Part shown: positions 1-64,000 of the stretch, one piece after another
Numbering within the stretch: the first letter of the stretch is position 1
Layout of the letters: the number at the start of each line of letters is the position of its first letter
Assembly (NCBI RefSeq): GCF_902459645.1
Contig: NZ_CABPSK010000001.1
Location: 1,922,001 to 1,986,000 of the forward strand
Source: Pandoraea pneumonica
GTDB taxonomy: Bacteria > Pseudomonadota > Gammaproteobacteria > Burkholderiales > Burkholderiaceae
Reading direction: 5' to 3'
Length of the DNA: 64,000 nucleotides
Program-made: the position numbers and the translations under genes
The notes under the pieces: model-generated
The model's input: the letters and a program-made list of their open reading frames with translations, nothing else
What the model was told of the DNA's origin: nothing
Databases searched by the model: none

Positions 1-321
1 GAATGTGAGCGAAGCCTTACGCAGCAAAATTGGGACATCCAAGTCATCGGAGACGACTTGTCGTGTGAAGGCGACCTTCTGCTCATGGTCGATGACGACT
101 TCAAGAAAAAGGTCATGCATACGCGAGCGGATGGCTGCCTCGTCGCGCAGCAGAACCGGCCATAGCTTTGACTGACGCCGGGCATCCACCGAAGGCCCCA
201 GAAGGAGTTGAACTAGGACCCGTCGGGTATCGATGGGTAGCGTCCCTGTATCTCCTTGGAAGGTTTCAACTTCGGCAACAGGGGAATCCGCCGCCATATC
301 GTCAGCAAGAGACTCATCCAT
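1..321 (-). CDS. jetB: Wadjet JetB (DUF4194), 5' part only, cut by window edge
   Basis: JetB is the kleisin-associated (KITE-like) subunit of the Wadjet SMC complex, which recognises and cleaves circular plasmid DNA. My translation of the reverse strand from the ATG at 321 gives 107 codons with no stop before the edge. It contains LPIDTRRVLVQLLLGPSVDA, then WPVLLRDEAAIRSRMHDLF and VAFTRQVV, which is the usual pattern of DUF4194 proteins. The start lies 4 nt after the jetA stop, so the two are translationally linked. jetC and jetD are expected further left and cannot be seen. Family assignment rests on recognising the sequence by eye. Confidence 0.85.
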   Translation of the reverse strand, partial: MDESLADDMAADSPVAEVETFQGDTGTLPIDTRRVLVQLLLGPSVDARRQSKLWPVLLRDEAAIRSRMHDLFLEVVIDHEQKVAFTRQVVSDDLDVPILLRKASLTF

Positions 322-325
322 CGTG

Positions 326-1789
326 TCAGTCAACGAGTTCAAGATAGCGCTCCCTCATGAAATAGATGGCGGGAACTTTGGCACGGCGCTGCACCTCGTC
401 GTCCCCTTTCCAGAGCACAATTTCTGTACCGCCGGTCACTTCCCCGTGCTTGGAGCCAAGCGCAACATAGCCGACAACGCTTCCCAAGCCCTGCTCCGCA
501 GGGTACTCAGCGAGAATTTGCGCAATGGAAACCTGAGATTGCCGCGCCAGGATGGACCGAACGTGGGCCTTGAGCGTACGGAAGTCGATTTCCGATTGCC
601 GAACCAGCTCGCTCACAATTTCGAGGTCCAGTTCGGAAGGCTCCGCCGCCTGCATCGACGAGTCGGTGACGCGCTCAGCTGGGTCATACAGTGCCCACTG
701 GGACACCGACCTGATTCGACTGCTAGACTGCATGAGTTCGAAGCCCACTTGCTCGTTTGGCCGAACCTCGTTCTTGGCACCCAGCGCGGCCTGCGTGGCC
801 GCTTTAATGAGGCCATGCAGCCGCCGGTGCTCGAGGAATTCTCGGCTCTGCACAAAGCTCTTGAGGCTACGTGCGAAATGCTGCAGCACATCGTGCACAC
901 CCCGTCCTTCATTCAACAAGGCTCCCGTCAGTCCCAGCAAGAATTTGCGCTCCTGCGACTCCAGTTGTCGTGCAAAGGGGCGGCCGGTCACCTCATCAAG
1001 CGACTCTCGTAGCGTTGCAGCCTGCTCGCTGTCGGTCAGCAAACGCCAGAACGCATGGAAGGTTCGACCCGCGTCACTCTCGCCAATGAGGTCGACGCCC
1101 GCGAAGAGTTGCTCCAACACGTCGCCGCGGCTACCTTCATTCTCCATCAAGCTCTGACGAAGACCTCGGTTCAACCTCTCGAATTCATCACGAACGCTTC
1201 GGAAGTCGGCTGCGAGCTCTTGCGCCAAAGCTATGACTTCGCGCGCACGCTCCACAGCGCGGTCTGCAGCAAGCGCTTTTACTCCGCCACGCTCGATCTC
1301 CTGAATCGCCAAGTCAATACGGTCGCGCTCAGCGCGCAGCGCAGCCAAACGCGCTTGAGGATTGGTGTTTGTTTCCTCAGCCAGTCGCGATAGCTGGTGA
1401 ATAACGACGGACAAGCGACTCTCGGTTGCCGTGGTACGTGGCTTCAAAAGCCCAGTGACAAAGCGCAGTGCTGTCAGTGCGTCAGCCGACAGCTCGTACT
1501 CCTCTTCAGACACTCCCACAGGGAATCGACGGGTCAACCATCCTTGGTTGAGCCATTCCGCGACATATGCCTGTGGTGTTTGCGGAAGCTCTTCTCCTAC
1601 TGCGCGCAACGCCTCAAGGTCCCGGGTCAGCCTTTCATGGAGCACTGAGCTTGGGAGCTCCTTTTCAGCGTCCATGAACAGAGACTGCAGCAAGGCGATC
1701 ACAACAGGCCCTTTGGTGGCCGCGAGCAAACGCCAGAGTGGCTGCTCACGTAGAGTACGAAAGGCAGCAGCGCCCCGCAACGCCTTCAT
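326..1789 (-). CDS. jetA: Wadjet JetA (DUF3375), kleisin-like subunit
   Basis: JetA is the MukF/kleisin-like subunit of the JetABC SMC motor that acts with nuclease JetD against plasmids. The 487-residue product begins MKALRGAAAFRTLREQPLWR. It shows the DUF3375 N-terminal winged-helix region (about 1-110), a TESRL segment followed by a helical, probably coiled-coil stretch (about 120-190, LAALRAERDRIDLAIQEIER), and a C-terminal region (RYLELVD end). Length fits the family. I chose the ATG at 1789 because it overlaps the upstream helicase stop as ATGA and begins at the conserved N-terminus; a longer reading to 1843 would add 18 residues inside the helicase gene. The coupling implies co-expression with the AddAB-like pair. 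Confidence 0.9.
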   Translation of the reverse strand: MKALRGAAAFRTLREQPLWRLLAATKGPVVIALLQSLFMDAEKELPSSVLHERLTRDLEALRAVGEELPQTPQAYVAEWLNQGWLTRRFPVGVSEEEYELSADALTALRFVTGLLKPRTTATESRLSVVIHQLSRLAEETNTNPQARLAALRAERDRIDLAIQEIERGGVKALAADRAVERAREVIALAQELAADFRSVRDEFERLNRGLRQSLMENEGSRGDVLEQLFAGVDLIGESDAGRTFHAFWRLLTDSEQAATLRESLDEVTGRPFARQLESQERKFLLGLTGALLNEGRGVHDVLQHFARSLKSFVQSREFLEHRRLHGLIKAATQAALGAKNEVRPNEQVGFELMQSSSRIRSVSQWALYDPAERVTDSSMQAAEPSELDLEIVSELVRQSEIDFRTLKAHVRSILARQSQVSIAQILAEYPAEQGLGSVVGYVALGSKHGEVTGGTEIVLWKGDDEVQRRAKVPAIYFMRERYLELVD

Positions 1790-4700
1790 GTGCACTCCCG
1801 CGCGAGACGCAACGCACGCGCAGCAACCGGAAAATAGAGCCACTGCTCGGCGACCGATATTCCCGTTGCAGCAACCAGAGCCTCAGCGTACGCAGCGAGT
1901 TGCGGACCGTGCTCAAGGGCCAACTGCTCATTCCGATCGGAGCCACCTGGGTTGGATTTGTGGTCGACAAGAATCCATCCTTTAGAGGATTGCACCAGTA
2001 GGTCGATACGGCCCCTGACGCGCGTTCCGTCGGGACGATTCGCCTCAATCGGGACCTCGACAAAGGTCGGACACCCAGGCCAGCGCTCGTGGCACCACGC
2101 ACGGAAGGCGGTGAGCTGCGCGACGACTGCGGCGTTGTCGACAGTATTGCCTACGCCCCAATTGCTGAGAATGCTGCTGACATCGCCCTGCTCCACCGCT
2201 CCCCGTGCACCAGCCCGAGCAATGCAGTGATGCACTGCCGTCCCCAGGTCCGCCATGTCGGGCTTTCCCGTCAGCGCAATGCGAATGCCGACATCCGCGG
2301 TCTCAGCAATGTCGAACTGGCCGCCAACAGCGCTACTAGGCCCGTACCACAAGGGCACAGCCGATGCGTGAGGGCGACGGGTGAACCAATGACGGTCCTG
2401 CGGTGCCCGCGCTGGCGGCTCCATTGCGCATTCGTCTTTGCTCCAGTCCTTGGAGGCTCTTGAGCACCGCTGGCCATCAGGAAGTACCAGCTCCTCAGTT
2501 GGGCCAAATAGCAGCGGACTTGCCCCCGGTACCTCATCCACCCAGCTGCGTACCGGTCCAGATTTTCTGGAGAACGACACCAAGACGTTCACATCTCTGG
2601 CTCGAGTCAACCCGACGTAGAGCAAGCGCTTGCTCTCCGCCACTGCATCTTTCTGCATTGCCTCCCCGGTAGCGCTTGCCTCCGCGTTTGCCGCAGCTTG
2701 GGGCGGAGAGCGTTTGCCCCAGGTCTTCAGCCAGCAATGAATGAAGCGATTACCAAGCGGCAGTTGCGGATCAAAGGCACCTTCCGTTCGTGCGCGCACG
2801 CTCCAAATGGCGCTTCTAGCGGTGTCCCCAAGCGAGGTGAGTACAACCACTGGCCATTCCAAACCTTTGGAACCGTGGTAGGTAAGAACTGTGACGGCGT
2901 TGTCCGCTGTCGCCGCCCGGCTATCATCCTCAGCTTCCGCCGCCGCATCGAGCCATCTCAGCATCCCACTGACCGTCGCAGGCCGCTTGGCCGCAACGCA
3001 TTCGTCTTCGTAGGCTTTTCCCAGTTCGACTAGGGCCTCTACGTTGGCCAATCGGTTGCGGGCCTCATGCGGAGAGCCGGACCATTGGGCGACAAGCTGA
3101 GCAACGTGCGATTCCGCAGTTGCCAGACGCAGAGCTTCCAGCGGTGTCAGGGACGTGAAGGCTGGCCGCAGTCCTTCGAGACGTGCAAGGAGGGGGTGTG
3201 CTGATTCACCATGCGTCTTCCACTCATGAGCTTTGGCGTCGGCCTGCCCAAGATAATCGAGGCGGTCCGCGAGCCAAATGTCTATCGGGGTGCCGTCTGC
3301 CAACGTGAGCACCACTGCGGATGCAACCGTATCGCTGACGTCGTTCATGCGACGAAGACAAGCCAGGACAAAGATGGCTTCTGCTGTTCCCAGCAGGCCG
3401 GCGCGTGGACTTTCGGAAGGAATACCCCATCGGGTGAGCGATGTGACGGCCAGGTCCACTTGGTCGTTTCTCCGGCAAAGGACCCCAATGTCACTGGGTC
3501 GGATTGCCCTAAGGGTCTTGGTCACCCTGTCTTCCACCTGCGCCCCGGAGGCAAGTAGCTCCGCAACAGCCTGGCCCAATGCCAGGTAGTCCGTGCCGTT
3601 TTTGCTGCTCTCAAAGTTCCAGTTCAACAGCGAACGCTGGCCGGGCAGGTCCTTGCGAGCGGGTTGTAGTTGAACGTCCTGAGGTGTCAGGTCCGCCTGG
3701 AAGGCGCCTCCAAACACTGCATTCGTGAGCGAGACCAAAGCTGGGGTGGACCGTCGCGATGTCGTCAGGGGCTGTCCGATAGTGCCGCCCCAGCCCGGAA
3801 TGGCTCCGATGACTCCAGCAATGAGGCTGGCATCGGTCCCGCGAAAGCCATAAATGGCTTGCTTGGGATCGCCAACCCAAATTGAACGCTTGGCCAGATT
3901 AGCGAACTCCACGAACAGCGCAAGCTGGAGAGGGCTCGTGTCCTGGAACTCATCAACCATCACGAGGTCCAGTTCGTCAGCCAGAGCTTCACGGACGCTC
4001 GTGTTTTCTCGGATCGCGCGCAATAACAGCACTTCCTGGTCACTGAAGTCCACGGCTCCCATGGCCTTCTTGGCCTCCGCGTAGGCGTCCAGGGCATCGG
4101 CTGCGAGATTGAATATCAACTCCAGATACCGCCTCACTTCGGAGTGGAAGGCTGGATGGGATTCGTGCACCTGAGCCGCAGTTTTCACGGGTTCGAGAAG
4201 GTCCTTGACCTTGGCGCCTGCGTCGATGCCTGCAGCACCAATCCAATCAGGCCAAGACCATCGGTCCTCGCGGAACGCACGCTCGAGTTGTTGCAAGTAG
4301 GCCAAACCGTCCTGAAGGTTCTTGGCCACTTTTGCGCCAGCAGCAACTTGCGCCTCGACATAGGAAGAGACCTCCTGTCGCGCCGTTGCCACGGCCGCGA
4401 CTAGAACCGTTGTCGGGTCTGTACCTGCGGTTGGGGCTGGCCAGTTCGCAAGCATCTGATCTGCGTTGTGAGGCCCCATCGTCCGCAGCGCTGCTGGCGC
4501 TATATCGTTGTCCAGGGCCGCCTTGACGACGTCCTTGACGGTTTTGGCCCAGTCTTCCTGCTCGATTCCAAATCTGCGGGTGAGCCGAACCAATTCGGAC
4601 TGGCCCACGGCGTCGAGAGTCTCGGCAAGCGACGTTTCGAGCAACCGTTTCGTCTGCCCTTCGCTCAGAACGGTCTGATCGGGGGATAGTCCCAGCTCAA

Positions 4701-4971
4701 AGCAGAACCGCTTGAGCATATGGCCGCAGACACCGTTGACCGTTCCCAGCCTGGCTTGTCCGATGGCTGTGGCAAGGTCGACACGGCCTTTCTCCAGCAA
4801 CCATGACCGAGCGCGTTCGCGCAATTCCGTGGCGGCCTTCACCGTAAATGTCGTTGCGAGAATGGCATGAGGCCGGGCGAACCCAGACTCGAGTGCTTGG
4901 GCGAGGGTTTCGGTCAGTTTGTAGGTCTTGCCGCTACCGGCGCCCGCGCTCACAAATTCGATGTTGTTCAT
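1786..4971 (-). CDS. AddA/RecB-like UvrD-family helicase with C-terminal PD-(D/E)XK nuclease
   Basis: Superfamily 1A helicase-nuclease of 1061 residues, expected to unwind and degrade DNA together with the AddB-like partner. Visible motifs: Walker A SAGAGSGKT (about 8-16), motif Ia TTFTVKAATELRERA (about 40), Walker B DEFQD (340-344), motif III VGDPKQAIYGFRG (about 366-378), motif V TYHGSKGLEWPVV, motif VI LLYVGLTRAR, and near the end GRIDLLV plus LVDHKS with a later QLAAYAEAL. These give nuclease residues D990, D1003 and K1005. The start ATG at 4971 shares one base with the upstream TAA (TAATG); the ATG at 5013 lies inside the partner gene. The 3' end overlaps jetA (ATGA). General RecB-type repair function is an alternative, but chromosomal addAB or recBCD would not normally sit in a Wadjet operon. 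Confidence 0.85.
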   Translation of the reverse strand: MNNIEFVSAGAGSGKTYKLTETLAQALESGFARPHAILATTFTVKAATELRERARSWLLEKGRVDLATAIGQARLGTVNGVCGHMLKRFCFELGLSPDQTVLSEGQTKRLLETSLAETLDAVGQSELVRLTRRFGIEQEDWAKTVKDVVKAALDNDIAPAALRTMGPHNADQMLANWPAPTAGTDPTTVLVAAVATARQEVSSYVEAQVAAGAKVAKNLQDGLAYLQQLERAFREDRWSWPDWIGAAGIDAGAKVKDLLEPVKTAAQVHESHPAFHSEVRRYLELIFNLAADALDAYAEAKKAMGAVDFSDQEVLLLRAIRENTSVREALADELDLVMVDEFQDTSPLQLALFVEFANLAKRSIWVGDPKQAIYGFRGTDASLIAGVIGAIPGWGGTIGQPLTTSRRSTPALVSLTNAVFGGAFQADLTPQDVQLQPARKDLPGQRSLLNWNFESSKNGTDYLALGQAVAELLASGAQVEDRVTKTLRAIRPSDIGVLCRRNDQVDLAVTSLTRWGIPSESPRAGLLGTAEAIFVLACLRRMNDVSDTVASAVVLTLADGTPIDIWLADRLDYLGQADAKAHEWKTHGESAHPLLARLEGLRPAFTSLTPLEALRLATAESHVAQLVAQWSGSPHEARNRLANVEALVELGKAYEDECVAAKRPATVSGMLRWLDAAAEAEDDSRAATADNAVTVLTYHGSKGLEWPVVVLTSLGDTARSAIWSVRARTEGAFDPQLPLGNRFIHCWLKTWGKRSPPQAAANAEASATGEAMQKDAVAESKRLLYVGLTRARDVNVLVSFSRKSGPVRSWVDEVPGASPLLFGPTEELVLPDGQRCSRASKDWSKDECAMEPPARAPQDRHWFTRRPHASAVPLWYGPSSAVGGQFDIAETADVGIRIALTGKPDMADLGTAVHHCIARAGARGAVEQGDVSSILSNWGVGNTVDNAAVVAQLTAFRAWCHERWPGCPTFVEVPIEANRPDGTRVRGRIDLLVQSSKGWILVDHKSNPGGSDRNEQLALEHGPQLAAYAEALVAATGISVAEQWLYFPVAARALRLARECT

Positions 4972-7589
4972 TACTCCCACCCTCCCAGCAATACGAGATA
5001 GTCTCGGTCCCACCGGCTGGGTCCCTTAACCGGCAAAGTGCCATCGGGACCGTTGTAGTCGTCAGTTGGCTCTTGCGGGACGACTTCAATTTCCCCTGCT
5101 GCGAACTGGTCAGTTCTCCAGGTCCAAGTCGCCTTTGCCCGTTCGAGCAAAGTGCGCACCGTAACGTTGTCGGGTGGCGATGTGAGTTGCGCCTGCGGGA
5201 AGATTCCGGGGTGCGAAATCAACAACGCGCCGCTTTCCAGGATGAAGAATCCCAGTGCCACAGGCGCAATTCCAGTCTTTTGCTCGACCAGGCTGGAGTA
5301 CAGTGCCAGTTGAAGATGGCCGCCCTCGCGGAGCATCCGAGAGTAGTAGTTGTCCCCGCGCCATTTCATATCAAGGGCGACAGCTTTGTTGTCGGGCAGT
5401 TCGACCAGGAGGTCAATCTTGCCTGTCAACGGTATTGGACCAAGCGCACCATCAAACTCGGCCTCGGTCTGAACGCGTACAGCTTTGGCTGCGCGTAAAT
5501 GGTCCAAGAGCGAGCATATTGCGCCTTCGCAGGTCATCTGGAAGCGCTGCAGGCTGATGCCAGCGCCCTGCATCAGTAGGACCGCTCCCTCTGTGCGGAG
5601 CAGTTCATCGGCCTGAGCTCGGTACCAGTCCTTGGCTTTTTGGTTCGACCAGGTCAGAGCATCTGCATGCGCAAAGAGCATTTCGAAGACGCGGTGGGCA
5701 AGGATGCCTAGAAGGCGGTTGTCTTCTTCTACCGCAAGAATGGACGTCGGGTTCAACCGGGCAATCCGCTTGAGAGCAAAGAGCGCAGGCGCATTGAACA
5801 ACTCGTTGAGTGCCGTGTACGACTGTTGATTGGTGGACAGCTTCAGCGGCCCGGGGAGCTGGATATGGCGTTGCACGTCAGGAAACGGGAGCGGCACCAC
5901 CTGTTCGGTCAGTGATCCTAGAAGCTGGCTGCCACATGCTGCCTCGAGGTCCATGGCCTGCGCTTCAAAGTCCGGGATGAGTTGTTGGAGAAGTTGTCGT
6001 ACAGGGTGGACTTCCCGGCCAGGAGGGGGTGCAACCAGCACAAAGCGTTTGCGGGCTGCCAACAAAGGGCGTAGCCATTGCATGGACAAGGACGCCAACT
6101 GACTCACTGGATCCCGCAGTTCTACCCCTAACTCCTTCAATGCTTGGACTTCCGCGCTTGACCAAGGGAGTTGCTGTACCAGCATTGGCGTGGAAGGCAT
6201 CCACCAGATAACCTCATCAACCGGCTCAATGCAAGCTGCTGCGCTGTTTGCAGAGCGCATGCACCCGACCTGTGAAACGGCACCAGGATTGGATGCGCCT
6301 GTTGGCGTCGCATGGGCCACAAGCTGTTCAATTTGCCGGGGCATCAGCGTGGTGATGCCCTGTCGGGAAAGTTCAGAGAGACTGTCGAAAACAGCTGCGC
6401 ATTGCCGATGCGCAGGTGCGAACGTGGCCGCTATCTCGGGGTCGCCGGACAACCTGCGTCGCATCGCTTCCTTGAGCCTGTCGACCCGCGCGAGCAAGGG
6501 GCCCAAGGGCGCCCCCTCCTGGCGTGGCCAGCGTTCGCCTTCAAGCCAGAACTCAATATCGAGCACCAGTACTTCGCCATCTTTGCCGGCGGCAATTTTT
6601 TTCTTGGCCTCTATCCAAGCTGCTCCGCCAATCCCAGGCTGCTCAGCAACGGCTTTCGCGAGCGCGGCTCGCGCTCTCCGGCTGAACGGTCCCACCGGGT
6701 GAGTCAAGAAGTCGACCAGGCGGCTAACGTCGAGAGGTTCCCAGCACATCTCCAAGGCTAGGCCCAGCGCCTGCAAGGCAGGGCGAAGTTGGCTGGGGTT
6801 CTCAAAGCCGCAGTTCACTCCACCTGTGGCGACCAACGTGGTATCGAGCGAGTCACCGTGGTTTTCCGCGAGGACCAGCCGGTCCATGGGGTGCGCGGCG
6901 GCGTAAGCACCGAGCCAGTGCTCAGCTGTCGAAAAGGAGAGTGTGCGAACGAGCTGCACACTGCCATCAGTAATGGGAGATATCTTGTTCGGCGGTTCCT
7001 GCCCCGACATGACGAGAACCGCCTTTTCTTGCAGGATGCGCAGTGCCCCTTCTCCCTGCGGGGCCGAAGGGCTGACGTTCACACCGGGCAAGCAGGCCAG
7101 CACCCTGCGCCACAAGGGGGAAAAATCTTCCAGGGGGTCAACGAGGGAGACTGAGGTAATCGGGCCGGGGCCTGTAGTCTTGAGCACCTGCTCCACCAAT
7201 AGCAACCGAGTGGCTTCACCCGGTGGCATAGCCGACGCTGTCGACTCAACCATGGCCAGTTCTTTAAGCCGGACAGGATGCGACGCCAGTGCAGTTCCCT
7301 GCCAGCCCCCGAGAAGCCACTCATCTCGCCAGGACAGGAGCTTCGCCGCAGTGCCAACGCTGTCGACTTTCATGGATGCACTGTAGAAACGGGCGCCATT
7401 GTCGTGGTCCTGAAGATGCCCCATGTAGACCGCAACCCGCTGCGCTGCAGCGACCTCGGGTTTGGCCAAGCCAAGGTACGTTTCAAGTAACGACAGAAAG
7501 CCGAGCCGCCCCACAACCGGGGCATTGAAGGAGTTCTGCGGTGAGGGCCCCTGGCGGGCATCAAGATTCAGACCAAAGGTGACATGCAT
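4971..7589 (-). CDS. AddB-like PD-(D/E)XK nuclease family protein
   Basis: Partner of the downstream helicase, 872 residues. The N-terminal three quarters resemble an inactivated helicase-like AddB core, with no Walker A motif I can see. The C-terminus carries a RecB-type nuclease fold: HRVFEMLFAH (conserved His), GKIDLLVELP (D726), VALDMKW (D740, K742) and QLALYSSLV (QxxxY). The four-cysteine iron-sulphur clasp of canonical AddB is not evident. Its stop codon overlaps the next start (TAATG), so the pair is stoichiometrically coupled as in addBA operons. No good Shine-Dalgarno was seen before ATG 7589, and about 200 nt separate it from the preceding small gene. Whether it works in repair or defence is inferred only from the Wadjet context. 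Confidence 0.75.
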   Translation of the reverse strand: MHVTFGLNLDARQGPSPQNSFNAPVVGRLGFLSLLETYLGLAKPEVAAAQRVAVYMGHLQDHDNGARFYSASMKVDSVGTAAKLLSWRDEWLLGGWQGTALASHPVRLKELAMVESTASAMPPGEATRLLLVEQVLKTTGPGPITSVSLVDPLEDFSPLWRRVLACLPGVNVSPSAPQGEGALRILQEKAVLVMSGQEPPNKISPITDGSVQLVRTLSFSTAEHWLGAYAAAHPMDRLVLAENHGDSLDTTLVATGGVNCGFENPSQLRPALQALGLALEMCWEPLDVSRLVDFLTHPVGPFSRRARAALAKAVAEQPGIGGAAWIEAKKKIAAGKDGEVLVLDIEFWLEGERWPRQEGAPLGPLLARVDRLKEAMRRRLSGDPEIAATFAPAHRQCAAVFDSLSELSRQGITTLMPRQIEQLVAHATPTGASNPGAVSQVGCMRSANSAAACIEPVDEVIWWMPSTPMLVQQLPWSSAEVQALKELGVELRDPVSQLASLSMQWLRPLLAARKRFVLVAPPPGREVHPVRQLLQQLIPDFEAQAMDLEAACGSQLLGSLTEQVVPLPFPDVQRHIQLPGPLKLSTNQQSYTALNELFNAPALFALKRIARLNPTSILAVEEDNRLLGILAHRVFEMLFAHADALTWSNQKAKDWYRAQADELLRTEGAVLLMQGAGISLQRFQMTCEGAICSLLDHLRAAKAVRVQTEAEFDGALGPIPLTGKIDLLVELPDNKAVALDMKWRGDNYYSRMLREGGHLQLALYSSLVEQKTGIAPVALGFFILESGALLISHPGIFPQAQLTSPPDNVTVRTLLERAKATWTWRTDQFAAGEIEVVPQEPTDDYNGPDGTLPVKGPSRWDRDYLVLLGGWE

Positions 7590-7791
7590 GGCGCGTTAAG
7601 CAAGTAGCGTAAGCACGTCTGGGAACCGTGCCTGCGCGGTCAAAGCGAAGGGCTACATCAGCTAGTTCCGAGTTCCACTCCCCAGAGTGTCAAACCTGGC
7701 TGGCCTGATGAAGGTCGAACGCTGCCCGGTCTCCAGAACAGCGCGTTGGCTACTTGTGCTCCTTGCGAACGCCCTTGGCGGGCTCGCCGTC

Positions 7792-7926
7792 CTACTTTTG
7801 GTCCATGAAGCGGCCGTTGTCAGTATCGCGCTTGGTCCAGATCTGGTTGGTGGGGGTGAACATCCGCAATCGGTCACGTACAGCGCCGCGAGGGGCGTTG
7901 TCACCAGCAGGGACGTTTTTGGCCAT
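7792..7926 (-). CDS. Small basic hypothetical protein, apparently truncated by an in-frame amber codon
   Basis: A 44-codon reading frame starting MAKNVPAGDNAPRGAVRDRL and containing IWTKRDTDNGRFMDQK, preceded by AGGAG six bases before the ATG. The pattern resembles a widespread family of small basic proteins of unknown function with a WTKRD...GRFMD core followed by a KDG...KGVR(K/R)E tail. Here a TAG follows FMDQK, but the same frame continues as DGEPAKGVRKEHK to a second TAG at 7750-7752. The full-length family product therefore seems to be interrupted by a single nonsense codon or needs readthrough. It lies 17 nt after the 92-residue gene in the same operon. Confidence 0.6.
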   Translation of the reverse strand: MAKNVPAGDNAPRGAVRDRLRMFTPTNQIWTKRDTDNGRFMDQK

Positions 7927-7943
7927 TTCAGTCTCCTGCGTGG

Positions 7944-8222
7944 TTACGCGTTGAGGGTGTGGGTCCAGGCAGGGAGCCCACTGCGAGAAAGGAAATCCAC
8001 CAGGGACGGGCTTCCGAAGAACTGCAGTCGCCCACCGGACATGAAGGCGAGGGCTGCTTGGTCGATACGAAGGTTCGCATTCAGTGCTTTGGCCGTCAGC
8101 TGGGTCAGCAACCGGGAGTTGTCGTCCCGGGTGCCTGAGGACGAGCGGGCGTCGAAGACGGCAAAGTTAATCCAGCCGCCGTTCTGTGCACGCTCCCGAA
8201 TATGGGCGAAATTCACTTTCAT
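7944..8222 (-). CDS. Hypothetical 92-residue protein in the WYL-AddAB-Wadjet operon
   Basis: Not recognised. The product starts MKVNFAHIRERAQNGGWINF and contains VFDARSSSGTRDDNSRLLTQ and LQFFGSPSLVDFLSRSG. It has no signal peptide, membrane segment or metal motif, and looks like a small soluble alpha/beta protein. A clear ribosome-binding site (AGGAGAG, six bases before ATG 8222) and its position 73 nt after the WYL gene and 17 nt before the next small gene support a real gene. Its conserved operon position suggests an accessory or antitoxin-like role, but that is only inference. Confidence 0.65.
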   Translation of the reverse strand: MKVNFAHIRERAQNGGWINFAVFDARSSSGTRDDNSRLLTQLTAKALNANLRIDQAALAFMSGGRLQFFGSPSLVDFLSRSGLPAWTHTLNA

Positions 8223-8295
8223 CTTGCACTCTCCTAGCTCGGAAAAATGTCGAGCATGGCTTCATTATTGCGAGAGCACTGGATCAAATAACGAC

Positions 8296-9288
8296 CTACT
8301 GAACGGCCGCAGGAAGATTTTTTGTTGCAGCGGCGCACAGCGCTGCATGAAGGCGTTGACGCAGCTCTGGTGGTTCAAGAATCTCGACCTCTGGGCTGTG
8401 GCGCAGAAGGTCCATCAACAGCTCTTGGTCGTTGGAGTATGGAATCTCCAAAATGTAGCTGCCGTCCTCGAGATGCTCGCTAGACTGGTCGTGGTGCCAG
8501 GTCTCCTTGCTGACCCATTGAGCTCGTTCTCGGGTGAACTTCAAGCGAGCGCGGTGGGCCGCCTGGCCGGCAAAAATGCCGTAGCCACTGCGGAAGTGCT
8601 CCTGCATCTCGTCGTGACTGACTTCCAGGGCGGCCTCGTCTACAACGCGGACATCGTCAACGGCCTCCAGCGCAAAGGACCTGAGGGCATTGCGAGTGTG
8701 GCACCACGCGTCCAACATCCAGTTTTCGCGGTAGTGCACCAATTGTTGGGGAGAAATGGTGCGCTCCGTATACTCTTTGCGGTCACGGTTCAGATACCGC
8801 AGATGCAAGCGTTTGCTGCCCAGCAGAGCTCCCGCTATGAGCTGGAAGTGCTTGGACTCAACTTTCCTGGGCGCAAAATGGATGAGCTTAAGCCTGCGCT
8901 CTATCGACTTGGACGAGTTGGTGCCTTCGGCGAGCAGGCTGCGGAGACGGGATTTCAACGGGCTGACGTGCTCTTCCAACAGTCCGGGCTGCACACCCTC
9001 CACCAGATGAAGCATCGTCAGCAGTGCAAAAATCTCTGATTCGTTGAACCAGACCCCAGGAAGCTCGAACCGGCCGCCATCCGCCAACTCGTCACGGACG
9101 ACCCAGCCGCGTCGGCTGCGGTCCCATTCGACCGGGCATCCGAGCCGGTCGCGAAGAAACTCGAGGTCACGCTTTACAGAAGCATGCGAAACCTCCAGTT
9201 CAGCTATGAACGTAGCCATCGACACAGCACCGTGCCGGCGGATGAGACGCACGATTTTCGTTATACGCTCGATGCTAATCTTCGACAT
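8296..9288 (-). CDS. WYL-domain transcriptional regulator
   Basis: A 330-residue regulator with an N-terminal winged HTH (ITKIVRLIRRHGAVSMATFI then VSHASVKRDLEFLRDRLG, residues 8-50), a central WYL domain (SPQQLVHYRENWMLDAWC and LRSFALEAVDDV, about 185-225) and a C-terminal WCX-like extension. WYL proteins such as BrxR and CapW commonly repress phage-defence operons and sense nucleic acid or another damage signal. It is the first gene of the leftward operon leading to jetAB and lies just after the CBASS genes, so it could control either unit. Two inverted repeats lie upstream at 9396-9423. The start has GGAAGCC immediately before ATG. Confidence 0.85.
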   Translation of the reverse strand: MSKISIERITKIVRLIRRHGAVSMATFIAELEVSHASVKRDLEFLRDRLGCPVEWDRSRRGWVVRDELADGGRFELPGVWFNESEIFALLTMLHLVEGVQPGLLEEHVSPLKSRLRSLLAEGTNSSKSIERRLKLIHFAPRKVESKHFQLIAGALLGSKRLHLRYLNRDRKEYTERTISPQQLVHYRENWMLDAWCHTRNALRSFALEAVDDVRVVDEAALEVSHDEMQEHFRSGYGIFAGQAAHRARLKFTRERAQWVSKETWHHDQSSEHLEDGSYILEIPYSNDQELLMDLLRHSPEVEILEPPELRQRLHAALCAAATKNLPAAVQ

Positions 9289-9395
9289 GGCTTCCTTTTG
9301 CGAGTGGTCAACTTGGTCATCTCATTGAGCAATAGCCTCTCGCATCATCACGTCAGGCGATACTCAGGGCACTCATCCCAGAAGCGAATTGTGTC

Positions 9396-9423
9396 GTTTA
9401 ATAAACTTCATCCAAATTTGGAT
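9396..9423. promoter_or_regulatory. Two adjacent inverted repeats upstream of the WYL gene (candidate operator)
   Basis: GTTTA-A-TAAAC at 9396-9406 is followed by the perfect 14-bp palindrome ATCCAAATTTGGAT at 9410-9423. Both lie in the AT-rich gap between the WYL start (9288) and the end of the CBASS third cistron. This is the expected place for the operator and promoter of the leftward WYL-AddAB-Wadjet operon. Assignment to the WYL protein is inference. Confidence 0.45.
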
Positions 9424-9435
9424 TAACAATACCAA

Positions 9436-9805
9436 CTAGCTGGGTATGTCTGACAGATACCGGTTTGACTGCCTCGATCTTGAACTCAATTTTAGTTGCT
9501 CACTTTCGGTCAGCGCGATGTACTCGTGCAGCTGTTGCTCTTGGTCTTTGCCCCATGTTGTGAATTCGAACTCGCCGCTCGGTTTCGGGAGAGTCACTTT
9601 GAGCTCAAGACCAAGGAAGTAAGCCTTTTCCAGGACAATGCTCACGTCATAGGGCGTGCCGGACGGGTTAGATACTCTGTTTGGAAGCTACCGTTGGTTT
9701 AACGCTGAGGCTTTTCGCCCGGTAAGCGTCCCCGTTCTTCTTTGTGCAGAGATGGCGAATACCATCGACGATATTCGCCCGGCATTCCTCTTCGTCCATA
9801 AGCAC
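9436..9805 (-). pseudogene. Third CBASS-proximal cistron, apparently frameshifted (about 125 codons in two frames)
   Basis: Downstream of the CD-NTase the reverse strand encodes MDEEECRANIVDGIRHLCTK and ...SVKPTVASKQSI in one frame (ATG 9799 or GTG 9805, stop at 9668). A +1-shifted frame then encodes RVSNPSGTPYDV, GTG 9645-started SIVLEKAYFLGLELKVTL, and ends NRYLSDIPS at 9436. The two halves meet within about 10 nt of AAACAGAGTATCTAACC and read naturally as one small acidic protein. A G-rich stretch (GGGGG) precedes the GTG/ATG. I do not recognise the family. It could be two tiny genes, a sequencing error, a decayed gene, or less likely programmed frameshifting. Confidence 0.45.
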
Positions 9806-9864
9806 GTCATCCCCCAAAATCAAGTAGTTATCCGCAGTTCGCGCGCACTAATTTCGCAGGTACT

Positions 9865-10989
9865 CTAGCCAGGAACGTAGGCTTTGCGCAGTTCCGCATT
9901 GATTTGCTGAAATGGAATTTGCCCCAGGTTTGGAAACTGCTCACGAGTGACCTTTTCAGATAGGTCGTCCAACTCAAGTGAAAGCAAAGTGAGGGCTTCC
10001 AATTTTTCATGCGCGTCAAAAACAGGTCGCGAACCGTCGGGAACGTACAGTTGCCTCGCTTCAGCGTGGTTGCGCGCGAGATTGTCCGCAAAGCGTGTTG
10101 CCTCGGCCAAAATAGCCAACTCGGAAGCAACCCCCACGGTGAGCGCTGGGAGGTCCGCATGCCACAGCATCGAAGAAATGTCGAAGCTCGACAGCCCGAT
10201 ATTCGTCCCTTCTTCTTTTGCATCAGCCGTAAGGTTCTTGCACAGACGAATAGCCTTCTTCAGCCCCCCGCCACACAGCCCATCTCGGTCAGTGATACGT
10301 TCAATGTGCCGGAAGGGCATATTCTTGATGCGCTCGCGGGCGTGCTTGTCCAGAATCTGAACACCACGGTCGGCTTCCCGGCCAGTCCGTTGGTAATCAA
10401 TGGTATCGAACCAGTTGGATGGGACGACGTCCACCTCGCGGCGAAGCGAACCACCCGACAGGTGAATCGCTTTAGCTCCAGACGTATCAACCTTCGCGAC
10501 CGGGTAAGCGTCGGTCAGAATTTTTTCTGATTTGTCCCGAAGGTTGCAAAGCGACGCCAGCGTGTCGTATGAGACTGGGCTGTATTCTCCTTGCAGGGCC
10601 TTCTGTCCGTTGGTGTCGTAGTGAAGGTAGCGGACTTCGAGCACCAGCAAATCGACATCGCTTGCACCGCGAATCTGGATATCGCACGGGACCGAGCCTT
10701 GCAGCCGAAGATTCACGCTAATGCCGAGCTTCCCGAGTCCCGAAAGAAGCTGCTCACCGACCCTGGTTGCTTCCGCAATACCCACGCGGGTGTACTCAGG
10801 ACCGACAGCCTGCATCGCACCAAGAGCATACTTGGTGAACTCCTTTGTTGCGCTGCGTGTCTGGTACGACTCAATAGTGGGAACGCCCGCCAGAATCTCT
10901 CCGGCGGAGTCGAAAGTCACTCCACTTCGGTCACTACCCCGCCGGCGTGCATCCAGGGATTTCAGACGCTTATGAATATCGCGTGCCAT
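9865..10989 (-). CDS. cdnE: CBASS CD-NTase (cyclic oligonucleotide synthase, SMODS-type nucleotidyltransferase)
   Basis: A 374-residue cGAS/DncV-like nucleotidyltransferase that on infection would make a cyclic nucleotide signal. Visible catalytic core: GS at 98-99, the metal-binding pair D111/D113 in GASDVDLLVLE, and the third carboxylate D187 in RREVDVVPSNW, all at normal spacing for a DNA polymerase beta-like fold. It starts 2 nt after the cap15 stop, so the two are one cistronic pair, a minimal type I CBASS (synthase plus effector, no Cap2/Cap3 seen). The clade E symbol is a guess from its pairing with a Cap15-like effector; the product nucleotide cannot be read from sequence. Confidence 0.85.
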   Translation of the reverse strand: MARDIHKRLKSLDARRRGSDRSGVTFDSAGEILAGVPTIESYQTRSATKEFTKYALGAMQAVGPEYTRVGIAEATRVGEQLLSGLGKLGISVNLRLQGSVPCDIQIRGASDVDLLVLEVRYLHYDTNGQKALQGEYSPVSYDTLASLCNLRDKSEKILTDAYPVAKVDTSGAKAIHLSGGSLRREVDVVPSNWFDTIDYQRTGREADRGVQILDKHARERIKNMPFRHIERITDRDGLCGGGLKKAIRLCKNLTADAKEEGTNIGLSSFDISSMLWHADLPALTVGVASELAILAEATRFADNLARNHAEARQLYVPDGSRPVFDAHEKLEALTLLSLELDDLSEKVTREQFPNLGQIPFQQINAELRKAYVPG

Positions 10990-10991
10990 TT

Positions 10992-11618
10992 CTAGTTCTT
11001 CCGCGTGAGTTTCATAGTTCCAAATGTGAACCGACCGTGCCCGTTGAAGTACTCGCCATCCGCAGTTTTTAGGTCGGGGCCAAAAGTCAACTCGGCCGCC
11101 CCGCGATGCGCTACAAGCTCCGCTTCGCCGAGTTTGGGCTCGTTCTTATAGTTGTAAAGAAGCCTGAGCCCATCAGCCTGGTCGTACACCAAGGCAGCTG
11201 CGATGCTGTTGGACGCTGATTGGGCAGTCTTGAGACGCACTCGAAGCTTGTCCCAGCTCTGAATAATCGTGACCTCGGCCTCCCACTTGTATCCAGGAGC
11301 TTTATCCGGATTGATGGTTTGGCCATCGCAGTGCCACTTGCCAGATAAATTGGGCACTTTCACAAGCTTTGCGATGACTCCGATTTTCCAGACGTACTTG
11401 TCGAACACCCAATAGAGCACGGCGTAGATAAGACCGGCCGTGAGGGGCCACATCACCAAACCTGGCACGTTGTCAGCGATTCCAAGGCGCTTGGCCAAGT
11501 CCACCAGCCACAGAACTACAACACCAATGCCAGAAGCGACGACCGCTGACATGATGCTGAGATATCGGCCAATGACGGCACGGTTAAGCCCACCAAGGAC
11601 GGAGTATTCGTGTTCCAA
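10992..11618 (-). CDS. cap15: CBASS effector Cap15 (2TM plus beta-barrel)
   Basis: A 208-residue membrane effector. Two transmembrane helices lie near the N-terminus (about 20-42, IMSAVVASGIGVVVLWLV; about 52-76, GLVMWPLTAGLIYAVLYWVF). They are followed by a beta-rich domain (about 85-208) with LSGKWHCDGQTI, WEAEVTIIQSWDKLRVRL and YFNGHGRFTFGTMKL. This is the SMODS-associated 2TM beta-strand-rich (Cap15) layout. In that family cyclic-nucleotide binding by the barrel triggers oligomerisation and inner-membrane disruption, killing the infected cell. The reading frame begins at TTG 11618, after a GGGGGG stretch; the next Met is residue 23, inside the first helix, so TTG is preferred. Two bases separate it from the synthase. 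Confidence 0.8.
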   Translation of the reverse strand: MEHEYSVLGGLNRAVIGRYLSIMSAVVASGIGVVVLWLVDLAKRLGIADNVPGLVMWPLTAGLIYAVLYWVFDKYVWKIGVIAKLVKVPNLSGKWHCDGQTINPDKAPGYKWEAEVTIIQSWDKLRVRLKTAQSASNSIAAALVYDQADGLRLLYNYKNEPKLGEAELVAHRGAAELTFGPDLKTADGEYFNGHGRFTFGTMKLTRKN

Positions 11619-11640
11619 GCACAGCCCCCCGAAATCGAAA

Positions 11641-11726
11641 ATTTTTTAATTAACTTTCTTTCGAAAAGTACTTTCTTATTAACAACGGATTACGAATTAT
11701 ATATTGCACCCATGATTTTTTAATTA
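11641..11726 (-). promoter_or_regulatory. AT-rich upstream region of the CBASS operon with repeats
   Basis: This strongly AT-rich tract contains an exact 12-bp direct repeat ATTTTTTAATTA at 11641-11652 and 11715-11726, and a 10-bp palindrome AAAGTACTTT at 11665-11674 next to TTTCGAAA. It lies directly before the TTG start of cap15 and is the likely promoter and operator. No confident -35/-10 pair was assigned. The base composition differs sharply from the GC-rich core genome. Confidence 0.4.
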
Positions 11727-11909
11727 CCCGATAGACAAAAATTTCGGGGAAAATCTTTACGTACATGCCACATACATCACCAGGAATTGTGAGTCACCGT
11801 TAATCAGTTTACAAACCTCGCGAGGAGAAGCTCCACGGCCGGTAGGTGTGAGACAACGATATGGCCCACACTACCGGCATCTACGGTCATGACTTCGCCG
11901 AACATTGGC

Positions 11910-12120
11910 TTAGCTCTGCGCATGCAGGAACCGTAGCTCGTCCCGGTGGACGCGAGCCCTGGATACGGCGTCATTCTGGGCGGCAATGAGGGAGTCGTGA
12001 TTCACTCGAGCCCCATTCAAGGGCAGTGGAGTAACGCCGCGCGTCAGTCGACGCTTCCTTGACAGCATCCAACAGGCTCCGTGCACCGTAGGTGCGACAG
12101 ATAGCGGCGCTCGGATTGCG
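11910..12120 (-). pseudogene. Degenerate coding remnant between CBASS and glmS
   Basis: The reverse strand reads CRTYGARSLLDAVKEASTDA then RRYSTAL in one frame and NGARVNHDSLIAAQNDAVSR followed by ARVHRDELRFLHAQS and a stop in the next. Joined at about 12030 they look like the C-terminal part of one helical protein. There is no matching start or full-length frame. This is probably the tail of a gene left by an earlier insertion or deletion. The family is not recognised. The rest of 11727-12218 shows nothing else I can support. Confidence 0.3.
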
Positions 12121-12218
12121 TCGCGGACTGCTTGAGCCTCCGAAGTGCCACCATCGACGCGAGGGGGGGAACGACTTCCCCACGCCGAGGCACCTCCAGG
12201 GCGCTTCACCAAAAAAAT

Positions 12219-12317
12219 TCTATTAGGTTCCCTTAAGCCCCGCCATGCTTTGGTTTGCGGGCAGTCCGGAAGCCTTAAGGAAAATTTTTTGGGCGGCCTT
12301 TAAGTAAAACTAATAGA
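12219..12317. repeat. Imperfect inverted and partial repeats just 3' of glmS (candidate mobile-element end)
   Basis: TCTATTAGGTTCCCTTAAG at 12219-12237 and TTTAAGTAAAACTAATAGA at 12299-12317 are inverted copies matching at 15 of 19 positions. Between them CCTTAAGGAAAATTTTTTGG (12273-12292) repeats the inner part of the same motif. The block lies 34 bp past the glmS stop, where Tn7-family elements and other genomic islands insert, and is AT-rich with multiple binding-site-like copies. No tns or integrase gene is present in the visible 12 kb, so a transposon end is inference. Confidence 0.4.
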
Positions 12318-12350
12318 CGTTGTCACGCTTGATAGCACACCGGACTTACA

Positions 12351-14180
12351 TCACTCCACCGTCACCGACTTCGCCAAATTCCTCGGCTTATCCACATCAG
12401 TCCCCCGAGCGACGGCCGCGTGAAACGAGAGCAACTGCATCGGAATCGTGTGGAGAATCGGCGAGAGCATGCCGTAGTGCTCGGTCAGGCGAATCACCGC
12501 GAGCCCCGGTCCCGGTGTGATGCCGCAGTCCATATCCGAGAACACGTACAGCTTGCCATTACGCGCAGCCACCTCGTGCATGTTCGACTTGAGTTTCTCC
12601 AGCAGCCGATCGTTCGGCGCCACTGCCACCACCGGCATCTGATCGCTCACCAGCGCCAATGGCCCATGCTTCAACTCCCCGGCGGCATAGGCTTCCGCGT
12701 GGATGTACGAAATCTCCTTCATCTTCAGCGCTCCCTCCATCGCCACCGGGTAATGCATGCCGCGCCCGAGAAAGAGAATGTCCTGTCGGCGCGTGAGCTC
12801 TTCCGCCCACGCGATGATCTGTGGCTCCAGTGCCAACACTTTGCTCATCGCATCCGGCAAATGACGAAGCGCGCGCAAATGTTGCTGCTCATCCTCGTCT
12901 GACAAACGCTGCCGCGTTTGCGCCAACGTCAGCGCCAGCAGGAACAACGCCACCAACTGCGTCGTGAACGCCTTCGTCGACGCCACGCCAATCTCCACGC
13001 CTGCACGAGTAAAGAACGTCAGCTCACACTCGCGCGCCAACGCACTCGTCGCCACATTGCAAATCGCCAGCGTATGCAGCATGCCCAAACGCTTCGCGAC
13101 ATGCACGGCGCCCAACACGTCCGCCGTCTCCCCGCTTTGCGACACAGCGACGACGAGCGTGTTCGGATTCGGCACGCTTTCGCGATAGCGGTACTCGCTG
13201 GCAATTTCCACGCTCACAGGAATTTGGGCAAGACTCTCGATCCAATACTTCGCGGTAAGCGCCGCATGAAAGCTGCCACCGCAAGCGAGCAACAACACCG
13301 AGTCGACTTTGTTGAACACCCGCCAGGCGTTGTCCCCAAACAGCTCCGGCATGATCGCCGTCACGTCTTGCAACGTGTCGGCCACCGCACGCGGCTGCTC
13401 GAAAATCTCCTTCTGCATGTAATAGCGATACGGACCAAGATCGGCCGCACCGCTATGCGCCGCCACTGTATTCACCGCGCGCTCGGCGCGCTGTCCGGCG
13501 GCATCCACAATCCAGTAGCGGTGCAACTGCACATCCACCACGTCGCCGTCTTCGAGATACACGATTTGATCGGTCACGTTCGCGAGGGCAATCGCATCGG
13601 AGGCGAGGAAGTTCTCCCCTTCGCCCACGCCCACGATCAGCGGCATGCCGTCGCGCGCGCCGACGATACGATGCGGCTCGTCGCGGCACATCACGGCAAT
13701 CGCATAGCTGCCTTGCAAGCGCGCCACCGCCTCCCTCACCGCATCGAAGAGATCGCCGTTGTAGAGGTGATCGATCAGGTGTGCGATCACCTCACTGTCC
13801 GTCTGGCTCGTGAACACGTATCCCTGCGCTTCAAGCATGGCATGCAGCGCTTCGTGGTTCTCGATGATGCCGTTATGCGAAAGCGCAATGCGTGCGCCGT
13901 CATCTCGCGGCGAAAAGTGCGGATGCGCATTCTCGGTCACCGGCTTGCCGTGCGTTGCCCAACGGGTGTGGGCAATGCCGGTGTAGCCGCTCAGTGCCTG
14001 ACGCGCCACTTCGGCCTGCAAGTTCGCCACACGCTCGACACTGCGCGCCCGCACCAACTGCGCATCGCTGTAGAGCGCGACGCCACACGAGTCGTAGCCC
14101 CGATATTCCAAACGCTTCAGGCCGTCGATCAGGTTCGGCACGATGTCCCGCTGCGCAACGGCGCCGATGATTCCACACAT
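12351..14180 (-). CDS. glmS: Glucosamine-6-phosphate synthase (isomerizing)
   Basis: Makes glucosamine-6-phosphate from fructose-6-phosphate and glutamine, the first step towards UDP-GlcNAc for peptidoglycan and LPS; cytosolic. The 609-residue product has the N-terminal nucleophile Cys2 ([14 protein letters not shown]), the glutaminase motifs HTRWATHG and HNGIIEN, then two SIS domains ([62 protein letters not shown]) and the canonical C-terminal end [12 protein letters not shown]. Length is normal. The C-terminal codons are the recognition site of TnsD in Tn7 systems, and the defence island begins just beyond. It is divergent from an Lrp-type regulator. A purine-rich GGAGAAG precedes the start. 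Confidence 0.97.
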
Positions 14181-14338
14181 GTCGCTTCTCCGAAAATGTT
14201 GTTCAAGAGCATCAGTGAAGCGATGGTAGAGCCGACGATACGAAATTAACCTTCAAATTTCCAATTTATCTGAAATAAAATGTCGCATCACTGATTGAAT
14301 GAAATTTAATTTCACAAGCACAGTTTTTCGGAGCCCCT

Positions 14339-14824
14339 ATGCCCGGTGTATTTCTGGACGATCTGGATCTGCGGATCTTGCGCGTGCTGCAAGAAGATTC
14401 GTCGGTCACCAACATCGCGCTGGCCGCCCGGGTGCATGCTTCGGCACCGACGTGCCTGCGGCGTGTGCGCGCCATGAAGGAGAGCGGCATCATCGCGCGC
14501 GAGATCGCGGTGTTGGATCGCGCCAAGCTTGGCCCCACGCTCACGGCCGTGGTCGAAGTGAGTCTGGATCGGCAAACCGCCGAAGACTTCGAAGCCTTCG
14601 AGACCTTCATCTGCGCCGAACCGGCGGTGACGCAGTGCTACCGCGTCTCGCCTGGCCCCGACTTCGTCGTCATTGCTGAAGTCGTCGATATGCCTGAATA
14701 CGACGAGCTCGCGCGACGCCTCTTCAAAGGCTCATCGAACATTCGCAACGTGCGCACCTTCTTCTCCACCCGTCGCGCCAAGTTCGAAGCCAACGCCCCC
14801 ATACGGCTGACGGCAGCGCGCTAA
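14339..14824 (+). CDS. Lrp/AsnC family transcriptional regulator
   Basis: A 161-residue feast/famine regulator. The N-terminal HTH is LRILRVLQEDSSVTNIALAA then HASAPTCLRRVRAMKESGII (residues 10-52), and the RAM/AsnC ligand-binding domain follows (VVEVSLDRQTAEDFEAFETF, VTQCYRVSPGPDFVVIAEV). Such proteins bind amino acids and act as octamers or dimers. It is transcribed away from glmS with a 158-bp AT-rich gap, so it may control glmS or itself. GGAG lies seven bases before the ATG. Ligand unknown. Confidence 0.88.
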   Translation: MPGVFLDDLDLRILRVLQEDSSVTNIALAARVHASAPTCLRRVRAMKESGIIAREIAVLDRAKLGPTLTAVVEVSLDRQTAEDFEAFETFICAEPAVTQCYRVSPGPDFVVIAEVVDMPEYDELARRLFKGSSNIRNVRTFFSTRRAKFEANAPIRLTAAR

Positions 14825-14846
14825 TGAACCGTTCCCTCAGGCCAAT

Positions 14847-14864
14847 AATGTTCATTTGAACATT
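14847..14864. promoter_or_regulatory. GlpR-like palindromic operator
   Basis: AATGTTCA-TT-TGAACATT is a perfect 8-bp inverted repeat with a 2-bp spacer. It resembles the ATGTTCG...CGAACAT operators known for DeoR-family GlpR repressors and lies about 80 bp upstream of the DeoR-family gene. Autoregulation is the simplest reading. A further half site (TTTGAATG) follows at about 14875. Confidence 0.55.
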
Positions 14865-14944
14865 TCAACCCGTCATTTGAATGTCATGCACGGCTGTCAA
14901 GCTGGCGCCCATTCCAGAACGAATGCGCCAGCCACGCCAGCCCG

Positions 14945-15700
14945 ATGGACCTTTCCGACCGCCAGACCCGCATCGTGTCGCTCTTTCGCCAACGTGGCGA
15001 AATGAGTGTCGATGCACTCGCCGAACACTTCGGCGTTGCCACGCAAACCATTCGCCGCGACGTGAATACGTTGTGCGACGCCAATGTGCTGCGCCGCTAC
15101 CACGGCGGGGCTCGACTGCTCACGCCAGGCCCGAACCAGCCTTACGAAGTGCGACGCGTGCGCAATCTCGAAGGAAAGATCCGCATCGGACTCGCAGCGG
15201 CCGAACGCATCGCTGACGGCGCCACCGTCCTCTTGGGCATCGGCACCACGCCTGAACAGGTCGCCGTGGCACTCGTTCACCACAAGCGGCTAACCGTCAT
15301 CACGAACAATCTGCGCGCCGCGTTGGTGCTGGCCGCGAACCCCGAGCATCGCGTGATCGTCCCCGGTGGCGAACTGCGCTCGCCGAATCCGGAAATTCTG
15401 GGCGACGAAGCCGATCGGCTGTTTCGCGGATATCGCGCCGATGTGGGCGTGTATAGCGTCGGCGGCATCGACGACGATGGCGCCTTGCTCGATTACGACC
15501 GCCAAGAAGCGGCGTCGCGCGACGCGCTGCGCGAAGCGAGCCGCTATCGCATTCTCGTGGCCGACGCGTACAAGTTCACGCGCAAGCCCAACGTGCGCGG
15601 CGGACAACTCGACGAGCAAGACCTGGTCATTACCGACGCCCCGCTGCCCGCGCCACTGCGCGATCGCGTGCTGACATCGCCCGAAATTCAGATCGTCTGA
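14945..15700 (+). CDS. glpR: DeoR/GlpR family transcriptional repressor
   Basis: A 251-residue regulator: DeoR-type HTH at residues 1-57 (RQTRIVSLFRQRGEMSVDAL, VATQTIRRDVNTLCD) and a C-terminal sugar-phosphate isomerase-like sensor domain with GIGTTPEQVAVAL, ITNNLRAALVLA, VPGGELRSPNPEILGDEA and VYSVGGIDDDGALLDYD. GlpR proteins sense glycerol-3-phosphate and repress glycerol catabolism. The GlpR-like operator upstream and the glycerophosphodiesterase-fold gene downstream support that reading, though no glpK/glpD/glpF are in the window. The symbol is tentative. Confidence 0.75.
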   Translation: MDLSDRQTRIVSLFRQRGEMSVDALAEHFGVATQTIRRDVNTLCDANVLRRYHGGARLLTPGPNQPYEVRRVRNLEGKIRIGLAAAERIADGATVLLGIGTTPEQVAVALVHHKRLTVITNNLRAALVLAANPEHRVIVPGGELRSPNPEILGDEADRLFRGYRADVGVYSVGGIDDDGALLDYDRQEAASRDALREASRYRILVADAYKFTRKPNVRGGQLDEQDLVITDAPLPAPLRDRVLTSPEIQIV

Positions 15701-15753
15701 CCCTTCGCCGCTCGCCCCATCATTCGCTCACTCTCTTTATCGAGACCGCCCCC

Positions 15754-16716
15754 ATGCTCCTCGCCTCGCCCACCTCGCGCCTTGCGGCTGCCGCCCTGAT
15801 CGCCCTCGCCTGCGCTGGCGGCACGTTGTTGCCGTCCGCAGCCCAGGCTGCACCGCTGATCGTCGCGCACCGAGGCGGTACAGGCGACACGCCCGAGAAC
15901 ACGGTGCAAGCCTTCACCAACGCATTGCAGAACGGCGCACAGGCGCTGTGGATGACCGTGCAAGTCACGCGCGACGGCGTGCCGGTGATGTACCGCCCGG
16001 CCGATCTCTCGGCGCTCACCGATGGCCGCGGCAAGCTCGCCGACATGGATTACGCCGACGTCCGCAAGCTCAACGCCGGCTACAGCTTCTCGCGCAAAGA
16101 CGCCAACGGACAAACGGTCTACCCGTATCGCGACCATCCGCTGCCGATTCCGACCTTGCGTGAAGCGCTGGCCGCCGTCCCCGCCAACGTACCGGTATTG
16201 CTCGATATGAAGCAGACACCGGCCGCCCCGCTCGTCGAAGCCGTCATCCAGGTGCTCGACGACACCAACGCCTGGCCGCGCGTGCGCCTGTACTCGACCG
16301 AGGCCGAAGCGACCGACCGCATGCGCGCACGCCGTCCGCAAGCGCAACTGTTCGAGTCGCGCGATGCCACGCGCAACCGTCTGGTGGCGGCCGCGCTCGG
16401 CGGGCAATGCGTCATGCCACCGGCACCGGGCACGTGGGCGGGCATCGAGTTTCACCGTCAAGTGGAAGTCATCGAGCGCTTCACTCTCGGCGAAGGGGTC
16501 TCGAAGGTCGTCGCTAACTGGTGGACACCAGCCGCCGTGCAGTGCTTCAAATCGCAAGGCAACGTGCATCTCGTCGCGTTCGGCGTGGAAACGCCGCAGG
16601 ACTATGAAGCCGCCTCGCAGCTTGGCTTCGACGCAGTGATGACCGATTCGCCGTCGCGTCTGCGCGCGGCGCTCGCGAAACCGCAACAACCGCAGCCGGT
16701 GGCTACGGCGAAGTAA
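15754..16716 (+). CDS. GDPD-fold secreted protein lacking canonical catalytic residues
   Basis: A 320-residue protein with a signal peptide (LAAAALIALACAGGTLLPSA, processing after QAA) and a glycerophosphodiester phosphodiesterase barrel. The first catalytic motif is kept (AHRGG, H39; PENT, E48). However, the segment normally reading E-x-D...DG...HD reads ALWMTVQVTRDGVPVMYRPA, so the metal-binding Glu and Asp appear as W66 and T68 and the second catalytic His as R81. It should be periplasmic. It may be inactive, use other ligands, or bind a lipid head group. It sits 53 bp after the glpR-like gene and probably shares its promoter. Confidence 0.75.
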   Translation: MLLASPTSRLAAAALIALACAGGTLLPSAAQAAPLIVAHRGGTGDTPENTVQAFTNALQNGAQALWMTVQVTRDGVPVMYRPADLSALTDGRGKLADMDYADVRKLNAGYSFSRKDANGQTVYPYRDHPLPIPTLREALAAVPANVPVLLDMKQTPAAPLVEAVIQVLDDTNAWPRVRLYSTEAEATDRMRARRPQAQLFESRDATRNRLVAAALGGQCVMPPAPGTWAGIEFHRQVEVIERFTLGEGVSKVVANWWTPAAVQCFKSQGNVHLVAFGVETPQDYEAASQLGFDAVMTDSPSRLRAALAKPQQPQPVATAK

Positions 16717-16890
16717 CCGCACACCGCCAAAGAGGACAGGAACCGCCCTGCCGACACCGAGATATCCCGCAATGGACATCTCCGCGTCATATTTTTAGGA
16801 ATCCTAATTTCATTCACGGCATACCGACTCGGGAAACGATACCCGTGCGACGCGTCGTGCCAATACCGCCACGCTAGGACACACGCACCC

Positions 16891-18129
16891 ATGAAGGCTT
16901 ACTCTCGTTCCCCCCTCGCCCGCGCGGTTGCGCTGGTTATCGGCTGCGGCGCAGCATCGCTCGCCCATGCGCAATCGAACATCACGCTCTACGGCATCGT
17001 CGACGGCGGCATCGGCTATGCCAGCAATGTCGCCAGCGTCAGCCGAGTCGGCGCTGCGGGCCGCCCTGCGGTGATCACCGGGGCATCGAACACGGCATTC
17101 CAAAGCGGTACGTGGCAAGGCAGCCGCTGGGGCATGCAAGGCACGGAAGACCTTGGGGGCGGCCTGAAGGCACTGTTCCGTCTCGAGAACGGCTTCAACA
17201 TTGGCAACGGCACGGCAAGCCAAAACGGTGCCGAGTTCGGCCGCCATGCCTATGTGGGGTTGCAGGATAAGAAGTTCGGCACGCTCACCATTGGCCGTCA
17301 GTACGACCCGTTGATCGATTTGGTCGGCTCGGTAGGCGGCACGGCGCTCCTCTCCGGCGTGGCTGCGCACCCGGGCGACGTCGACAACCTCGACCACAGC
17401 TCGCGTGTGAACAACAGCGTGAAGTACCGCTCGCCGACGTGGGCTGGCTTCACGTTCGGCGCAATGTATGGGTTTGGCGGCCAGCCGGGCACGATGGGAC
17501 GTCAGAACACGTGGGGTCTGGCGGGGCAATATGCAGGTGGCCCGCTCACGTGGGGCGTTGCGTATTCGCACGCCAACAACGACAAAGCGAGCGCCACCGA
17601 CACCACCATCGGTAGCTGGGCGGGCTCGTCGGAATCGGCCTTCGGCTCGTCGATCAATGCGGGGTATGCGAGCGCGAAGTCGCGCGACATCATCGCAACT
17701 GCCATGACCTATCAGATTGGCAACAACACGACGCTGGGCGCGAACTACAGCCACACCGAGTATTCGCCCGGGACGTATTCGCGCTTCACGCGCACGGCCA
17801 AATTCGACACCGTCGGTGTGCTCGCCATGTACCGCTTCACCAATGCTTTCCGACTGGGCGGCGGCTACAGCTTTACGAACGTGAATGCGCCCGCCGCGAA
17901 CACGTCAGGGGCGAAGTATCACCAGTTCAATTTGGCGGCGTTCTACAACTTGTCCAAGCGCACCGAGTTGTATGCGCTGGTGGGCTATCAGAAGGCGTCG
18001 GGCGCGACGCTCGATGCGTTTGGCAACGTGATCGATGCGACGGCGTCGGTGGGCGATGCGGCCAACGGCATGTCGTCGGCCACCAACAATCAGACGATCG
18101 TGCGTCTGGGCGTCAGCCACGTGTTCTAA
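16891..18129 (+). CDS. Gram-negative general porin (OmpC-type)
   Basis: A 412-residue outer-membrane porin. Signal peptide ends at SLAHAQ, then the family start SNITLYGIVDGGIGYASNV. Other typical segments are SRWGMQGTEDLGGGLKALFR, HAYVGLQDKKFGTLTIGRQY (loop 3 region with YDPLIDLVG), VNNSVKYRSPTW, and a C-terminal strand ending VRLGVSHVF with the terminal Phe needed for Bam-mediated insertion. It forms 16-stranded trimers for passage of small hydrophilic solutes. It stands alone with its own terminator. The 174-bp upstream gap shows no clear operator. Confidence 0.93.
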   Translation: MKAYSRSPLARAVALVIGCGAASLAHAQSNITLYGIVDGGIGYASNVASVSRVGAAGRPAVITGASNTAFQSGTWQGSRWGMQGTEDLGGGLKALFRLENGFNIGNGTASQNGAEFGRHAYVGLQDKKFGTLTIGRQYDPLIDLVGSVGGTALLSGVAAHPGDVDNLDHSSRVNNSVKYRSPTWAGFTFGAMYGFGGQPGTMGRQNTWGLAGQYAGGPLTWGVAYSHANNDKASATDTTIGSWAGSSESAFGSSINAGYASAKSRDIIATAMTYQIGNNTTLGANYSHTEYSPGTYSRFTRTAKFDTVGVLAMYRFTNAFRLGGGYSFTNVNAPAANTSGAKYHQFNLAAFYNLSKRTELYALVGYQKASGATLDAFGNVIDATASVGDAANGMSSATNNQTIVRLGVSHVF

Positions 18130-18143
18130 GCAGGGAATAACGA

Positions 18144-18173
18144 AAAGGCCATTCGCGAGCGCGAATGGCCTTT
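18144..18173 (+). terminator. Intrinsic terminator of the porin gene
   Basis: A 13-bp stem (AAAGGCCATTCGC / GCGAATGGCCTTT) with a GAGC loop begins 15 bp after the porin stop. The T-run is short (TTT inside the stem base), but the stem is perfect and A-tracts flank it, so it may work in both directions against the convergent AraC gene. Confidence 0.7.
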
Positions 18174-18210
18174 GGCTTGGGGACTCATGCAGCCCCCTCA
18201 TGCAGCCTGC

Positions 18211-19101
18211 TCAGGCCGCCTGCGCAGGCAGCGGCGGCACCAGCGTTACGCGCGGCGGCGGCAGCATAGTGACGGCATGCAATTGTGCGCGGAGCCAGTC
18301 ACGTGGGCTTGCGCCCGTCTTACGCCGGAAGGCGCGGGCCAGTGCCGATGCGCTGTCATACCCGACTTCGTCCGCCACACGCGCAATCGGTTGCCCGTCG
18401 CGAAGGCGTTTCTGCGCGAGTCCGATCCGCCAGTCCAGCAGATAGTCTGCGGGCGACTGCCCGATCACTTCCCGGAACTGTGCGGCGAAATTGGCGCGCG
18501 ACATGTTGGCCGTGTTCGCGAGCGATTCCACCGTCCAGGCGTCGCCCGGTTGGTGATGAATCACGTGAAGTGCGCGCGCGAGTCGCGGATCTGCCAGACC
18601 GGCGAGCATGCCGCGGTTGACGATGCGTTTCTCCAGCACGTGCCGGAGCAGTTGAATCACGAGCAGTTCGAAGAGCCGATCCATCACGGCGAGCCGTCCG
18701 CACTGCGAGCCGAACGCTTCGGCGAACAGCCAGTTGAGCGTGAGGTCGAGCGTGGACAGCGACTGCGTGGGCAGCACGAGATATTCGGGCAGCGCCGCCA
18801 CTAGCGGGTTGTTGTGCCCGCCATCGAACGAAAGAGAGCCGCACACGAGTTCGGTGCGATCGCCTTCGCCGGAGAGGAGTTGGTGGTGATTGCGGCGCGG
18901 GAAGAAGATCAGCGACGGTTCGACGATGTCTTGCCGCGTGCCGTCTTCCAATAACAGGGCAACTTCGCCCGTTCGCAGCAGATGCATGTGCCCGCCGTCG
19001 TGCGAATCGATGCCGTAGCTGGCAACGCCGCAGAGGCCGCCGCTGTGAAACACACCGGCGCGCACGCCGAAATTTGAAATCAGGGTGGAGAGCCGATCCA
19101 T
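18211..19101 (-). CDS. AraC family regulator with N-terminal cupin (cupin_6) domain
   Basis: A 296-residue regulator starting MDRLSTLISNFGVRAGVFHS. The cupin-type effector domain (about 1-180, GHMHLLRTGEVALLLEDGT, FFPRRNHHQLL) is followed by a two-HTH AraC DNA-binding domain (WTVESLANTANMSRANFAAQ and IARVADEVGYDSASALARAF). I took ATG 19101; an upstream reading to 19200 would add 33 residues overlapping the next gene. It is convergent to the porin. The target is unknown, possibly an adjacent oxidoreductase outside this region. Confidence 0.85.
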   Translation of the reverse strand: MDRLSTLISNFGVRAGVFHSGGLCGVASYGIDSHDGGHMHLLRTGEVALLLEDGTRQDIVEPSLIFFPRRNHHQLLSGEGDRTELVCGSLSFDGGHNNPLVAALPEYLVLPTQSLSTLDLTLNWLFAEAFGSQCGRLAVMDRLFELLVIQLLRHVLEKRIVNRGMLAGLADPRLARALHVIHHQPGDAWTVESLANTANMSRANFAAQFREVIGQSPADYLLDWRIGLAQKRLRDGQPIARVADEVGYDSASALARAFRRKTGASPRDWLRAQLHAVTMLPPPRVTLVPPLPAQAA

Positions 19102-19196
19102 GGCGCACTCATGAAGAAGACCCAGTGCGCTGATTATGGAGGATTTGGCAAAGGCTTGCTCGGCACGCGATGGCGTTACCGGGCAAGCCAGACATC

Positions 19197-19505
19197 TCAC
19201 GCCCGGTTATCGCCCACCGTAGCGGCGTTGCCGATCTGCGAGCGAACTTGCGCACGCGACAGGCCTGCGGAATTGCGTTGTTGCAGCAGCGACGGGTAAG
19301 TTTGCAGCGATTGGTCGAGTTGGCCCGAAGCACGGGCTTGGCGCAATTCATCGCGGACTTGAGCGCGCGTCAGGCCTTCGGGTGAGGCTTGGGCGACCAT
19401 GACGGAATCGCCGTTGTAGGCGGTTTGCGGGCCTTCAGCAAAGGCCGAAGCGGAAACCAGTGATGCGGTAGCAACCAGAGCAGCAGCAAAGAGGCGGGTG
19501 TTCAT
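19197..19505 (-). CDS. DUF4148 small exported protein
   Basis: A 102-residue protein with a signal peptide (MNTRLFAAALVATASLVSAS, AFA cleavage). It has two copies of the DUF4148 helix, GLTRAQVRDELRQARASGQL and GLSRAQVRSQIG. DUF4148 proteins are common small periplasmic proteins of Burkholderiales with no known function. Start ATG 19505 was preferred to 19529 because the signal peptide begins there. The region 19506-19811 beyond it shows no gene or clear signal. Confidence 0.85.
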   Translation of the reverse strand: MNTRLFAAALVATASLVSASAFAEGPQTAYNGDSVMVAQASPEGLTRAQVRDELRQARASGQLDQSLQTYPSLLQQRNSAGLSRAQVRSQIGNAATVGDNRA

Positions 19506-19811
19506 GATGAGACTCCTATCGATTGGCAACTTAAGCCATGTTTTTTCCAGTCGTACCTAGGAGAGACCTCCTGACGCGGTGTGACTGGGCACGACTCAAG
19601 ATTAGGGAAATCGAGAGGGAATTTCGCGGCTGCTCGTCTGCAAGATGCGACCAATCGTCTAATTCATGCGATAGGCATTGGCGCTCGCTATGACGTCGAT
19701 AGACGCCGTCGATGGCGCCCCCAAACAGGGCGCAAATTAGTCCCGAATGGCGTGCGAAACCCGCGGCATTACGTCACGAAAAAGTGCAGAACGGAGAAGT
19801 GGCCAATTAGC
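19506..19811. other. Intergenic region without recognisable features
   Basis: About 300 bp between the DUF4148 gene and nsrR. No credible small gene, terminator with a T-run or strong palindrome was seen. It must hold the DUF4148 promoter, but no confident -35/-10 pair is assigned. Confidence 0.5.
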
Positions 19812-20306
19812 TTAGTCGGCGCGTTTGACCTTGATATCCCGCACGGGGATCGCGGCCGAAACGGCGACAGCAGCGGCATCGCCAAGCAGGCGCCGCAGGG
19901 CCGCAGGCTTGTTGACCATATCGGCCAGCGTGTAGCGGTCGAGCACTGCAAAGTAGGCTCGCAGCGCCTCGCCGAGCACGCCGCGCAGGTTGCATGCCGA
20001 CGTAATCACGCACGCGTTATCGCCCTGATGGAAGCACTCCACCATGGCAAAGTCGGGCTCCATCGCCCGTACGACTTCGCCAAGGCCGATACGCTCAGGT
20101 GCCCGCCCCAGCCGAATACCGCCCGCCCGGCCGCGCACCGTGTGCAAAAAGCCCAGTTGCCCGAGCTTTTGCACGATCTTGACGAGGTGGTTCTTGGGAA
20201 TGTCGAAGGCGTCCGCCACGGCCTGCACGTGCACCAGCTCGTCGGGATGCACCGCGACGTAGATGAGTGTGCGCAAACTGTAATCGGTGTAGTCGGTCAG
20301 TCGCAT
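19812..20306 (-). CDS. nsrR: Nitric-oxide-sensing Rrf2 repressor NsrR
   Basis: A 164-residue Rrf2-family regulator beginning MRLTDYTDYSLRTLIYVAVH. The winged HTH (VQAVADAFDIPKNHLVKIVQ, residues 26-45) is followed by GFLHTVRGRAGGIRL. The three iron-sulphur cysteines appear in VECFHQGDNACVITSACNLR with C-X7-C-X5-C spacing, as in NsrR. The [4Fe-4S] or [2Fe-2S] cluster reacts with NO and derepresses NO-detoxification genes. None of its usual targets (hmp, norB) is adjacent. The start at 20306 is chosen because it begins the conserved MRLT; a start at 20363 would add 19 unrelated residues. Confidence 0.9.
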   Translation of the reverse strand: MRLTDYTDYSLRTLIYVAVHPDELVHVQAVADAFDIPKNHLVKIVQKLGQLGFLHTVRGRAGGIRLGRAPERIGLGEVVRAMEPDFAMVECFHQGDNACVITSACNLRGVLGEALRAYFAVLDRYTLADMVNKPAALRRLLGDAAAVAVSAAIPVRDIKVKRAD

Positions 20307-20415
20307 GCGACAGGGGGGACAGTGGGAGGCGGAGTTGCGGGCCAGTTTAACATGGCCTGGCAATGCATCTTATGCCGCCTGCGCCCCCACAAAGCCCCGC
20401 CCTGCCCTATGCACG

Positions 20416-21756
20416 TCAGTGCAGAAACTTCATCAGAATCGTCGCCACCACGATCATCGCCGCGCCGCCGATACGCGTGGAGATCTGCGCGAACGGCATC
20501 AGTCCCATGCGGTTCGACGACGACAGAATGGCCACGTCCCCCGTACCGCCCAGCCCGCTGTGGCAGGCCGTGATGATGGCCGCTTCCACCGGATACATCT
20601 TGAGCCACAGGCCGACGAAGAAGCCCGAAGCGATCATGGCGAGCACGGTCACCGTCACGATCACGAAGTACGCCGGCGTGAATGCCGCGACCAGCTTGTC
20701 CCACGAGACGAACAACGTGCCCAGCCCGACCAGAATCGCGAACGTCAGGTTCGTCGACATGAACTTGTACATTTGGTACGCACCGCTTTCCATCGATGCC
20801 GGAATTGCCTTGCAGACCTTGAGCACCGCTGCCGCCACGATCATCAGCACCGGCCCTGGAATGCCCGTCACCGGGGCCAGCAGCGAGCCGAGAATGTACA
20901 GCGTGCAGCCCAGCAGCAAGCCCGCGCCCATCAGACGCAGATCGAGCGGCGGGTCTTCCTTTTGCAGCTTGAGCAGCTCCAGATCGTCGCCCGTGCGCAC
21001 CAGCATGCCGTCGCCGCTGTGCTTCGGGTAACGCTCGCCAAACCGGTTGAGCAAGCCACTGGCGAGAATCGCCACCACGTTGCCGATCAGCGCCGCCGGG
21101 ACGAGCGTGGCGACCAAATGCGCCTGCGACTCGCCCAGAATCTCCGAATACCCGATGGACAACGGCAGCACGCCCTCGCCGATACCGCCGCCGAGAATGG
21201 GCACGACGATATAGAAAAACGTGTGCTTGGGGTCATAACCGAAGCACAACCCGACGAGCATGCCCGCGGCCACCGCCGTAATCGTGCCGATGAACAACGG
21301 CACGAACATCTTCAGAAAGCCTTGAATCAGCACGCGGCGATTCATCCCGAGAATACTGCCCGCCACCAGACACGCGATGTAGAGGTACTGAAGATTCGCC
21401 GTCTTCATCGTCGTGGTGATCGCCTTGAGCGAGGCGTCATCCATGAGCTTGTAGCCGAGCAATGCCGACGGCACGAACAGGCAAAGAATGGCCGAGCCGC
21501 CAATCACGCGCAGCACCGGAATACGCCGACCGAGCTCGCCCAGCGCGGCACCTGCCAGCATCAGGACGGCAAAGCCGCCGATCATGTCGTTCGGCAAGCG
21601 ATTCGTCATGGCGGCGAGCACTACCACCACGGCAATTGCCGCGAACATCGGCAACGGCAGGCCGCCAATCGAAAACTGCATCAGCACAGACAAACGACCA
21701 GTGCGCTTGTCGTGTTCGTTACGGTTCGCGCCGAGTTGCGCGGAGGGCATCTCCAT
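20416..21756 (-). CDS. 2-hydroxycarboxylate transporter family (CitS/MleP-type) symporter
   Basis: A 446-residue inner-membrane secondary transporter of the 2HCT family, which takes up citrate, malate or related 2-hydroxy acids with Na+ or H+. It has about 11 hydrophobic segments and the two GGxG re-entrant loop signatures of the family: VPILGGGIGEGVLPLSIGYS (mid) and CHSGLGGTGDVAILSSSNRM (near the end). AAGGAG precedes ATG 21756. It is co-directional with leuCD-type genes under a divergent LysR regulator, suggesting import of the substrate of that dehydratase. Confidence 0.88.
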   Translation of the reverse strand: MEMPSAQLGANRNEHDKRTGRLSVLMQFSIGGLPLPMFAAIAVVVVLAAMTNRLPNDMIGGFAVLMLAGAALGELGRRIPVLRVIGGSAILCLFVPSALLGYKLMDDASLKAITTTMKTANLQYLYIACLVAGSILGMNRRVLIQGFLKMFVPLFIGTITAVAAGMLVGLCFGYDPKHTFFYIVVPILGGGIGEGVLPLSIGYSEILGESQAHLVATLVPAALIGNVVAILASGLLNRFGERYPKHSGDGMLVRTGDDLELLKLQKEDPPLDLRLMGAGLLLGCTLYILGSLLAPVTGIPGPVLMIVAAAVLKVCKAIPASMESGAYQMYKFMSTNLTFAILVGLGTLFVSWDKLVAAFTPAYFVIVTVTVLAMIASGFFVGLWLKMYPVEAAIITACHSGLGGTGDVAILSSSNRMGLMPFAQISTRIGGAAMIVVATILMKFLH

Positions 21757-21879
21757 GGGGTGTCTCCTTTGAAGGGATGCGTCGAATCGATGTGTTCGAC
21801 GTGTTATGCCGCCGCCCTGCCGGACTTTGCCGACTTCTGAGCGGACGGGGTTTTAGTACGTGTTGCGCTTATTCCACGC

Positions 21880-22527
21880 TTATTCCGATGAGCCCAGACG
21901 CTGTTGCGCGGGCAAATCGATCGACATCCACGGATGCTGCGCCGCGTGCCGCGCCTCGAAGGCATCGATCACGGCACGCTCCGCGAGCGTCATACCGATC
22001 ATGTCCAGACCTTCGACAAACATGCGCTTTTGCCGCGCGGGCATCTCGAAGCCGAAGCGCTCGCCCGTCGCCGTGATCACGCATTGCTGCTGCACGTCGA
22101 TGGTGAGCAAACTGTGGCGCGGGTCGCTCACAATCTCGTTGAGGCGCGCCACGTCGGCTGCTGGTAACGTCACCAGCAACAGCCGGTTGTTCTGTGCATT
22201 GAAGTAGAAAATCTCGCCGAAGCTGGGGGCGATAACGGCGTCGATGCCCGCTTGCATCAGCCCCCACACCGCGTGTTCGCGGCTCGATCCGCAACCGAAG
22301 TTGGCTCCGGCGACCAGCACTCGGGCGCTGCGATACTCGGGCTGATTCAGAACGAATTCCGGGCGCGACTCGCCTTGCGGCGTCATTCGCAGGTCGTACA
22401 GCACGCCGCGCGCGAGCCCTGCCTTATCGATGCCCAGCAGAAACTGCTTCGGCATGATCTGGTCGGTGTCGAGGTTATCGATGGGCAACGGCGCCGCAAC
22501 GCCGCTCAACAGGTCATGACTGGCCAT
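21880..22527 (-). CDS. leuD: 3-isopropylmalate dehydratase small subunit (LeuD-type)
   Basis: Small (swivel) subunit of an isopropylmalate isomerase/aconitase-type hydro-lyase, 215 residues. Typical motifs: LPIDNLDTDQIMPKQFL, GANFGCGSSREHAVWGL, APSFGEIFYFNAQNNRLL. AAGGAG lies seven bases before ATG 22527, which overlaps the end of leuC by 14 nt, showing translational coupling. No leuB is next to it. Pairing with a 2-hydroxycarboxylate transporter suggests it may be a paralogue acting on citramalate/citraconate-like substrates; that is inference. Confidence 0.88.
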   Translation of the reverse strand: MASHDLLSGVAAPLPIDNLDTDQIMPKQFLLGIDKAGLARGVLYDLRMTPQGESRPEFVLNQPEYRSARVLVAGANFGCGSSREHAVWGLMQAGIDAVIAPSFGEIFYFNAQNNRLLLVTLPAADVARLNEIVSDPRHSLLTIDVQQQCVITATGERFGFEMPARQKRMFVEGLDMIGMTLAERAVIDAFEARHAAQHPWMSIDLPAQQRLGSSE

Positions 22528-23932
22528 AGCCAAACTCCTTGCGTACGTCGACGATGCGGCCAGCCAGCGCTGCGGCGGCCGCCATGGCGGGGCTCATCAG
22601 ATGGGTGCGAGCGCCGCGCCCCTGACGGCCTTCGAAGTTGCGATTGGTCGTCGACGCACAACGCTGCCCGGGCGCGAGCACGTCGTCGTTCATGGCCAGA
22701 CACATCGAGCAACCCGGCTGCCGCCACTCGAAGCCAGCGTCGAGCAGCACCTGCGCAATGCCCTCGGCTTCCGCCTGATCGCGCACTCGCCCGGAGCCCG
22801 GCACGACCATCGCGCGCACCGTCGAGGCCACCTTGCGCCCGCGCACCACCGACGCGACTTCGCGCAAGTCTTCGATCCGCGCATTGGTGCACGACCCGAT
22901 GAAGACATGATCGATCGCCACCCCATCGATCGCCTGACCGGCCGTCAGCCCCATGTAGGCGAGCGCTTTTGTAGCGCTAGCGTCCGCCTGTGCATCTGCT
23001 GACAATTCCGGAATTCGCTCGCCGATTGCCACCGCCTGATCCGGGCTGGTGCCCCACGTCACGAACGGCGCCACGTGCGTGGCATCGAAAACATGCTCGA
23101 TATCGAACGATGCATCGTCGTCAGAACGCAAAGCCCGCCACGCGTCGACAGCCGCTGCCAGCGCTTCGGCATCCATGCCGCGAATGCGCGGGGCGACGTA
23201 GTCCACCGTGGTGTCGTCCGGCGCAATGAGCGCACCGCGCGCACCGGCTTCGACGGTCATGTTGCACAACGTCATACGGGCCTCGGCGCTCAGCGCACCG
23301 ATGGCCTCGCCGCTGTACTCCACCACGTAGCCGCGCGCGCCCTGCGCGCCGATGCGCGCAATGATGTGCAGCACGAGATCTTTCGCTGTCGTGCCGCCCG
23401 GCAAGGTGCCATCGACACGAATTCGCATGTCCTGCGCCACGCGATAGACGAGCGTCTGCGTTGCCAGCACGTGCTCGACTTCCGACGTGCCGATACCGAA
23501 CCCCAGCGCGCCCAGAGCGCCATACGTCGTCGTGTGGCTATCGCCGCACAGCACGACCATGCCCGGGCGAATCAACCCGATCTCGGGGGCGACCACGTGC
23601 TCGATGCCCTGCTCGCGGTCTTGTACGTCGAACAGGTGAATGCCGTGCTTTTCGCAATTGCGGGTGAAATTGGCCGCCTGATGCGACGCCGCCTCAATCG
23701 CAATCGTGCGGCGCGAAATCGCCACCGGATGCGTCGGAATCACGTGATCGACCACGCCCATCTGCTTCTCGGGGCAGCGCACCGGAAGTTGCTTCTCAGC
23801 CAGCCCGGCAAAGGCTTGCGGGCTGGTGTACTCGTTCATGATGTGCAGGTCGGCATACAACGCCACGTGCTGCGCATCGATCGGGAAGACCGTGTGAGCG
23901 TCCACGATCTTGCGATACATCGTTTGCCCCAT
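22514..23932 (-). CDS. leuC: 3-isopropylmalate dehydratase large subunit (LeuC-type)
   Basis: A 472-residue [4Fe-4S] hydro-lyase subunit. It contains CGDSHTTTYGALGALGFGIG then TSEVEHVLATQTL, the cluster cysteine in IGSCTNARIEDL, and the pair in QPGCSMCLAMN; the end is RNFEGRQGRGARTHLMSPAM. GGAGG lies five bases before ATG 23932, so the longer reading to 23962 is unlikely. With leuD it forms the heterodimer interconverting isopropylmalates or a related C5/C6 acid. Being first gene of a transporter-linked operon with a divergent LysR gene sets it apart from the usual leuCDB. Confidence 0.9.
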   Translation of the reverse strand: MGQTMYRKIVDAHTVFPIDAQHVALYADLHIMNEYTSPQAFAGLAEKQLPVRCPEKQMGVVDHVIPTHPVAISRRTIAIEAASHQAANFTRNCEKHGIHLFDVQDREQGIEHVVAPEIGLIRPGMVVLCGDSHTTTYGALGALGFGIGTSEVEHVLATQTLVYRVAQDMRIRVDGTLPGGTTAKDLVLHIIARIGAQGARGYVVEYSGEAIGALSAEARMTLCNMTVEAGARGALIAPDDTTVDYVAPRIRGMDAEALAAAVDAWRALRSDDDASFDIEHVFDATHVAPFVTWGTSPDQAVAIGERIPELSADAQADASATKALAYMGLTAGQAIDGVAIDHVFIGSCTNARIEDLREVASVVRGRKVASTVRAMVVPGSGRVRDQAEAEGIAQVLLDAGFEWRQPGCSMCLAMNDDVLAPGQRCASTTNRNFEGRQGRGARTHLMSPAMAAAAALAGRIVDVRKEFGYGQS

Positions 23933-24058
23933 GGGGCCCTCCTTGCGGGTGTCTCCTGTCACGGGCCACGCCCGTCGATTCAGTCCCGCCAGTTTAATTT
24001 CACGATGTTCGATGCATAATGCAGACTTATCTAAACCATTCTTAAATTCAATTTAATA

Positions 24059-24979
24059 ATGAACGCGATCGCCGATCTGGAATTCTTCGTGCGGCTGGTG
24101 CGGCACGGCAGCCTGTCGTCGCTAGCGCGCGATCTCGGCGTGACGCCGCCCGCCGTGAGTGCACGCCTTGCCTCGCTGGAAAAACGGCTCGGCGTGCGAT
24201 TGCTCAACCGCACCACGCGCCGCATCACGATGACGGAGGAAGGCGAGCGATATCTGCGTGCGGGCTCATCGCTGCTCGAAGAGGTGCAGGAATTGGAGCG
24301 CATGGTGTCGAGCAGCCGCGACGTGCCGCAAGGCTTGCTCAAAGTGAACGCGACGTTTGGCTTCGGGCGGCGGCACATCGTGCCTGCGCTCTCGGCGTTT
24401 CGGCAGCGCTACCCCGACGTCGAAGTGCAGTTGGAGTTGACCGACCGGCCCATGAACCTCGCCGAATCGGCCTTCGATGTGGGGATTCGTCTGGGGGAAT
24501 TGCCCGACTCGCGTCTCGTCGCCAAGCGGCTCGCGCATAACGAGCGTTTCGTCTGCGCGTCGCCTGGCTACCTCGCGGGCCGCACGTTGCCGCGCACGCC
24601 GGAGGATCTGCGCCAGCATCTCTGCATCGTCTTACGCGAAAACGATACGGCCTACGGCACGTGGCATTTCAACAAAGGCAAACGCCAGCAGCACGTGAAA
24701 GTGCACGGCGCGATGAGCAGCAACGATGGAGAAGCCACGCTGAAATGGGCGCTCGACGGACACGGTGTGCTGATGCGCTCCGCATGGGACGTACAGTCGT
24801 TTATCGATGCGGGCCAACTCACACGGCTACTGCCCGATTGGCACCTGCCCCCGGCCGACGTCTACGCGGTGTATCCGGAACGGCTCAATCTGTCGGCCAA
24901 GGTGCGTGTGTTCGTCGATTTTTTGGAAGTGCATATGCACGAGGCCAGCCACTGGGGCAGTCATCCGTTACCGGCATGA
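24059..24979 (+). CDS. LysR family transcriptional regulator
   Basis: A 306-residue LTTR. The N-terminal HTH (FVRLVRHGSLSSLARDLGVT, PPAVSARLASLEKRLGVRLL) is followed by an effector domain (LKVNATFGFGRRHIVPALSA, AFDVGIRLGELPDSRLVAKR) of the CrgA/DmlR-like subgroup. It is divergent from leuC with a 126-bp AT-rich gap (23933-24058), the classical layout for control of the leuCD-type/2HCT operon by the substrate. Effector unknown. Confidence 0.9.
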   Translation: MNAIADLEFFVRLVRHGSLSSLARDLGVTPPAVSARLASLEKRLGVRLLNRTTRRITMTEEGERYLRAGSSLLEEVQELERMVSSSRDVPQGLLKVNATFGFGRRHIVPALSAFRQRYPDVEVQLELTDRPMNLAESAFDVGIRLGELPDSRLVAKRLAHNERFVCASPGYLAGRTLPRTPEDLRQHLCIVLRENDTAYGTWHFNKGKRQQHVKVHGAMSSNDGEATLKWALDGHGVLMRSAWDVQSFIDAGQLTRLLPDWHLPPADVYAVYPERLNLSAKVRVFVDFLEVHMHEASHWGSHPLPA

Positions 24980-25000
24980 CGTTCAGGATGCTCGGGATGC

Positions 25001-26644
25001 TCAGTAGACGTCGCGGCGATACCGGCCAGCTTCCGTTAGCGCGTCGAGCGTGGCGGCACCCTCCCTACCCAACGCCTCGATGAGCGCCGAATGCACTGCC
25101 GGGGCCATGCCCTGCAAGCTCCCGCATACGTAGATCGCGGCACCGGTGTCGATCCATTCGCAGATATCCGACGCAGCATTGCGCACCGCATGCTGCACAT
25201 AGCGGACGTCGCCCGCATCGCGAGACCATGCGAAATCCGCCCGCGCCAGCACCCCATCGCGCTGCCATTGGGCGATGTCATCGGCAAAGAAGGCATCGTG
25301 GCGAGCGTTGCGCTCCCCGAAAAGCAGCCAGTTGCGGTGAGCCCCGCGCGCCGCGCGCGATTTCAGATGGGCGCGCAGGCCAGCCAGCCCTGTGCCGTTG
25401 CCGATCAGGATGAGCGGTACGTCGTCGGGAGGCGCATGGAACGCCCGGTTAGTGCGCACACGCAGTGCGATGGATGTACCGACGTTCGCGTGTTGTGTGA
25501 GCCAGCCTGACGCCAAGCCAAGTCGAACGCCATCGGGCTGCGCCGCGTCGGTGTAACGCGCCTGACGCACGAGCAAGTCGAGTTGTCCATCGCCCGGCAG
25601 CGACGCAATCGAATATTCCCGATGTGGCAGCGGTACCAGCGCATCGACGAGTGCCTGCGGCGTGTGTACGGCCATCGCATGCGCGCCCGCCGCAGACGGC
25701 ATACGAGACGCCAGCGCCTGCGCGAGCATCATCGGCTCGCCATCGCATTGCACCGGGGCGCTGGCAGGGAAACCGGTATCGCGCAACCACGCGCTGACGA
25801 ACTCAGCCGAGTGACGCGGGCCGATCTCCACGATATCGCCCGCCTGCCAGTCGAGTGATGTGGCGTCGTGCTCAGGGACGAGAGACAGATGAAAAGCAGG
25901 CGCCCCCGCACTCCCCGGGTTGAGCAACGTGCGCGATTGCAGACGCCATGGGGTGTACTTGGGCGGTTCCCAATCGGCGATCTGCGCGCCCCCAGCGATA
26001 ACCGAGAGTTGGTTCTGCCAGTGACGAATGGCACCGGCGTCACCGTTATCTACCTCGATGGTGTCGAACAAGGCCTGCGCACCGCTCGCCGCCAGCCAGT
26101 GCGTCAACCGGTGTCCGAAGGCGCAGAAGTCCGCATAGCTGCGGTCGCCCAGCGCCAGCACGCCGTAGCGCAAATACGGCAGCGTCAGTGCGTCGTGCAT
26201 GAGCTTGCGCGTGAATCCCGAAGCGCTATCGGGCACATCGCCCTCGCCTGTCGTGCTGACGATGAACAGCGCCTGACGGCAAGCCGCCAACATGTCAGCC
26301 GTCAAGGTATCGATCGATATCGCACGCACTGCCATCCCAGCGTTCCGTAACGCTGTCACGGTATTCGCAGCCAGCAGTTCCGCGAAGCCGGTCTGACTGG
26401 CATAGACGACCAGCGTCGTGTTCTCGAGGGCCGCGTCGGGGAGATTCGCTTCGAATGCGGGCCGGTGTGCGCGCCGTCGATGCGCGCCGATCACCGCGAG
26501 ACTGCCCGCGAGATAGGCCAGCAACACGCCGCCCGCCATCAACGGCCGCGCGGGACTCGCCCACGCAAGCGCCGCCCCCGCCACCGACGTGGCGCTCAGA
26601 CCCAGCGTCGACCAATGGAATGTCGAGATCTTCGTCGCGCTCAT
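25001..26644 (-). CDS. Membrane-anchored NADPH flavoreductase (CysJ/P450 reductase-like)
   Basis: A 547-residue diflavin reductase. Two N-terminal transmembrane segments (about 12-55) are followed by a flavodoxin domain binding FMN (VVYASQTGFAELLAANT, STTGEGDVPDSASGF, GVLALGDRSYADFCAFG), then an FAD/NADPH ferredoxin-reductase module (HREYSIASLPGD, LGLASGWL, LIGNGTGLAGLRAHL, IYVCGSLQGMAPAV). It should move electrons from cytosolic NADPH to a membrane acceptor. It is the last gene of the PepSY/DUF2271/DUF4198/apbE operon and overlaps apbE by ATGA. The likely role is powering periplasmic ferric or ferrisiderophore reduction. Confidence 0.85.
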   Translation of the reverse strand: MSATKISTFHWSTLGLSATSVAGAALAWASPARPLMAGGVLLAYLAGSLAVIGAHRRRAHRPAFEANLPDAALENTTLVVYASQTGFAELLAANTVTALRNAGMAVRAISIDTLTADMLAACRQALFIVSTTGEGDVPDSASGFTRKLMHDALTLPYLRYGVLALGDRSYADFCAFGHRLTHWLAASGAQALFDTIEVDNGDAGAIRHWQNQLSVIAGGAQIADWEPPKYTPWRLQSRTLLNPGSAGAPAFHLSLVPEHDATSLDWQAGDIVEIGPRHSAEFVSAWLRDTGFPASAPVQCDGEPMMLAQALASRMPSAAGAHAMAVHTPQALVDALVPLPHREYSIASLPGDGQLDLLVRQARYTDAAQPDGVRLGLASGWLTQHANVGTSIALRVRTNRAFHAPPDDVPLILIGNGTGLAGLRAHLKSRAARGAHRNWLLFGERNARHDAFFADDIAQWQRDGVLARADFAWSRDAGDVRYVQHAVRNAASDICEWIDTGAAIYVCGSLQGMAPAVHSALIEALGREGAATLDALTEAGRYRRDVY

Positions 26645-27702
26645 GAACCCATGGCCTCGTAGGCAGGCGTGACCGTCTCGCGAAACCCATCAGGCACGCG
26701 CATGACAAAACGTGCCGCGATGTCGCGTGACGTGGCGAGTTGCATGCCCGCCTGCGGCCCCAGTACCGTGAGCGCCGTCGACCAAGCGTCGGCCATCATG
26801 CATTCGCGATGCACCACGCTCACCGACGCCAGTGCGTGACTGGCCGGATAACCGGTGCGCGGGTCTAGCGTGTGGGCATAGCGCTTGATGGGTTGCGCCG
26901 CATCCATAAAGAAACGACGGTAATCGCCCGATGTCGCCACGCTCAGCCCGTGCAGCGCGACGAGATCCTGTTCGATACCGGCGGCCTGCACATCGGGGGT
27001 TTCGAGCTCGACCCACCACGGCATGCCGTCGGGTTTCACGCCTTCGCCGCGCAGTTCGCCACCAATTTCGACGAGGTGGTGACCGATGCCCGCGTCAGTG
27101 AGCGCTAACGACAGCGCGTCGACGGCGAATCCTTTCGCAATCGCGCACAGGTCGAGCGACACGCCACCGGGTTGTTGTGCGCGCTTGGCTTCCTCATCGA
27201 TCACGACACGCGCCCAGCCGCAGCGCTCGCGTGCGGCGCTCACGTCGTGCGCGCTCGGTGCCGTGTCTCGACGCGGTGCCGGGCCGAAGCCCCACAAATC
27301 GACCAGCGGTCCTGCGCTCGGATCGTAAGCGCCGCCGCTTTCGCGCGCGACACGAAGCGCCGTTTGCAGCACATGGAAAGCCTCGTCGGGCATGGCGATC
27401 CACTGCCCTGCGCAAGCGCGATTGAACGCGCTGATGTTCGAGTCATCGCGCCAGTTGCTCATCTGCGCGTCGACTCGCACGAGCACGCTACGAATGCGCG
27501 CGTCGAGTTCACCGATGTCGGCGTCGGCGGCAATGTCTGCCGATTGCACGAACGCCACCGACCACGTCGTGCCCATCGTCTCCCCGGCAAGATGACGCAA
27601 CCGGCCACCGGCGAGCGGCAGCACACCGGCGGACGTCATCTGTAATGGCACGAGCACACGCGGGGCGGGTCGCGCTTCGGCACGGGTTTCGACGTGAAGC
27701 AT
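26641..27702 (-). CDS. apbE: FAD:protein FMN transferase (ApbE)
   Basis: Attaches FMN covalently to Ser/Thr in (S/T)GA(S/T) motifs of exported redox proteins. The 353-residue product has family motifs LAGETMGTTWSVAFV, MSNWRDDSNISAFNR, YDPSAGPLVDLWGFGP, VSLDLCAIAKGFAVDAL, HHLVEIGGELRGEG, and the Mg-binding region RYAHTLDPRTGYPASHALAS with CMMADAWSTALTVLG. No clear lipobox or signal peptide is seen at the N-terminus, unusual for ApbE. Start ATG 27702 lies 10 nt after the DUF4198 stop. A matching target motif, DGISGAT, lies in the DUF2271 protein of the same operon. Confidence 0.92.
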   Translation of the reverse strand: MLHVETRAEARPAPRVLVPLQMTSAGVLPLAGGRLRHLAGETMGTTWSVAFVQSADIAADADIGELDARIRSVLVRVDAQMSNWRDDSNISAFNRACAGQWIAMPDEAFHVLQTALRVARESGGAYDPSAGPLVDLWGFGPAPRRDTAPSAHDVSAARERCGWARVVIDEEAKRAQQPGGVSLDLCAIAKGFAVDALSLALTDAGIGHHLVEIGGELRGEGVKPDGMPWWVELETPDVQAAGIEQDLVALHGLSVATSGDYRRFFMDAAQPIKRYAHTLDPRTGYPASHALASVSVVHRECMMADAWSTALTVLGPQAGMQLATSRDIAARFVMRVPDGFRETVTPAYEAMGS

Positions 27703-27712
27703 TATTTCTGCC

Positions 27713-28534
27713 TTATTGCGGCAGCACTTCCAGCGTGGCGGCATAGGCCGCGCGGCGTGCCTTCGCCGGTTTGATCGAGACCTTTTCGTCGCGCACGTCG
27801 GCTTCGAGCCAGTACATGCCCGGCGCGGGCCATTTCACGCTGAACTTGCCGTCGGCGTCGGTCGTCACCGCCATATCGTTGAGCTTGTCGCGGTAGCGAA
27901 TGCCGCCCGGCACCACTTCCACTTTCACGTTGGCGGCGGGCTTACCGTCGTGCAGCAAGCGGAAGCTCGCGGTGCTGCCGTCGACCAGATCGTTGGGGTG
28001 CGTGATCGGTGCGAGTTCGAGGCCATCGCCCGTCGTGGCCAGCGCTGTCGTCGTGGGCTTGCCACGGGTGACGAACGATTCGACGCGCGAGAGCCCTTCA
28101 GTCACTTGCAGATCCTGCGCGTTAGCGGGCACTTCCTTCGCAAACGCTTCCGGCGAACCGCGCCAGCGCTTCGTCTCGTTCCCCACCTTGTAGCTGGCGG
28201 TCAGTCCGCGATTCACTACGGCAATCTTGTACGTTCCGTCCTGCGTCAGATGCACGTCGAAGACGCTGCGATACCGGCCCGTCGACGCGTTCTCGGCCTT
28301 GGCGGCCTTACCATCCGGCGCGGTCACGACAAGACCGTCCAGACGCATCGGAAAGTGCTCGAAGTAGAACAGATCGTTCGACACGGCGGCGTCCACGCTC
28401 ACCCACGGATCGTTGCCCGAGAGCACGGTGGCCGAGGGCAGCAGCCATTGACGGTGCGCCTGTGCGGCGAGCGGCGCCAGCGCGGCGACGGCGAGTGCGG
28501 TGACGAGCGACAACTTCTTGAGCGAGACCTTCAT
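27713..28534 (-). CDS. DUF4198 periplasmic metal-associated protein
   Basis: A 273-residue exported protein. The signal peptide (LVTALAVAALAPLAAQA) is followed immediately by HRQWLLPSATVLSG, the His-Arg/Gln start typical of DUF4198 (NikK-like) proteins whose free N-terminal His may bind metal. The C-terminal half is an Ig-like/carboxypeptidase-regulatory fold (VTTDADGKFSVKWPAPGMYW). AGGAG lies six bases before ATG 28534. In this operon it probably handles iron or supports the ferric reductase; a second DUF4198 gene lies at 39179. Confidence 0.82.
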   Translation of the reverse strand: MKVSLKKLSLVTALAVAALAPLAAQAHRQWLLPSATVLSGNDPWVSVDAAVSNDLFYFEHFPMRLDGLVVTAPDGKAAKAENASTGRYRSVFDVHLTQDGTYKIAVVNRGLTASYKVGNETKRWRGSPEAFAKEVPANAQDLQVTEGLSRVESFVTRGKPTTTALATTGDGLELAPITHPNDLVDGSTASFRLLHDGKPAANVKVEVVPGGIRYRDKLNDMAVTTDADGKFSVKWPAPGMYWLEADVRDEKVSIKPAKARRAAYAATLEVLPQ

Positions 28535-28618
28535 GATCAACTCCTGTACAGCGATTCGGAAAAGTGGAATGCGAGGCGCTTTAGGCGTTCGAGACGCCGC
28601 GTCAGTCGCGCATACGCC

Positions 28619-29143
28619 TTAGGGCTTCACACTCAGCGACACGGCGCCGAGTTCGTGATCGCCCTTGGCCTGTGCCGTCTTAGCGTCGGCGGGCGGCCAA
28701 GTGAAAGGCACGCGAATCAGTTCGCGACCGCCCACTTCACGTGCGGCCTCGACCACGAGCTGGTACTCACCTGCGGCGAGCTTGCCCAACGGGGCCTTGC
28801 CGTCGACAAAAGTCAGCGAGTGCTCACCGGGGGCCCGCGTCGCGCCCGAGATACCGTCGGCAGGCATGGTCATGTCGCGCCCAGCCTTGCGCCACCACTG
28901 GCGCATGTCCTTGAGCCACTTCGTACCCTCGGCATTCTTAAGCTTGCCGTCGTACCAGACCGACAGCGTGGTCACAGGCGTCTGATCGGCCTTTTCGATC
29001 CACATCGCGACGTACGGACGGTGATACTCCGCCACGTTCAGACGCGGAATTTCGACCTTGACGGTCATCTCGGCGGCCGCTGCATTGCCCGCGAATGGTG
29101 CTGCCACCAGACCGGTCAACGTAACGGAGAGCATTCGACGCAT
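28619..29143 (-). CDS. DUF2271 periplasmic protein with predicted ApbE flavinylation site
   Basis: A 174-residue protein with a signal peptide ending GNAAAAE and a DUF2271 domain (VEIPRLNVAEYHRPYVAMWI, VTTLSVWYDGKLKN, GEHSLTFVDGKAPLG). Residues 96-102 read DGISGAT, matching the D-x-x-(S/T)-G-A-(T/S) motif that ApbE modifies with FMN; the acceptor would be Thr102. With apbE two genes downstream, this is probably a covalently flavinylated periplasmic electron carrier. It lies 92 bp after the PepSY gene and 84 bp before the DUF4198 gene. Confidence 0.82.
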   Translation of the reverse strand: MRRMLSVTLTGLVAAPFAGNAAAAEMTVKVEIPRLNVAEYHRPYVAMWIEKADQTPVTTLSVWYDGKLKNAEGTKWLKDMRQWWRKAGRDMTMPADGISGATRAPGEHSLTFVDGKAPLGKLAAGEYQLVVEAAREVGGRELIRVPFTWPPADAKTAQAKGDHELGAVSLSVKP

Positions 29144-29235
29144 GGCTATCCCCTATCGAGCAAACCTCGAGTTGATTTCAAATTGAAGTGCTAAGCGACG
29201 CGACGCCGACCCTACGATTTCGGGCCGACGGCGTC

Positions 29236-29871
29236 TTAGTGAATGAACAGAATGACGAGCAGCAACGGCACGACCAGCCCCAGCCCCACCAGCGGCCAAG
29301 TCGCCACGCGATTTCCAGCATGCAACTTGAGCAGGAACAGTCCCGTCACGCTGAAGACAAGACACGCCAACGCAAACACGTCGAGAAACAGGCTCCACGC
29401 GTTGCCGGTGTTTCGTCCCTTGTGCAAATCGTTCAGATACGACACCCATCCGCGTGTCGTCAGTTCGTACTGCGCGTCGCCGCTTTGCAGGTCCACGCTC
29501 ACCCACGCGTCGCCGCCGGGACGCGGCAGCGCAATGTAGATCTCGTCGGCCGACCACTCGGCCTCACGCCCCTCGGCGTCGATGGCGAGCGACGTGTGCA
29601 GCCACTCGGCCAACACTGCGGGCACCGGGCCTTTGTCTTTGTGAGGGGTTTCGCCAAGCTGCGTCAGCAGTGCGTCGGGCATCTGCGCCGTGCGCTTGAC
29701 GACTTGCGGATGCGCTTCGATCTGCCCGGCGTGATTGAGCGTGAAGCCCGTAATCGCGAACAGCATCATGCCGAGCAAACAGATCGCCGAACTGATCCAG
29801 TGCCACTGGTGCAGATGTTTAAGCCAGAACGCACGCCGCTGCCGGTCGGCACCGAGCCGGAGTTCGTTCAT
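29236..29871 (-). CDS. PepSY-associated transmembrane protein
   Basis: A 211-residue inner-membrane protein starting MNELRLGADRQRRAFWLKHL, with HQWHWISSAICLLGMMLFAI as the first membrane helix, a periplasmic PepSY-like domain (ALPRPGGDAWVSVDLQSGDA, WVSYLNDLHKGRNTG) and two C-terminal helices. HQWHW, NH and DLHKGR histidines could bind haem, as in PepSY_TM ferric reductases. It is the first gene of the flavin electron-transfer operon and has a Fur-like box about 110 bp upstream. It probably relays electrons across the inner membrane from the flavoreductase to the periplasmic DUF2271 protein. Confidence 0.82.
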   Translation of the reverse strand: MNELRLGADRQRRAFWLKHLHQWHWISSAICLLGMMLFAITGFTLNHAGQIEAHPQVVKRTAQMPDALLTQLGETPHKDKGPVPAVLAEWLHTSLAIDAEGREAEWSADEIYIALPRPGGDAWVSVDLQSGDAQYELTTRGWVSYLNDLHKGRNTGNAWSLFLDVFALACLVFSVTGLFLLKLHAGNRVATWPLVGLGLVVPLLLVILFIH

Positions 29872-29981
29872 TGCGGAATTCGGAAAAGCAAAGCGGGCAC
29901 GGGGGGCATCGAAGTCGTCGCAGTGTCTTGGCGCGCCGTGATATCCGAGCGCCGCACTATCTCAGGGAAACTGAAAAACGC

Positions 29982-30000
29982 AATGATAATCGTTTGCATT
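29982..30000. promoter_or_regulatory. Fur-like box upstream of the PepSY/DUF2271/apbE operon
   Basis: AATGATAATCGTTTGCATT has a strong TGATAAT half site and a weaker second half, separated by one base, in the 7-1-7 arrangement of Fur boxes. It lies about 110 bp before ATG 29871. Iron-repressed expression of the operon is the inference. Confidence 0.65.
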
Positions 30001-30038
30001 TAACAAAACAATCGTCTTGCAGTGAATCCGACCATAGG

Positions 30039-30084
30039 AAAAGCCCGGGGATGACGGGTCGGCGACGACCTGCCCTCCCCGGGC
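30039..30084 (-). terminator. Intrinsic terminator downstream of the MetA-like outer-membrane gene
   Basis: On the reverse strand GCCCGGGGA pairs with TCCCCGGGC (9 bp) and is followed by TTTT. A second 9-bp hairpin, CCACCGCAG/CTGCGGTGG at 30093-30122, precedes it. Together they end the transcript of the gene at 30151 before the divergent regulatory region at 29872-30000. Confidence 0.7.
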
Positions 30085-30150
30085 CAGTGATACCACCGCA
30101 GCTTTGGCGACTTCTGCGGTGGCGTAGTTGACGATCGAACGACCCGCGAC

Positions 30151-30885
30151 TTACCAGCGCACGGTCACCCCGGCGAGCCACGAGTAGTCATAGGTCTGCG
30201 GGTTGAGGCCGCGGCGATAGCCAACATCCAGGTCGAGCCATGACTTCGGGCTGTAAATAGCCCCGACGATCATGAACGCCGGGCTGGTCGGCTGCGCGAA
30301 GTCCGGGTTTTGCGACGTGCCGACGTCGAGCAGCAATCGAGTGTTCGGCAGTACGCGATACAACACGGCCCCCGAAACCTTCCAGACCGCCTCGCGTACG
30401 CCTTGCCGGTTCGGTTGATACACCGCGCCGCCGTTCACGAGGAATGTCCAATCGTCGATTTCGTACTGCGCGAGCAGCGTCGCCCCCGCATTGACCCGCC
30501 CGGTGCCAAGCCCGCGCGAATCGTTGCCGGTCGGCAACGTGATGTACGGCTTGAGGCCGATGCTAAACGCCCCGTCGTCGTACAGCCGCCACTTCGCCCC
30601 GAGTTCGAGATCGGCGACGCCAGTCGCTGCGGTGTCTGAGCGTTGCTGCACGTGGGTGTACGGCACGTTAGCGTACAGATCCAGCGCTTCACCGAAGCCG
30701 CGTGTGAGCGTGCTGTTCCACAGAAACTGACGGCCCGTATCGGGTTGCTTGGCGGTGGCTTCGCCGTTGGTTTCGAATTGCCAGTTGCCGTCGCCTTGCG
30801 TGCCGGTGTCGTCGGTCACGAGCGGATGCGCCGCGAAAGCGCTCAACGGGCAGGCCAAAGCCAGCGAGATGATGTGCTTCTTCAT
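30151..30885 (-). CDS. Outer-membrane beta-barrel protein, phenol-degradation MetA-like family
   Basis: A 244-residue exported protein with a signal peptide ending FAAHPLVTDDTGTQGDGNWQ and amphipathic strands throughout (WNSTLTRGFGEALDLYANVP, GLKPYITLPTGNDSRGLGTG), ending AGVTVRW with an aromatic C-terminal residue. This matches the Phenol_MetA_deg / transporter family of putative outer-membrane channels. The substrate is not known. It is followed by its own terminator and lies just downstream of mgtA (45 bp), so some co-transcription with mgtA is possible. Confidence 0.72.
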   Translation of the reverse strand: MKKHIISLALACPLSAFAAHPLVTDDTGTQGDGNWQFETNGEATAKQPDTGRQFLWNSTLTRGFGEALDLYANVPYTHVQQRSDTAATGVADLELGAKWRLYDDGAFSIGLKPYITLPTGNDSRGLGTGRVNAGATLLAQYEIDDWTFLVNGGAVYQPNRQGVREAVWKVSGAVLYRVLPNTRLLLDVGTSQNPDFAQPTSPAFMIVGAIYSPKSWLDLDVGYRRGLNPQTYDYSWLAGVTVRW

Positions 30886-30930
30886 AATTCTTTCGCTCTT
30901 AATCTTTGATAACTCGCGTGGGAATGCGCT

Positions 30931-33696
30931 TTAGAACCAGCGGCCGAAACGGCGGATGTAGATCGTCTTCACCGTCTGTGCGAGTGCGATGTAGCCGAGC
31001 ATGGTCGCCACGAGCCAGTAGAAGTACGAGCCCGGCAGGCTGACAAAGCCCAGCGTCTCGGCAAACGGCGAGTACGGCAGCCAGCAGGCGATGGCGATCG
31101 CCACGGTCGTCGAGAGCATGATCGGCAGCGCAGGCGTGCTTTGCAGGAACGGAATCTTCTGCGTGCGCAGCAGGTGCACCACGAGCGTTTGCGAGACGAG
31201 CCCCTCGATGAACCAGCCCGAATTCATGATCACTTGCCCGCCGTTACCCCCGTGCAGGTGATACAGCGCGCCCGCACCGAAAACGGTCCACATCAGGGCA
31301 TACGTCGTGATGTCGAACACGGACGAGGTCGGTCCAATCCACAGCATGAAGCGGCGGATATTGCCCGCATCCCACTTGCGCGGTTTCTTCAGGAACTCGG
31401 GGTCCATGCGGTCCCACGGCAGGAACATCTGCGAGATGTCGTACACGAGGTTCTGCACGAGCAGTTGCATCGCGAGCATCGGCTCCCACGGCAGGAACGC
31501 GCTCGCCACCAGCACCGAGAACACGTTGCCGAAGTTCGAGCTGGCCGTCATGTTCAGGTACTTGAGGATGTTGCCGAACGTCTCGCGGCCCTTGATCACG
31601 CCCGCTTCGAGCACCATCAGGCTCTTTTCCAGCAAGATGATGTCGGCCGTCTCTTTCGCGATATCGGCCCCTGTGTCGACCGAAATGCCCACGTCGGCGT
31701 CACGCAATGCCGGAGCGTCGTTGATCCCGTCGCCAAGGAAACCCACGGTGTGGCCGTTCGCCTGCAAGGCTTTGACCACACGCGCTTTGTGCAACGGGGC
31801 CAGCTTGGCGAACACCGTCGTGTGCTCGACGACTTCGCGCAGCTTGTCGTCGCTCATCGACTCGATATCGGCACCGAGCAACGGCGTGCCCGGCTCCAAG
31901 CCCACCTGACGGCAGACCTTCATCGTGACGATCGGGTTATCGCCGGTCAGCACCTTCACGCCGACGCCATGCTCGCGCAGTGCGGCAATGGCAGGCGCAG
32001 CGGAGTCTTTCGGCGGATCGAGGAACGTGAGGAAGCCGCAGACCGTGAGGCCCGCTTCGTCGGACGTCTTGTATTGGGTTTTGGTCTCCCCTGCCGGAAT
32101 ATCGCGCGTGGCCACCACCAGCACACGGAAGCCGTCTTCGTTATAGGCCTCGGCGCGCGCGAGCAACATGGCGCGGGCCGTGTCGTCGAGCACACGCACG
32201 CCCTGCGCGGTTTTCACGTGCGTGGACACCGCCAGCATTTCTTCGACGGCCCCCTTCGTGACCATCAGATGCTCGCCACGCTCGTTGGCCACCACCACCG
32301 ACAAGCGGCGGCGCACAAAATCGAACGGCAGTTCGTCGATCTTGGCGAAGGTGCGCGGCTGTACCGATTCACCGATTTCGTTGGCGCGGCGGATGATCGC
32401 CACGTCGATCAGATTGCGCTGACCGCTCTGGTGATAGCTGTTGAGCCAGCCCAAACGCAACACGTCTTCTTGCTCGTCGCCCACCACATCGAGATGCTGC
32501 TCGAGAATGATGCGGTCTTGCGTGAGCGTGCCGGTCTTGTCGGTACACAGCACGTCCATGGCGCCGAAGTTCTGCACCGAGTTCAGACGCTTGACCACCA
32601 CCTTGCGGCGCGCCATCGCCAGTGCGCCGCGTGCGAGGTTGGCGCTCACGATCATCGGCAGCATTTCGGGCGTGAGGCCGACCGCGACGGCCAGGGCGAA
32701 CGTCAACGCGCTCATCCAGTCGCCCTTGGTCAGACCGTTGATCATGAAGACGATGGGCACCATTACCAGCATGAATCGAATGAGCAGCCAGCTCACGCTG
32801 TTCACACCGCGATCGAAGCTGGTTTCCACCCGCTTGTGACTGACCACGTTCTTGGCCAGCGCACCGAAATACGTGTCGCCGCCGGTCGCCACGACCACGC
32901 CGATCGCCGTGCCGCTCACCACGTTCGTCCCCATGAAGCAGACGTTCGAGAGATCGAGCAGGCTGGTGCTGGCTTGCTGCGCAGGCTTGGCTGGCACGGG
33001 TTCCACCGACTTTTGCGCCACAGCGCCCAGCGTGTCGTACTTCTCTACCGGCAGAGCCTCGCCGGTGAGCACGGCCTGACTGATAAACAAGTCGCGCGAT
33101 TCGATGAGTCGCAGGTCGGCCGGAATCATGTCGCCCGCTTGCAACGTCACGATGTCGCCAACGACCAATTCGCGCATGGCGACTTCGTGACGCTCCGGCT
33201 TACCCGAGGACACCACGCGGCGGCGCACGCTAGCCGTGGTGCGCACCATCGCCTTCAACTTCTCCGCCGCACGCAGCGATCGGAACTCAGTGAAGAATCG
33301 CAGCAGGCCGCTGATGCTCACCATCGTGAGCAGGATGATGATGCTCTTGAAATCCCGGTCGTCGGGATCGGCGAAATACACGTCGGTGAAGAAACTGATC
33401 GTGGCGAGCACGAGAAGCACCATCACGAACGGATTGTTGAATGCGCGCAACAGCTGCACGGTCCAGTGCGGCGGCTTGTCGTGGGCAATTTCGTTGGGAC
33501 CGTAGCGCGTGTGGCGCTGGCCGACTTCGGCCAGTGTGAGACCGCGAAGGTCGGTGCCGAGGGTATGAAGCACGTCGTGCAGCGGCTCGGTGGCGAGCTT
33601 GGCGACGGTATCGGGGCCGATGACGGCACGCTCGGTGGCTGTCGGATGATCGACAAAGCCACGCTGTTTCTGGCGCGAGCGAAGATTTTTGTTCAT
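30931..33696 (-). CDS. mgtA: Magnesium-translocating P-type ATPase
   Basis: P3B-type ATPase importing Mg2+ into the cytosol, 921 residues. Visible: A-domain VVGDIVTLQAGDMIPADLRL and LTGEALPVEK, phosphorylation site D in CTDKTGTLTQD, VKVLTGDNPIVTMKVCRQVG, hinge GDGINDAPALRDADVGISVD, and about ten membrane segments, with WDRMDPEFLKKPRKWDAGNI typical of MgtA/MgtB. Start ATG 33696 has AGGAAA upstream; the reading to 33741 is discounted. The 230-bp upstream leader holds a small ORF and an attenuator-like hairpin, and an MgtC-tail-like gene precedes it. Confidence 0.95.
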   Translation of the reverse strand: MNKNLRSRQKQRGFVDHPTATERAVIGPDTVAKLATEPLHDVLHTLGTDLRGLTLAEVGQRHTRYGPNEIAHDKPPHWTVQLLRAFNNPFVMVLLVLATISFFTDVYFADPDDRDFKSIIILLTMVSISGLLRFFTEFRSLRAAEKLKAMVRTTASVRRRVVSSGKPERHEVAMRELVVGDIVTLQAGDMIPADLRLIESRDLFISQAVLTGEALPVEKYDTLGAVAQKSVEPVPAKPAQQASTSLLDLSNVCFMGTNVVSGTAIGVVVATGGDTYFGALAKNVVSHKRVETSFDRGVNSVSWLLIRFMLVMVPIVFMINGLTKGDWMSALTFALAVAVGLTPEMLPMIVSANLARGALAMARRKVVVKRLNSVQNFGAMDVLCTDKTGTLTQDRIILEQHLDVVGDEQEDVLRLGWLNSYHQSGQRNLIDVAIIRRANEIGESVQPRTFAKIDELPFDFVRRRLSVVVANERGEHLMVTKGAVEEMLAVSTHVKTAQGVRVLDDTARAMLLARAEAYNEDGFRVLVVATRDIPAGETKTQYKTSDEAGLTVCGFLTFLDPPKDSAAPAIAALREHGVGVKVLTGDNPIVTMKVCRQVGLEPGTPLLGADIESMSDDKLREVVEHTTVFAKLAPLHKARVVKALQANGHTVGFLGDGINDAPALRDADVGISVDTGADIAKETADIILLEKSLMVLEAGVIKGRETFGNILKYLNMTASSNFGNVFSVLVASAFLPWEPMLAMQLLVQNLVYDISQMFLPWDRMDPEFLKKPRKWDAGNIRRFMLWIGPTSSVFDITTYALMWTVFGAGALYHLHGGNGGQVIMNSGWFIEGLVSQTLVVHLLRTQKIPFLQSTPALPIMLSTTVAIAIACWLPYSPFAETLGFVSLPGSYFYWLVATMLGYIALAQTVKTIYIRRFGRWF

Positions 33697-33753
33697 GACG
33701 ATTTCCTGGGCGCGGCTTACGCTGGCATAGCGGCCGGCCAAGGTCGTCAGGCG

Positions 33754-33927
33754 CTACCGGAAGTCTCTTGATTCCCGAAAAAAGCGCGAGCGCACCCCGC
33801 CGCGCCGCGCTGCGCGCGGTCGGTGAGTAATGGGTTCTGCTGAGGTGAGGCTGGGGTCGCCCGCCGGAACCCCGCACGTCTGCTGTGCGGCCCCGACGGG
33901 CATTATTCGACTACTTCCGTCTTCCAT
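33754..33927 (-). CDS. Putative mgtA leader peptide
   Basis: A 57-codon ORF with a strong Shine-Dalgarno (AAGGAG, six bases before ATG 33927). It begins MEDGSSRIMPVGAAQQTC and ends RSRFFRESRDFR. The start is acidic, prolines follow and the end is Arg-rich, and it spans a GC-rich hairpin with a U-run. This mirrors leader ORFs such as mgtL, whose translation couples Mg2+ or proline status to mgtA transcription. No homologue is recognised; the regulatory role is inference. Confidence 0.5.
   Translation of the reverse strand: MEDGSSRIMPVGAAQQTCGVPAGDPSLTSAEPITHRPRAARRGGVRSRFFRESRDFR
33778..33817 (-). terminator. Attenuator-like hairpin with T6 inside the mgtA leader
   Basis: On the reverse strand GCGCG-C-AGCGC pairs with GCGCTCGCGC (10 bp, one bulge) and is followed directly by six T. 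It sits near the 3' end of the leader ORF and about 80 bp before mgtA. A competing hairpin (CCGCAC/GTGCGG, 33872-33890) lies upstream. Conditional termination is the simplest reading. Confidence 0.55.
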
Positions 33928-34010
33928 ATCGGACTCCTTATGATTCACGGATCATCGACACCAGCGGCACGCGGCCGCCTGCGATCACCCTAATGAGATG
34001 GCAATAACGC

Positions 34011-34358
34011 TTATGCGGCTGCGGCGGCACCCACACGGCGGTCAGGCCGGTTCGCGTCGTCGGACCAGAACACGCGACGCACGCAATGCTCGCCCGACAG
34101 GCGCATCACAAGTGCCGTGAGCGACGCCCGCGACGCATGCGAGCAATCGAGGGTGACCGTCGCCGAGGCCACGTCACGATCGCTCCAGCGCGTGATGCTC
34201 ACGTGCGTGGCCCGCAAGCCCAATGCCGTCAGGTCGGTGAACATCTGCTTGCGAAGCGTATTGAGGGCTTCTGCCAGGCAGACGATGGTCAGGCGCGACA
34301 CCGGCGTGGTGCGCGTGGGTTGGCTTTGAAAAGCCTGAAATGTTTGAAAAGCACGCAT
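34011..34358 (-). CDS. Stand-alone MgtC C-terminal (ACT-like) domain protein
   Basis: A 115-residue protein starting MRAFQTFQAFQSQPTRTTPV. The body SRLTIVCLAEALNTLRKQMF, ALGLRATHVSITRWSDRD, TALVMRLSGEHCVRRVFWSD has the beta-alpha-beta-beta-alpha-beta pattern and the closing RLS...V..V.W of the cytosolic tail of MgtC/SapB proteins. It lacks the five membrane helices. It lies upstream of the mgtA leader in the same direction, so it may be a regulatory partner of MgtA. The family call is by pattern; a generic ACT-fold protein is the alternative. Confidence 0.5.
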   Translation of the reverse strand: MRAFQTFQAFQSQPTRTTPVSRLTIVCLAEALNTLRKQMFTDLTALGLRATHVSITRWSDRDVASATVTLDCSHASRASLTALVMRLSGEHCVRRVFWSDDANRPDRRVGAAAAA

Positions 34359-34846
34359 GGCTTCCTCGCAAAACTGCGAACGCCAGTGCCAAAGCGGCAT
34401 GGCGAGCCGGCACGCGTGTGCGCCTGCGCCGTCGATGCAAATGCAAAGCACGGCACAACAGCGCCCATCACGGGCACGACGGTGGAAATTTCTGCGGGAA
34501 TGGCGCCGAAGTGATCACGTTCGAGCGAACGTGCGTGGCGCGTTAGACACCGCATCCTGCTTGAGGACGCGGCACAGGGAATGGCTGTGGATCCTCAGGC
34601 AATCAGTCGATCAAAGGTCGACTACAACTGGCATCAGAATTCACGGACAAACCCCTTGGATGAAAGACAGGGCGGATAGTAGCCGAGCCCCAAATGCACC
34701 GTCAAGCACTAATTTGTGCGTACCCCATCGCACTCCGAACTTCCCGCACAAGGCCGTGCGACGGCCTTCCCCGCCATTTCGACACCCATCGCTTTCCGCA
34801 CACATTCAAGGGTTATGCATTGACGGGATTTTTCCCATCTGTTATT
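34359..34846. other. Intergenic region between the MgtC-tail gene and the FecI promoter
   Basis: About 490 bp without a credible gene. It holds the 18-bp inverted repeat described separately. Otherwise it is composed of mixed sequence with a GC-rich left part and a more AT-rich right part. Confidence 0.5.
34516..34533. promoter_or_regulatory. 18-bp inverted repeat upstream of the MgtC-tail/mgtA genes
   Basis: CACGTTCG-AG-CGAACGTG is a perfect 8-bp inverted repeat. It lies about 160 bp upstream of ATG 34358 and is flanked by GCGCC/GGCGC, which extends the symmetry. It is a candidate operator or cruciform; the binder is unknown. Confidence 0.4.
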
Positions 34847-34868
34847 AATAATGATTCTTATTACCATT
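34847..34868. promoter_or_regulatory. Fur-like box upstream of fecI
   Basis: AATAATGATTCTTATTACCATT carries overlapping AATGATT/TTATTA Fur half sites in an AT-rich island about 90 bp before the sigma-factor gene. Iron repression of fecIR is the usual arrangement and is inferred here. Confidence 0.6.
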
Positions 34869-34957
34869 ACTTGAGCATTCGTTTCAGCTGCTGCATGACC
34901 TGCCAGTGTTCGCGCTGATCCGGGTTGTCGTGAGTGGACCGAACATCGAGCTGGATC

Positions 34958-35479
34958 ATGCAAACGTCGGGCGCCCTCCTCCCATCCACTGTCGAGTTGC
35001 TTTACAGCCATCACCACTCGTGGCTCAAGGGTTGGCTGCATCGGCGGTTGGGCAGTGCCGAACAAGCGGCGGATATCGCACACGACACGTTCGTGCGGCT
35101 GCTCGGCAGCGAGCGCGTACCGGCGTCGTTCGACGAGCCCCGCGCGTATCTCACCACGGTGGCGCAAAACCTCGTCTCCAATCATTGGCGGCGCGAAAAG
35201 CTCGAGCGCGCGTATCTCGAAGCGCTGGCACAGGCACCGCGCGAAGTGGAATGGTCGCCCGAGACGCGCGCCATGCTGCTCGAAACCCTGATCGAACTGG
35301 ATCGTCTGCTCGACGGCCTGCCCACCATCGTGCGGCAGGCTTTTTTGCGCTCGCAGCTCGACGGACAAACGCACGCGCAAGTGGCCGAGGCGCTGGGCAT
35401 CTCGATACCCACGGTCAAGCGTTATCTCGCGAAGGCATTGCAGCGTTGCTACTTCGCCGACCTCTCCTTTCTCGGGTGA
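34958..35479 (+). CDS. fecI: FecI-type ECF RNA polymerase sigma factor
   Basis: A 173-residue iron-starvation sigma factor. The N-terminus MQTSGALLPSTVELLYSHHH then WLKGWLHRRLGSAEQAADIA leads into region 2 (HDTFVRLLG, PRAYLTTVAQNLVSNHWRRE). Region 4 is LPTIVRQAFLRSQLDGQTHA then QVAEALGISIPTVKRYLAKA. ATG 34958 was chosen over an upstream GTG because it begins the conserved FecI N-terminus. It is followed by fecR (7 bp) and a receptor with an STN signalling domain, forming a complete cell-surface signalling set. Confidence 0.9.
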   Translation: MQTSGALLPSTVELLYSHHHSWLKGWLHRRLGSAEQAADIAHDTFVRLLGSERVPASFDEPRAYLTTVAQNLVSNHWRREKLERAYLEALAQAPREVEWSPETRAMLLETLIELDRLLDGLPTIVRQAFLRSQLDGQTHAQVAEALGISIPTVKRYLAKALQRCYFADLSFLG

Positions 35480-35486
35480 CGGCCAC

Positions 35487-36506
35487 ATGAGCGCGATGTC
35501 GTCAGCGTGGTACGACGCCACCCGCAATGCCGCGACGATACCCACGCACGTCGCCGAGCGCGCCGTCGAGTGGCTGATCGAATTGCAAAGCGAAACGGTG
35601 TCGGCGGACGTGATCACCGCTTGGCAGCAGTGGCGAGAGGCGCACCCCGATCACGAACGCGCTTGGAAGCGCATCGAATCGGTGCGGGGCAAGTTGCAGC
35701 CGCTCGCCTCGCCCGTCGAAGCAAGCATCGCGCAGGCCGCGTTAACACCGCCCGCCTCACCTGCTCGGCGACGCACGATCAAGACCCTCGCTGTCCTGCT
35801 CTTCGCGGGCGGCGGCACGTGGGGCGCCCTGCATTCTGTGCCGTGGCAACGATGGTCCGCAGACTACCGCACGAGCGTTGGCGAGCGTCGTACGCTGGCG
35901 CTTGCCGACGGCACACAACTGGTGATGAACACCGGCAGCGCGATCGACATTGCACTTAACGAACATGAACGGCGCGTCCGGCTGATCGCAGGCGAAATTT
36001 TGATTACCACTGCGCCCGATCCGCAGCAGCCTGCACGCCCTTTCCTCGTCGAGACCGCACAGGGAACCGCCCGCGCGTTGGGCACCCGTTACACCGTGCG
36101 CGAGTGGGATGGCGGCACGCATGTGAGCGTCTATCAAGGGGCGGTCGAACTTCGGCCAAGCCGCGAACCGTCGCGCTCACTGGTGTTACAGGCGGGGCGG
36201 CACGCCAGCTATACGGCCGACACCATTTCGCCGCCAATCGACGTGCCGAGCCGCGAGGTCGCGTGGGCCGAAGGGTTCATCGTGGCGCGCAGCATGCGAC
36301 TGGCCGACTTCGTGGCGGAACTCGCGCGCTATAGCGACACCTCGCTCTCGTGCGACCCGCGCGTGGCCGATTTGCGTGTCTCGGGCTCGTTCCCGCTCGA
36401 CGACGTCGGCAAGGTGCTCGACACCCTCGGCACCACGCTTGCCGTGCGCACCGACTCGGTGACGCGCTTCTGGGGCGCCCGCGAAATTCGGCTGGTACCG
36501 GCCTGA
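35487..36506 (+). CDS. fecR: FecR-type anti-sigma regulator
   Basis: A 339-residue inner-membrane signal relay. The cytosolic N-terminal domain (AVEWLIELQSETVSADVITA, WREAHPDHERAWKRIESVRG) is followed by one membrane helix (about 97-115, TIKTLAVLLFAGGGTWGAL), the FecR beta domain (RTSVGERRTLALADGTQLVM, LIAGEILITTA, GTARALGTRYTVREWDGGTH), and a C-terminal STN-like segment. It passes the receptor signal to FecI. Confidence 0.9.
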   Translation: MSAMSSAWYDATRNAATIPTHVAERAVEWLIELQSETVSADVITAWQQWREAHPDHERAWKRIESVRGKLQPLASPVEASIAQAALTPPASPARRRTIKTLAVLLFAGGGTWGALHSVPWQRWSADYRTSVGERRTLALADGTQLVMNTGSAIDIALNEHERRVRLIAGEILITTAPDPQQPARPFLVETAQGTARALGTRYTVREWDGGTHVSVYQGAVELRPSREPSRSLVLQAGRHASYTADTISPPIDVPSREVAWAEGFIVARSMRLADFVAELARYSDTSLSCDPRVADLRVSGSFPLDDVGKVLDTLGTTLAVRTDSVTRFWGAREIRLVPA

Positions 36507-36681
36507 CGCGATGACTTGCAACCTCACTCATCGACACCCGCTGGCAACGTGCCGCAGCGCAGCGGGAGCCAGCCCCAACCGTCACCTACAAAATATTTTC
36601 ACCAAAGGTGATCCGTTTCGACGTTTCGCGGGTCATGGAGGACGAGCACCAACACTCTTCTTCCACACGAAAGGTCAGATC

Positions 36682-39132
36682 ATGGGTCACGTTCGGGGAC
36701 GGCAACACCAGCCGAGCCAACCACATTGGGTACTTCGACGCACGCGCTTGGCGTGCGCATTAGGGCAAATCGCACTGGGGACGGCCATCGCTTCCCCGGC
36801 ACTGATGACCTCGTTCGCCGCCCACGCGCAATCCGCACCGGCGCAAACCACTCGCACGTACGACATTCCGGCGGGCACGCTCGAAGACGCCCTGAGCCGC
36901 TTCGGCCGCGACGCTGGCATCATGCTGTCCTTCAAACCCGAAGTCACCGCCGGACGTCACAGCAGCGGCCTGAAAGGCACGTATACGCCGCGTAACGGCC
37001 TCGAAGCGTTGGTGGCAGGCACGGGGGTGCAAGTCGTCCCGCAATCGAACGGCAGCTACCTCATCGCGCCCGCAGCGCCCGACGCCGTCGACGGCGCAGC
37101 GGTGCTGCCCACGACGAGCGTCACGGCGTCCTATGACGACGGGCTGCAACCGGCTTACGCTGGCGGTCAGATCGCACGCGGGGGCAGTCTCGGCATTCTC
37201 GGTTCGGCCGATGCCATGGACATGCCCTTCAGCACGATGAACTACACCGAGCAAATGGTGCGCGACCAGCAGGCACGCACGCTCGCCGATGTGGTGATCA
37301 ACGAGTCGTCGGTGCGCATGCTCACCTCGAGCGGCGGCTTCGGCGAAGATTTCCAGATTCGCGGCTACACCGTCTCGAGCAGCGATGTGGGCCTGAACGG
37401 CCTGTACGGCATGGCCTCGGCGAGCCGCGTACCGGCAGCCATTGTCGAGCGTGTCGAAGTGCTCAAGGGGCCGGGCACGCTGATGAACGGCATCGGGCCG
37501 AGCGGGAGCATCGGCGGCGCGATCAACGTCGTGACCAAACGTGCGGGCACCGAGCCGCTCACCCGCTTGACGACAACCTTCCAGAGCAAAGCACAGTTGG
37601 GCGTGGAGGCCGATGTCGGCCGCCGTTTCGGTGAGCAGCAGGAATGGGGTATTCGCGTCAACGGCGTGTACCGCAACGGCAAGACGACACTCGACGACGG
37701 CAAGCAAAACGTCGGTTTCGGGTCGGTCGGCCTCGATTACACCGGGCAGCGCCTGCGTTGGTCGCTCGACGCCTACACGCAGCACGAAGGCACCGACAAC
37801 TTCCGTCCGCAAACCGGCTTTCAAGCGTCCGTCACGAAGATTCCTGATGCCCCGTCGGGCTATCGCAACTTCTATCCGGGCAGCGAACTGCATCTGCACG
37901 ACTCGGCCGTCACCACCCGCCTCGAATACGACGTGCTGCGCAACGTCACCGTGTGGGGTGCCGTCGGCTATCACTACGCCAGCGCTTACCAGACGTTCCC
38001 GATTGGCGGTGCCGACTCGCAGGGCAACTTCAACGTGATGAACTCGTACTACGATTCATACACGCGCTCGCGCACCGCCGACGTGGGCGCACGCGCCAAC
38101 TTCAAGACGTTCGGCATCGGTCACACGGTCACGGTGCAGGCCAGCCGCCTCGAACAAGACTCGGGTAACGCGTACGTCCCGGGCACCACGTCCGTCCCGT
38201 CGAACATCTACAACCCCGTGCCGCTGCCGCCCGTGGGCGCGGCACGCACCGAACCGAAAAAGGCGTCGGAGTCGGCGCTCACGAGTTTCGCGCTGACCGA
38301 TACGTTGTCGTTCCTGAACGAACGCGTGCTGCTCACGGGCGGTCTGCGTCATCAACGCGTGGCGCTCGACAACTTCAACACCACGACCGGCGCGCTTTCG
38401 TCGAGCTATGACCAGAGCGCCATCTCGCCATTGGCGGGCATCGTGGTCAAGCCGCTGCAAAACGTCTCCGTCTACGCGAACTTCACGTCGGGCCTCTCGC
38501 GTGGTGGCGTCGCGCCGGTCGGCACGGTGAACGCCGGGCAGGTGTTCCCGCCGTTCAAATCAAAGCAATACGAAGCGGGCGTGAAGGCCGATTGGGGCAC
38601 CGTGACGACGATGATCTCGGTGTTCCAAGTGCAGCGCCCGAACGCGATGACCGACCCGCTCACGCGCGTCTATAGCTTCGACGGCGAGCAACGTAATCGC
38701 GGCATCGAACTATCAGCCTATGGCGAAGTGATGAAGGGCCTGCGCCTGATGGCCAGCGCAACGTTCTACGACGCCAAGCTCACGAAGACCGCAGGCGGCA
38801 CCAACGATGGCAACGATGCCAACGGCGTGCCCAAGCGCGCGTTCAACTTCGGCGTGGACTGGGATACGCCGTGGGTGCAAGGGCTGTCGCTTTCGGGTCG
38901 CATCATCAACACGTCGCGCATGTACTTCAACGCGGCCAACACGCTGGAACTGCCCGCCTGGACCCGCTACGACATCGGCGCGCGCTATCGCACTCGCATC
39001 GCGGGCAAGTCGGTCGTGTTCCGCGCCAATGTCGAGAACTTGTTCAATTCGAATTACTGGCTCATGAGCGGCACGTACGCCACCGTGGCGGCACCGCGCA
39101 CGGTGCTGCTGTCTGCACAAATCGACTTCTGA
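36682..39132 (+). CDS. TonB-dependent ferrisiderophore receptor with STN signalling domain
   Basis: An 816-residue outer-membrane receptor. Signal peptide ends SFAAHAQS. The STN domain (TRTYDIPAGTLEDALSRFGR, GLKGTYTPRNGLEALVAG, about 55-130) talks to FecR. The plug has DQQARTLADVVINESSVRML, FQIRGYTVSSSDVGLNGLYG, VEVLKGPGTLMNG. The barrel closes with YWLMSGTYATVAAPRTVLLS and AQIDF. ATG 36682 is chosen because a long positively charged signal peptide starts there; the reading from 36511 adds a region lacking that character. A 175-bp gap from fecR could hold a FecI-dependent promoter. Ligand not readable. Confidence 0.9.
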   Translation: MGHVRGRQHQPSQPHWVLRRTRLACALGQIALGTAIASPALMTSFAAHAQSAPAQTTRTYDIPAGTLEDALSRFGRDAGIMLSFKPEVTAGRHSSGLKGTYTPRNGLEALVAGTGVQVVPQSNGSYLIAPAAPDAVDGAAVLPTTSVTASYDDGLQPAYAGGQIARGGSLGILGSADAMDMPFSTMNYTEQMVRDQQARTLADVVINESSVRMLTSSGGFGEDFQIRGYTVSSSDVGLNGLYGMASASRVPAAIVERVEVLKGPGTLMNGIGPSGSIGGAINVVTKRAGTEPLTRLTTTFQSKAQLGVEADVGRRFGEQQEWGIRVNGVYRNGKTTLDDGKQNVGFGSVGLDYTGQRLRWSLDAYTQHEGTDNFRPQTGFQASVTKIPDAPSGYRNFYPGSELHLHDSAVTTRLEYDVLRNVTVWGAVGYHYASAYQTFPIGGADSQGNFNVMNSYYDSYTRSRTADVGARANFKTFGIGHTVTVQASRLEQDSGNAYVPGTTSVPSNIYNPVPLPPVGAARTEPKKASESALTSFALTDTLSFLNERVLLTGGLRHQRVALDNFNTTTGALSSSYDQSAISPLAGIVVKPLQNVSVYANFTSGLSRGGVAPVGTVNAGQVFPPFKSKQYEAGVKADWGTVTTMISVFQVQRPNAMTDPLTRVYSFDGEQRNRGIELSAYGEVMKGLRLMASATFYDAKLTKTAGGTNDGNDANGVPKRAFNFGVDWDTPWVQGLSLSGRIINTSRMYFNAANTLELPAWTRYDIGARYRTRIAGKSVVFRANVENLFNSNYWLMSGTYATVAAPRTVLLSAQIDF

Positions 39133-39178
39133 GGCGGATGGCCGTCATGCATCACCTCGTTTTTATAGGGAAACCGTA

Positions 39179-39925
39179 ATGAAAAAGACTGTTCCGCACG
39201 CTATTGCCTCGCTCGCCTTCGGTGCACTCGCTGCGCTTTCCGGTGCCGCACAAGCGCATCAAATCTGGATCGAACAGCCTGCCGGTCAGAACGCGGTGAT
39301 CCGCTTCGGCGAGTTTGGCGAGAACCTGCGTGAAGCCTCGCCGGGTCTGCTCGACAAGTTCGTCGCACCGAGCGCGACGCTCACGTCGGCGGCGGGCACG
39401 AAAACCGTCGACGCCACGAAGTCGGCCAACGGCTTCACCCTGCCCTTCAAGGCAACCGCTGGCGAAGCGCTGGTCGCCGAAGATGCGCAATACCCGCTCT
39501 TCACCTTTAAGCGCGACGGTCAGGAAGTGACTAACTGGTACCGCCCCTCGGCACGCCTTGTGACGGACTTCGCTGCACAAAAGCCGCAGCTCGCGCTCGA
39601 TTTGGTGCCCGCTGGCAAGCACGGCGAGTTCCAGTTGTTCTTCCAAGGCAAGCCGCTGGCAAAAGCGAAGGTGTCGCTGGTCACGCAATCGGGCTGGGCC
39701 AAAGAGGCGCATACCGACGCACAAGGGCATGTGAGCTTCGAAATGCCGTGGAAAGGCGTGTACGTGGCCGAAGTCAGCCATACCGACAAGACGCCGGGTG
39801 AGCGCACCGGTGCCAAGGGTGCCGAACGCTATCAAGGCGTGAGCTACGTCACCACGACCACGTTCGTGCAAGCCGACGGCGTCGAGCCGATTCCGGCAGG
39901 CCCGGCCGCCACGCCCAACAAGTAA
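39179..39925 (+). CDS. DUF4198 periplasmic protein
   Basis: A 248-residue exported protein. The signal peptide (MKKTVPHAIASLAFGALAAL, cleaved after AQA) leaves HQIWIEQPAGQNAVIRFGEF, a free N-terminal His typical of DUF4198. A C-terminal Ig-like module follows (HTDAQGHVSFEMPWKGVYVA). It lies 46 bp after the receptor and 12 bp before a DUF3649 gene. In this setting it probably accepts or chaperones iron released from the siderophore in the periplasm. Confidence 0.82.
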   Translation: MKKTVPHAIASLAFGALAALSGAAQAHQIWIEQPAGQNAVIRFGEFGENLREASPGLLDKFVAPSATLTSAAGTKTVDATKSANGFTLPFKATAGEALVAEDAQYPLFTFKRDGQEVTNWYRPSARLVTDFAAQKPQLALDLVPAGKHGEFQLFFQGKPLAKAKVSLVTQSGWAKEAHTDAQGHVSFEMPWKGVYVAEVSHTDKTPGERTGAKGAERYQGVSYVTTTTFVQADGVEPIPAGPAATPNK

Positions 39926-39937
39926 GCCCTTCGCATC

Positions 39938-40267
39938 ATGGTTCAGGTTCGCGGCGGTGCCGTACTCAATCGACTCGACAGCGTGCGTCGCGTCGGTGCC
40001 CTTATCTCGCGCATCGTCGCGGCCATCGCTGGCGGCTACGCCGTGGCCGCGCTCGCCAGCGTGGCGGTTCTCTCCCTGCCCATCGATAAGCCCCAAGCGG
40101 TGATTACCGGCATGCTCGCCAGTTTCGCCATCTATGCGGGGGCGGTGGTGTGGGTGTTTGCGGTACGCACTGCCTGGCGGGCCTGGGCCGGTTTGATTGT
40201 CGTGGCCGCACCGCTCGCGCTCGTCGCGTGGGCGGTATCGGCGGGCCTTCATGGAGGTGCCGCGTGA
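39938..40267 (+). CDS. DUF3649 small inner-membrane iron-uptake protein
   Basis: A 109-residue protein with three hydrophobic helices (ISRIVAAIAGGYAVAALASV, VITGMLASFAIYAGAVVWVF, AWAGLIVVAAPLALVAWAVS). DUF3649 proteins accompany PepSY_TM ferrisiderophore reductases, as in fpvG-region operons of pseudomonads. Its TGA overlaps the next ATG (TGATG), so it is coupled to the PepSY gene. Confidence 0.78.
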   Translation: MVQVRGGAVLNRLDSVRRVGALISRIVAAIAGGYAVAALASVAVLSLPIDKPQAVITGMLASFAIYAGAVVWVFAVRTAWRAWAGLIVVAAPLALVAWAVSAGLHGGAA

Positions 40268-41970
40268 TGGCCCAGAAGCAGAAAAAGAAGACGGCCGATA
40301 CCGGCAGAGGCATCCGCCAGACCATGTCCGATCTGCATACTTGGGCGGGTCTGCTGGTGGGCTGGCTGCTGTATGCGATGTTTCTCACGGGCACCGTGAG
40401 CTATTTCAAAGACGAGATTTCGCAGTGGATGCGCCCGGAAGTGCCGCATCAACAACGTGCGCCCGATGTGGCTGCGGTGGCGCAGAACGTCACCGATAGG
40501 TTGTCGACGCTCGCGCCGAACAGCCCGCAATGGAGCGTGTATCTGCCGACCGAACGCAACCCGGTCGCCAATGTGTTCTGGCGCAACGCCCCTGCGCCGA
40601 AGGCAGCAGGTACGAACGGGGCAAGCCGTTCGTTCGGTGAAGCCACGTTCGATCCCGCAACAGGCCAGACGCTCAAGGCCCGCGACACACTAGGCGGTGA
40701 ATTCTTCTACCGCTTTCACTTTCAATTCCATCCGCTGCCGGTGTTGTGGGGCCGCTGGCTTGCTGGCTTCTGCGCGATGTTCATGCTGGTGGCGATCATC
40801 AGTGGCGTCATCACGCACAAGAAAATCTTCATCGACTTCTTTACCTTCCGGTGGGGTAAAGGGCAGCGCTCGTGGCTCGATGCGCATAACGCGCTCTCGG
40901 TTTTCGGGCTGCCCTTCCACCTGATGATTACGTACACGGGGCTCGTCACGCTCATGGCGATGTATATGCCGTGGGGCGCCCAAACGGCGATCAAGACGCC
41001 GATGGAACGCGCGCAGATGAGCGCACAACTGAGTGCTTTTCCAGCACCGGCCAAGGCGACCGGGGAAAAGGCCCCGCTCGCCCCTATCGACGCGATGGTG
41101 CGCGAGGCGCAAGCGCGCTGGGGTGCCAACGACGTGGGCCGTGTGACGATCACGCTCCCGGGCGACGCTGCCGCGCGCGTGGCCGTCACCCGAGGCGAAA
41201 CGACGCGTGTCTCGATGAGCCCGCAGTATCTGCTGTTCGACGGCACGACGGGCAAGCTGCTAGAAACTCACGACTCGGTCGGTGCGGCGGCTGAGACGCG
41301 CGGTGTCATGTATGCGCTGCATCTTGGCCGCTTCAGCGACCTGCACCTGCGATGGCTGTACTTCCTGGTGAGTCTTGGCGGGACCGCCATGGTCGGCACA
41401 GGGCTCGTGATGTGGACCGTCAAGCGCCGCACCAAGCTGCCTGACCCCACGCGCCCGCATTTCGGATTTCACATTGTCGAGCGCTTGAACATCGCAGCCA
41501 TTGCGGGGTTATCGATTGCGATGACGGCCTTCCTGTGGGGCAACCGGTTGCTGCCCGCAGGCATCCCTGGGCGCAGCGCCGCCGAGGTCGATCTGTTCTA
41601 TTGGGTGTGGGCCGCGACGCTGCTGTATGCGCTCGTGCGGCCAGCAAAACGCGCATGGGTCGAATTGTTGTGGATCGCTACCGCCCTGCTCGCGCTGTTG
41701 CCCATCGCGAACGCGCTCACCACGTCTCGCGGCCTGTGGCACAGCCTCGGTGCGGGCGACTGGACGTTCGCGGGCGTCGATCTGATGTTGTGGGCGTTGG
41801 CTGCAATGCATGCGTGGCTGGCCGTGCGCACTGCTCGTCATCGGCCGAAAACGAAACCGGCACGCGGCAAATCGGCACCAGCGTCCGCGACTTCGACGGC
41901 GCGTGCCACGGAGGTCTCGGAGGTCTCGGAGGTCTCGATCAACGCCACGTTGAACGAGGAGCGCGCGTAA
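40267..41970 (+). CDS. PepSY-associated TM ferrisiderophore reductase (FpvG/FoxB-like family)
   Basis: A 567-residue inner-membrane protein starting MAQKQKKKTADTGRGIRQTM, then SDLHTWAGLLVGWLLYAMFL. PepSY_TM features are visible: LHTWAGL helix 1 histidine, FHFQFHPLPVLWGRW, DAHNALSVFGLPFHLMITYT, YALHLGRFSDLHLRWLYFLV, then further helices. Relatives reduce ferric siderophores on the periplasmic side using haem. The start overlaps the DUF3649 stop. The C-terminus carries a threefold in-frame 9-bp repeat (GAGGTCTCG at 41911-41937) encoding EVSEVSEVS. It ends in TAATG overlap with the next gene. Confidence 0.88.
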   Translation: MAQKQKKKTADTGRGIRQTMSDLHTWAGLLVGWLLYAMFLTGTVSYFKDEISQWMRPEVPHQQRAPDVAAVAQNVTDRLSTLAPNSPQWSVYLPTERNPVANVFWRNAPAPKAAGTNGASRSFGEATFDPATGQTLKARDTLGGEFFYRFHFQFHPLPVLWGRWLAGFCAMFMLVAIISGVITHKKIFIDFFTFRWGKGQRSWLDAHNALSVFGLPFHLMITYTGLVTLMAMYMPWGAQTAIKTPMERAQMSAQLSAFPAPAKATGEKAPLAPIDAMVREAQARWGANDVGRVTITLPGDAAARVAVTRGETTRVSMSPQYLLFDGTTGKLLETHDSVGAAAETRGVMYALHLGRFSDLHLRWLYFLVSLGGTAMVGTGLVMWTVKRRTKLPDPTRPHFGFHIVERLNIAAIAGLSIAMTAFLWGNRLLPAGIPGRSAAEVDLFYWVWAATLLYALVRPAKRAWVELLWIATALLALLPIANALTTSRGLWHSLGAGDWTFAGVDLMLWALAAMHAWLAVRTARHRPKTKPARGKSAPASATSTARATEVSEVSEVSINATLNEERA

Positions 41971-42248
41971 TGCACCTGCTCACGCTCTTCATCTGTCTGG
42001 CGGGATTCACTGGACTGGCGCTCGCGACCGAACGTCAGCAGCAGACACTCTTCAACGCCACGTTCGCCGCATCGACGACCCGATGGCTACGGCTCACCGG
42101 TTGGGCTGCGTTACTTGCAGCACTCGCAGTGATCGTGGGTCGGCAGGGTTGGGGAATGGGGCTGGTGGTCTACAGCGGCCAGACCAGCGCTGCGGCCGGT
42201 CTGGTGTATCTCGCATTGATTGCCGCCGAGCGCCGCCGGTCGCGTTGA
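41970..42248 (+). CDS. DUF3325 small inner-membrane protein
   Basis: A 92-residue protein (MHLLTLFICLAGFTGLALAT) with three hydrophobic segments, including WLRLTGWAALLAALAVIVGR and TSAAAGLVYLALIAAE. It matches DUF3325, a regular companion of PepSY_TM/DUF3649 in ferrisiderophore-reduction operons. Its ATG overlaps the upstream TAA. Function unknown beyond this association. Confidence 0.8.
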   Translation: MHLLTLFICLAGFTGLALATERQQQTLFNATFAASTTRWLRLTGWAALLAALAVIVGRQGWGMGLVVYSGQTSAAAGLVYLALIAAERRRSR

Positions 42249-42292
42249 CCGGTCGGCCGGTTGGCATCGCGCGCTGGGCGCGCGGCCCGGAC

Positions 42293-42940
42293 TTACTCGT
42301 TCTCTTCGAAGTAGTGCCCGAACTTGACCTGCTTGGTGCGGATGTAGCGTTGGTTCTCTTCTCGCACCGGCACGTCGAGCGCCACGCGTTCGCACACGGG
42401 GATGCCGTGCTTGGCGAGCGTGTCGAACTTCTTCGGGTTGTTGCTCATCAGACGCACCGAATTCACGCCCAGAATGCGCAGGATGGCAGCGGCCGAGTCG
42501 TATTCGCGGGCGTCGTCGGGCAATCCGAGATCGAGGTTGGCTTCGACCGTATCGCGTCCCTGCTCTTGCAGCAAATACGCGCGAATCTTGTTGCTCAGGC
42601 CGATGCCACGGCCTTCGTGGCCGCGCAGATACAGCATGACGCCGCGTCCTTCGGCTTCGATTTTGCGCATGGCCGCGTCGAGTTGCTCACCGCAATCGCA
42701 GCGGTACGACCCGAAAACGTCGCCCGTCAGGCACTCGGAATGCAAGCGCACCAGCGCAGGCGTATCGCCCGTCACGTCGCCCATGACCAGCGCGAGGTGT
42801 TCGTTGTCGCTGTCTTTGACACGAAACGCGTGCGAAGTGAAGGTGCCGTAACGGGTCGGCAGGGTCGCCGTGGCGACGAGCGTGACGCATTCACCGGCGT
42901 CGTGCGCCGGTGCGGGAGAAGCAGAACCAGGGGACTTCAT
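42293..42940 (-). CDS. ribA: GTP cyclohydrolase II
   Basis: First committed enzyme of riboflavin synthesis, opening GTP to 2,5-diamino-6-ribosylamino-pyrimidinone phosphate; 215 residues. Motifs: [20 protein letters not shown] then EQL (zinc cysteines), [20 protein letters not shown] (catalytic Arg/GHEGRGIGL), [26 protein letters not shown]. No fused DHBP synthase domain. ATG 42940 is preferred to TTG 42952. It is a stand-alone copy among iron genes; flavin supply for the nearby flavin-dependent reductases is a possible reason. No FMN riboswitch was seen upstream. Confidence 0.93.
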
Positions 42941-43033
42941 GATGTCGTTCAAACTGGCAGAAATCTGGGATCGCCGATAGGAAATTTAGGCGTGTCGCAG
43001 GAGTGTACCGCCATTTGGGAATTTCGACCGACC

Positions 43034-43067
43034 GCGGTCTCGCGGCGCCGAAACACCGCGAGACCGC
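43034..43067. terminator. 12-bp GC-rich hairpin between ribA and the receptor gene
   Basis: GCGGTCTCGCGG and CCGCGAGACCGC form a perfect 12-bp stem with a 10-nt loop, 15 bp after the receptor stop codon. No T-run follows on the reverse strand, so it may slow or protect transcripts rather than be a classical terminator. Confidence 0.45.
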
Positions 43068-43081
43068 TCATCCCGGTGCGC

Positions 43082-45280
43082 TCAATAGTCTGCCCGCAGG
43101 GTAAGCATGAAGTTGCGGCGCTGCCCGTACTCGCCGTAGAACGACGACGGCACCCGCGCGTAGTACTCACGATCGAACAAATTGTTCACATTGAACTGCG
43201 CTTCAAGGCGGCGGTTAAAGCGATAGGCAACCATCGCATCCCACACTGCATAACCGCCCTGCACGGCCACCGGCGTGCGATACGTGGCGCTTTGCACGCG
43301 CATGCCGCCGCCCAGACGCAACCCGTTGAGCACCCCATCCGAGAAGCGATACGTCGTGTACAGCTTGAACAAGTGCTGCGGCTCTTCGCCGTCGAGCGAC
43401 TGACCGGCTTGCCGCGGATCGTTTTCGAAACGCGAGTTCAGCAGCGTGTAACCGGCATAAACGTTCCAGTTACGGGTGATCTGGCCGTTCACTTCGGCTT
43501 CCCACCCTTGGCTTCGCGCCGAGCCTGCCGCCACCGAGCCGGTCGGATGCAGGGGGTCGGCCACCGCGCGGTTGGTGTCCGTCATACGGAACGCCGCCAC
43601 GGTCGCATTCAGGCGGCCGTCGAGAAACGCGCCCTTCATCCCGATTTCGTACTGCTGGCCTTCACGCGGCGCCAAACCCTGCCCATCGAACGTGGTGGCG
43701 GTTTGCGGCGCGAATATCTTCGAATAGTTGAAGTACGCATTGATCTGCGGCGTCAGCGCCAGCACGACACCGCCGTACGGAATGAACTTGTGATTAGCAC
43801 GCGACGTCGTGGTCCAAGGCGTCTCGGTCGGGAGCAGGTTCTGACTCTGCTGCTGATACCACGCTTCACGTCCGCCCAGCACGACGGTCAGTGGGTCGAG
43901 CACACGAATACGCGCCTGCCCGTACACCCCGAATTGCTGCATGCGCAGGTTGTTGCCGGAATCGAACGGAATATCCGGCTCCACGCTCGGCGGCGCAAAC
44001 ACGCTGAAGTTGCCCAGACTCTCATAACCCGACAGGCTGCGCTGCTGCGTCATTTGATAGTTCAACCCGACCATCCATTCATGCTTTCTCCCGAACGCCT
44101 CGACCGGCCCCGAGAGATGCGAGTCGACGCCGAACAGGTTGTTCTCCATGCGCTGCGACTGCCCGGCGTAGTTGGCCGTGAAGGTGACGGGGTTGATGCC
44201 CGGGCCGAGGTACGCGTACTTGCTGTTGCTCAGCAGATGACGATAGTTGACCGTCGTCGTCGACACGACGCCACCGTCGAAGCGATGTTCGAGCCGCGCG
44301 TTGACTTCCTGCATCGCGGTCCAGCTGTAATTCCAGTCGGGCGCGAAGTTGGAATTGACCGGCGCGGTCAGGAATTTGCCGTTGGTCAGCAACGACTGCC
44401 CGTAGTCGAACGCGTCGAGCGGATTGACCTGATACGAGCCCGACAGCGAGAGCAGCGTGCGCGGCGTCAGGTCGAATTCGAGCGCGCCATAGGCCAGGAA
44501 TTTGCGTTCACTGGCGCGCGTAATCGATTTGTTGCCGGTGTCGCCGGTGAGCACCGCACGGCCGCGAATCGTGCCGCTTTCGTTGAGCGGGCCGGTGACG
44601 TCGATCATCTGACGGTAGTGCGCCCACGAACCGAGCGACGTCTCGCTGCGCACTGCGAAGGTGTCGCCCGGGCGCTTGCGCACCAGATTGACGGTCCCGC
44701 CCGGCTCGCCTGTGCCGTCGAGCAAACCGGCCGGACCCCGGAAGACTTCCACGCGGTCGTACATCGACAGATCGAACTGCGGCTGGTACTGAATGCCGCT
44801 CAGAATCGACACGCCGTCGAACTCCACGCCGACGTTGTAACCGCGCGCATTGAAGTAATACGTGCCGTCGCCATAGTTCACGGCGGTAATGCCCGTGGTG
44901 TATTGCAGTGCGTCCGCCACCGAGGTCATGGCCTGATCGTCCATGCGTGCGCGCGTGACGACCGACACCGAGTTCGGAATGTCTTTGAGCGCCTGCGGCG
45001 TCTTGCCGATCGTCGTCATCGACGTGCCATACGAATCCGAGGCTTCGGTTTGCATATCGCGCGGCGCACTGACGGTGGTCGCAGGCAATGCGGTGTCCCC
45101 GTCCGCTGGTGCGGACACGGTGGACGGCTGTGCCTGCGCGGCAGCAGCCGCAGTGAGCATCAACATGGCGAACGCCAAAGGCGTGTAGCGGAACGCGCGG
45201 TGCGGCGGTTCTGCCTGCGCACCGTCAGACAAGCGGCCCCGAGCCGCACGACGAGATTTGTAATGCTGATTCGTTTGCAT
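43082..45280 (-). CDS. TonB-dependent siderophore receptor (FhuE/FpvA-like, no STN domain)
   Basis: A 732-residue outer-membrane receptor starting MQTNQHYKSRRAARGRLSDG; signal peptide ends AAAAAQAQ. The TonB box/plug region reads IGKTPQALKDIPNSVSVVTR, DALQYTTGITAVNYGDGTYY, FNARGYNVGVEFDGVSILSG, VEVFRGPAGLLDGTGEPGGT. The barrel ends RNFMLTLRADY. These are hallmarks of hydroxamate/ferric-coprogen-type receptors. There is no N-terminal signalling extension, so regulation is by Fur and probably the divergent AraC gene at 45573. ATG 45280 is preferred to TTG 45292. Confidence 0.88.
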   Translation of the reverse strand: MQTNQHYKSRRAARGRLSDGAQAEPPHRAFRYTPLAFAMLMLTAAAAAQAQPSTVSAPADGDTALPATTVSAPRDMQTEASDSYGTSMTTIGKTPQALKDIPNSVSVVTRARMDDQAMTSVADALQYTTGITAVNYGDGTYYFNARGYNVGVEFDGVSILSGIQYQPQFDLSMYDRVEVFRGPAGLLDGTGEPGGTVNLVRKRPGDTFAVRSETSLGSWAHYRQMIDVTGPLNESGTIRGRAVLTGDTGNKSITRASERKFLAYGALEFDLTPRTLLSLSGSYQVNPLDAFDYGQSLLTNGKFLTAPVNSNFAPDWNYSWTAMQEVNARLEHRFDGGVVSTTTVNYRHLLSNSKYAYLGPGINPVTFTANYAGQSQRMENNLFGVDSHLSGPVEAFGRKHEWMVGLNYQMTQQRSLSGYESLGNFSVFAPPSVEPDIPFDSGNNLRMQQFGVYGQARIRVLDPLTVVLGGREAWYQQQSQNLLPTETPWTTTSRANHKFIPYGGVVLALTPQINAYFNYSKIFAPQTATTFDGQGLAPREGQQYEIGMKGAFLDGRLNATVAAFRMTDTNRAVADPLHPTGSVAAGSARSQGWEAEVNGQITRNWNVYAGYTLLNSRFENDPRQAGQSLDGEEPQHLFKLYTTYRFSDGVLNGLRLGGGMRVQSATYRTPVAVQGGYAVWDAMVAYRFNRRLEAQFNVNNLFDREYYARVPSSFYGEYGQRRNFMLTLRADY

Positions 45281-45420
45281 CGTTGACAACACTTCCCCTT
45301 GTTACCGGCTTCAAGCCGGCTGATCGATGATTCGTGACGCTGGGTGTTTTGTAGTGACTAGTAGTGACGGCTGCGCCAGCCCCAAAAGGGAAAATCCCGC
45401 TACACTGGCGGAAATATCGC

Positions 45421-45438
45421 AAATGAGACTCATTACTA
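45421..45438. promoter_or_regulatory. Fur-like palindromic box between receptor and AraC gene (copy 1)
   Basis: AAATGAGACTCATTACTA includes the perfect palindrome AATGAG-A-CTCATT. It lies about 140 bp from both the receptor start (45280) and the AraC start (45573). The same 18-mer, with one base changed, occurs at 54141 in the same divergent arrangement. Confidence 0.6.
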
Positions 45439-45572
45439 AATTTGCGTGTGATCCGGCGCAACACATTGATGGCTATGGAGAATATCGGGTTCAGAAAACG
45501 CAAGGACGACAATAAATGTCGATTTTTTGACATTCGGCGTCTGATTGGCGACACCCGAAAACGGCAACCGGC

Positions 45573-46358
45573 ATGAACGAATTTTTACGCAAGCGATTCC
45601 CCGATTCGGTGCGCCCGCTGCCTCGCGATGTCTATGCACAGGTCATGACTTATCGCCATGGCGAGCGGCTCGTTTGGCACCGTCATCGGCATGGTCAACT
45701 GGTCTTCCCGTTGCGCGGTGTCGTCCGCGCCCTCACCCCGTTGGCGATCTGGACGCTGCCCCCCACGCGCGCGTTGTGGCTGCCCTCGGATGTCGAACAC
45801 GAGTTGCACGCGGTGGGCGAGACGCAAATGTGCAACGTCTACGTCGAACCGAAACAGTTTCCGTGGGACTGGACGCGGCCCAATGTGATCGTCGCCACGC
45901 CGCTCATCCGCGAGTTGGCCGCGACCGTCAGCCGTGAAGGCGACAGCTATGGCCCCACGAGCCGCGCGGCCTTGTCGGTGCCTCCGTTGATGGGGGTGTT
46001 GCGAGCGGCCACGCCGATGCCCGAACGTGGCGTGCCGGTGCCGCGCGACGCGCGTCTGCAAGCCATTTGCGAACATCTGATGAACGACCCCGGCAGCAAA
46101 CTGACGCTCGACTTCTGGGGTGAACAATTCGGGGTGAGCGCTCGCACGCTGGCGCGCCACTTTCAGGCGGAAACCGACATGACGTTCGTCTCGTGGCGTC
46201 AGCACTTGCGCGTTGCCGAAGCCATTTCGCAACTTGCGCAAGGCGCGTCGGTGGCCGCCACGGCAGACGCGTTCGGCTACGCGAGCGCGAGTGCCTTCAT
46301 CGTCATGTTCAAGCAAATTACGGGGCATACCCCGCAGCGTTATCTGGCCGATGCCTGA
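45573..46358 (+). CDS. AraC family regulator, divergent from siderophore receptor
   Basis: A 261-residue regulator starting MNEFLRKRFPDSVRPLPRDV. It has an N-terminal cupin (WHRHRHGQLVFPLRGVVRAL, ALWLPSDVEHELHAVG) with a His-rich pocket, and a C-terminal double HTH (LDFWGEQFGVSARTLARHFQ, VAATADAFGYASASAFIVMF). It is paralogous to the gene at 54341. Probably it senses the siderophore and activates the divergent receptor gene. Confidence 0.85.
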   Translation: MNEFLRKRFPDSVRPLPRDVYAQVMTYRHGERLVWHRHRHGQLVFPLRGVVRALTPLAIWTLPPTRALWLPSDVEHELHAVGETQMCNVYVEPKQFPWDWTRPNVIVATPLIRELAATVSREGDSYGPTSRAALSVPPLMGVLRAATPMPERGVPVPRDARLQAICEHLMNDPGSKLTLDFWGEQFGVSARTLARHFQAETDMTFVSWRQHLRVAEAISQLAQGASVAATADAFGYASASAFIVMFKQITGHTPQRYLADA

Positions 46359-46401
46359 ACGCATCGGCCTGCCGTCGCGACGTTCATCGCGTTCATCGGG
46401 T

Positions 46402-47190
46402 TTAGCGCGCGTAACTCACCGGCATGCCGCCGTCCGGATTCGGCAGCACGCCCATCGGCACACCATAGATGGTTTGCAGCGTCTGCGGCGACATGAGTTC
46501 TGCGGGAGTGCCGCGAGCAATCGGCTTGCCTTGTTTGAGTGCGAGCAACGAATCGCAAAAGCGCGCGGCCATGTTCACATCGTGCAACACGATCACCACG
46601 CCAAGTCCGTGAGTGTCAGCCAGTTCACGCACCAGCTTGAGCACATCGAGTTGATGCGACACGTCGAGGGCTGACGTCGGCTCATCGAGGAGCAGGCACT
46701 GCGCTTGCTGCGCCACGAGCATTGCCAACCACACGCGCTGCCGCTCGCCCCCGGAGAGCGATTCGACAAGCCGGTCGGCAAACATCGCCACATCGGTCTG
46801 CGCCATGGCGTTGTGCACGGCCTCGTGGTCTTTGGCGTCGAAACGGCCCAGCGCGCCGTGCCATGGATAGCGTCCCAAGGCGACCAACTCCGTCACGGTC
46901 ATGCCCGCGGCTGCGGGCGGTTGCTGCGGCAGATACGCCACGCGCCGGGCAAACTCGCGCGTGCCCCACGACGCCAGCGCGCGGCCTTCAAAACGGATCT
47001 CTCCGCCCGTCGGGGAGTGTTGCCGTGCAAGCAGTTTGATCAGGCTGGATTTGCCCGAGCCGTTATGGCCAATCAGCCCATGCACCTGCCCACAGGCAAG
47101 TTGCAGCGAGAGCGGTGCGAGCAGCGTGCGGCCTTCGACCGCGAAAGCGACCTCGTGCAGGTCGAACATTGGCGTTTGTGTCATAAGCAT
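46402..47190 (-). CDS. fhuC: Ferric hydroxamate ABC transporter ATP-binding protein (FhuC-like)
   Basis: A 262-residue ATPase of the iron-siderophore importer: Walker A GHNGSGKSS, Q-loop YLPQQPPAAAGMTVTELVAL, ABC signature LSGGERQR, Walker B CLLLDEPTSALDV, switch His VVIVLHDVNMAARF. It follows the exporter-like gene directly (TGA immediately before its ATG). The FhuB permease and FhuD binding protein are in the same operon. Confidence 0.9.
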   Translation of the reverse strand: MLMTQTPMFDLHEVAFAVEGRTLLAPLSLQLACGQVHGLIGHNGSGKSSLIKLLARQHSPTGGEIRFEGRALASWGTREFARRVAYLPQQPPAAAGMTVTELVALGRYPWHGALGRFDAKDHEAVHNAMAQTDVAMFADRLVESLSGGERQRVWLAMLVAQQAQCLLLDEPTSALDVSHQLDVLKLVRELADTHGLGVVIVLHDVNMAARFCDSLLALKQGKPIARGTPAELMSPQTLQTIYGVPMGVLPNPDGGMPVSYAR

Positions 47191-48852
47191 TCAGGAGGGA
47201 GTGCCAGCAGCGCCTGCGTCTGCACCATCAGTCACAGAAGGTGACTGGGGCGCGCGCAGCCGTCCATAGTCGAGTTGAATCAAACGATCGGCCAGATCGA
47301 AATAGCGGTCGTCGTGCGTGATGACGAGCACCGTCTTACCGCGCGCCTTGAGGGCGGGCAGCATCTGCCGGTAGAAAACATCCTTGAAGAGCGGGTCCTG
47401 ATCGGCGGCCCATTCGTCGAAAACGTAGAACGGACGGTCTTCCAGATACGCCACGAGCAGCGCCAGCCGTTTGCGCTGTCCTTGCGAGAGGTCGAGCGTG
47501 GAGAAGCGGCCGTCTTCAATCGTGACTTTATGATCCAGTTGCAGCGCCTTCAGCAGCGCGCTCGCTTGGGCATCCAGTCCGTCGGCGGGTAAGCCGAGCA
47601 AGTGTTCGAACAGGAAGAAATCGCTGAACACCACCGAAAACCGTTGGCGATAACGATCCCGCCCCGCTTCATCGACCGGCTCGCCGTCCACGGTGATGTA
47701 GCCCTGCTCCGGCGCATACAGCCCGACGATCAGCTTCGCGAGCGTCGTCTTGCCGCTGCCGTTACCGCCGACCAGATAGACCAGCTCGCCGGGACGGAAC
47801 GTCAGGCTGATTGGCCCGAGCGTGAACATCTCGTTCTCTTGCTCGCGGTAGTAGCGATGCGTCACGCCTTCGAGCGCAATCTCGTGGAACGTCGGCGTCT
47901 CGGCTGTGGATAGCGGCGGCAGCAATTCGCGCGGTAATTCGCTCTCGACTTGGGCGATGCGCTCGAAGGCCACACGCGCCGTACCCAGCGCGGGCAGCGA
48001 CGAGAGCACGCCCTCGATCGGCATGATCATGTACAGAAACACCAGCGCGTAGCCTGACACCACTGCCGGGGGCAGGTCGACATGGCGCAACACCACGAAC
48101 AACGTCAGGCCAATGAACGCAAACAGAATGAAGCTGCCCCAACTCGCAGCAGCGGCATACAACACGTAGCCACGCGTGCGCTGTACGCGCACAGCTTCCA
48201 CGTTCTCGGCAAGCCGGTCTTCGATGAACGCCTCGCGGCGGCCGCGATGCAGCTTCAATTCCTTCGCGCCGTCGAAGAGTGCGCGGAAGTCCTTCACCAA
48301 CGACTCCTCCCGCTTACGCGAGCCGCGCAAATGCAGCAGCGCGCGCGTGTTCGCCATGCGAAAGCCCGCCGCGCCGATGAGGATCGTGACCACAGCAAAC
48401 ACCAGAATCTGCCACGACAGATAGCCGAGATACACGAGGCAGCCTGCGATCACAGCCCCCTGCATAGCCAGCACCGGCAAGCTCACGAACAGCACTACGA
48501 CGGCGTCGAGATCCTGCGTGAGCACGGCAAGCGCACGCGCAATGCCGTGCCGCTCCAGACTTGCATAGGGCGCGCCGCCAATGCGGCGCAACACCTGCAT
48601 GCGCAGGGTCGCCTTGGCCCGTTGGCCCAGCGACATGAACAGCGTTTGCGAGAGCGCGCGCGTGACCAGCACGAGCACGCCGAGGCCGAGGAATTGCAGG
48701 CCGAGCGCGCCCAACTGCTCGCGCGACGCCGTCAACGCCTGATTGATGAGCGCGACGAGTCCGGCGTTGCCGAAGCCGCTCACGAGACTGCCGATGAACG
48801 CGATGGACAAAGGCCATCGGCTGGATCGCACAAGTTGCCAAAACAAGGACAT
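47191..48852 (-). CDS. PvdE/OrbE-like cyclic-peptide (siderophore) export ABC transporter
   Basis: A 553-residue half-size ABC exporter: six membrane helices in the first 300 residues, then an ATPase with LVGGNGSGKTTLAKLIVGLY, LDLSQGQRKRLALLVAYLED (signature), RPFYVFDEWAADQDPLFKDV (Walker B with a DEW variant) and VITHDDRYFDLADRLI. These are marks of the PvdE/SyrD cyclic-peptide family, which moves siderophore precursors to the periplasm. It sits inside an uptake operon (43 bp after fhuB), with no NRPS gene nearby, so it may export a siderophore made elsewhere or be repurposed for recycling. Confidence 0.85.
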   Translation of the reverse strand: MSLFWQLVRSSRWPLSIAFIGSLVSGFGNAGLVALINQALTASREQLGALGLQFLGLGVLVLVTRALSQTLFMSLGQRAKATLRMQVLRRIGGAPYASLERHGIARALAVLTQDLDAVVVLFVSLPVLAMQGAVIAGCLVYLGYLSWQILVFAVVTILIGAAGFRMANTRALLHLRGSRKREESLVKDFRALFDGAKELKLHRGRREAFIEDRLAENVEAVRVQRTRGYVLYAAAASWGSFILFAFIGLTLFVVLRHVDLPPAVVSGYALVFLYMIMPIEGVLSSLPALGTARVAFERIAQVESELPRELLPPLSTAETPTFHEIALEGVTHRYYREQENEMFTLGPISLTFRPGELVYLVGGNGSGKTTLAKLIVGLYAPEQGYITVDGEPVDEAGRDRYRQRFSVVFSDFFLFEHLLGLPADGLDAQASALLKALQLDHKVTIEDGRFSTLDLSQGQRKRLALLVAYLEDRPFYVFDEWAADQDPLFKDVFYRQMLPALKARGKTVLVITHDDRYFDLADRLIQLDYGRLRAPQSPSVTDGADAGAAGTPS

Positions 48853-48895
48853 AGGAGGAGGACCTCTCTCTTTTCTTATGTAATTTGCGGGGACT

Positions 48896-50983
48896 TCATG
48901 CCACCTGACGACGCAGATGCCACAACAGATAAGGCGCGCCGATCAGCATGGCGAGCACGCCCGCAGGCAACTGCTGCGGGAACATCAGATTTCGGCCGAG
49001 CCAATCGGCCACCACCATGAGCAATGCGCCGGCCACGCCTGCCGCCACCGCCTGCGAGCGCGCTTTGCCGAACCCGGCCAGACGCGCCAAATGCGGCGCG
49101 AGCAGGCCGACAAACGACAACGGGCCGATCACTAGCGTCGCCACTGCGCTCAGCGCCGCCGCGAGACACCAGAGCCACAAGCGCGTGCGGCGCACGTCGA
49201 CGCCGACCGCGCGAGCCGTGGCATCGCCCATCGGCAACAAATCGAGCCAGCGCGCCGCTAGACAGGTGAGCACCAATCCGACAAGCGACGCGACGATGGC
49301 CCCGATGGCAACGCCCTGCCCCACGAGGTAAGTCAGGCCCAGCATCAGCGAGCGCAGCAAGAACGCATTGGCATTGCCGCTGGCCGTCGCCAGCGCCACA
49401 AGCGACTGCGCCATGCCAGAGATGGCGACCCCGGCCAGCAACATGCGCGTCGGCGAGAAGCCGCCGCGTCGCGCGAGCGCAAGCATGACGACGAGACTGA
49501 TCGCTGCCCCCGCAAACGCCGAACCGAACAGCAGCGACGCGCTCGGCGAGAGCACCGTCCACGTCACGGCCAGAATGCCGAGCATCGCCCCGCCGCTCAC
49601 GCCGAGCAGTTCAGGGCTCGCCATGGGATTCGCACTCACGCGTTGCAACAACGTCCCGGCCAGTGCGAGCGCAAGCCCCGCCGCAGCCGACGCCATCATG
49701 CGCGGCACACGCCACGGCCAGACGTCCGCCCACTGCGCGGCAGTCGCCCATTGCCAGCCGTCGAGCGTGCGTCCGAAATGCAGCGTCGCCCAGACGATGC
49801 AAGCGCCGCCGATGAGCGCTGCCGCCAGCCAGCGCCACGGGTGATGCGCGCGCGCTGGCGGGGCGACGTCAGTGGCTGCGATCTCACCAGCCCGCGTGCG
49901 GCGCAACAGCCACAGGAGCAACGGTCCGCCGAAGAGCGCCGCCGCCGCGCCCGTCGGAATCACCGCGCCGTCGAGCAACGGCAGGCACTGCACCACCTGA
50001 TCGGTGAACATCAACATCAACGCGCCCACGACCGGCGCCCAGCGCAATTGATCGCTCAAACGGCGCGCCCCGGCTAAGCGCACCAACTGCGGCCCAGCAA
50101 GCCCCACGAAACCGATGACCCCCACGGTGCTCACGATGCACGCCGAGAGCACGACCGCCACGCCCAGTCCCGCCGATCGAATCCACGCCACGCGTGCACC
50201 GAGTTGTCCGGCGCTGCGATCGTCGAGTGCGAAGAGCGTGAGCGGGCGCAGCAGCAGCCACGCCGCCACAGCGCCAATCGCCACGCGCGGCACCAACCAC
50301 AACGTGTCGTGCCAGCCGTTCTGCACCATCGACCCCGCTCCCCACGCGAACACGCCCACAAGCGCGCGCTCGTGTGTCATCGACAGCATGATCGACAGTC
50401 CGCTGAAATACAGGTTGACGACCATGCCCGCGAGAATGACCGGGATGGCGGCAAAGCGGCTGCGCCACGTGAGCGCCATCACGATGGCAATGGCGAGCGC
50501 CGCACCGCCAAACGCCACGCCCGCGCGCCATGTCAGCGCGAGCCACGGCATCCAGATCGCAGCCGCCGAGAGCGTGAGCGACGCGCCCGACGCCACCCCG
50601 AGCGTGAGCGGTTCGGCCAGCGGGTTGCGTAACACTTGCTGGAACATCACACCGGCGAGCGCCAGCCCGCCGCCTGCGAGCGCTGCCATCGTCAGTCGAG
50701 GCAGCCACGCGTAGCTCACGAGCAAGCCCGACATGGCGGCGGCTGGCGATTGCCCGCTCGCGTCGACCGACGCGCCGCCATGCACAAGCGCTTGCCAGAC
50801 GAGCGAGGCAAACGCTGCCGTGTCGATACCGACCGGTCGCAACGAGGAGAACGTCCAGACCATCAGTGCCAGTGTCGGCAGGCCGATCACTGCGGCGAGC
50901 CGCCACAGGTGACGCTCAGTGCCAGCGCGATCGGTGCCTTGCGCTCCGGCCATCAGTCCACGGGAAGTATTCGGCGCGCTCAT
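48896..50983 (-). CDS. fhuB: Fused Fe3+-hydroxamate ABC permease (FhuB-like)
   Basis: A 695-residue inner-membrane permease made of two FecCD halves in tandem, as in FhuB, with about 18-20 membrane helices. Each half has the conserved ALAGGGLALAGVMFQQVLRN / ALAGTLLQRVSANPMASPEL start and a loop GFVGLAGPQLVRLAGAR / SFVGLLAPHLARLAGFGK that contacts FhuC. ATG 50983 overlaps the fhuD stop (ATGA). A longer reading to 51112 lies inside fhuD and is rejected. Confidence 0.92.
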   Translation of the reverse strand: MSAPNTSRGLMAGAQGTDRAGTERHLWRLAAVIGLPTLALMVWTFSSLRPVGIDTAAFASLVWQALVHGGASVDASGQSPAAAMSGLLVSYAWLPRLTMAALAGGGLALAGVMFQQVLRNPLAEPLTLGVASGASLTLSAAAIWMPWLALTWRAGVAFGGAALAIAIVMALTWRSRFAAIPVILAGMVVNLYFSGLSIMLSMTHERALVGVFAWGAGSMVQNGWHDTLWLVPRVAIGAVAAWLLLRPLTLFALDDRSAGQLGARVAWIRSAGLGVAVVLSACIVSTVGVIGFVGLAGPQLVRLAGARRLSDQLRWAPVVGALMLMFTDQVVQCLPLLDGAVIPTGAAAALFGGPLLLWLLRRTRAGEIAATDVAPPARAHHPWRWLAAALIGGACIVWATLHFGRTLDGWQWATAAQWADVWPWRVPRMMASAAAGLALALAGTLLQRVSANPMASPELLGVSGGAMLGILAVTWTVLSPSASLLFGSAFAGAAISLVVMLALARRGGFSPTRMLLAGVAISGMAQSLVALATASGNANAFLLRSLMLGLTYLVGQGVAIGAIVASLVGLVLTCLAARWLDLLPMGDATARAVGVDVRRTRLWLWCLAAALSAVATLVIGPLSFVGLLAPHLARLAGFGKARSQAVAAGVAGALLMVVADWLGRNLMFPQQLPAGVLAMLIGAPYLLWHLRRQVA

Positions 50984-51897
50984 GCAGCACCTCCTGTGAG
51001 CGACTGCGTCAGCACTTCCGCGAGTCGCAGCGCCGTCGGTGTGCCGCCCGTGGGCAGCATCATCGGCAGACGGCTGACGCGCTGTCCGCGCACGAACGGC
51101 AACGCTCGCCACAACGGGCTACCCTCCAGCAGCGTCTCCACCATCGGCGACGTGCCGATGAGCATGGCGCGCGCCGAAGGCATGCCGCCCAGTTGCGTGT
51201 AATCGACCTGCGCCATGCCTTCGCCATCGCTCGGGCGCTGCCACGCGTTTGTGAGACCGAGCGCGCCCAGCGTGCCGCCGAACACGCTTTCGCGGCCAAA
51301 AACAGCACTTAAGCGCGTATCGAGCGGCGACAGCAGATAGACCGGGCGCTGCGCCGCGTCGTGTTGCGCGATGCGCTCGCGGCATTTCGCGAGCGACGCA
51401 TTCGTCTGGTCGATCAACTGCGCGGCCTGTTGCGCTCGCCCGAGCGCAGCCCCCAACGCTAGCGCACGACGGCATGCGAGCGCGTAGCCGTCCTCATGCG
51501 GGGTCGGTGCCGGTGCCATGAACAGCGGCGCGATGCGCGCAAGGTTATCGCGCAGCGGCGCGTGGGCTGGCGTGATGACGATCAGGTCGGGGCGCAGCGC
51601 CTGCACCACTTCAAAACTCGGCTGGAACAGCAGACCAACGTCCACCACGCTCGACGGCATTTCCGGCGTGCCTGCCAGCGCGCGGTACCACGGCGGGCGC
51701 GATACCCCCACGGGCACGACACCGAGCGCAAGCACCTGCGCCGCCAAGCCCCAATCCAGCACCACCACGCGCGGTGTTTTCTCCGCGCTCGATGTCAGTG
51801 CCGTGGCGGCACGCGCCACCGTCGGCATCAGCGCACCAACGCCAAACGCCGCCAAGAGGCGGCGTCGGGCGGCAAACGACTTTCGTTGCATCACCAT
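50980..51897 (-). CDS. fhuD: Ferric siderophore periplasmic binding protein (FhuD-like)
   Basis: A 305-residue substrate-binding protein with a twin-arginine-like export signal (AARRRLLAAFGVGALMPTVA then RA). The body shows RVVVLDWGLAAQVLALGVVP, VDVGLLFQPSFEVVQALRPD and LIVITPA, and the conserved loop VFGGTLGALGLTNAW. It hands ferric hydroxamates to FhuB. Its start overlaps the receptor stop: ATG 51897 or ATG 51891 (TGATG); either gives nearly the same protein. Last residues overlap fhuB. Confidence 0.9.
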   Translation of the reverse strand: MVMQRKSFAARRRLLAAFGVGALMPTVARAATALTSSAEKTPRVVVLDWGLAAQVLALGVVPVGVSRPPWYRALAGTPEMPSSVVDVGLLFQPSFEVVQALRPDLIVITPAHAPLRDNLARIAPLFMAPAPTPHEDGYALACRRALALGAALGRAQQAAQLIDQTNASLAKCRERIAQHDAAQRPVYLLSPLDTRLSAVFGRESVFGGTLGALGLTNAWQRPSDGEGMAQVDYTQLGGMPSARAMLIGTSPMVETLLEGSPLWRALPFVRGQRVSRLPMMLPTGGTPTALRLAEVLTQSLTGGAA

Positions 51898-54092
51898 TGA
51901 TATCGGGCAGTCCCTAAGACAGTTCTCGTCGCGCCCCAGTAACAGAGGAACGAGTTCGTGCAATACGAGATGTATTCACGGTTAAACAAGTTGCTGACGT
52001 TCACGGCAAAGCGCCACTGCTGCCAGTCGTAGTGCACCGCGGCATCGACCAGCGTGCGGCTCGGCACTTCGAACGAGTTCGCAGCATCGCCCGCCGACGA
52101 GCTCGTGTACCGGACACCGGCACCGAACCCGAGATTGCGCAGCGGACCTTCGTGCATCGTGTAGTCGGCCCAAAGCGCCACGTTGTTGCGCGGAGCAATT
52201 TGCGGACGCTTGCCCTGTGCCGTCGTGCTTTGCAGATTGACCTGATTCAGATACGTGTACGACGCAATCACCATGAGATCGCGCGTCAGATTGGCGCGCG
52301 CCTCGGCTTCGATGCCGCGCGAACGAATCTCGCCGGTCTGCGTCGGGAACTGCGGGTGCGCCGGGTCGGTCACGCTCACGTTCTCTTGACGCAAATCGAA
52401 GGCCGACAGGCGGAAAGACGCGTTGTATTGCTTCGGCTGATAACGCACCCCGATCTCATATTGCTTGCCCTGCGTGGGGTTCAGCGGCGCGCCGGAGTAC
52501 GTCAGGCCAAGCACGGGGGCAAACGACTTTGCGTAGCTGACGTACGGTGCCAAGCCGTTGTCGAACGCATAGGCCAGACCGGCACGCCACGTGAACGCGT
52601 GGTTATCGGCCTCGCTCTTCGCGCCATTGACCACCGAGCGCGTGGTCGCCCAGTCTTCACGCATGCCGAGCGTGAGCACCCAGCGCTGATAGCGAAGTTC
52701 GTCCTGCGCGTAGAGCCCGGCCTGTGCGAGCGACACGTCGAGGCGCGTATCTGCGGGCACACCGGTGAGCGACGCGTAGTTCGGGTTGAACAAGTCGAGT
52801 TGCCCCGCGAGCGCACCGCCGTAGTTGTCGCCTTCGAGCACGCGTCGATAGTCGAAGCCGAACAGCATCGTGTGCTCGATCGGCCCCGTCGCAAACTTGG
52901 CTTGCGCGTTCGTATCGATCTGCCACTGGCTCACGTGTTCGTGATCGGTGTTGCCCCACATGTAGACCGTGCGCTGATCTGCGTTGAAGCCGCTCGTGAC
53001 CGACGTCTGGTAGTAGTTCTGGTCGATATGCAGATAGCGCGCGTTCTGCGAAATGCGCCACGTATCGTTCAGTTGCTTCGCGAATTGATAGCCGAACCAG
53101 TACTGCGTGCGTTGCATGCCGTCGCGGTTCGGATCGCCGAAGTATTGATCGGGCCCGAGACGCCCGTTCGGGTTCGCAAACAGTGTGCCGCTCGCTGGCA
53201 CCGGGTTGAACAGGCCGCCTGCCGGGTCGCGCTGATAACCGGCGAGCAGCGTGAACGACGTGTCGCGATCCGGCTTGAACGTGATCGACGGGGCGATGGC
53301 CAAGCGCTCGTCCTTGATGGCGCTGACTTGCGTTTTGGCATCGCGCGCCAGACCGACCACGCGGTAAAGCACGGTGCCGTCGGCATTGACGGGGCCGCTC
53401 AGGTCGAACCCGGCCTGATACGTGTTGTGATTGCCGATTTGCAGCGTGATCTCGTGCTGCGCCTGTTCGGTCGGCAGCTTGCTGGTGTAGTTGACGAGAC
53501 CGCCCGGGTTGCCCTGCCCGTAGAGCACCGACGACGGCCCGAACATCACGTCGATGCGATCGAGCAGGTACGGATCGACGCGTGCCGTGGCAAATCGCGG
53601 CGATTGGAACAGCGCCAGCCCGTCGAGATAAGCATCGATATCGAAGCCACGCGCACGAAGTTGGTCGAAGCGCACGTCCGTGCCGTCTTGCGTGTACACG
53701 CCGGTCGTGTAGCGCAGTGCCTGATCGATGGTGATCGCGCCCTGATCGTCCATTTGCTGCCGCGTGACCGTCGAAGTGGCCTGCGGCTGCGTGAGCGTAT
53801 CGGCATCGGTTTTCGTCGCCGTGCGCATGCGCTTGGCGACGTAGCCACGTCCCGGGCCCGTGGCGCTCTCCACGAGCGCCGAGTCGGTCACCTGCGTGGT
53901 CGACAAGACCGTGGTGGCCTGTCCGGTGGCGGTGGTGCCCGCGTTCGTCCCCGGCGAACCTGCCGACGCTGCCGCCGCAGCAGCCTCGTCAGCCGCCCAA
54001 CCTTGCTGCGCAAACACCGCACTGCCTATCACCAATGCCATGGTGGTCAGGCGTCGGGCATTGGCCCGCTTCCCCGTATTGTTCTGATTCAC
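51891..54092 (-). CDS. TonB-dependent siderophore receptor (FhuA/FoxA-like)
   Basis: A 733-residue outer-membrane receptor and first gene of the fhu-type operon. Signal peptide ends QQGWAADE. A low-complexity Ala/Thr linker is followed by the plug (MDDQGAITIDQALRYTTGVY, LRARGFDIDAYLDGLALFQS, VMFGPSSVLYGQGNPGGLVN) and a barrel ending NLFNREYISYCTNSFLCYWG then ATRTVLGTARYQW. The two cysteines near the C-terminus are typical of ferrichrome/ferrioxamine receptors. A Fur-like box lies 50 bp upstream and a divergent AraC gene beyond. Confidence 0.9.
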   Translation of the reverse strand: MNQNNTGKRANARRLTTMALVIGSAVFAQQGWAADEAAAAAASAGSPGTNAGTTATGQATTVLSTTQVTDSALVESATGPGRGYVAKRMRTATKTDADTLTQPQATSTVTRQQMDDQGAITIDQALRYTTGVYTQDGTDVRFDQLRARGFDIDAYLDGLALFQSPRFATARVDPYLLDRIDVMFGPSSVLYGQGNPGGLVNYTSKLPTEQAQHEITLQIGNHNTYQAGFDLSGPVNADGTVLYRVVGLARDAKTQVSAIKDERLAIAPSITFKPDRDTSFTLLAGYQRDPAGGLFNPVPASGTLFANPNGRLGPDQYFGDPNRDGMQRTQYWFGYQFAKQLNDTWRISQNARYLHIDQNYYQTSVTSGFNADQRTVYMWGNTDHEHVSQWQIDTNAQAKFATGPIEHTMLFGFDYRRVLEGDNYGGALAGQLDLFNPNYASLTGVPADTRLDVSLAQAGLYAQDELRYQRWVLTLGMREDWATTRSVVNGAKSEADNHAFTWRAGLAYAFDNGLAPYVSYAKSFAPVLGLTYSGAPLNPTQGKQYEIGVRYQPKQYNASFRLSAFDLRQENVSVTDPAHPQFPTQTGEIRSRGIEAEARANLTRDLMVIASYTYLNQVNLQSTTAQGKRPQIAPRNNVALWADYTMHEGPLRNLGFGAGVRYTSSSAGDAANSFEVPSRTLVDAAVHYDWQQWRFAVNVSNLFNREYISYCTNSFLCYWGATRTVLGTARYQW

Positions 54093-54140
54093 TTTGCCGA
54101 TCTTCCCGCGTCAGAGCCATTCCGCTCGAATGAGTTTAAA

Positions 54141-54158
54141 TAAATGAGACGCATTACT
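54141..54158. promoter_or_regulatory. Fur-like box between receptor and AraC gene (copy 2)
   Basis: AAATGAGACGCATTACTA differs from the box at 45421 by one base (G for T) in an 18-bp block. It lies 49 bp upstream of the receptor ATG. An AT-rich ATTATCAC tail follows. Confidence 0.6.
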
Positions 54159-54340
54159 ATTATCACTCGTATTCGTCCCTAAACCGCCATGGCTATTGGT
54201 AGAATACCGGGGAACTTTTTGCTGTGAATCACAAAAAATGTTGAGAAAAGGACATTTTTTGTCCATTTCTCTAAGCTTTGGCTGGCTGGCCCGTCTTGAT
54301 GCGGTGCCCGGTCAGGTCGACGGCCTGTTGGGAAGACGCC

Positions 54341-55132
54341 ATGAAGGAACTGTTACTACGTCGCTATCCGCAAACGCGTCGGCATTTGTCGCGCGATGTG
54401 ACGTTCGTGGGTGTGGAGTGCGAGGACGGCGAGCGTCAGCCGTGGCATCAGCATCAGCACGGTCATGTGGTGATGGCATTGCGTGGTGTGGTTCGTGTGC
54501 TCACCCCGGCGCACACGTGGACATTGCCTGCGTCGCGCGCGCTGTGGCTGCCGCCGAATACCCCGCATGAATTGCATGCCGTCGGACGCATGCAGTTCTG
54601 CACGATCAGCATCGAGCCCGGTTCGGTGTCGTGGCTATGGCCCAATGCCCTCGTGCTGACCGTGGGGCCGTTATTGCGCGAGCTTGCTGTCGACATGCTC
54701 GCCGATGGCATGCACTACGCGCCGGACAGCCGCACTGCCCTCTCGGTGCCGTTGCTGCTGCGTCTGCTGCGCGAAGCTGCCGCCCCCGGCGAACATGGCT
54801 TGCCGCTGCCGAGTTCGGCGAAGTTGCTCGCGATCTGCGAGCACATGATGATGGCGCCGTCGACCGACTATTCGCTGGAGCGCTGGGGAGAAGAAATGGG
54901 AGCGAGCGGCAAGACACTGGCGCGCCGCTTCAAAGATGAGACCGGCATGACCTTCGGCCGGTGGTGTCAGCACATGCGCGCCTCGGAGGCGATTACGCGA
55001 CTCGCGCTCGGCGCGTCGGTGGGCGATGTGGCGCTCGCGCTCGGCTATCAAAGCCCGAGCGCGTTTATCGTTATGTTCAAGCGCCTGTTCGGACGCGCAC
55101 CGCAGCAGTATCTGGCGATGGCTGAGCGCTAG
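54341..55132 (+). CDS. AraC family regulator, divergent from FhuA-like receptor
   Basis: A 263-residue regulator starting MKELLLRRYPQTRRHLSRDV; GGAAG lies close before ATG 54341. Cupin pocket PWHQHQHGHVVMALRGVVRV with ALWLPPNTPHELHAVG; DNA-binding domain YSLERWGEEMGASGKTLARR and VGDVALALGYQSPSAFIVMF. It shares the same layout and many identical stretches with the AraC gene at 45573, so the two receptor/AraC units look like a duplication. Confidence 0.85.
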   Translation: MKELLLRRYPQTRRHLSRDVTFVGVECEDGERQPWHQHQHGHVVMALRGVVRVLTPAHTWTLPASRALWLPPNTPHELHAVGRMQFCTISIEPGSVSWLWPNALVLTVGPLLRELAVDMLADGMHYAPDSRTALSVPLLLRLLREAAAPGEHGLPLPSSAKLLAICEHMMMAPSTDYSLERWGEEMGASGKTLARRFKDETGMTFGRWCQHMRASEAITRLALGASVGDVALALGYQSPSAFIVMFKRLFGRAPQQYLAMAER

Positions 55133-55145
55133 GCGCTCGCTTCAT

Positions 55146-56240
55146 CTAATGCGTGCCGATCAGCGGCGCCGCCTTCGCTGCAAACGCTTCGCGAATCGAG
55201 GCGATAGCCGCGACGGTTTCATCGATATCGTCGTCGCCGATATGACGGTGCGTGACCAGCCGCAGCATCGACTGTCCGCTCGCACGCGCCAGAATGCCGT
55301 ACTCGGCAAGCGCCGCCTCCCACGCACGCGGATCGCTCTCACGTTGCTCACCGACGCGAAGCCGCACGATATTGCTGCGCGAGGCCACCGAATCGACGAG
55401 CAGCGGATCGATCTCCGCAAGCCCCGTCCACAGCCGCTGCGCGCGCTGATTGTCGTCGGCCAGACGCGCGATCATCGTCTCCATCGCGACCTTGCCCGCC
55501 GCCGCCATGATGCCCGCCTGACGCAGTCCGCCCCCGACCATGCGCCGGAACGTGCGCGCCTGTTCAATCAAAGCGTGCGAGCCCACGAGCATCGCCCCCA
55601 TCGGCGCAGACAATCCCTTCGACAGACAGAACGTCAGGCTTTCGCAATGTGTGGCAATGGCCGCAGCATCCACACCGAGCGCCGCCGCCGCGTTGAACAC
55701 GCGCGCGCCGTCCAGATGCACCGGCACGCCCGCGCGCGACGCCAGCGAATGCACGTCGGCCAGATACGCCAGCGACGGCACGTACCCGCCGGAGTGGTTA
55801 TGCGTCGACTCCACGCCGACCATCGCCGTGGGCTGCCCATAACGCGAAAAGCCGGGGCGCAGTGCCCCGGCAAGTGCATCGAGATCCATTTCACCGCGCA
55901 CCGACGGCACGGTGACCGGATACAAATGCGCTAAGCGCGACATCCCCCCGGCCTCCGACTTGGCCATATGCGCTTGCGCGTCGATGACCGCCTCGCCGCC
56001 GCGTGTTGCGTGGCACAGCGAGGCGATCAAGTTACCCATCGTGCCGGAGACGACGAACATCGCCTCCTCTTTGCCCGTGGCCACCGCCGCGAGGTGTTCC
56101 AGTGCGCGTACGGTCGGGTCGCCCTCGAGCGTGTCGTCGCCGAGGGAGGCGGTTTGCATCGCCTCCCACATCAGTGCCGTCGGCCGCGTAACGGTGTCGC
56201 TGCGCAAATCGACGATGTGTTCGGTATTACGTTGGGTCAT
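55146..56240 (-). CDS. ltaE: Low-specificity L-threonine aldolase
   Basis: PLP enzyme splitting L-threonine and allo-threonine to glycine and acetaldehyde, 364 residues. Features: VDLRSDTVTRPTALMWEAMQ start, GDDTLEGDPTVRALE, FVVSGTMGNLIASLCHATRG, VHLDGARVFNAAAALG, and the PLP lysine in LTFCLSKGLSAPMGAMLVGS. Its ATG overlaps the symporter stop (ATGA), so uptake and breakdown are coupled. Regulation is probably by the GntR gene at the head of the operon. Confidence 0.92.
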   Translation of the reverse strand: MTQRNTEHIVDLRSDTVTRPTALMWEAMQTASLGDDTLEGDPTVRALEHLAAVATGKEEAMFVVSGTMGNLIASLCHATRGGEAVIDAQAHMAKSEAGGMSRLAHLYPVTVPSVRGEMDLDALAGALRPGFSRYGQPTAMVGVESTHNHSGGYVPSLAYLADVHSLASRAGVPVHLDGARVFNAAAALGVDAAAIATHCESLTFCLSKGLSAPMGAMLVGSHALIEQARTFRRMVGGGLRQAGIMAAAGKVAMETMIARLADDNQRAQRLWTGLAEIDPLLVDSVASRSNIVRLRVGEQRESDPRAWEAALAEYGILARASGQSMLRLVTHRHIGDDDIDETVAAIASIREAFAAKAAPLIGTH

Positions 56241-57544
56241 GCAGGAAACTCCTGACCGTGGGCATGGCTCGCCACAGCAGACTGACCGGCATCCGACTCA
56301 GCGAGGGCCGCTTGCACAGCCTCGGGCGACTCGTACGGAATACCGGCAAGCTTCATCACGAGCTTGATGGCCACGGTGTTGCTGAAAACGTTGATGGCGG
56401 TGCGGCCCATGTCGAGGAAAGCATCGACACCGGCAATGATGGCCAACGCCTCGATCGGCACGCCAATCGTGGTGAGCACCATCGCAATGGCGACGAGGCC
56501 ACCCGACGGCACGTTGGCGCTGCCCTTGCTAGCCAGCGTGGTCACCAGCACGATCGAGAGCAGCGTCGGCATGTCGAGCGGCACGTGATACGCGTCGGCC
56601 AGAAAGCCCACGGCCAGTGCGAAATACATGATCGAGCCATCGCGATTGAAGGCGTAACCCAGCGGCAGCACGACGGACGCGATGGCCTTGGGCACGCCCA
56701 TCGCGATGAGCTTCTCCATATGCAGCGGCAGCGTGGCTTCGCTGGAGCGGGTAGCGAACGCGAGAATCACGGGTTCACTGATCGCACGCGTGGTTGCCAA
56801 CGGCTTCTCGCCAATGGCCTTGAGCAAGATCCAGAACAGCACCAGCAGCACGCCGAGCCCCAGATACATCGTGCCCACGAGTTTGACCAGCGCGAGAATC
56901 GTCCCGACACCTTGGGTCGCGAAGAGCCACGCGATGATCGCGAAAATGGCGATCGGCGAGAGCGAGATGATCCAGTCGGTGAGCTTGAACACCGCACCCA
57001 TCAGTGCGTCGAGCACGCCGACGAGCGGCTTGGCACGCTCACCGATGGCCGAGAGCGCCATGCCGAGCAGCACGGCGACGACCAGCACCGGTAACAGATT
57101 GCTGCCGCTCATGGCCGCGAAGATGTTCGACGGAATCATGTCGAGGAAGAACTTCGTCCAGTCGACCGACGCCGCAATCGGCTTAGCCGACGCGTGCGCA
57201 GCGGCGAGATTCGCGCCGAGCCCGGGATGGAAGATGGCATTGAGCCCAAGGCCGATCACGATCGAGACGAGCGTCGCCACGAAGAAGTAGATCATGCTGA
57301 TCGCCGACACGCGTCCGAGTGCACGCGCGTTGTGCCCCATCTGGTAAATGCCCAGCGTGATCGCGGTGAACACGAGCGGCACCACGATCATCTTCACGGC
57401 TTGCACGAACGCCGTGCCGACAGGCATGAGCTTCGTGGCAAGTGCCGGGGCGACCATGCCGCACCCGACGCCGAGGGCCAGACCGATCAGCATCTGAACG
57501 GGTAAGGGAATGAGACGTTTCTTGCTGGCAGAACGGGACGACAT
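56237..57544 (-). CDS. Dicarboxylate/amino-acid:cation symporter (DAACS, GltP/SstT-like)
   Basis: A 435-residue inner-membrane symporter beginning MSSRSASKKRLIPLPVQMLI. It has the SLC1 family hairpin and helix motifs: FATRSSEATLPLHMEKLIAM (serine-rich HP1), VLPLGYAFNRDGSIMYFALA (NMDGT-like), LASKGSANVPSGGLVAIAMV (HP2), GVDAFLDMGRTAINVFSNTV. It imports Glu/Asp, C4-dicarboxylates or Ser/Thr with Na+ or H+. Coupling with threonine aldolase suggests threonine or serine. ATG 57544 is chosen; the longer frame to 57937 has no family sequence. Confidence 0.88.
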   Translation of the reverse strand: MSSRSASKKRLIPLPVQMLIGLALGVGCGMVAPALATKLMPVGTAFVQAVKMIVVPLVFTAITLGIYQMGHNARALGRVSAISMIYFFVATLVSIVIGLGLNAIFHPGLGANLAAAHASAKPIAASVDWTKFFLDMIPSNIFAAMSGSNLLPVLVVAVLLGMALSAIGERAKPLVGVLDALMGAVFKLTDWIISLSPIAIFAIIAWLFATQGVGTILALVKLVGTMYLGLGVLLVLFWILLKAIGEKPLATTRAISEPVILAFATRSSEATLPLHMEKLIAMGVPKAIASVVLPLGYAFNRDGSIMYFALAVGFLADAYHVPLDMPTLLSIVLVTTLASKGSANVPSGGLVAIAMVLTTIGVPIEALAIIAGVDAFLDMGRTAINVFSNTVAIKLVMKLAGIPYESPEAVQAALAESDAGQSAVASHAHGQEFPA

Positions 57545-57626
57545 GACGGCTATCTCCGATGAATGACGTGACGGCTTAGCAGGCGCAATGGATACGGGCG
57601 GTGTGGGCGGCTTCAATGAACGAGGC

Positions 57627-58316
57627 TTAGCGCGGCGCCGCACCGGGCGAACCGGCGGGAACGAGCGCCTGCAAACGCGTCTGCATGGCGTGGGTGAGGT
57701 GGTCCCAGACACAACGCTGGGCCTCCTCGGGACGCCCAGCAGCGATGGCCTCGAAGATCGCGAGATGCTCGCGAACGGCGGCGCGCGTGCGGTCGGCGTC
57801 GTAATGCGGGATGCGTTGCAGCGCCAAACCGTTCTGCGTGCGCAACGCGTGATAGGTCTCGACCAGCCGCACGTTGTCGGCCGCAGCGAACATCGCTTCG
57901 TGGAACTGCCAGCCCACGCGCTGCGTGATGTCGACATCCAGCGGCACGGCTTCGTCTTGCGCGTCGAGCGCGCGCAGGCGCTTGGCGACTTCTTCCAGCG
58001 CAGGGGTCACGCCCTTTTGTGCGGCGAGCCAGGCGGCCATGCCTTCAAGCGCAAGCCGCACTTCGTGAATTTCGCTGAGATCGCGCACCGACAGTTGACG
58101 CACGAACGTGCCACGCATCGGCACGATCTCCAGCAGGCCGTCGTTGGCGAGCGCCCGGATGGCTTCGCGCACCGGCGTACGGCTAATGCCGAAACGCTCG
58201 GACAGCGCGCGTTCGGAGAGCGCCTCACCGGCGCGAATCTCACCGGAGACGATCAGGGCACGAATCGCGTTGTAGGCCGAATCGCTCAGGGCTGGGGTGC
58301 GTTGGGTCTGGTTCAT
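57627..58316 (-). CDS. GntR family (FCD/FadR) transcriptional regulator
   Basis: A 229-residue regulator starting MNQTQRTPALSDSAYNAIRA. Winged HTH LSERALSERFGISRTPVREA then IRALANDGLLEIVPMRGTFV; FCD all-helical effector domain from about 80 (SEIHEVRLALEGMAAWLAAQ) with the metal-binding histidines in WQFHEAMFAAA, REHLAIFEAI and HLTHAMQ. It is the first gene of the GntR-symporter-ltaE operon (82 bp to the symporter). A perfect palindrome abuts its start. Confidence 0.9.
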   Translation of the reverse strand: MNQTQRTPALSDSAYNAIRALIVSGEIRAGEALSERALSERFGISRTPVREAIRALANDGLLEIVPMRGTFVRQLSVRDLSEIHEVRLALEGMAAWLAAQKGVTPALEEVAKRLRALDAQDEAVPLDVDITQRVGWQFHEAMFAAADNVRLVETYHALRTQNGLALQRIPHYDADRTRAAVREHLAIFEAIAAGRPEEAQRCVWDHLTHAMQTRLQALVPAGSPGAAPR

Positions 58317-58318
58317 AA

Positions 58319-58330
58319 CTGGTATACCAG
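58319..58330. promoter_or_regulatory. GntR operator CTGGTATACCAG
   Basis: A perfect 12-bp palindrome directly before ATG 58316. TGGTATACCA is the typical core of FadR/FCD-subfamily operators. Autorepression of the whole operon is the simple reading. The position between promoter and start would block elongation or initiation. Confidence 0.65.
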
Positions 58331-58584
58331 CAAAAAACAATTTACCGGTCAACGCAAAAATCTGTTGGCGGGTGGTTTTTGCGGGTAAACGATGAGCCAT
58401 CGGCGCCGAGCCACCCAGCAGGCGCTCAGCGCGCACTCAATTCAGCAAACAATTAAATTACGACTTATTAATCGCAAGCTCGGCCAATTCCTTATGCCGC
58501 CGCAATTCCCGCAATAACGAACAGCCCTCAGTTTTATTCACCAAAACCAGAAGAATTCACACCAAAAATTGGCTGAATAATTGC

Positions 58585-58613
58585 TTGACGCATGCAATTG
58601 ACGCGCGTACGAT
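58585..58613 (+). promoter_or_regulatory. Sigma70-like promoter for the RND efflux leader
   Basis: TTGACG (58585-58590), 17-bp spacer, TACGAT (58608-58613). It lies about 610 bp before the first efflux gene, so the transcript would carry an unusually long leader. Small stem-loops are visible in the leader (for example CCGGAA-TCCT-TTCCGG near 58771). Confidence 0.55.
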
Positions 58614-58996
58614 CCGCGACGAATCAATCATCAGGGGACACCCCAATTGGACAGTTGTAGTTGCCCGTTACCGCTTGAACGGTAGATCCCGGCCCGACGT
58701 CCGTCCCTTTTGGTCGCCGTCTCGCCGGAGTGCGAGAGGTGCGCCATATCTGCGCTTAGTTGATGCCCACCGGAATCCTTTCCGGTTTCGCTAACCAGAT
58801 TCCCGCCTTTCCTTGATCGTCATGCGCTTGAAAACACGCTTGCCTTCCCGGGCCATAGCGGTGCTTCGCGCGTGTCTGCCGTGAACGCTTGCCCGCCGCT
58901 GCCCCGACGTATGTCGCGGCAGCGCAAGGCGTACGTTCGCTCTCGCTTGCGAGCCGCCGCTGCTGTGCAACGGTTCCTTAGCCTAAGGAGAAATCG
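58614..58996 (+). other. 5' leader region of the RND efflux operon
   Basis: About 380 nt between the predicted promoter and the upstream ORF. It is GC-rich with several short inverted repeats (TACCG/CGGTA near 58670, CCGGAA/TTCCGG near 58771) and possible tiny ORFs without good ribosome-binding sites. I do not recognise any known riboswitch class in it. Confidence 0.4.
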
Positions 58997-59149
58997 ATGC
59001 CCGACCCTGACAGTTGCTTATGTCGGTCGCATGTCATTGACACATACGCACTTCAAATTCCTTTTAAACCGGCAATTCCATTGAATTACCGGCAGGCATT
59101 GCGTCGCGTGGCGAAAACGTTTTACGTTGCCGGATTAAATACCGGCTGA
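58997..59149 (+). CDS. Putative 50-residue leader peptide upstream of the RND efflux genes
   Basis: ORF with an excellent Shine-Dalgarno (AAGGAG, six bases before ATG). It starts MPDPDSCLCRSHVIDTYALQ, continues IPFKPAIPLNYRQALRRVAK and ends NTG. The Pro-Asp-Pro-Asp start recalls leader peptides such as mgtL (MEPDP...), where such codons destabilise ribosomes at low Mg2+. It has no signal peptide. A 12-bp-stem hairpin lies between its stop and the first efflux gene. Codon choice is less GC-biased than the flanking genes. A regulatory role is inferred. Confidence 0.55.
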   Translation: MPDPDSCLCRSHVIDTYALQIPFKPAIPLNYRQALRRVAKTFYVAGLNTG

Positions 59150-59165
59150 CGTGACCCGACTCGTC

Positions 59166-59207
59166 TTTACACGTGAGTGCAATGCCATCGCCTCCCTCAC
59201 GTGTAAA
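59166..59207 (+). promoter_or_regulatory. Hairpin between leader ORF and efflux adaptor gene
   Basis: TTTACACGTGAG and CTCACGTGTAAA form a perfect 12-bp stem with an 18-nt loop, ending 14 bp before ATG 59222. It has no U-run after it, so it is not a standard terminator. It could hide or expose the adaptor ribosome-binding site depending on leader translation. Confidence 0.5.
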
Positions 59208-59221
59208 AAGAGATTCGGGAA

Positions 59222-60385
59222 ATGAACAAAATCCATCTATCGGGCGCAAACAAGCGGATCGCCCTCGCCGGCTTCGGCGTGATCGCCACGCTCGCCCTCT
59301 CGGTCGAAGCCGTGCGCTGGATGTCGACAACCAGCCACGCGTCCGTCAAGCCAGATGCCACCGAGCACGCAATCGTGCTGCGTGACGGCGACAAAATCAT
59401 CGTGCCCCCTGACTCGGCGCTGCGTTCGCGGCTGGCCGTTGCCGTCGTCGGCCTGCGCGACGAGCCGCGTCTGGTGCAATTGCCCGCCACCGTCGAAGCC
59501 GACCCTGCCCGCACGGCCAACATCCTGCCGCCTGTGGCCGGACGTATCGTCGAGCTCAAGGTGCATCTGGGCGACCACGTCGAAAAGGGGCAGCCGTTGC
59601 TGACCATCGATTCCGGCGATCTCGCACAGGCATGGTCAGACAACGACAAGGCGCGCGACGCCTTGAACCACGCAGGCACCACGCTCAAACGTGTGCAAGG
59701 CTTGCGAGATGCCGGGGCCGGGGCCGCCAAAGACCTCGAACAAGCACAGAGCGACTACACGCAAGCGCAAGCCGAACTCACACGCTCGGAGACGCGCCTG
59801 CGCGGCATTGGTGCCGACGCGCGCACGCGTGGGCGTCAGCTCACGCTGAGCGCCCCCTACGCCGGTACGATCACGGCGCTGTCGACGTCGCAAGGCGCTT
59901 ATGCCAACGATCTGACCGCCTCGCTCATGACCGTTTCGAATCTCGATGCCGTCTGGGTGACGGCCAACGCGCCCGAGAGCAATGTGGCGTTGATCGCGAA
60001 GGACCAACCGGTCGATGTGGTCTTTCAGGCGTATCCGGGCCAGACATGGCACGGCAAGGTCAGCTTCGTGAGCGAAGTCCTCGACCCCGATACCCGCCGC
60101 GCCAAGGTGCGCATTGCGTTCCCCAATACCGACGGCCGTCTCAAACCGAATATGTTTGCGACCGCCACGTTTGCGGTGCCGCAGCAGCGTTCGGTGTTCG
60201 TGCCGAACTCGGCACTGATCATGAACAACGACAGTACGGTGGTGTGGGTCGAAGTGGCCCCGTGGACCTTCGTCAAGCGCACGGTGCAGCCGGGTTACGG
60301 CGAGCCCGATGGCGCACGCGTCGGTGCCGGGCTAGCCGCAGGCGATCGCATCGTCGTCAAGGGCGGGGTACTGCTCAATGATTAA
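59222..60385 (+). CDS. RND efflux periplasmic adaptor (CzcB/CusB-like)
   Basis: A 387-residue membrane-fusion protein. An N-terminal anchor/signal (IALAGFGVIATLALSVEAVR) is followed by the barrel-sandwich domain (ANILPPVAGRIVELKVHLGD, HVEKGQPLLTIDSGDLAQAW), a helical hairpin (about 140-190), LTLSAPYAGTITALSTSQGA, and a beta-barrel domain with MTVSNLDAVWVTANAPESNV. No His-rich or Met-rich metal tail is visible. It overlaps the pump gene by 8 nt. It links the inner-membrane pump to the outer-membrane channel. Confidence 0.9.
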   Translation: MNKIHLSGANKRIALAGFGVIATLALSVEAVRWMSTTSHASVKPDATEHAIVLRDGDKIIVPPDSALRSRLAVAVVGLRDEPRLVQLPATVEADPARTANILPPVAGRIVELKVHLGDHVEKGQPLLTIDSGDLAQAWSDNDKARDALNHAGTTLKRVQGLRDAGAGAAKDLEQAQSDYTQAQAELTRSETRLRGIGADARTRGRQLTLSAPYAGTITALSTSQGAYANDLTASLMTVSNLDAVWVTANAPESNVALIAKDQPVDVVFQAYPGQTWHGKVSFVSEVLDPDTRRAKVRIAFPNTDGRLKPNMFATATFAVPQQRSVFVPNSALIMNNDSTVVWVEVAPWTFVKRTVQPGYGEPDGARVGAGLAAGDRIVVKGGVLLND

Positions 60386-63300
60386 TCGCCTCATTACCTT
60401 CTGCCTGCGCAAGCGGGTCGTCATCTGGGTGGTGGCGCTGCTCGTGGCTGCATTCGGCTGGTATAGCTGGACGCAAATGGCCGTCGAAGCCTACCCCGAC
60501 ATCGGCGACGTGACCGCGCAGGTCACCACACAAGCGCCCGGCCTCGCGGCCGAGGAAATCGAACAGCAAATCACCGTGCCGCTCGAACGCGCGCTGGGCG
60601 GTACGCCCGGCGTCGTGTCGATGCGCTCGTCGTCCACGTTTGGCCTCTCGCTCATCACGCTTGTGTTTCGCGATGGCATCGACGACTACTGGGCGCGCCA
60701 GCGCATCAACGACCGCATTGCGGGCGTGACGCTGCCTTCGGGTATTACGCCCGGGCTCGATCCGGTGACCGGCCCGGCGGGCGAAATCTATCGGTACACG
60801 CTGGAGTCGGATACCAAGAACCTGATGGAGCTGTCAGAGCTACAGCGCTGGGTCGTCATTCCGGCACTGCAACAAGTGGCGGGGGTGGTGAACGTCGACA
60901 ACTTTGGCGGCTTCACCATGCAGTACCAGCTCGAACTCGATCCGGTGCAGTTGCAGCGCTACGGCATCGGGCTAGGCGACGTCACCACGGCGATCAACAA
61001 CAACAGCGCCAATGCTGGCGGCAGCCGCATTTCGCGCGGCGAGCAAGGCTATGTGATTCGGGGCATCGGCATGGTGCATTCGCTCGACGACCTCGGCAAC
61101 ATCGTGGTCACGCAGCGCAATGGCGTCCCCGTGCTGGTGAAGGATCTCGGGCGGCTGACGTATAGCCATCAGGAACGCGAAGGCATTCTCGGCAAGGATC
61201 ACAACCCCGACACCATCGAGGGCATCGTCGAGATGCTCAAGTACCAGAACCCGTCCGAAACGCTCAAGGGCGTGCACGCGAAAGTGGAAGAACTGCGCAA
61301 GCAGCTTGAGCCGCAAGGCGTGCGCATCGTGCCGTACATCGACCGCGACGATCTGGTGCAGAACACCGTCCATAAGGTGTCGCACACGGTGGCCGAAGGT
61401 GTCGGACTGGTGTGTATCGTGCTGATTCTGTTCCTCGGCAGCCCGCGCAGTGCGCTGATTGCCGCCGTGACGATTCCGCTCGCGCTGGTGGCCGTGTTCA
61501 TCATGATGCACTTCACGAACATGCCCGCGAACCTGTTCTCGCTGGGGGCCATCGACTTCGGCATCATCGTCGACGGCGCAATTGTCGTGACCGAAGCGAT
61601 CTTGCGGCGACGTGAAGCGGCACCCGACGCCACGCTCACCGAAGGCGACGTACTGAGTGCGACCACGCAGGTGGCCCGCCCGATTCTGTTCGCCACGCTC
61701 ATCATCATCACGGCCTACCTGCCGCTGTTCGCCTTCGAGCGCGCCGAAGCCAAGCTGTTCTCGCCGATGGCCTACACGGTGGCCTACGCGTTGGCCGGTG
61801 CGCTGTTGTGCACGTTCATGCTGATTCCGGGGCTGGCCTACGTGGCCCTGCGTAAGCCGCGCAAGGTGTTCCACAACGTGCCGCTTCTGCGTGCACAGGC
61901 GGGTTTCCAGCGCTGGCTCGACAAGCTACTCAATGCGCCTCGCATGGCGATCTCGATTGGTGTGATCGCGCTGGCGGCGGTCGTTGCGCTCGGTGCCACG
62001 ACGGCGCGCGAGTTCTTGCCCGATCTGGACGAAGGGTCGTTGTGGCTGCAAGTGCAATTGCCGTCGGGCCTCTCGCTCGACAAGGCCAGCGAGATGGCAA
62101 GCGAGCTGCGCACGGTGTTGCTGAGCTTCCCCGAAGTGTCGTATGCCGTCACGCAACTGGGCCGCAGCGACAGTCAGGCCGACCCGTGGACGCCGTCGCA
62201 CATCGAAGCCCCTGTCGGCCTCAAGCCTTACGACACCTGGCCGCATGGCGAAACAAAGGCCGAGTTCGTGCAAAAGCTCAACGACCGGCTCAAGCAGATT
62301 CCGGGCATGTCGGTGGGGATCAGCCAGCCGATCATCGACGGGATCAACGATGCCGTGGGCGGTGCGCACAGCCCGCTCGTCATCCGCATCGTCGGCAACG
62401 ACTTCAAAGAACTGCGCCGTATCGGCACGGAAGTCGTGGGCGTGCTCAAGCAAGTGCCCGGCACTGCCGACGCGTCGATCTTCGAGGAACCGCCGATTCC
62501 GCAAATCGTGGTGAATGTGAACCGCGCTGCGGCCGCTCGTTACGGCATCAATGTGGCGGACGTGACAAATCTGATCCAGACGGCCATCGGCGGCGCGTCG
62601 GTAAGTCAAGTCTATGTGGGCGACCGGCAGTACAACGTGACCGTGCGCTTCCCGCCGAACACGCGCAATAGCCCGGAAACGCTTGGCAACTTGTTCGTCA
62701 ACGCCCCGGGCGGCGCGCAAATTCCGTTGTCGGCACTGGCCAGCATTCGCTATCAAAGCGGTGAGGCGACCATCACGCACGACATGAGCAAGCGTGAGTT
62801 GATCGTGCGCATCGACTATGCGGGCCGCGGGTTGTCCGACTATCTCGCCGACGCCGAGAAGCGCATCGCCAGCAACGTGAAATACGACCACAGCCAATAT
62901 CAATTGGTGTGGGGCGGACAGTTCGAGAATCAGCAGCGCGCGCAGGCGCGTCTCACGCTGATCATGGGGCTGGTGCTCGCGTTGATGCTGGTGTTCCTGT
63001 TCGCCGAATTCGGCAAGCTGCGTCAAGCTGCGCTGATTCTTGGCGTGGTGCCGCTGGCGACGCTGGGCGGTCTGATGGCGCTGCGCCTGACGGGCGAAAC
63101 CTTGAATGTTGCGAGTGCCGTGGGCTTCATTGCGCTCTTCGGTGTGGCTGTGCAGAACGGCATCATCATGATCGCCAACATCAACCGGGTGCGTGCCGAT
63201 GGGCTGGGCTTACGTGAAGCAGTGATCGCGGGCGCGGTCGAGCGGTTCCGGCCAGTGCTCATGACGGCCACGGTGGCTACGGTGGGCATGCTGCCCGCGG

Positions 63301-63485
63301 CGATGGCCGTTGGCGTGGGCACCGACGTTCAGCGCGCACTGGCCACGGTGGTGGTGGGCGGGTTGATCGTCGCCACGCTGCTCACGCTGTTCATTCTGCC
63401 GACCTACTACTACGTACTCGAACGCTATATCGAGCAACGCGCGGCCAAGCGCGCGCTCGACGCGGCCGAGCCGGCACGGGGGTAA
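60378..63485 (+). CDS. CusA/CzcA-family heavy-metal RND efflux pump
   Basis: A 1035-residue inner-membrane proton-driven pump. The helix-4 signature DFGIIVDGAIVVTEAILRRR contains the DFG...DG...E carboxylates of HME-RND pumps. N-terminal MINRLITFCLRKRVVIWVVA, porter-domain PGVVSMRSSSTFGLSLITLV, and C-terminal VASAVGFIALFGVAVQNGII are typical. Full length. The metal cannot be told; no metal sensor gene (cusRS, czcRS) is visible here. Together with adaptor and outer-membrane factor it spans the envelope. Confidence 0.92.
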   Translation: MINRLITFCLRKRVVIWVVALLVAAFGWYSWTQMAVEAYPDIGDVTAQVTTQAPGLAAEEIEQQITVPLERALGGTPGVVSMRSSSTFGLSLITLVFRDGIDDYWARQRINDRIAGVTLPSGITPGLDPVTGPAGEIYRYTLESDTKNLMELSELQRWVVIPALQQVAGVVNVDNFGGFTMQYQLELDPVQLQRYGIGLGDVTTAINNNSANAGGSRISRGEQGYVIRGIGMVHSLDDLGNIVVTQRNGVPVLVKDLGRLTYSHQEREGILGKDHNPDTIEGIVEMLKYQNPSETLKGVHAKVEELRKQLEPQGVRIVPYIDRDDLVQNTVHKVSHTVAEGVGLVCIVLILFLGSPRSALIAAVTIPLALVAVFIMMHFTNMPANLFSLGAIDFGIIVDGAIVVTEAILRRREAAPDATLTEGDVLSATTQVARPILFATLIIITAYLPLFAFERAEAKLFSPMAYTVAYALAGALLCTFMLIPGLAYVALRKPRKVFHNVPLLRAQAGFQRWLDKLLNAPRMAISIGVIALAAVVALGATTAREFLPDLDEGSLWLQVQLPSGLSLDKASEMASELRTVLLSFPEVSYAVTQLGRSDSQADPWTPSHIEAPVGLKPYDTWPHGETKAEFVQKLNDRLKQIPGMSVGISQPIIDGINDAVGGAHSPLVIRIVGNDFKELRRIGTEVVGVLKQVPGTADASIFEEPPIPQIVVNVNRAAAARYGINVADVTNLIQTAIGGASVSQVYVGDRQYNVTVRFPPNTRNSPETLGNLFVNAPGGAQIPLSALASIRYQSGEATITHDMSKRELIVRIDYAGRGLSDYLADAEKRIASNVKYDHSQYQLVWGGQFENQQRAQARLTLIMGLVLALMLVFLFAEFGKLRQAALILGVVPLATLGGLMALRLTGETLNVASAVGFIALFGVAVQNGIIMIANINRVRADGLGLREAVIAGAVERFRPVLMTATVATVGMLPAAMAVGVGTDVQRALATVVVGGLIVATLLTLFILPTYYYVLERYIEQRAAKRALDAAEPARG

Positions 63486-63489
63486 CGCC

Positions 63490-64000
63490 ATGCATCGCAA
63501 ACTCCTTACCCCGGTTCCCTCTGCCCTTTGGCGACGCACGGCCAGCGCCGTACGCTTCGCGGAGACTGTTGTCATGACTCATCGTTATGCCGGGGCGCGT
63601 GGCGCCTTGGCGCTGGCGGCCGCACTGTCGATGGCCGGGTGCGCCGTCGGCCCCGACTTCAAAACACCGGAAGCCCCCGCGAACGCGGGCTACACCGTCG
63701 ACGCCCTGCCTGCGGGCACGTCGGCAGCAGCCACGACAGGCGGTGGCGCGCAGCGCTTCGTGGCAGGGATGGATATTCCGGCGCAATGGTGGACGCTATT
63801 CCACTCGCCCGAACTCGATGCGCTTGTCAAAGAGGCCATCGAACACAACCCCGATATGGACGCGGCACGTGCCGCCCTCGAAGCCGCGCATGAAGCCGTG
63901 CGCGTGCAGCAAGGCGACTATTTCCCGCAAGTGAGTGCGTCGTACTCGCCAACGCGCCAGAAAATCGCTGCGCCGCTGGCTAGCCCGGCGGCAAGCGGCG
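63490..64000 (+). CDS. Outer-membrane efflux lipoprotein (NodT/OprM family), cut by window edge
   Basis: Third component of the tripartite efflux system. From ATG 63490 (GGGGG seven bases before) the frame is open to the edge. A lipoprotein signal ALALAAALSMAGCAVGPDFK gives an N-acylated Cys and the NodT/OprM VGPDF start. DIPAQWWTLFHSPELDALVK then EAIEHNPDMDAARAALEAAH matches the first channel helices. ATG 63574 would give a more usual signal length and may be the true start. It follows the pump gene by 4 nt. Confidence 0.85.
   Translation, partial: MHRKLLTPVPSALWRRTASAVRFAETVVMTHRYAGARGALALAAALSMAGCAVGPDFKTPEAPANAGYTVDALPAGTSAAATTGGGAQRFVAGMDIPAQWWTLFHSPELDALVKEAIEHNPDMDAARAALEAAHEAVRVQQGDYFPQVSASYSPTRQKIAAPLASPAASG

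Follow-up and report, generated by a model that had tools for sequence, protein, structure and literature searches.

An accessory AddAB-type gene pair and a complete type I Wadjet in Pandoraea pneumonica: an apparent fusion of two modules

Introduction

Type I Wadjet is made up of JetABCD and is MksBEFG-like; from the families of its subunits, JetABC is expected to extrude DNA and JetD to linearise small circular DNA. Among the helicase-nucleases grouped here as AddAB (RexAB), RecBCD and AdnAB, the AddB of Bacillus subtilis has both Fe-S cysteines and a Walker A motif. A link between Wadjet and AddAB was not met in the literature searched, which reaches few subscription journals and almost no preprints; the one paper there that names both makes no connection between them in its passages. 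We analysed 64,000 nucleotides of a Pandoraea pneumonica contig (the window; positions 1,922,001 to 1,986,000 of NZ_CABPSK010000001.1, genome G000) where an AddAB-like pair, hereafter AddBA, runs into a Wadjet. We consider it fairly probable that this locus arose by the end-to-end joining of two self-contained modules, a mobile accessory AddAB-type addB-addA and a complete type I Wadjet. The first module would comprise addB-addA, accompanied in this genome by a WYL regulator and two small ORFs, and the second jetABCD.

Organization of the locus

All of these genes lie on the minus strand. The addBA module opens with the WYL-domain regulator gene (8296-9288; WYL and WCX domains, weak HTH), followed by a 92-amino-acid protein without assigned function or any Pfam or NCBIfam match (7944-8222) and a second small ORF of 44 amino acids (7792-7926). 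Next come addB (4971-7589), whose product combines a helicase-like fold lacking Walker A with a PD-(D/E)XK nuclease, and addA (1786-4971; MNN start), encoding a UvrD helicase and a PD-(D/E)XK nuclease. The join with the jet module falls at 1790-1802, the DNA matching the addBA block of Acidovorax sp. Leaf160 on one side and its jet block on the other. It is followed by jetA (326-1789; DUF3375) and the start of jetB (1-342), which runs on to the left of the window; the rest of jetB, jetC and jetD are found on the same contig (L003: 13611-14342, 10258-13614 and 9075-10283, respectively). The original prediction of a leftward run of overlapping genes is borne out by the TAATG at addB/addA and the ATGA at addA/jetA, both present in the sequence, but does not extend to the WYL gene and the small ORFs, which are not coupled by overlaps, about 200 bp preceding addB. 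A promoter and terminator scan of positions 1500-10000 stayed at the level of shuffled sequence and gave zero promoter hits on the minus strand, and is uninformative about an internal jet promoter.

The jetABCD genes, partly outside the window, are a complete and intact type I Wadjet, as had been proposed. JetA matches PADLOC JetA1 (E 1.9e-201) and Pfam DUF3375 (2.2e-152), and the other three proteins, read from the contig DNA beside the window, match the PADLOC type I models JetB1 (4.5e-96), JetC1 (0) and JetD1 (6.4e-129). Codon differences from Leaf160 are mostly synonymous (synonymous versus amino-acid-changing: 308/115 in addA, 257/111 in addB and 173/35 in jetA), and this excess together with the conservation rules out chance ORFs for the addBA and jet genes.

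An accessory AddAB-type clade

AddA carries UvrD N- and C-terminal domains above the Pfam cut-off, and its best PDB match in a profile search is an AddA (3u44_A, 2.6e-56). AddB matches Pfam PDDEXK_1 (6.5e-14), and for its predicted model (pLDDT 82) the top PDB matches are five AddB chains of AddAB (E 2e-19, TMq 0.56-0.58). Both nuclease triads were expected to be intact, and their residues are indeed invariant: D990, D1003 and K1005, with H914, E972, Q1024 and Y1028, in 20 aligned AddA, and D726, D740 and K742, with H632, E709, Q760 and Y764, in 22 aligned AddB. As for the claim that all SF1 helicase motifs are intact, it holds for Walker A (G14, K15, T16) and DExx (D340, E341), invariant in the 20 AddA. 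The Walker A pattern occurs in 0 of the 22 AddB, and conserved cysteines are absent there, no alignment column reaching 70% Cys. The alignments covered 21 of 30 AddBA loci (A2, leaving out L025, L038, L042, L046, L047, L048, L051, L052 and L053) and 16 of the 30 plus three plasmid loci (A3).

Against the NCBIfam AddA models the window's AddA scores 159.5 bits (cut-off 707.65) and 151.7 bits (cut-off 860.75), and AddB has no NCBIfam match. This shortfall alone sets the accessory AddA apart from nothing, because the other AddA-like proteins of Leaf160 (G204; 334.6) and G100 (458.2), used as controls, also fall under the 860.75 cut-off. The AddA tree (40 rows: 24 of the 30 loci, 10 plasmid, one phage-record, G303, three outgroup and the window) separates the accessory clade from two other AddA-like rows and one RecB row with support 100/99.

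AddBA forms an accessory AddAB-type clade and is present in addition to the host's RecBCD. The genome has, on another contig than the window, its own RecC (Pfam), RecB (821.5; NCBIfam cut-off 696.05) and RecD (455.8; cut-off 310.15), which rules out AddBA as the only addAB of the host and agrees with the original prediction on this point. The same clade is extra to a RecC-bearing RecBCD in G129 and G139 also, and to another AddAB-like pair in Leaf160 and G100. In G303, RecC was not found, the AddBA family gives the sole PDDEXK_1 matches and the neighbours are housekeeping genes by appearance; for these reasons AddBA may do repair there. The G303 case, along with subunits, nuclease residues and a fold that are the same as in AddAB, would fit a horizontally acquired spare DNA-repair enzyme without a defence role, whose defence neighbours are island hitch-hikers. 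We regard that as rather unlikely given the genomes named above in which the pair is supernumerary, its location among WYL regulators and defence genes, and its presence on plasmids, some of them typed conjugative.

The join compared with Acidovorax sp. Leaf160

Window positions 1802-9308 and -4850..1790 both have about 85% identity to Leaf160 DNA (blastn). In Leaf160, however, the two blocks map about 20 kb from each other and in opposite orientation, and the interval holds WYL, Zorya and Tn7-like genes. Because this close relative has the modules well apart, addBA-jet looks like a fusion of known kinds of parts more than one new six-gene machine. The original suggestion of a single system described nowhere is not supported, given Leaf160 and the 21 of 38 AddBA genomes that have no JetD_C match. 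The join is confined to 12 bp at the addA stop and jetA start. While the addA genes of Leaf160 and three Pseudomonas share one end codon (1071 from the upstream start), the window's addA extends four codons (RECT) past this usual end into jetA's own ATG, so that the usual stop is gone and RECT plus the stop are new. The ATGA overlap is jetA's own start sequence, and although 'translationally fused' was an accurate description, the overlap is not evidence of an evolved coupling. The Leaf160 jetA and its G077 relative each have a divergent WYL gene (the two are 34% identical over 257 amino acids). Neither a copy of this gene nor, by tblastn, the Tn7-like genes of Leaf160 were found in the window and the 14 kb to its left.

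The window arrangement looks like a secondary operon fusion, the direction of change being judged from few relatives. The rearrangement would have taken away the addA stop codon and deleted all the DNA ahead of jetA's ribosome-binding region; among the losses would be the divergent WYL gene and the intergenic region, both retained by the closest Wadjet relative. With that upstream region lost, transcription of jetABCD therefore probably starts at the addBA promoter and is controlled by the WYL regulator of addBA, and jetA would be started by the ATGA overlap. By analogy with the enzyme families, AddBA would load on double-strand ends, either cut by JetD or of phage DNA, and would unwind and degrade them alongside the host RecBCD. 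The direction of change, the transcription, the biochemistry and the cooperation are the parts of this account that we infer. The original prediction had offered two roles for the pair: of these, a 'separate defence module sharing control' is the better fit, and degradation of JetD-linearised DNA by AddBA is plausible. In both P. pneumonica and Leaf160 the addBA and jet modules occupy one island, a possible sign that the pair is under selection.

Distribution of AddBA and its nearness to Wadjet

The AddBA clade occurs in plasmids (some typed conjugative), in a Tn7-like element and in defence islands. Its neighbours vary and include Zorya, a HamB-like helicase, SngA, SIR2, a dGTPase and multiubiquitin/ThiF, and Lamassu genes adjoin it in two Pseudomonas; for the plasmids these statements are drawn from incomplete annotation tables. 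Wadjet lies within 30 kb of AddBA in five of 38 AddBA genomes, the window's included, in four different arrangements. The distance is 1.2 kb in Variovorax JS1663 and about 6 kb in two Pseudomonas, and the neighbouring Wadjets belong to three lineages: type I DUF3375 (window, Leaf160), type I DUF5716 (Variovorax JS1663) and type III (Pseudomonas). Uniqueness to this strain, which would have told against the original prediction, does not apply to proximity but does apply to the fused addB-addA-jetABCD order, seen nowhere except in G000, with no recurrence in unrelated genomes.

A JetD_C match is absent from 21 of the 38 genomes and from all 10 AddBA plasmid records (10 of 26 plasmid hits were opened; the phage record L107 lay outside the Wadjet search), and in three genomes it lies more than 30 kb from AddBA (G407, G489 and G679). 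Nine more (G406, G412, G414, G415, G418, G420, G424, G425 and G426) may also have the two close together: JetD_C and AddBA are on different contigs there, and less than 30 kb separates AddBA from the end of its contig, so that the draft assemblies hide the distance. Further Wadjets may have been missed, since the JetD_C profile scores some JetD only weakly (24-26 bits for those of Variovorax JS1663, DUF5716-type, and Pseudomonas, type III). The search took all 28 genomes of the 30 AddBA loci (L042 and L047 share genomes with L037 and L043), and G122, the seventh AddB genome of the order, stood outside it. The DUF3375 profile found matches in six of 29 AddBA genomes (27 of the 28 among them, L053 being left out), adjacent only in G000, and tblastn with the window's Jet proteins gave one weak JetC stretch only (31%, L034); both searches miss DUF5716-type JetA and type III Wadjet.

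Within the order, AddB co-occurs with JetA above expectation (5/51 versus 2/348 genomes, p 0.0005; 4/50 versus 2/348 without the window's genome, p 0.003). The neighbourhood search that the original prediction called for places AddB beside jetA in G000 alone of the 51 JetA genomes; in Leaf160 (G204) about 22 kb lies between them, and in G100, G122 and G129 the two genes are on different contigs. The three lineages near AddBA and the co-occurrence indicate that the association with Wadjet is not one accident and may be functional. They could also be taken, with the overlaps of the fused order and the Lamassu genes that adjoin AddBA too, to mean that AddBA and JetABCD are one plasmid-elimination unit, AddBA destroying Wadjet's linear product before host repair rescues it; the fused operon would then be the mature form and separated loci looser ones. 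This seems improbable to us: the fused order and the adjacency of AddB to jetA are confined to G000, 21 of the 38 AddBA genomes and every plasmid record opened lack a JetD_C match, AddBA keeps company with many other genes, and the host is already equipped with RecBCD. A broader version, in which accessory AddBA is a mobile defence enzyme of an undescribed, end-degrading kind, recruited again and again as 'finisher' of DNA-cutting systems, is likewise rather unlikely; here it would be fused to Wadjet under one regulator, and circular invaders linearised by JetD would immediately be destroyed by a dedicated AddAB that may resist inhibitors.

The WYL gene and the small ORFs

The regulator matches Pfam WYL (1.3e-17) and WCX (3.6e-17), with HTH_11 slightly below the cut-off. 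A CBASS cyclase/Cap15 pair, which leads to a glmS-like gene, is 576 bp away from the regulator gene, and the cyclase is on the same strand. As a CapW has been found inside a CBASS (PMC9122601), the WYL gene might belong to this CBASS and not to addBA. We judge this quite improbable: the same WYL gene precedes addBA in Leaf160 (90% identical) and in an Aquabacterium MAG (90-92% across the two), the Leaf160 homology extends only 20 bp beyond the WYL start codon on its upstream side, and a tblastn search with the window's CBASS proteins gave no homologue in the available DNA of Leaf160 and the MAG, whose contig is just 7.6 kb.

Two small proteins had been predicted. The 92-amino-acid ORF is present and accompanies addBA in both Leaf160 and the Aquabacterium MAG; three plasmids carry it too, their incomplete annotation tables listing no AddBA gene within 5 kb of it, and its status as an AddBA component is doubtful. 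The second protein is more likely the 44-amino-acid frame than the 80-amino-acid frame, and stops about 14 codons sooner than its counterparts in Leaf160 and the MAG.

Comparison with known systems

The operon and its unfused relatives allow direct testing of the fate of a linearised plasmid after JetD, and of whether defence systems come with an end-degrading enzyme of their own. The AddBA pair marks a mobile AddAB-type clade with no PADLOC model of its own matching, and the join displays, base by base, how a defence operon can fall under the promoter of another system.

AddA's PADLOC hits to Gabija GajB and RTasHel are accounted for by its UvrD-type helicase core; unlike these, it has its own nuclease and an AddB partner, and GajA was absent among the seven window proteins scanned with PADLOC. 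The WYL-WCX protein resembles BrxR/CapW-type regulators in adjoining defence genes, and its domains make it a putative member of that family. With AddAB (RexAB), RecBCD and AdnAB the pair shares the UvrD plus PD-(D/E)XK architecture of AddA, an AddB fold closest to AddB and two conserved nuclease sites; it differs in forming a separate clade of the AddA tree, in an AddB without Walker A or conserved cysteines and in being accessory to the host's RecBCD. As in type I Wadjet, the four subunits of the jet module follow one another as A-B-C-D and all match PADLOC type I models, whereas this copy lacks the divergent WYL gene that accompanies its nearest relative, and its start sits inside the 3′ end of addA.

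Operon organization at the window locus

On the minus strand of the window, a WYL gene, two ORFs of 92 and 44 aa, addB, addA, jetA and jetB follow one another in the order that the original prediction had described; the window edge cuts jetB, and its remainder, jetC and jetD lie in the adjoining bases of the contig. All four Jet proteins matched type I PADLOC models. AddA carries UvrD helicase and PDDEXK_1 domains and AddB a PDDEXK_1 domain, and the nuclease residues, proposed earlier to be intact, are invariant across 20 AddA and 22 AddB aligned rows. The overlaps predicted at the addB/addA (TAATG) and addA/jetA (ATGA) junctions were both read in the sequence, and the observation as a whole is real and well described. 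5′ of the WYL gene, a CBASS cyclase and Cap15 effector (window 9865-11618) lie directly between it and a glmS-like gene. The island sits just downstream of glmS, the usual target of Tn7. An IS3-type transposase-like ORF, named by appearance, is located left of jetD (L003:7899-8381, in the contig bases left of the window), and the 44-aa ORF (window 7792-7926) stops about 14 codons before the end of its counterparts in Acidovorax sp. Leaf160 and an Aquabacterium MAG.

Origin of the addA/jetA junction

When the island was compared with Leaf160 by blastn, we observed two blocks: window 1802-9308 (85.1% identity) maps reversed to Leaf160 C23:177954-185454, while -4850..1790, which extends left of the window (85.5%), maps directly to 151063-157700. 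In Leaf160 the intervening stretch contains a WYL gene running divergently to jetA, together with Zorya and Tn7-like genes (ZorA/ZorB assigned by PADLOC, TniB/TniQ by Pfam and TnsA/TnsB by appearance). In the window, two modules have most likely been fused secondarily. Here addA reads RECT past the stop position of Leaf160 addA and terminates at the TGA within jetA's ATGA; this ATGA start is also present in Leaf160, whose addA end codon is shared by three Pseudomonas. By eye, the bases just before jetA, GGGAGTGCACATG versus GGGACGTGGCATG, resemble a ribosome-binding region belonging to jetA itself. Leaf160's divergent WYL showed 34% identity to the WYL divergent from jetA in another compared genome (G077) and 55% to a WYL encoded divergently to addB on a plasmid of Variovorax, and no copy of it was found in the window or the 14 kb to its left. 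In Leaf160, AT-rich repeats, ATTCGCGTCTA and ATTCTCGTCTA (L087:11701-11960), separate jetA from its divergent WYL gene and may represent an operator that the window no longer has. The jetABCD genes would have lost their own control and come to be governed by that of addBA, a direction of change, from separate to fused, that we infer from these few relatives.

Accessory status and distribution of AddBA

The possibility that the pair is the host's only chromosomal addAB was not borne out, as RecC, RecB and RecD were all found in the host genome (G000). Since RecC also occurs in G129 and G139, and a second AddAB-like pair in Leaf160 (G204) and G100, AddBA is accessory in all of these genomes. In G303, a RecC match was absent and the accessory family was the sole one found, so that a repair role is possible there. 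In an AddA tree of 40 rows, rooted by midpoint and with long outgroup branches, the accessory clade (37 rows) was split at 100/99 from host RecB and two other AddA-like rows (G204 and G100), which we assumed to be housekeeping AddA. The clade's members come from Alpha-, Beta- and Gammaproteobacteria, the plasmid of a Lysinibacillus, one Mariprofundaceae and one Verrucomicrobia MAG, and a phage-labelled record.

Within the order, AddB matches occurred in 7 of 399 genomes, and in the genus to which Pseudomonas spelaei belongs in 11 of 398; a species-wide contig scan gave 30 loci, and 26 of 72,556 plasmid and 1 of 50,697 phage records also carried AddB. One AddBA pair (L107:5992-11801) is on MT835507, an unverified 47.5-kb record labelled as phage and derived from human faeces. 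Neighbour genes differ from locus to locus: a weak PLD match below the Pfam cut-off (L026 tested; L027 and L036 alike), SIR2 (L028 tested; L031 and L033 alike by eye), dGTPase and SngA (Cupriavidus, L030), ZorA/ZorB (Nitrosospira, L043), a HamB-like helicase (L036), Lamassu LmuA, LmuC and LmuB (L026 tested; L027 near-identical), multiubiquitin/ThiF by annotation (Rhizobium etli and Bosea plasmids, L056 and L103) and WYL genes (Variovorax, Chitinilyticum, Sinorhizobium). Pseudomonas baetica has two accessory AddB copies (G402:C166 and G402:C127), and LeoA/LeoBC-like genes lie downstream of AddBA in Leaf160 (L020:3694-7498).

Proximity of Wadjet to AddBA

A JetD_C profile search of 38 AddBA genomes (30, then 8 new) and 10 plasmid records gave matches in 17 of the genomes and none of the plasmid records. 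The match lay on the same contig within 30 kb in five genomes (G000, Variovorax JS1663, P. spelaei, P. baetica and Leaf160; 4/37 without the window's genome) and farther than 30 kb in three (G407, G489, G679); in nine it was on a different contig with AddBA ≤30 kb from a contig end, and in these Wadjet may or may not be near. Uniqueness to this strain thus holds for the fused addB-addA-jet order, seen in G000 only, but not for nearness, Wadjet being within 30 kb in four further genomes. Three lineages are involved: a type I whose JetA is of the DUF3375 kind, a type I with DUF5716-JetA, for which all of JetA to JetD gave matches, and a type III recognised by strong JetC3 and JetD3 matches and a weak one to JetB3. 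The type III contig of P. baetica ends past jetD. In Variovorax JS1663 (L034:1823-9922), a complete divergent type I Wadjet of the DUF5716 type is followed by WYL and then AddBA, while in P. spelaei (L026:15847-22616 and L111) AddBA is followed by the weakly PLD-like gene, LmuA/C/B and a convergent type III Wadjet. Across the order (n=399), JetA (window-type query) was found in 51 genomes, AddB in 7 and both in 5 (p 0.0005; 4/50 without the window's genome, p 0.003), values that carry no control for relatedness or genome size. Because defence islands cluster anyway, co-occurrence and nearness are only suggestive of a partnership; the accessory clade and its repeated nearness to Wadjet are worth following.

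Working model and comparison with known systems

Small circular DNA is linearised by JetD, and AddAB-type enzymes load on DNA ends and degrade DNA. When both act, Wadjet could cut a plasmid and AddBA then destroy it; linear phage DNA could be a target of AddBA on its own. Escape from phage RecBCD inhibitors, of which gp5.9 and Abc2 are described examples (PMC9836394), might be a reason for keeping a further enzyme of this type alongside RecBCD. Topology sensing and DNA cleavage are described for Wadjet (PMC12904381), and BrxR-family WYL regulators are reported to accompany many defence systems (PMC9122601). No paper on a Wadjet-AddAB pair was found in a search mostly outside subscription journals and preprints; a protein resembling AddB, its helicase domain inactivated, is reported beside repeat arrays, a different context (PMC10910872).

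In NCBIfam, AddA fell below the AddA cut-offs and AddB had no match; the other AddA-like protein in each of G204 and G100 also fails these cut-offs, so such a score is no distinguishing mark of the window AddA. Neither a Walker A pattern (0/22 AddB) nor conserved cysteine columns were found in the alignment of 22. The AddA profile best matched AddA 3u44_A (2.6e-56), and the AddB structure model (pLDDT 82) has the AddB chains of solved AddAB complexes as its best matches (E 2e-19, TMq 0.56-0.58), with AdnA and RecC next.
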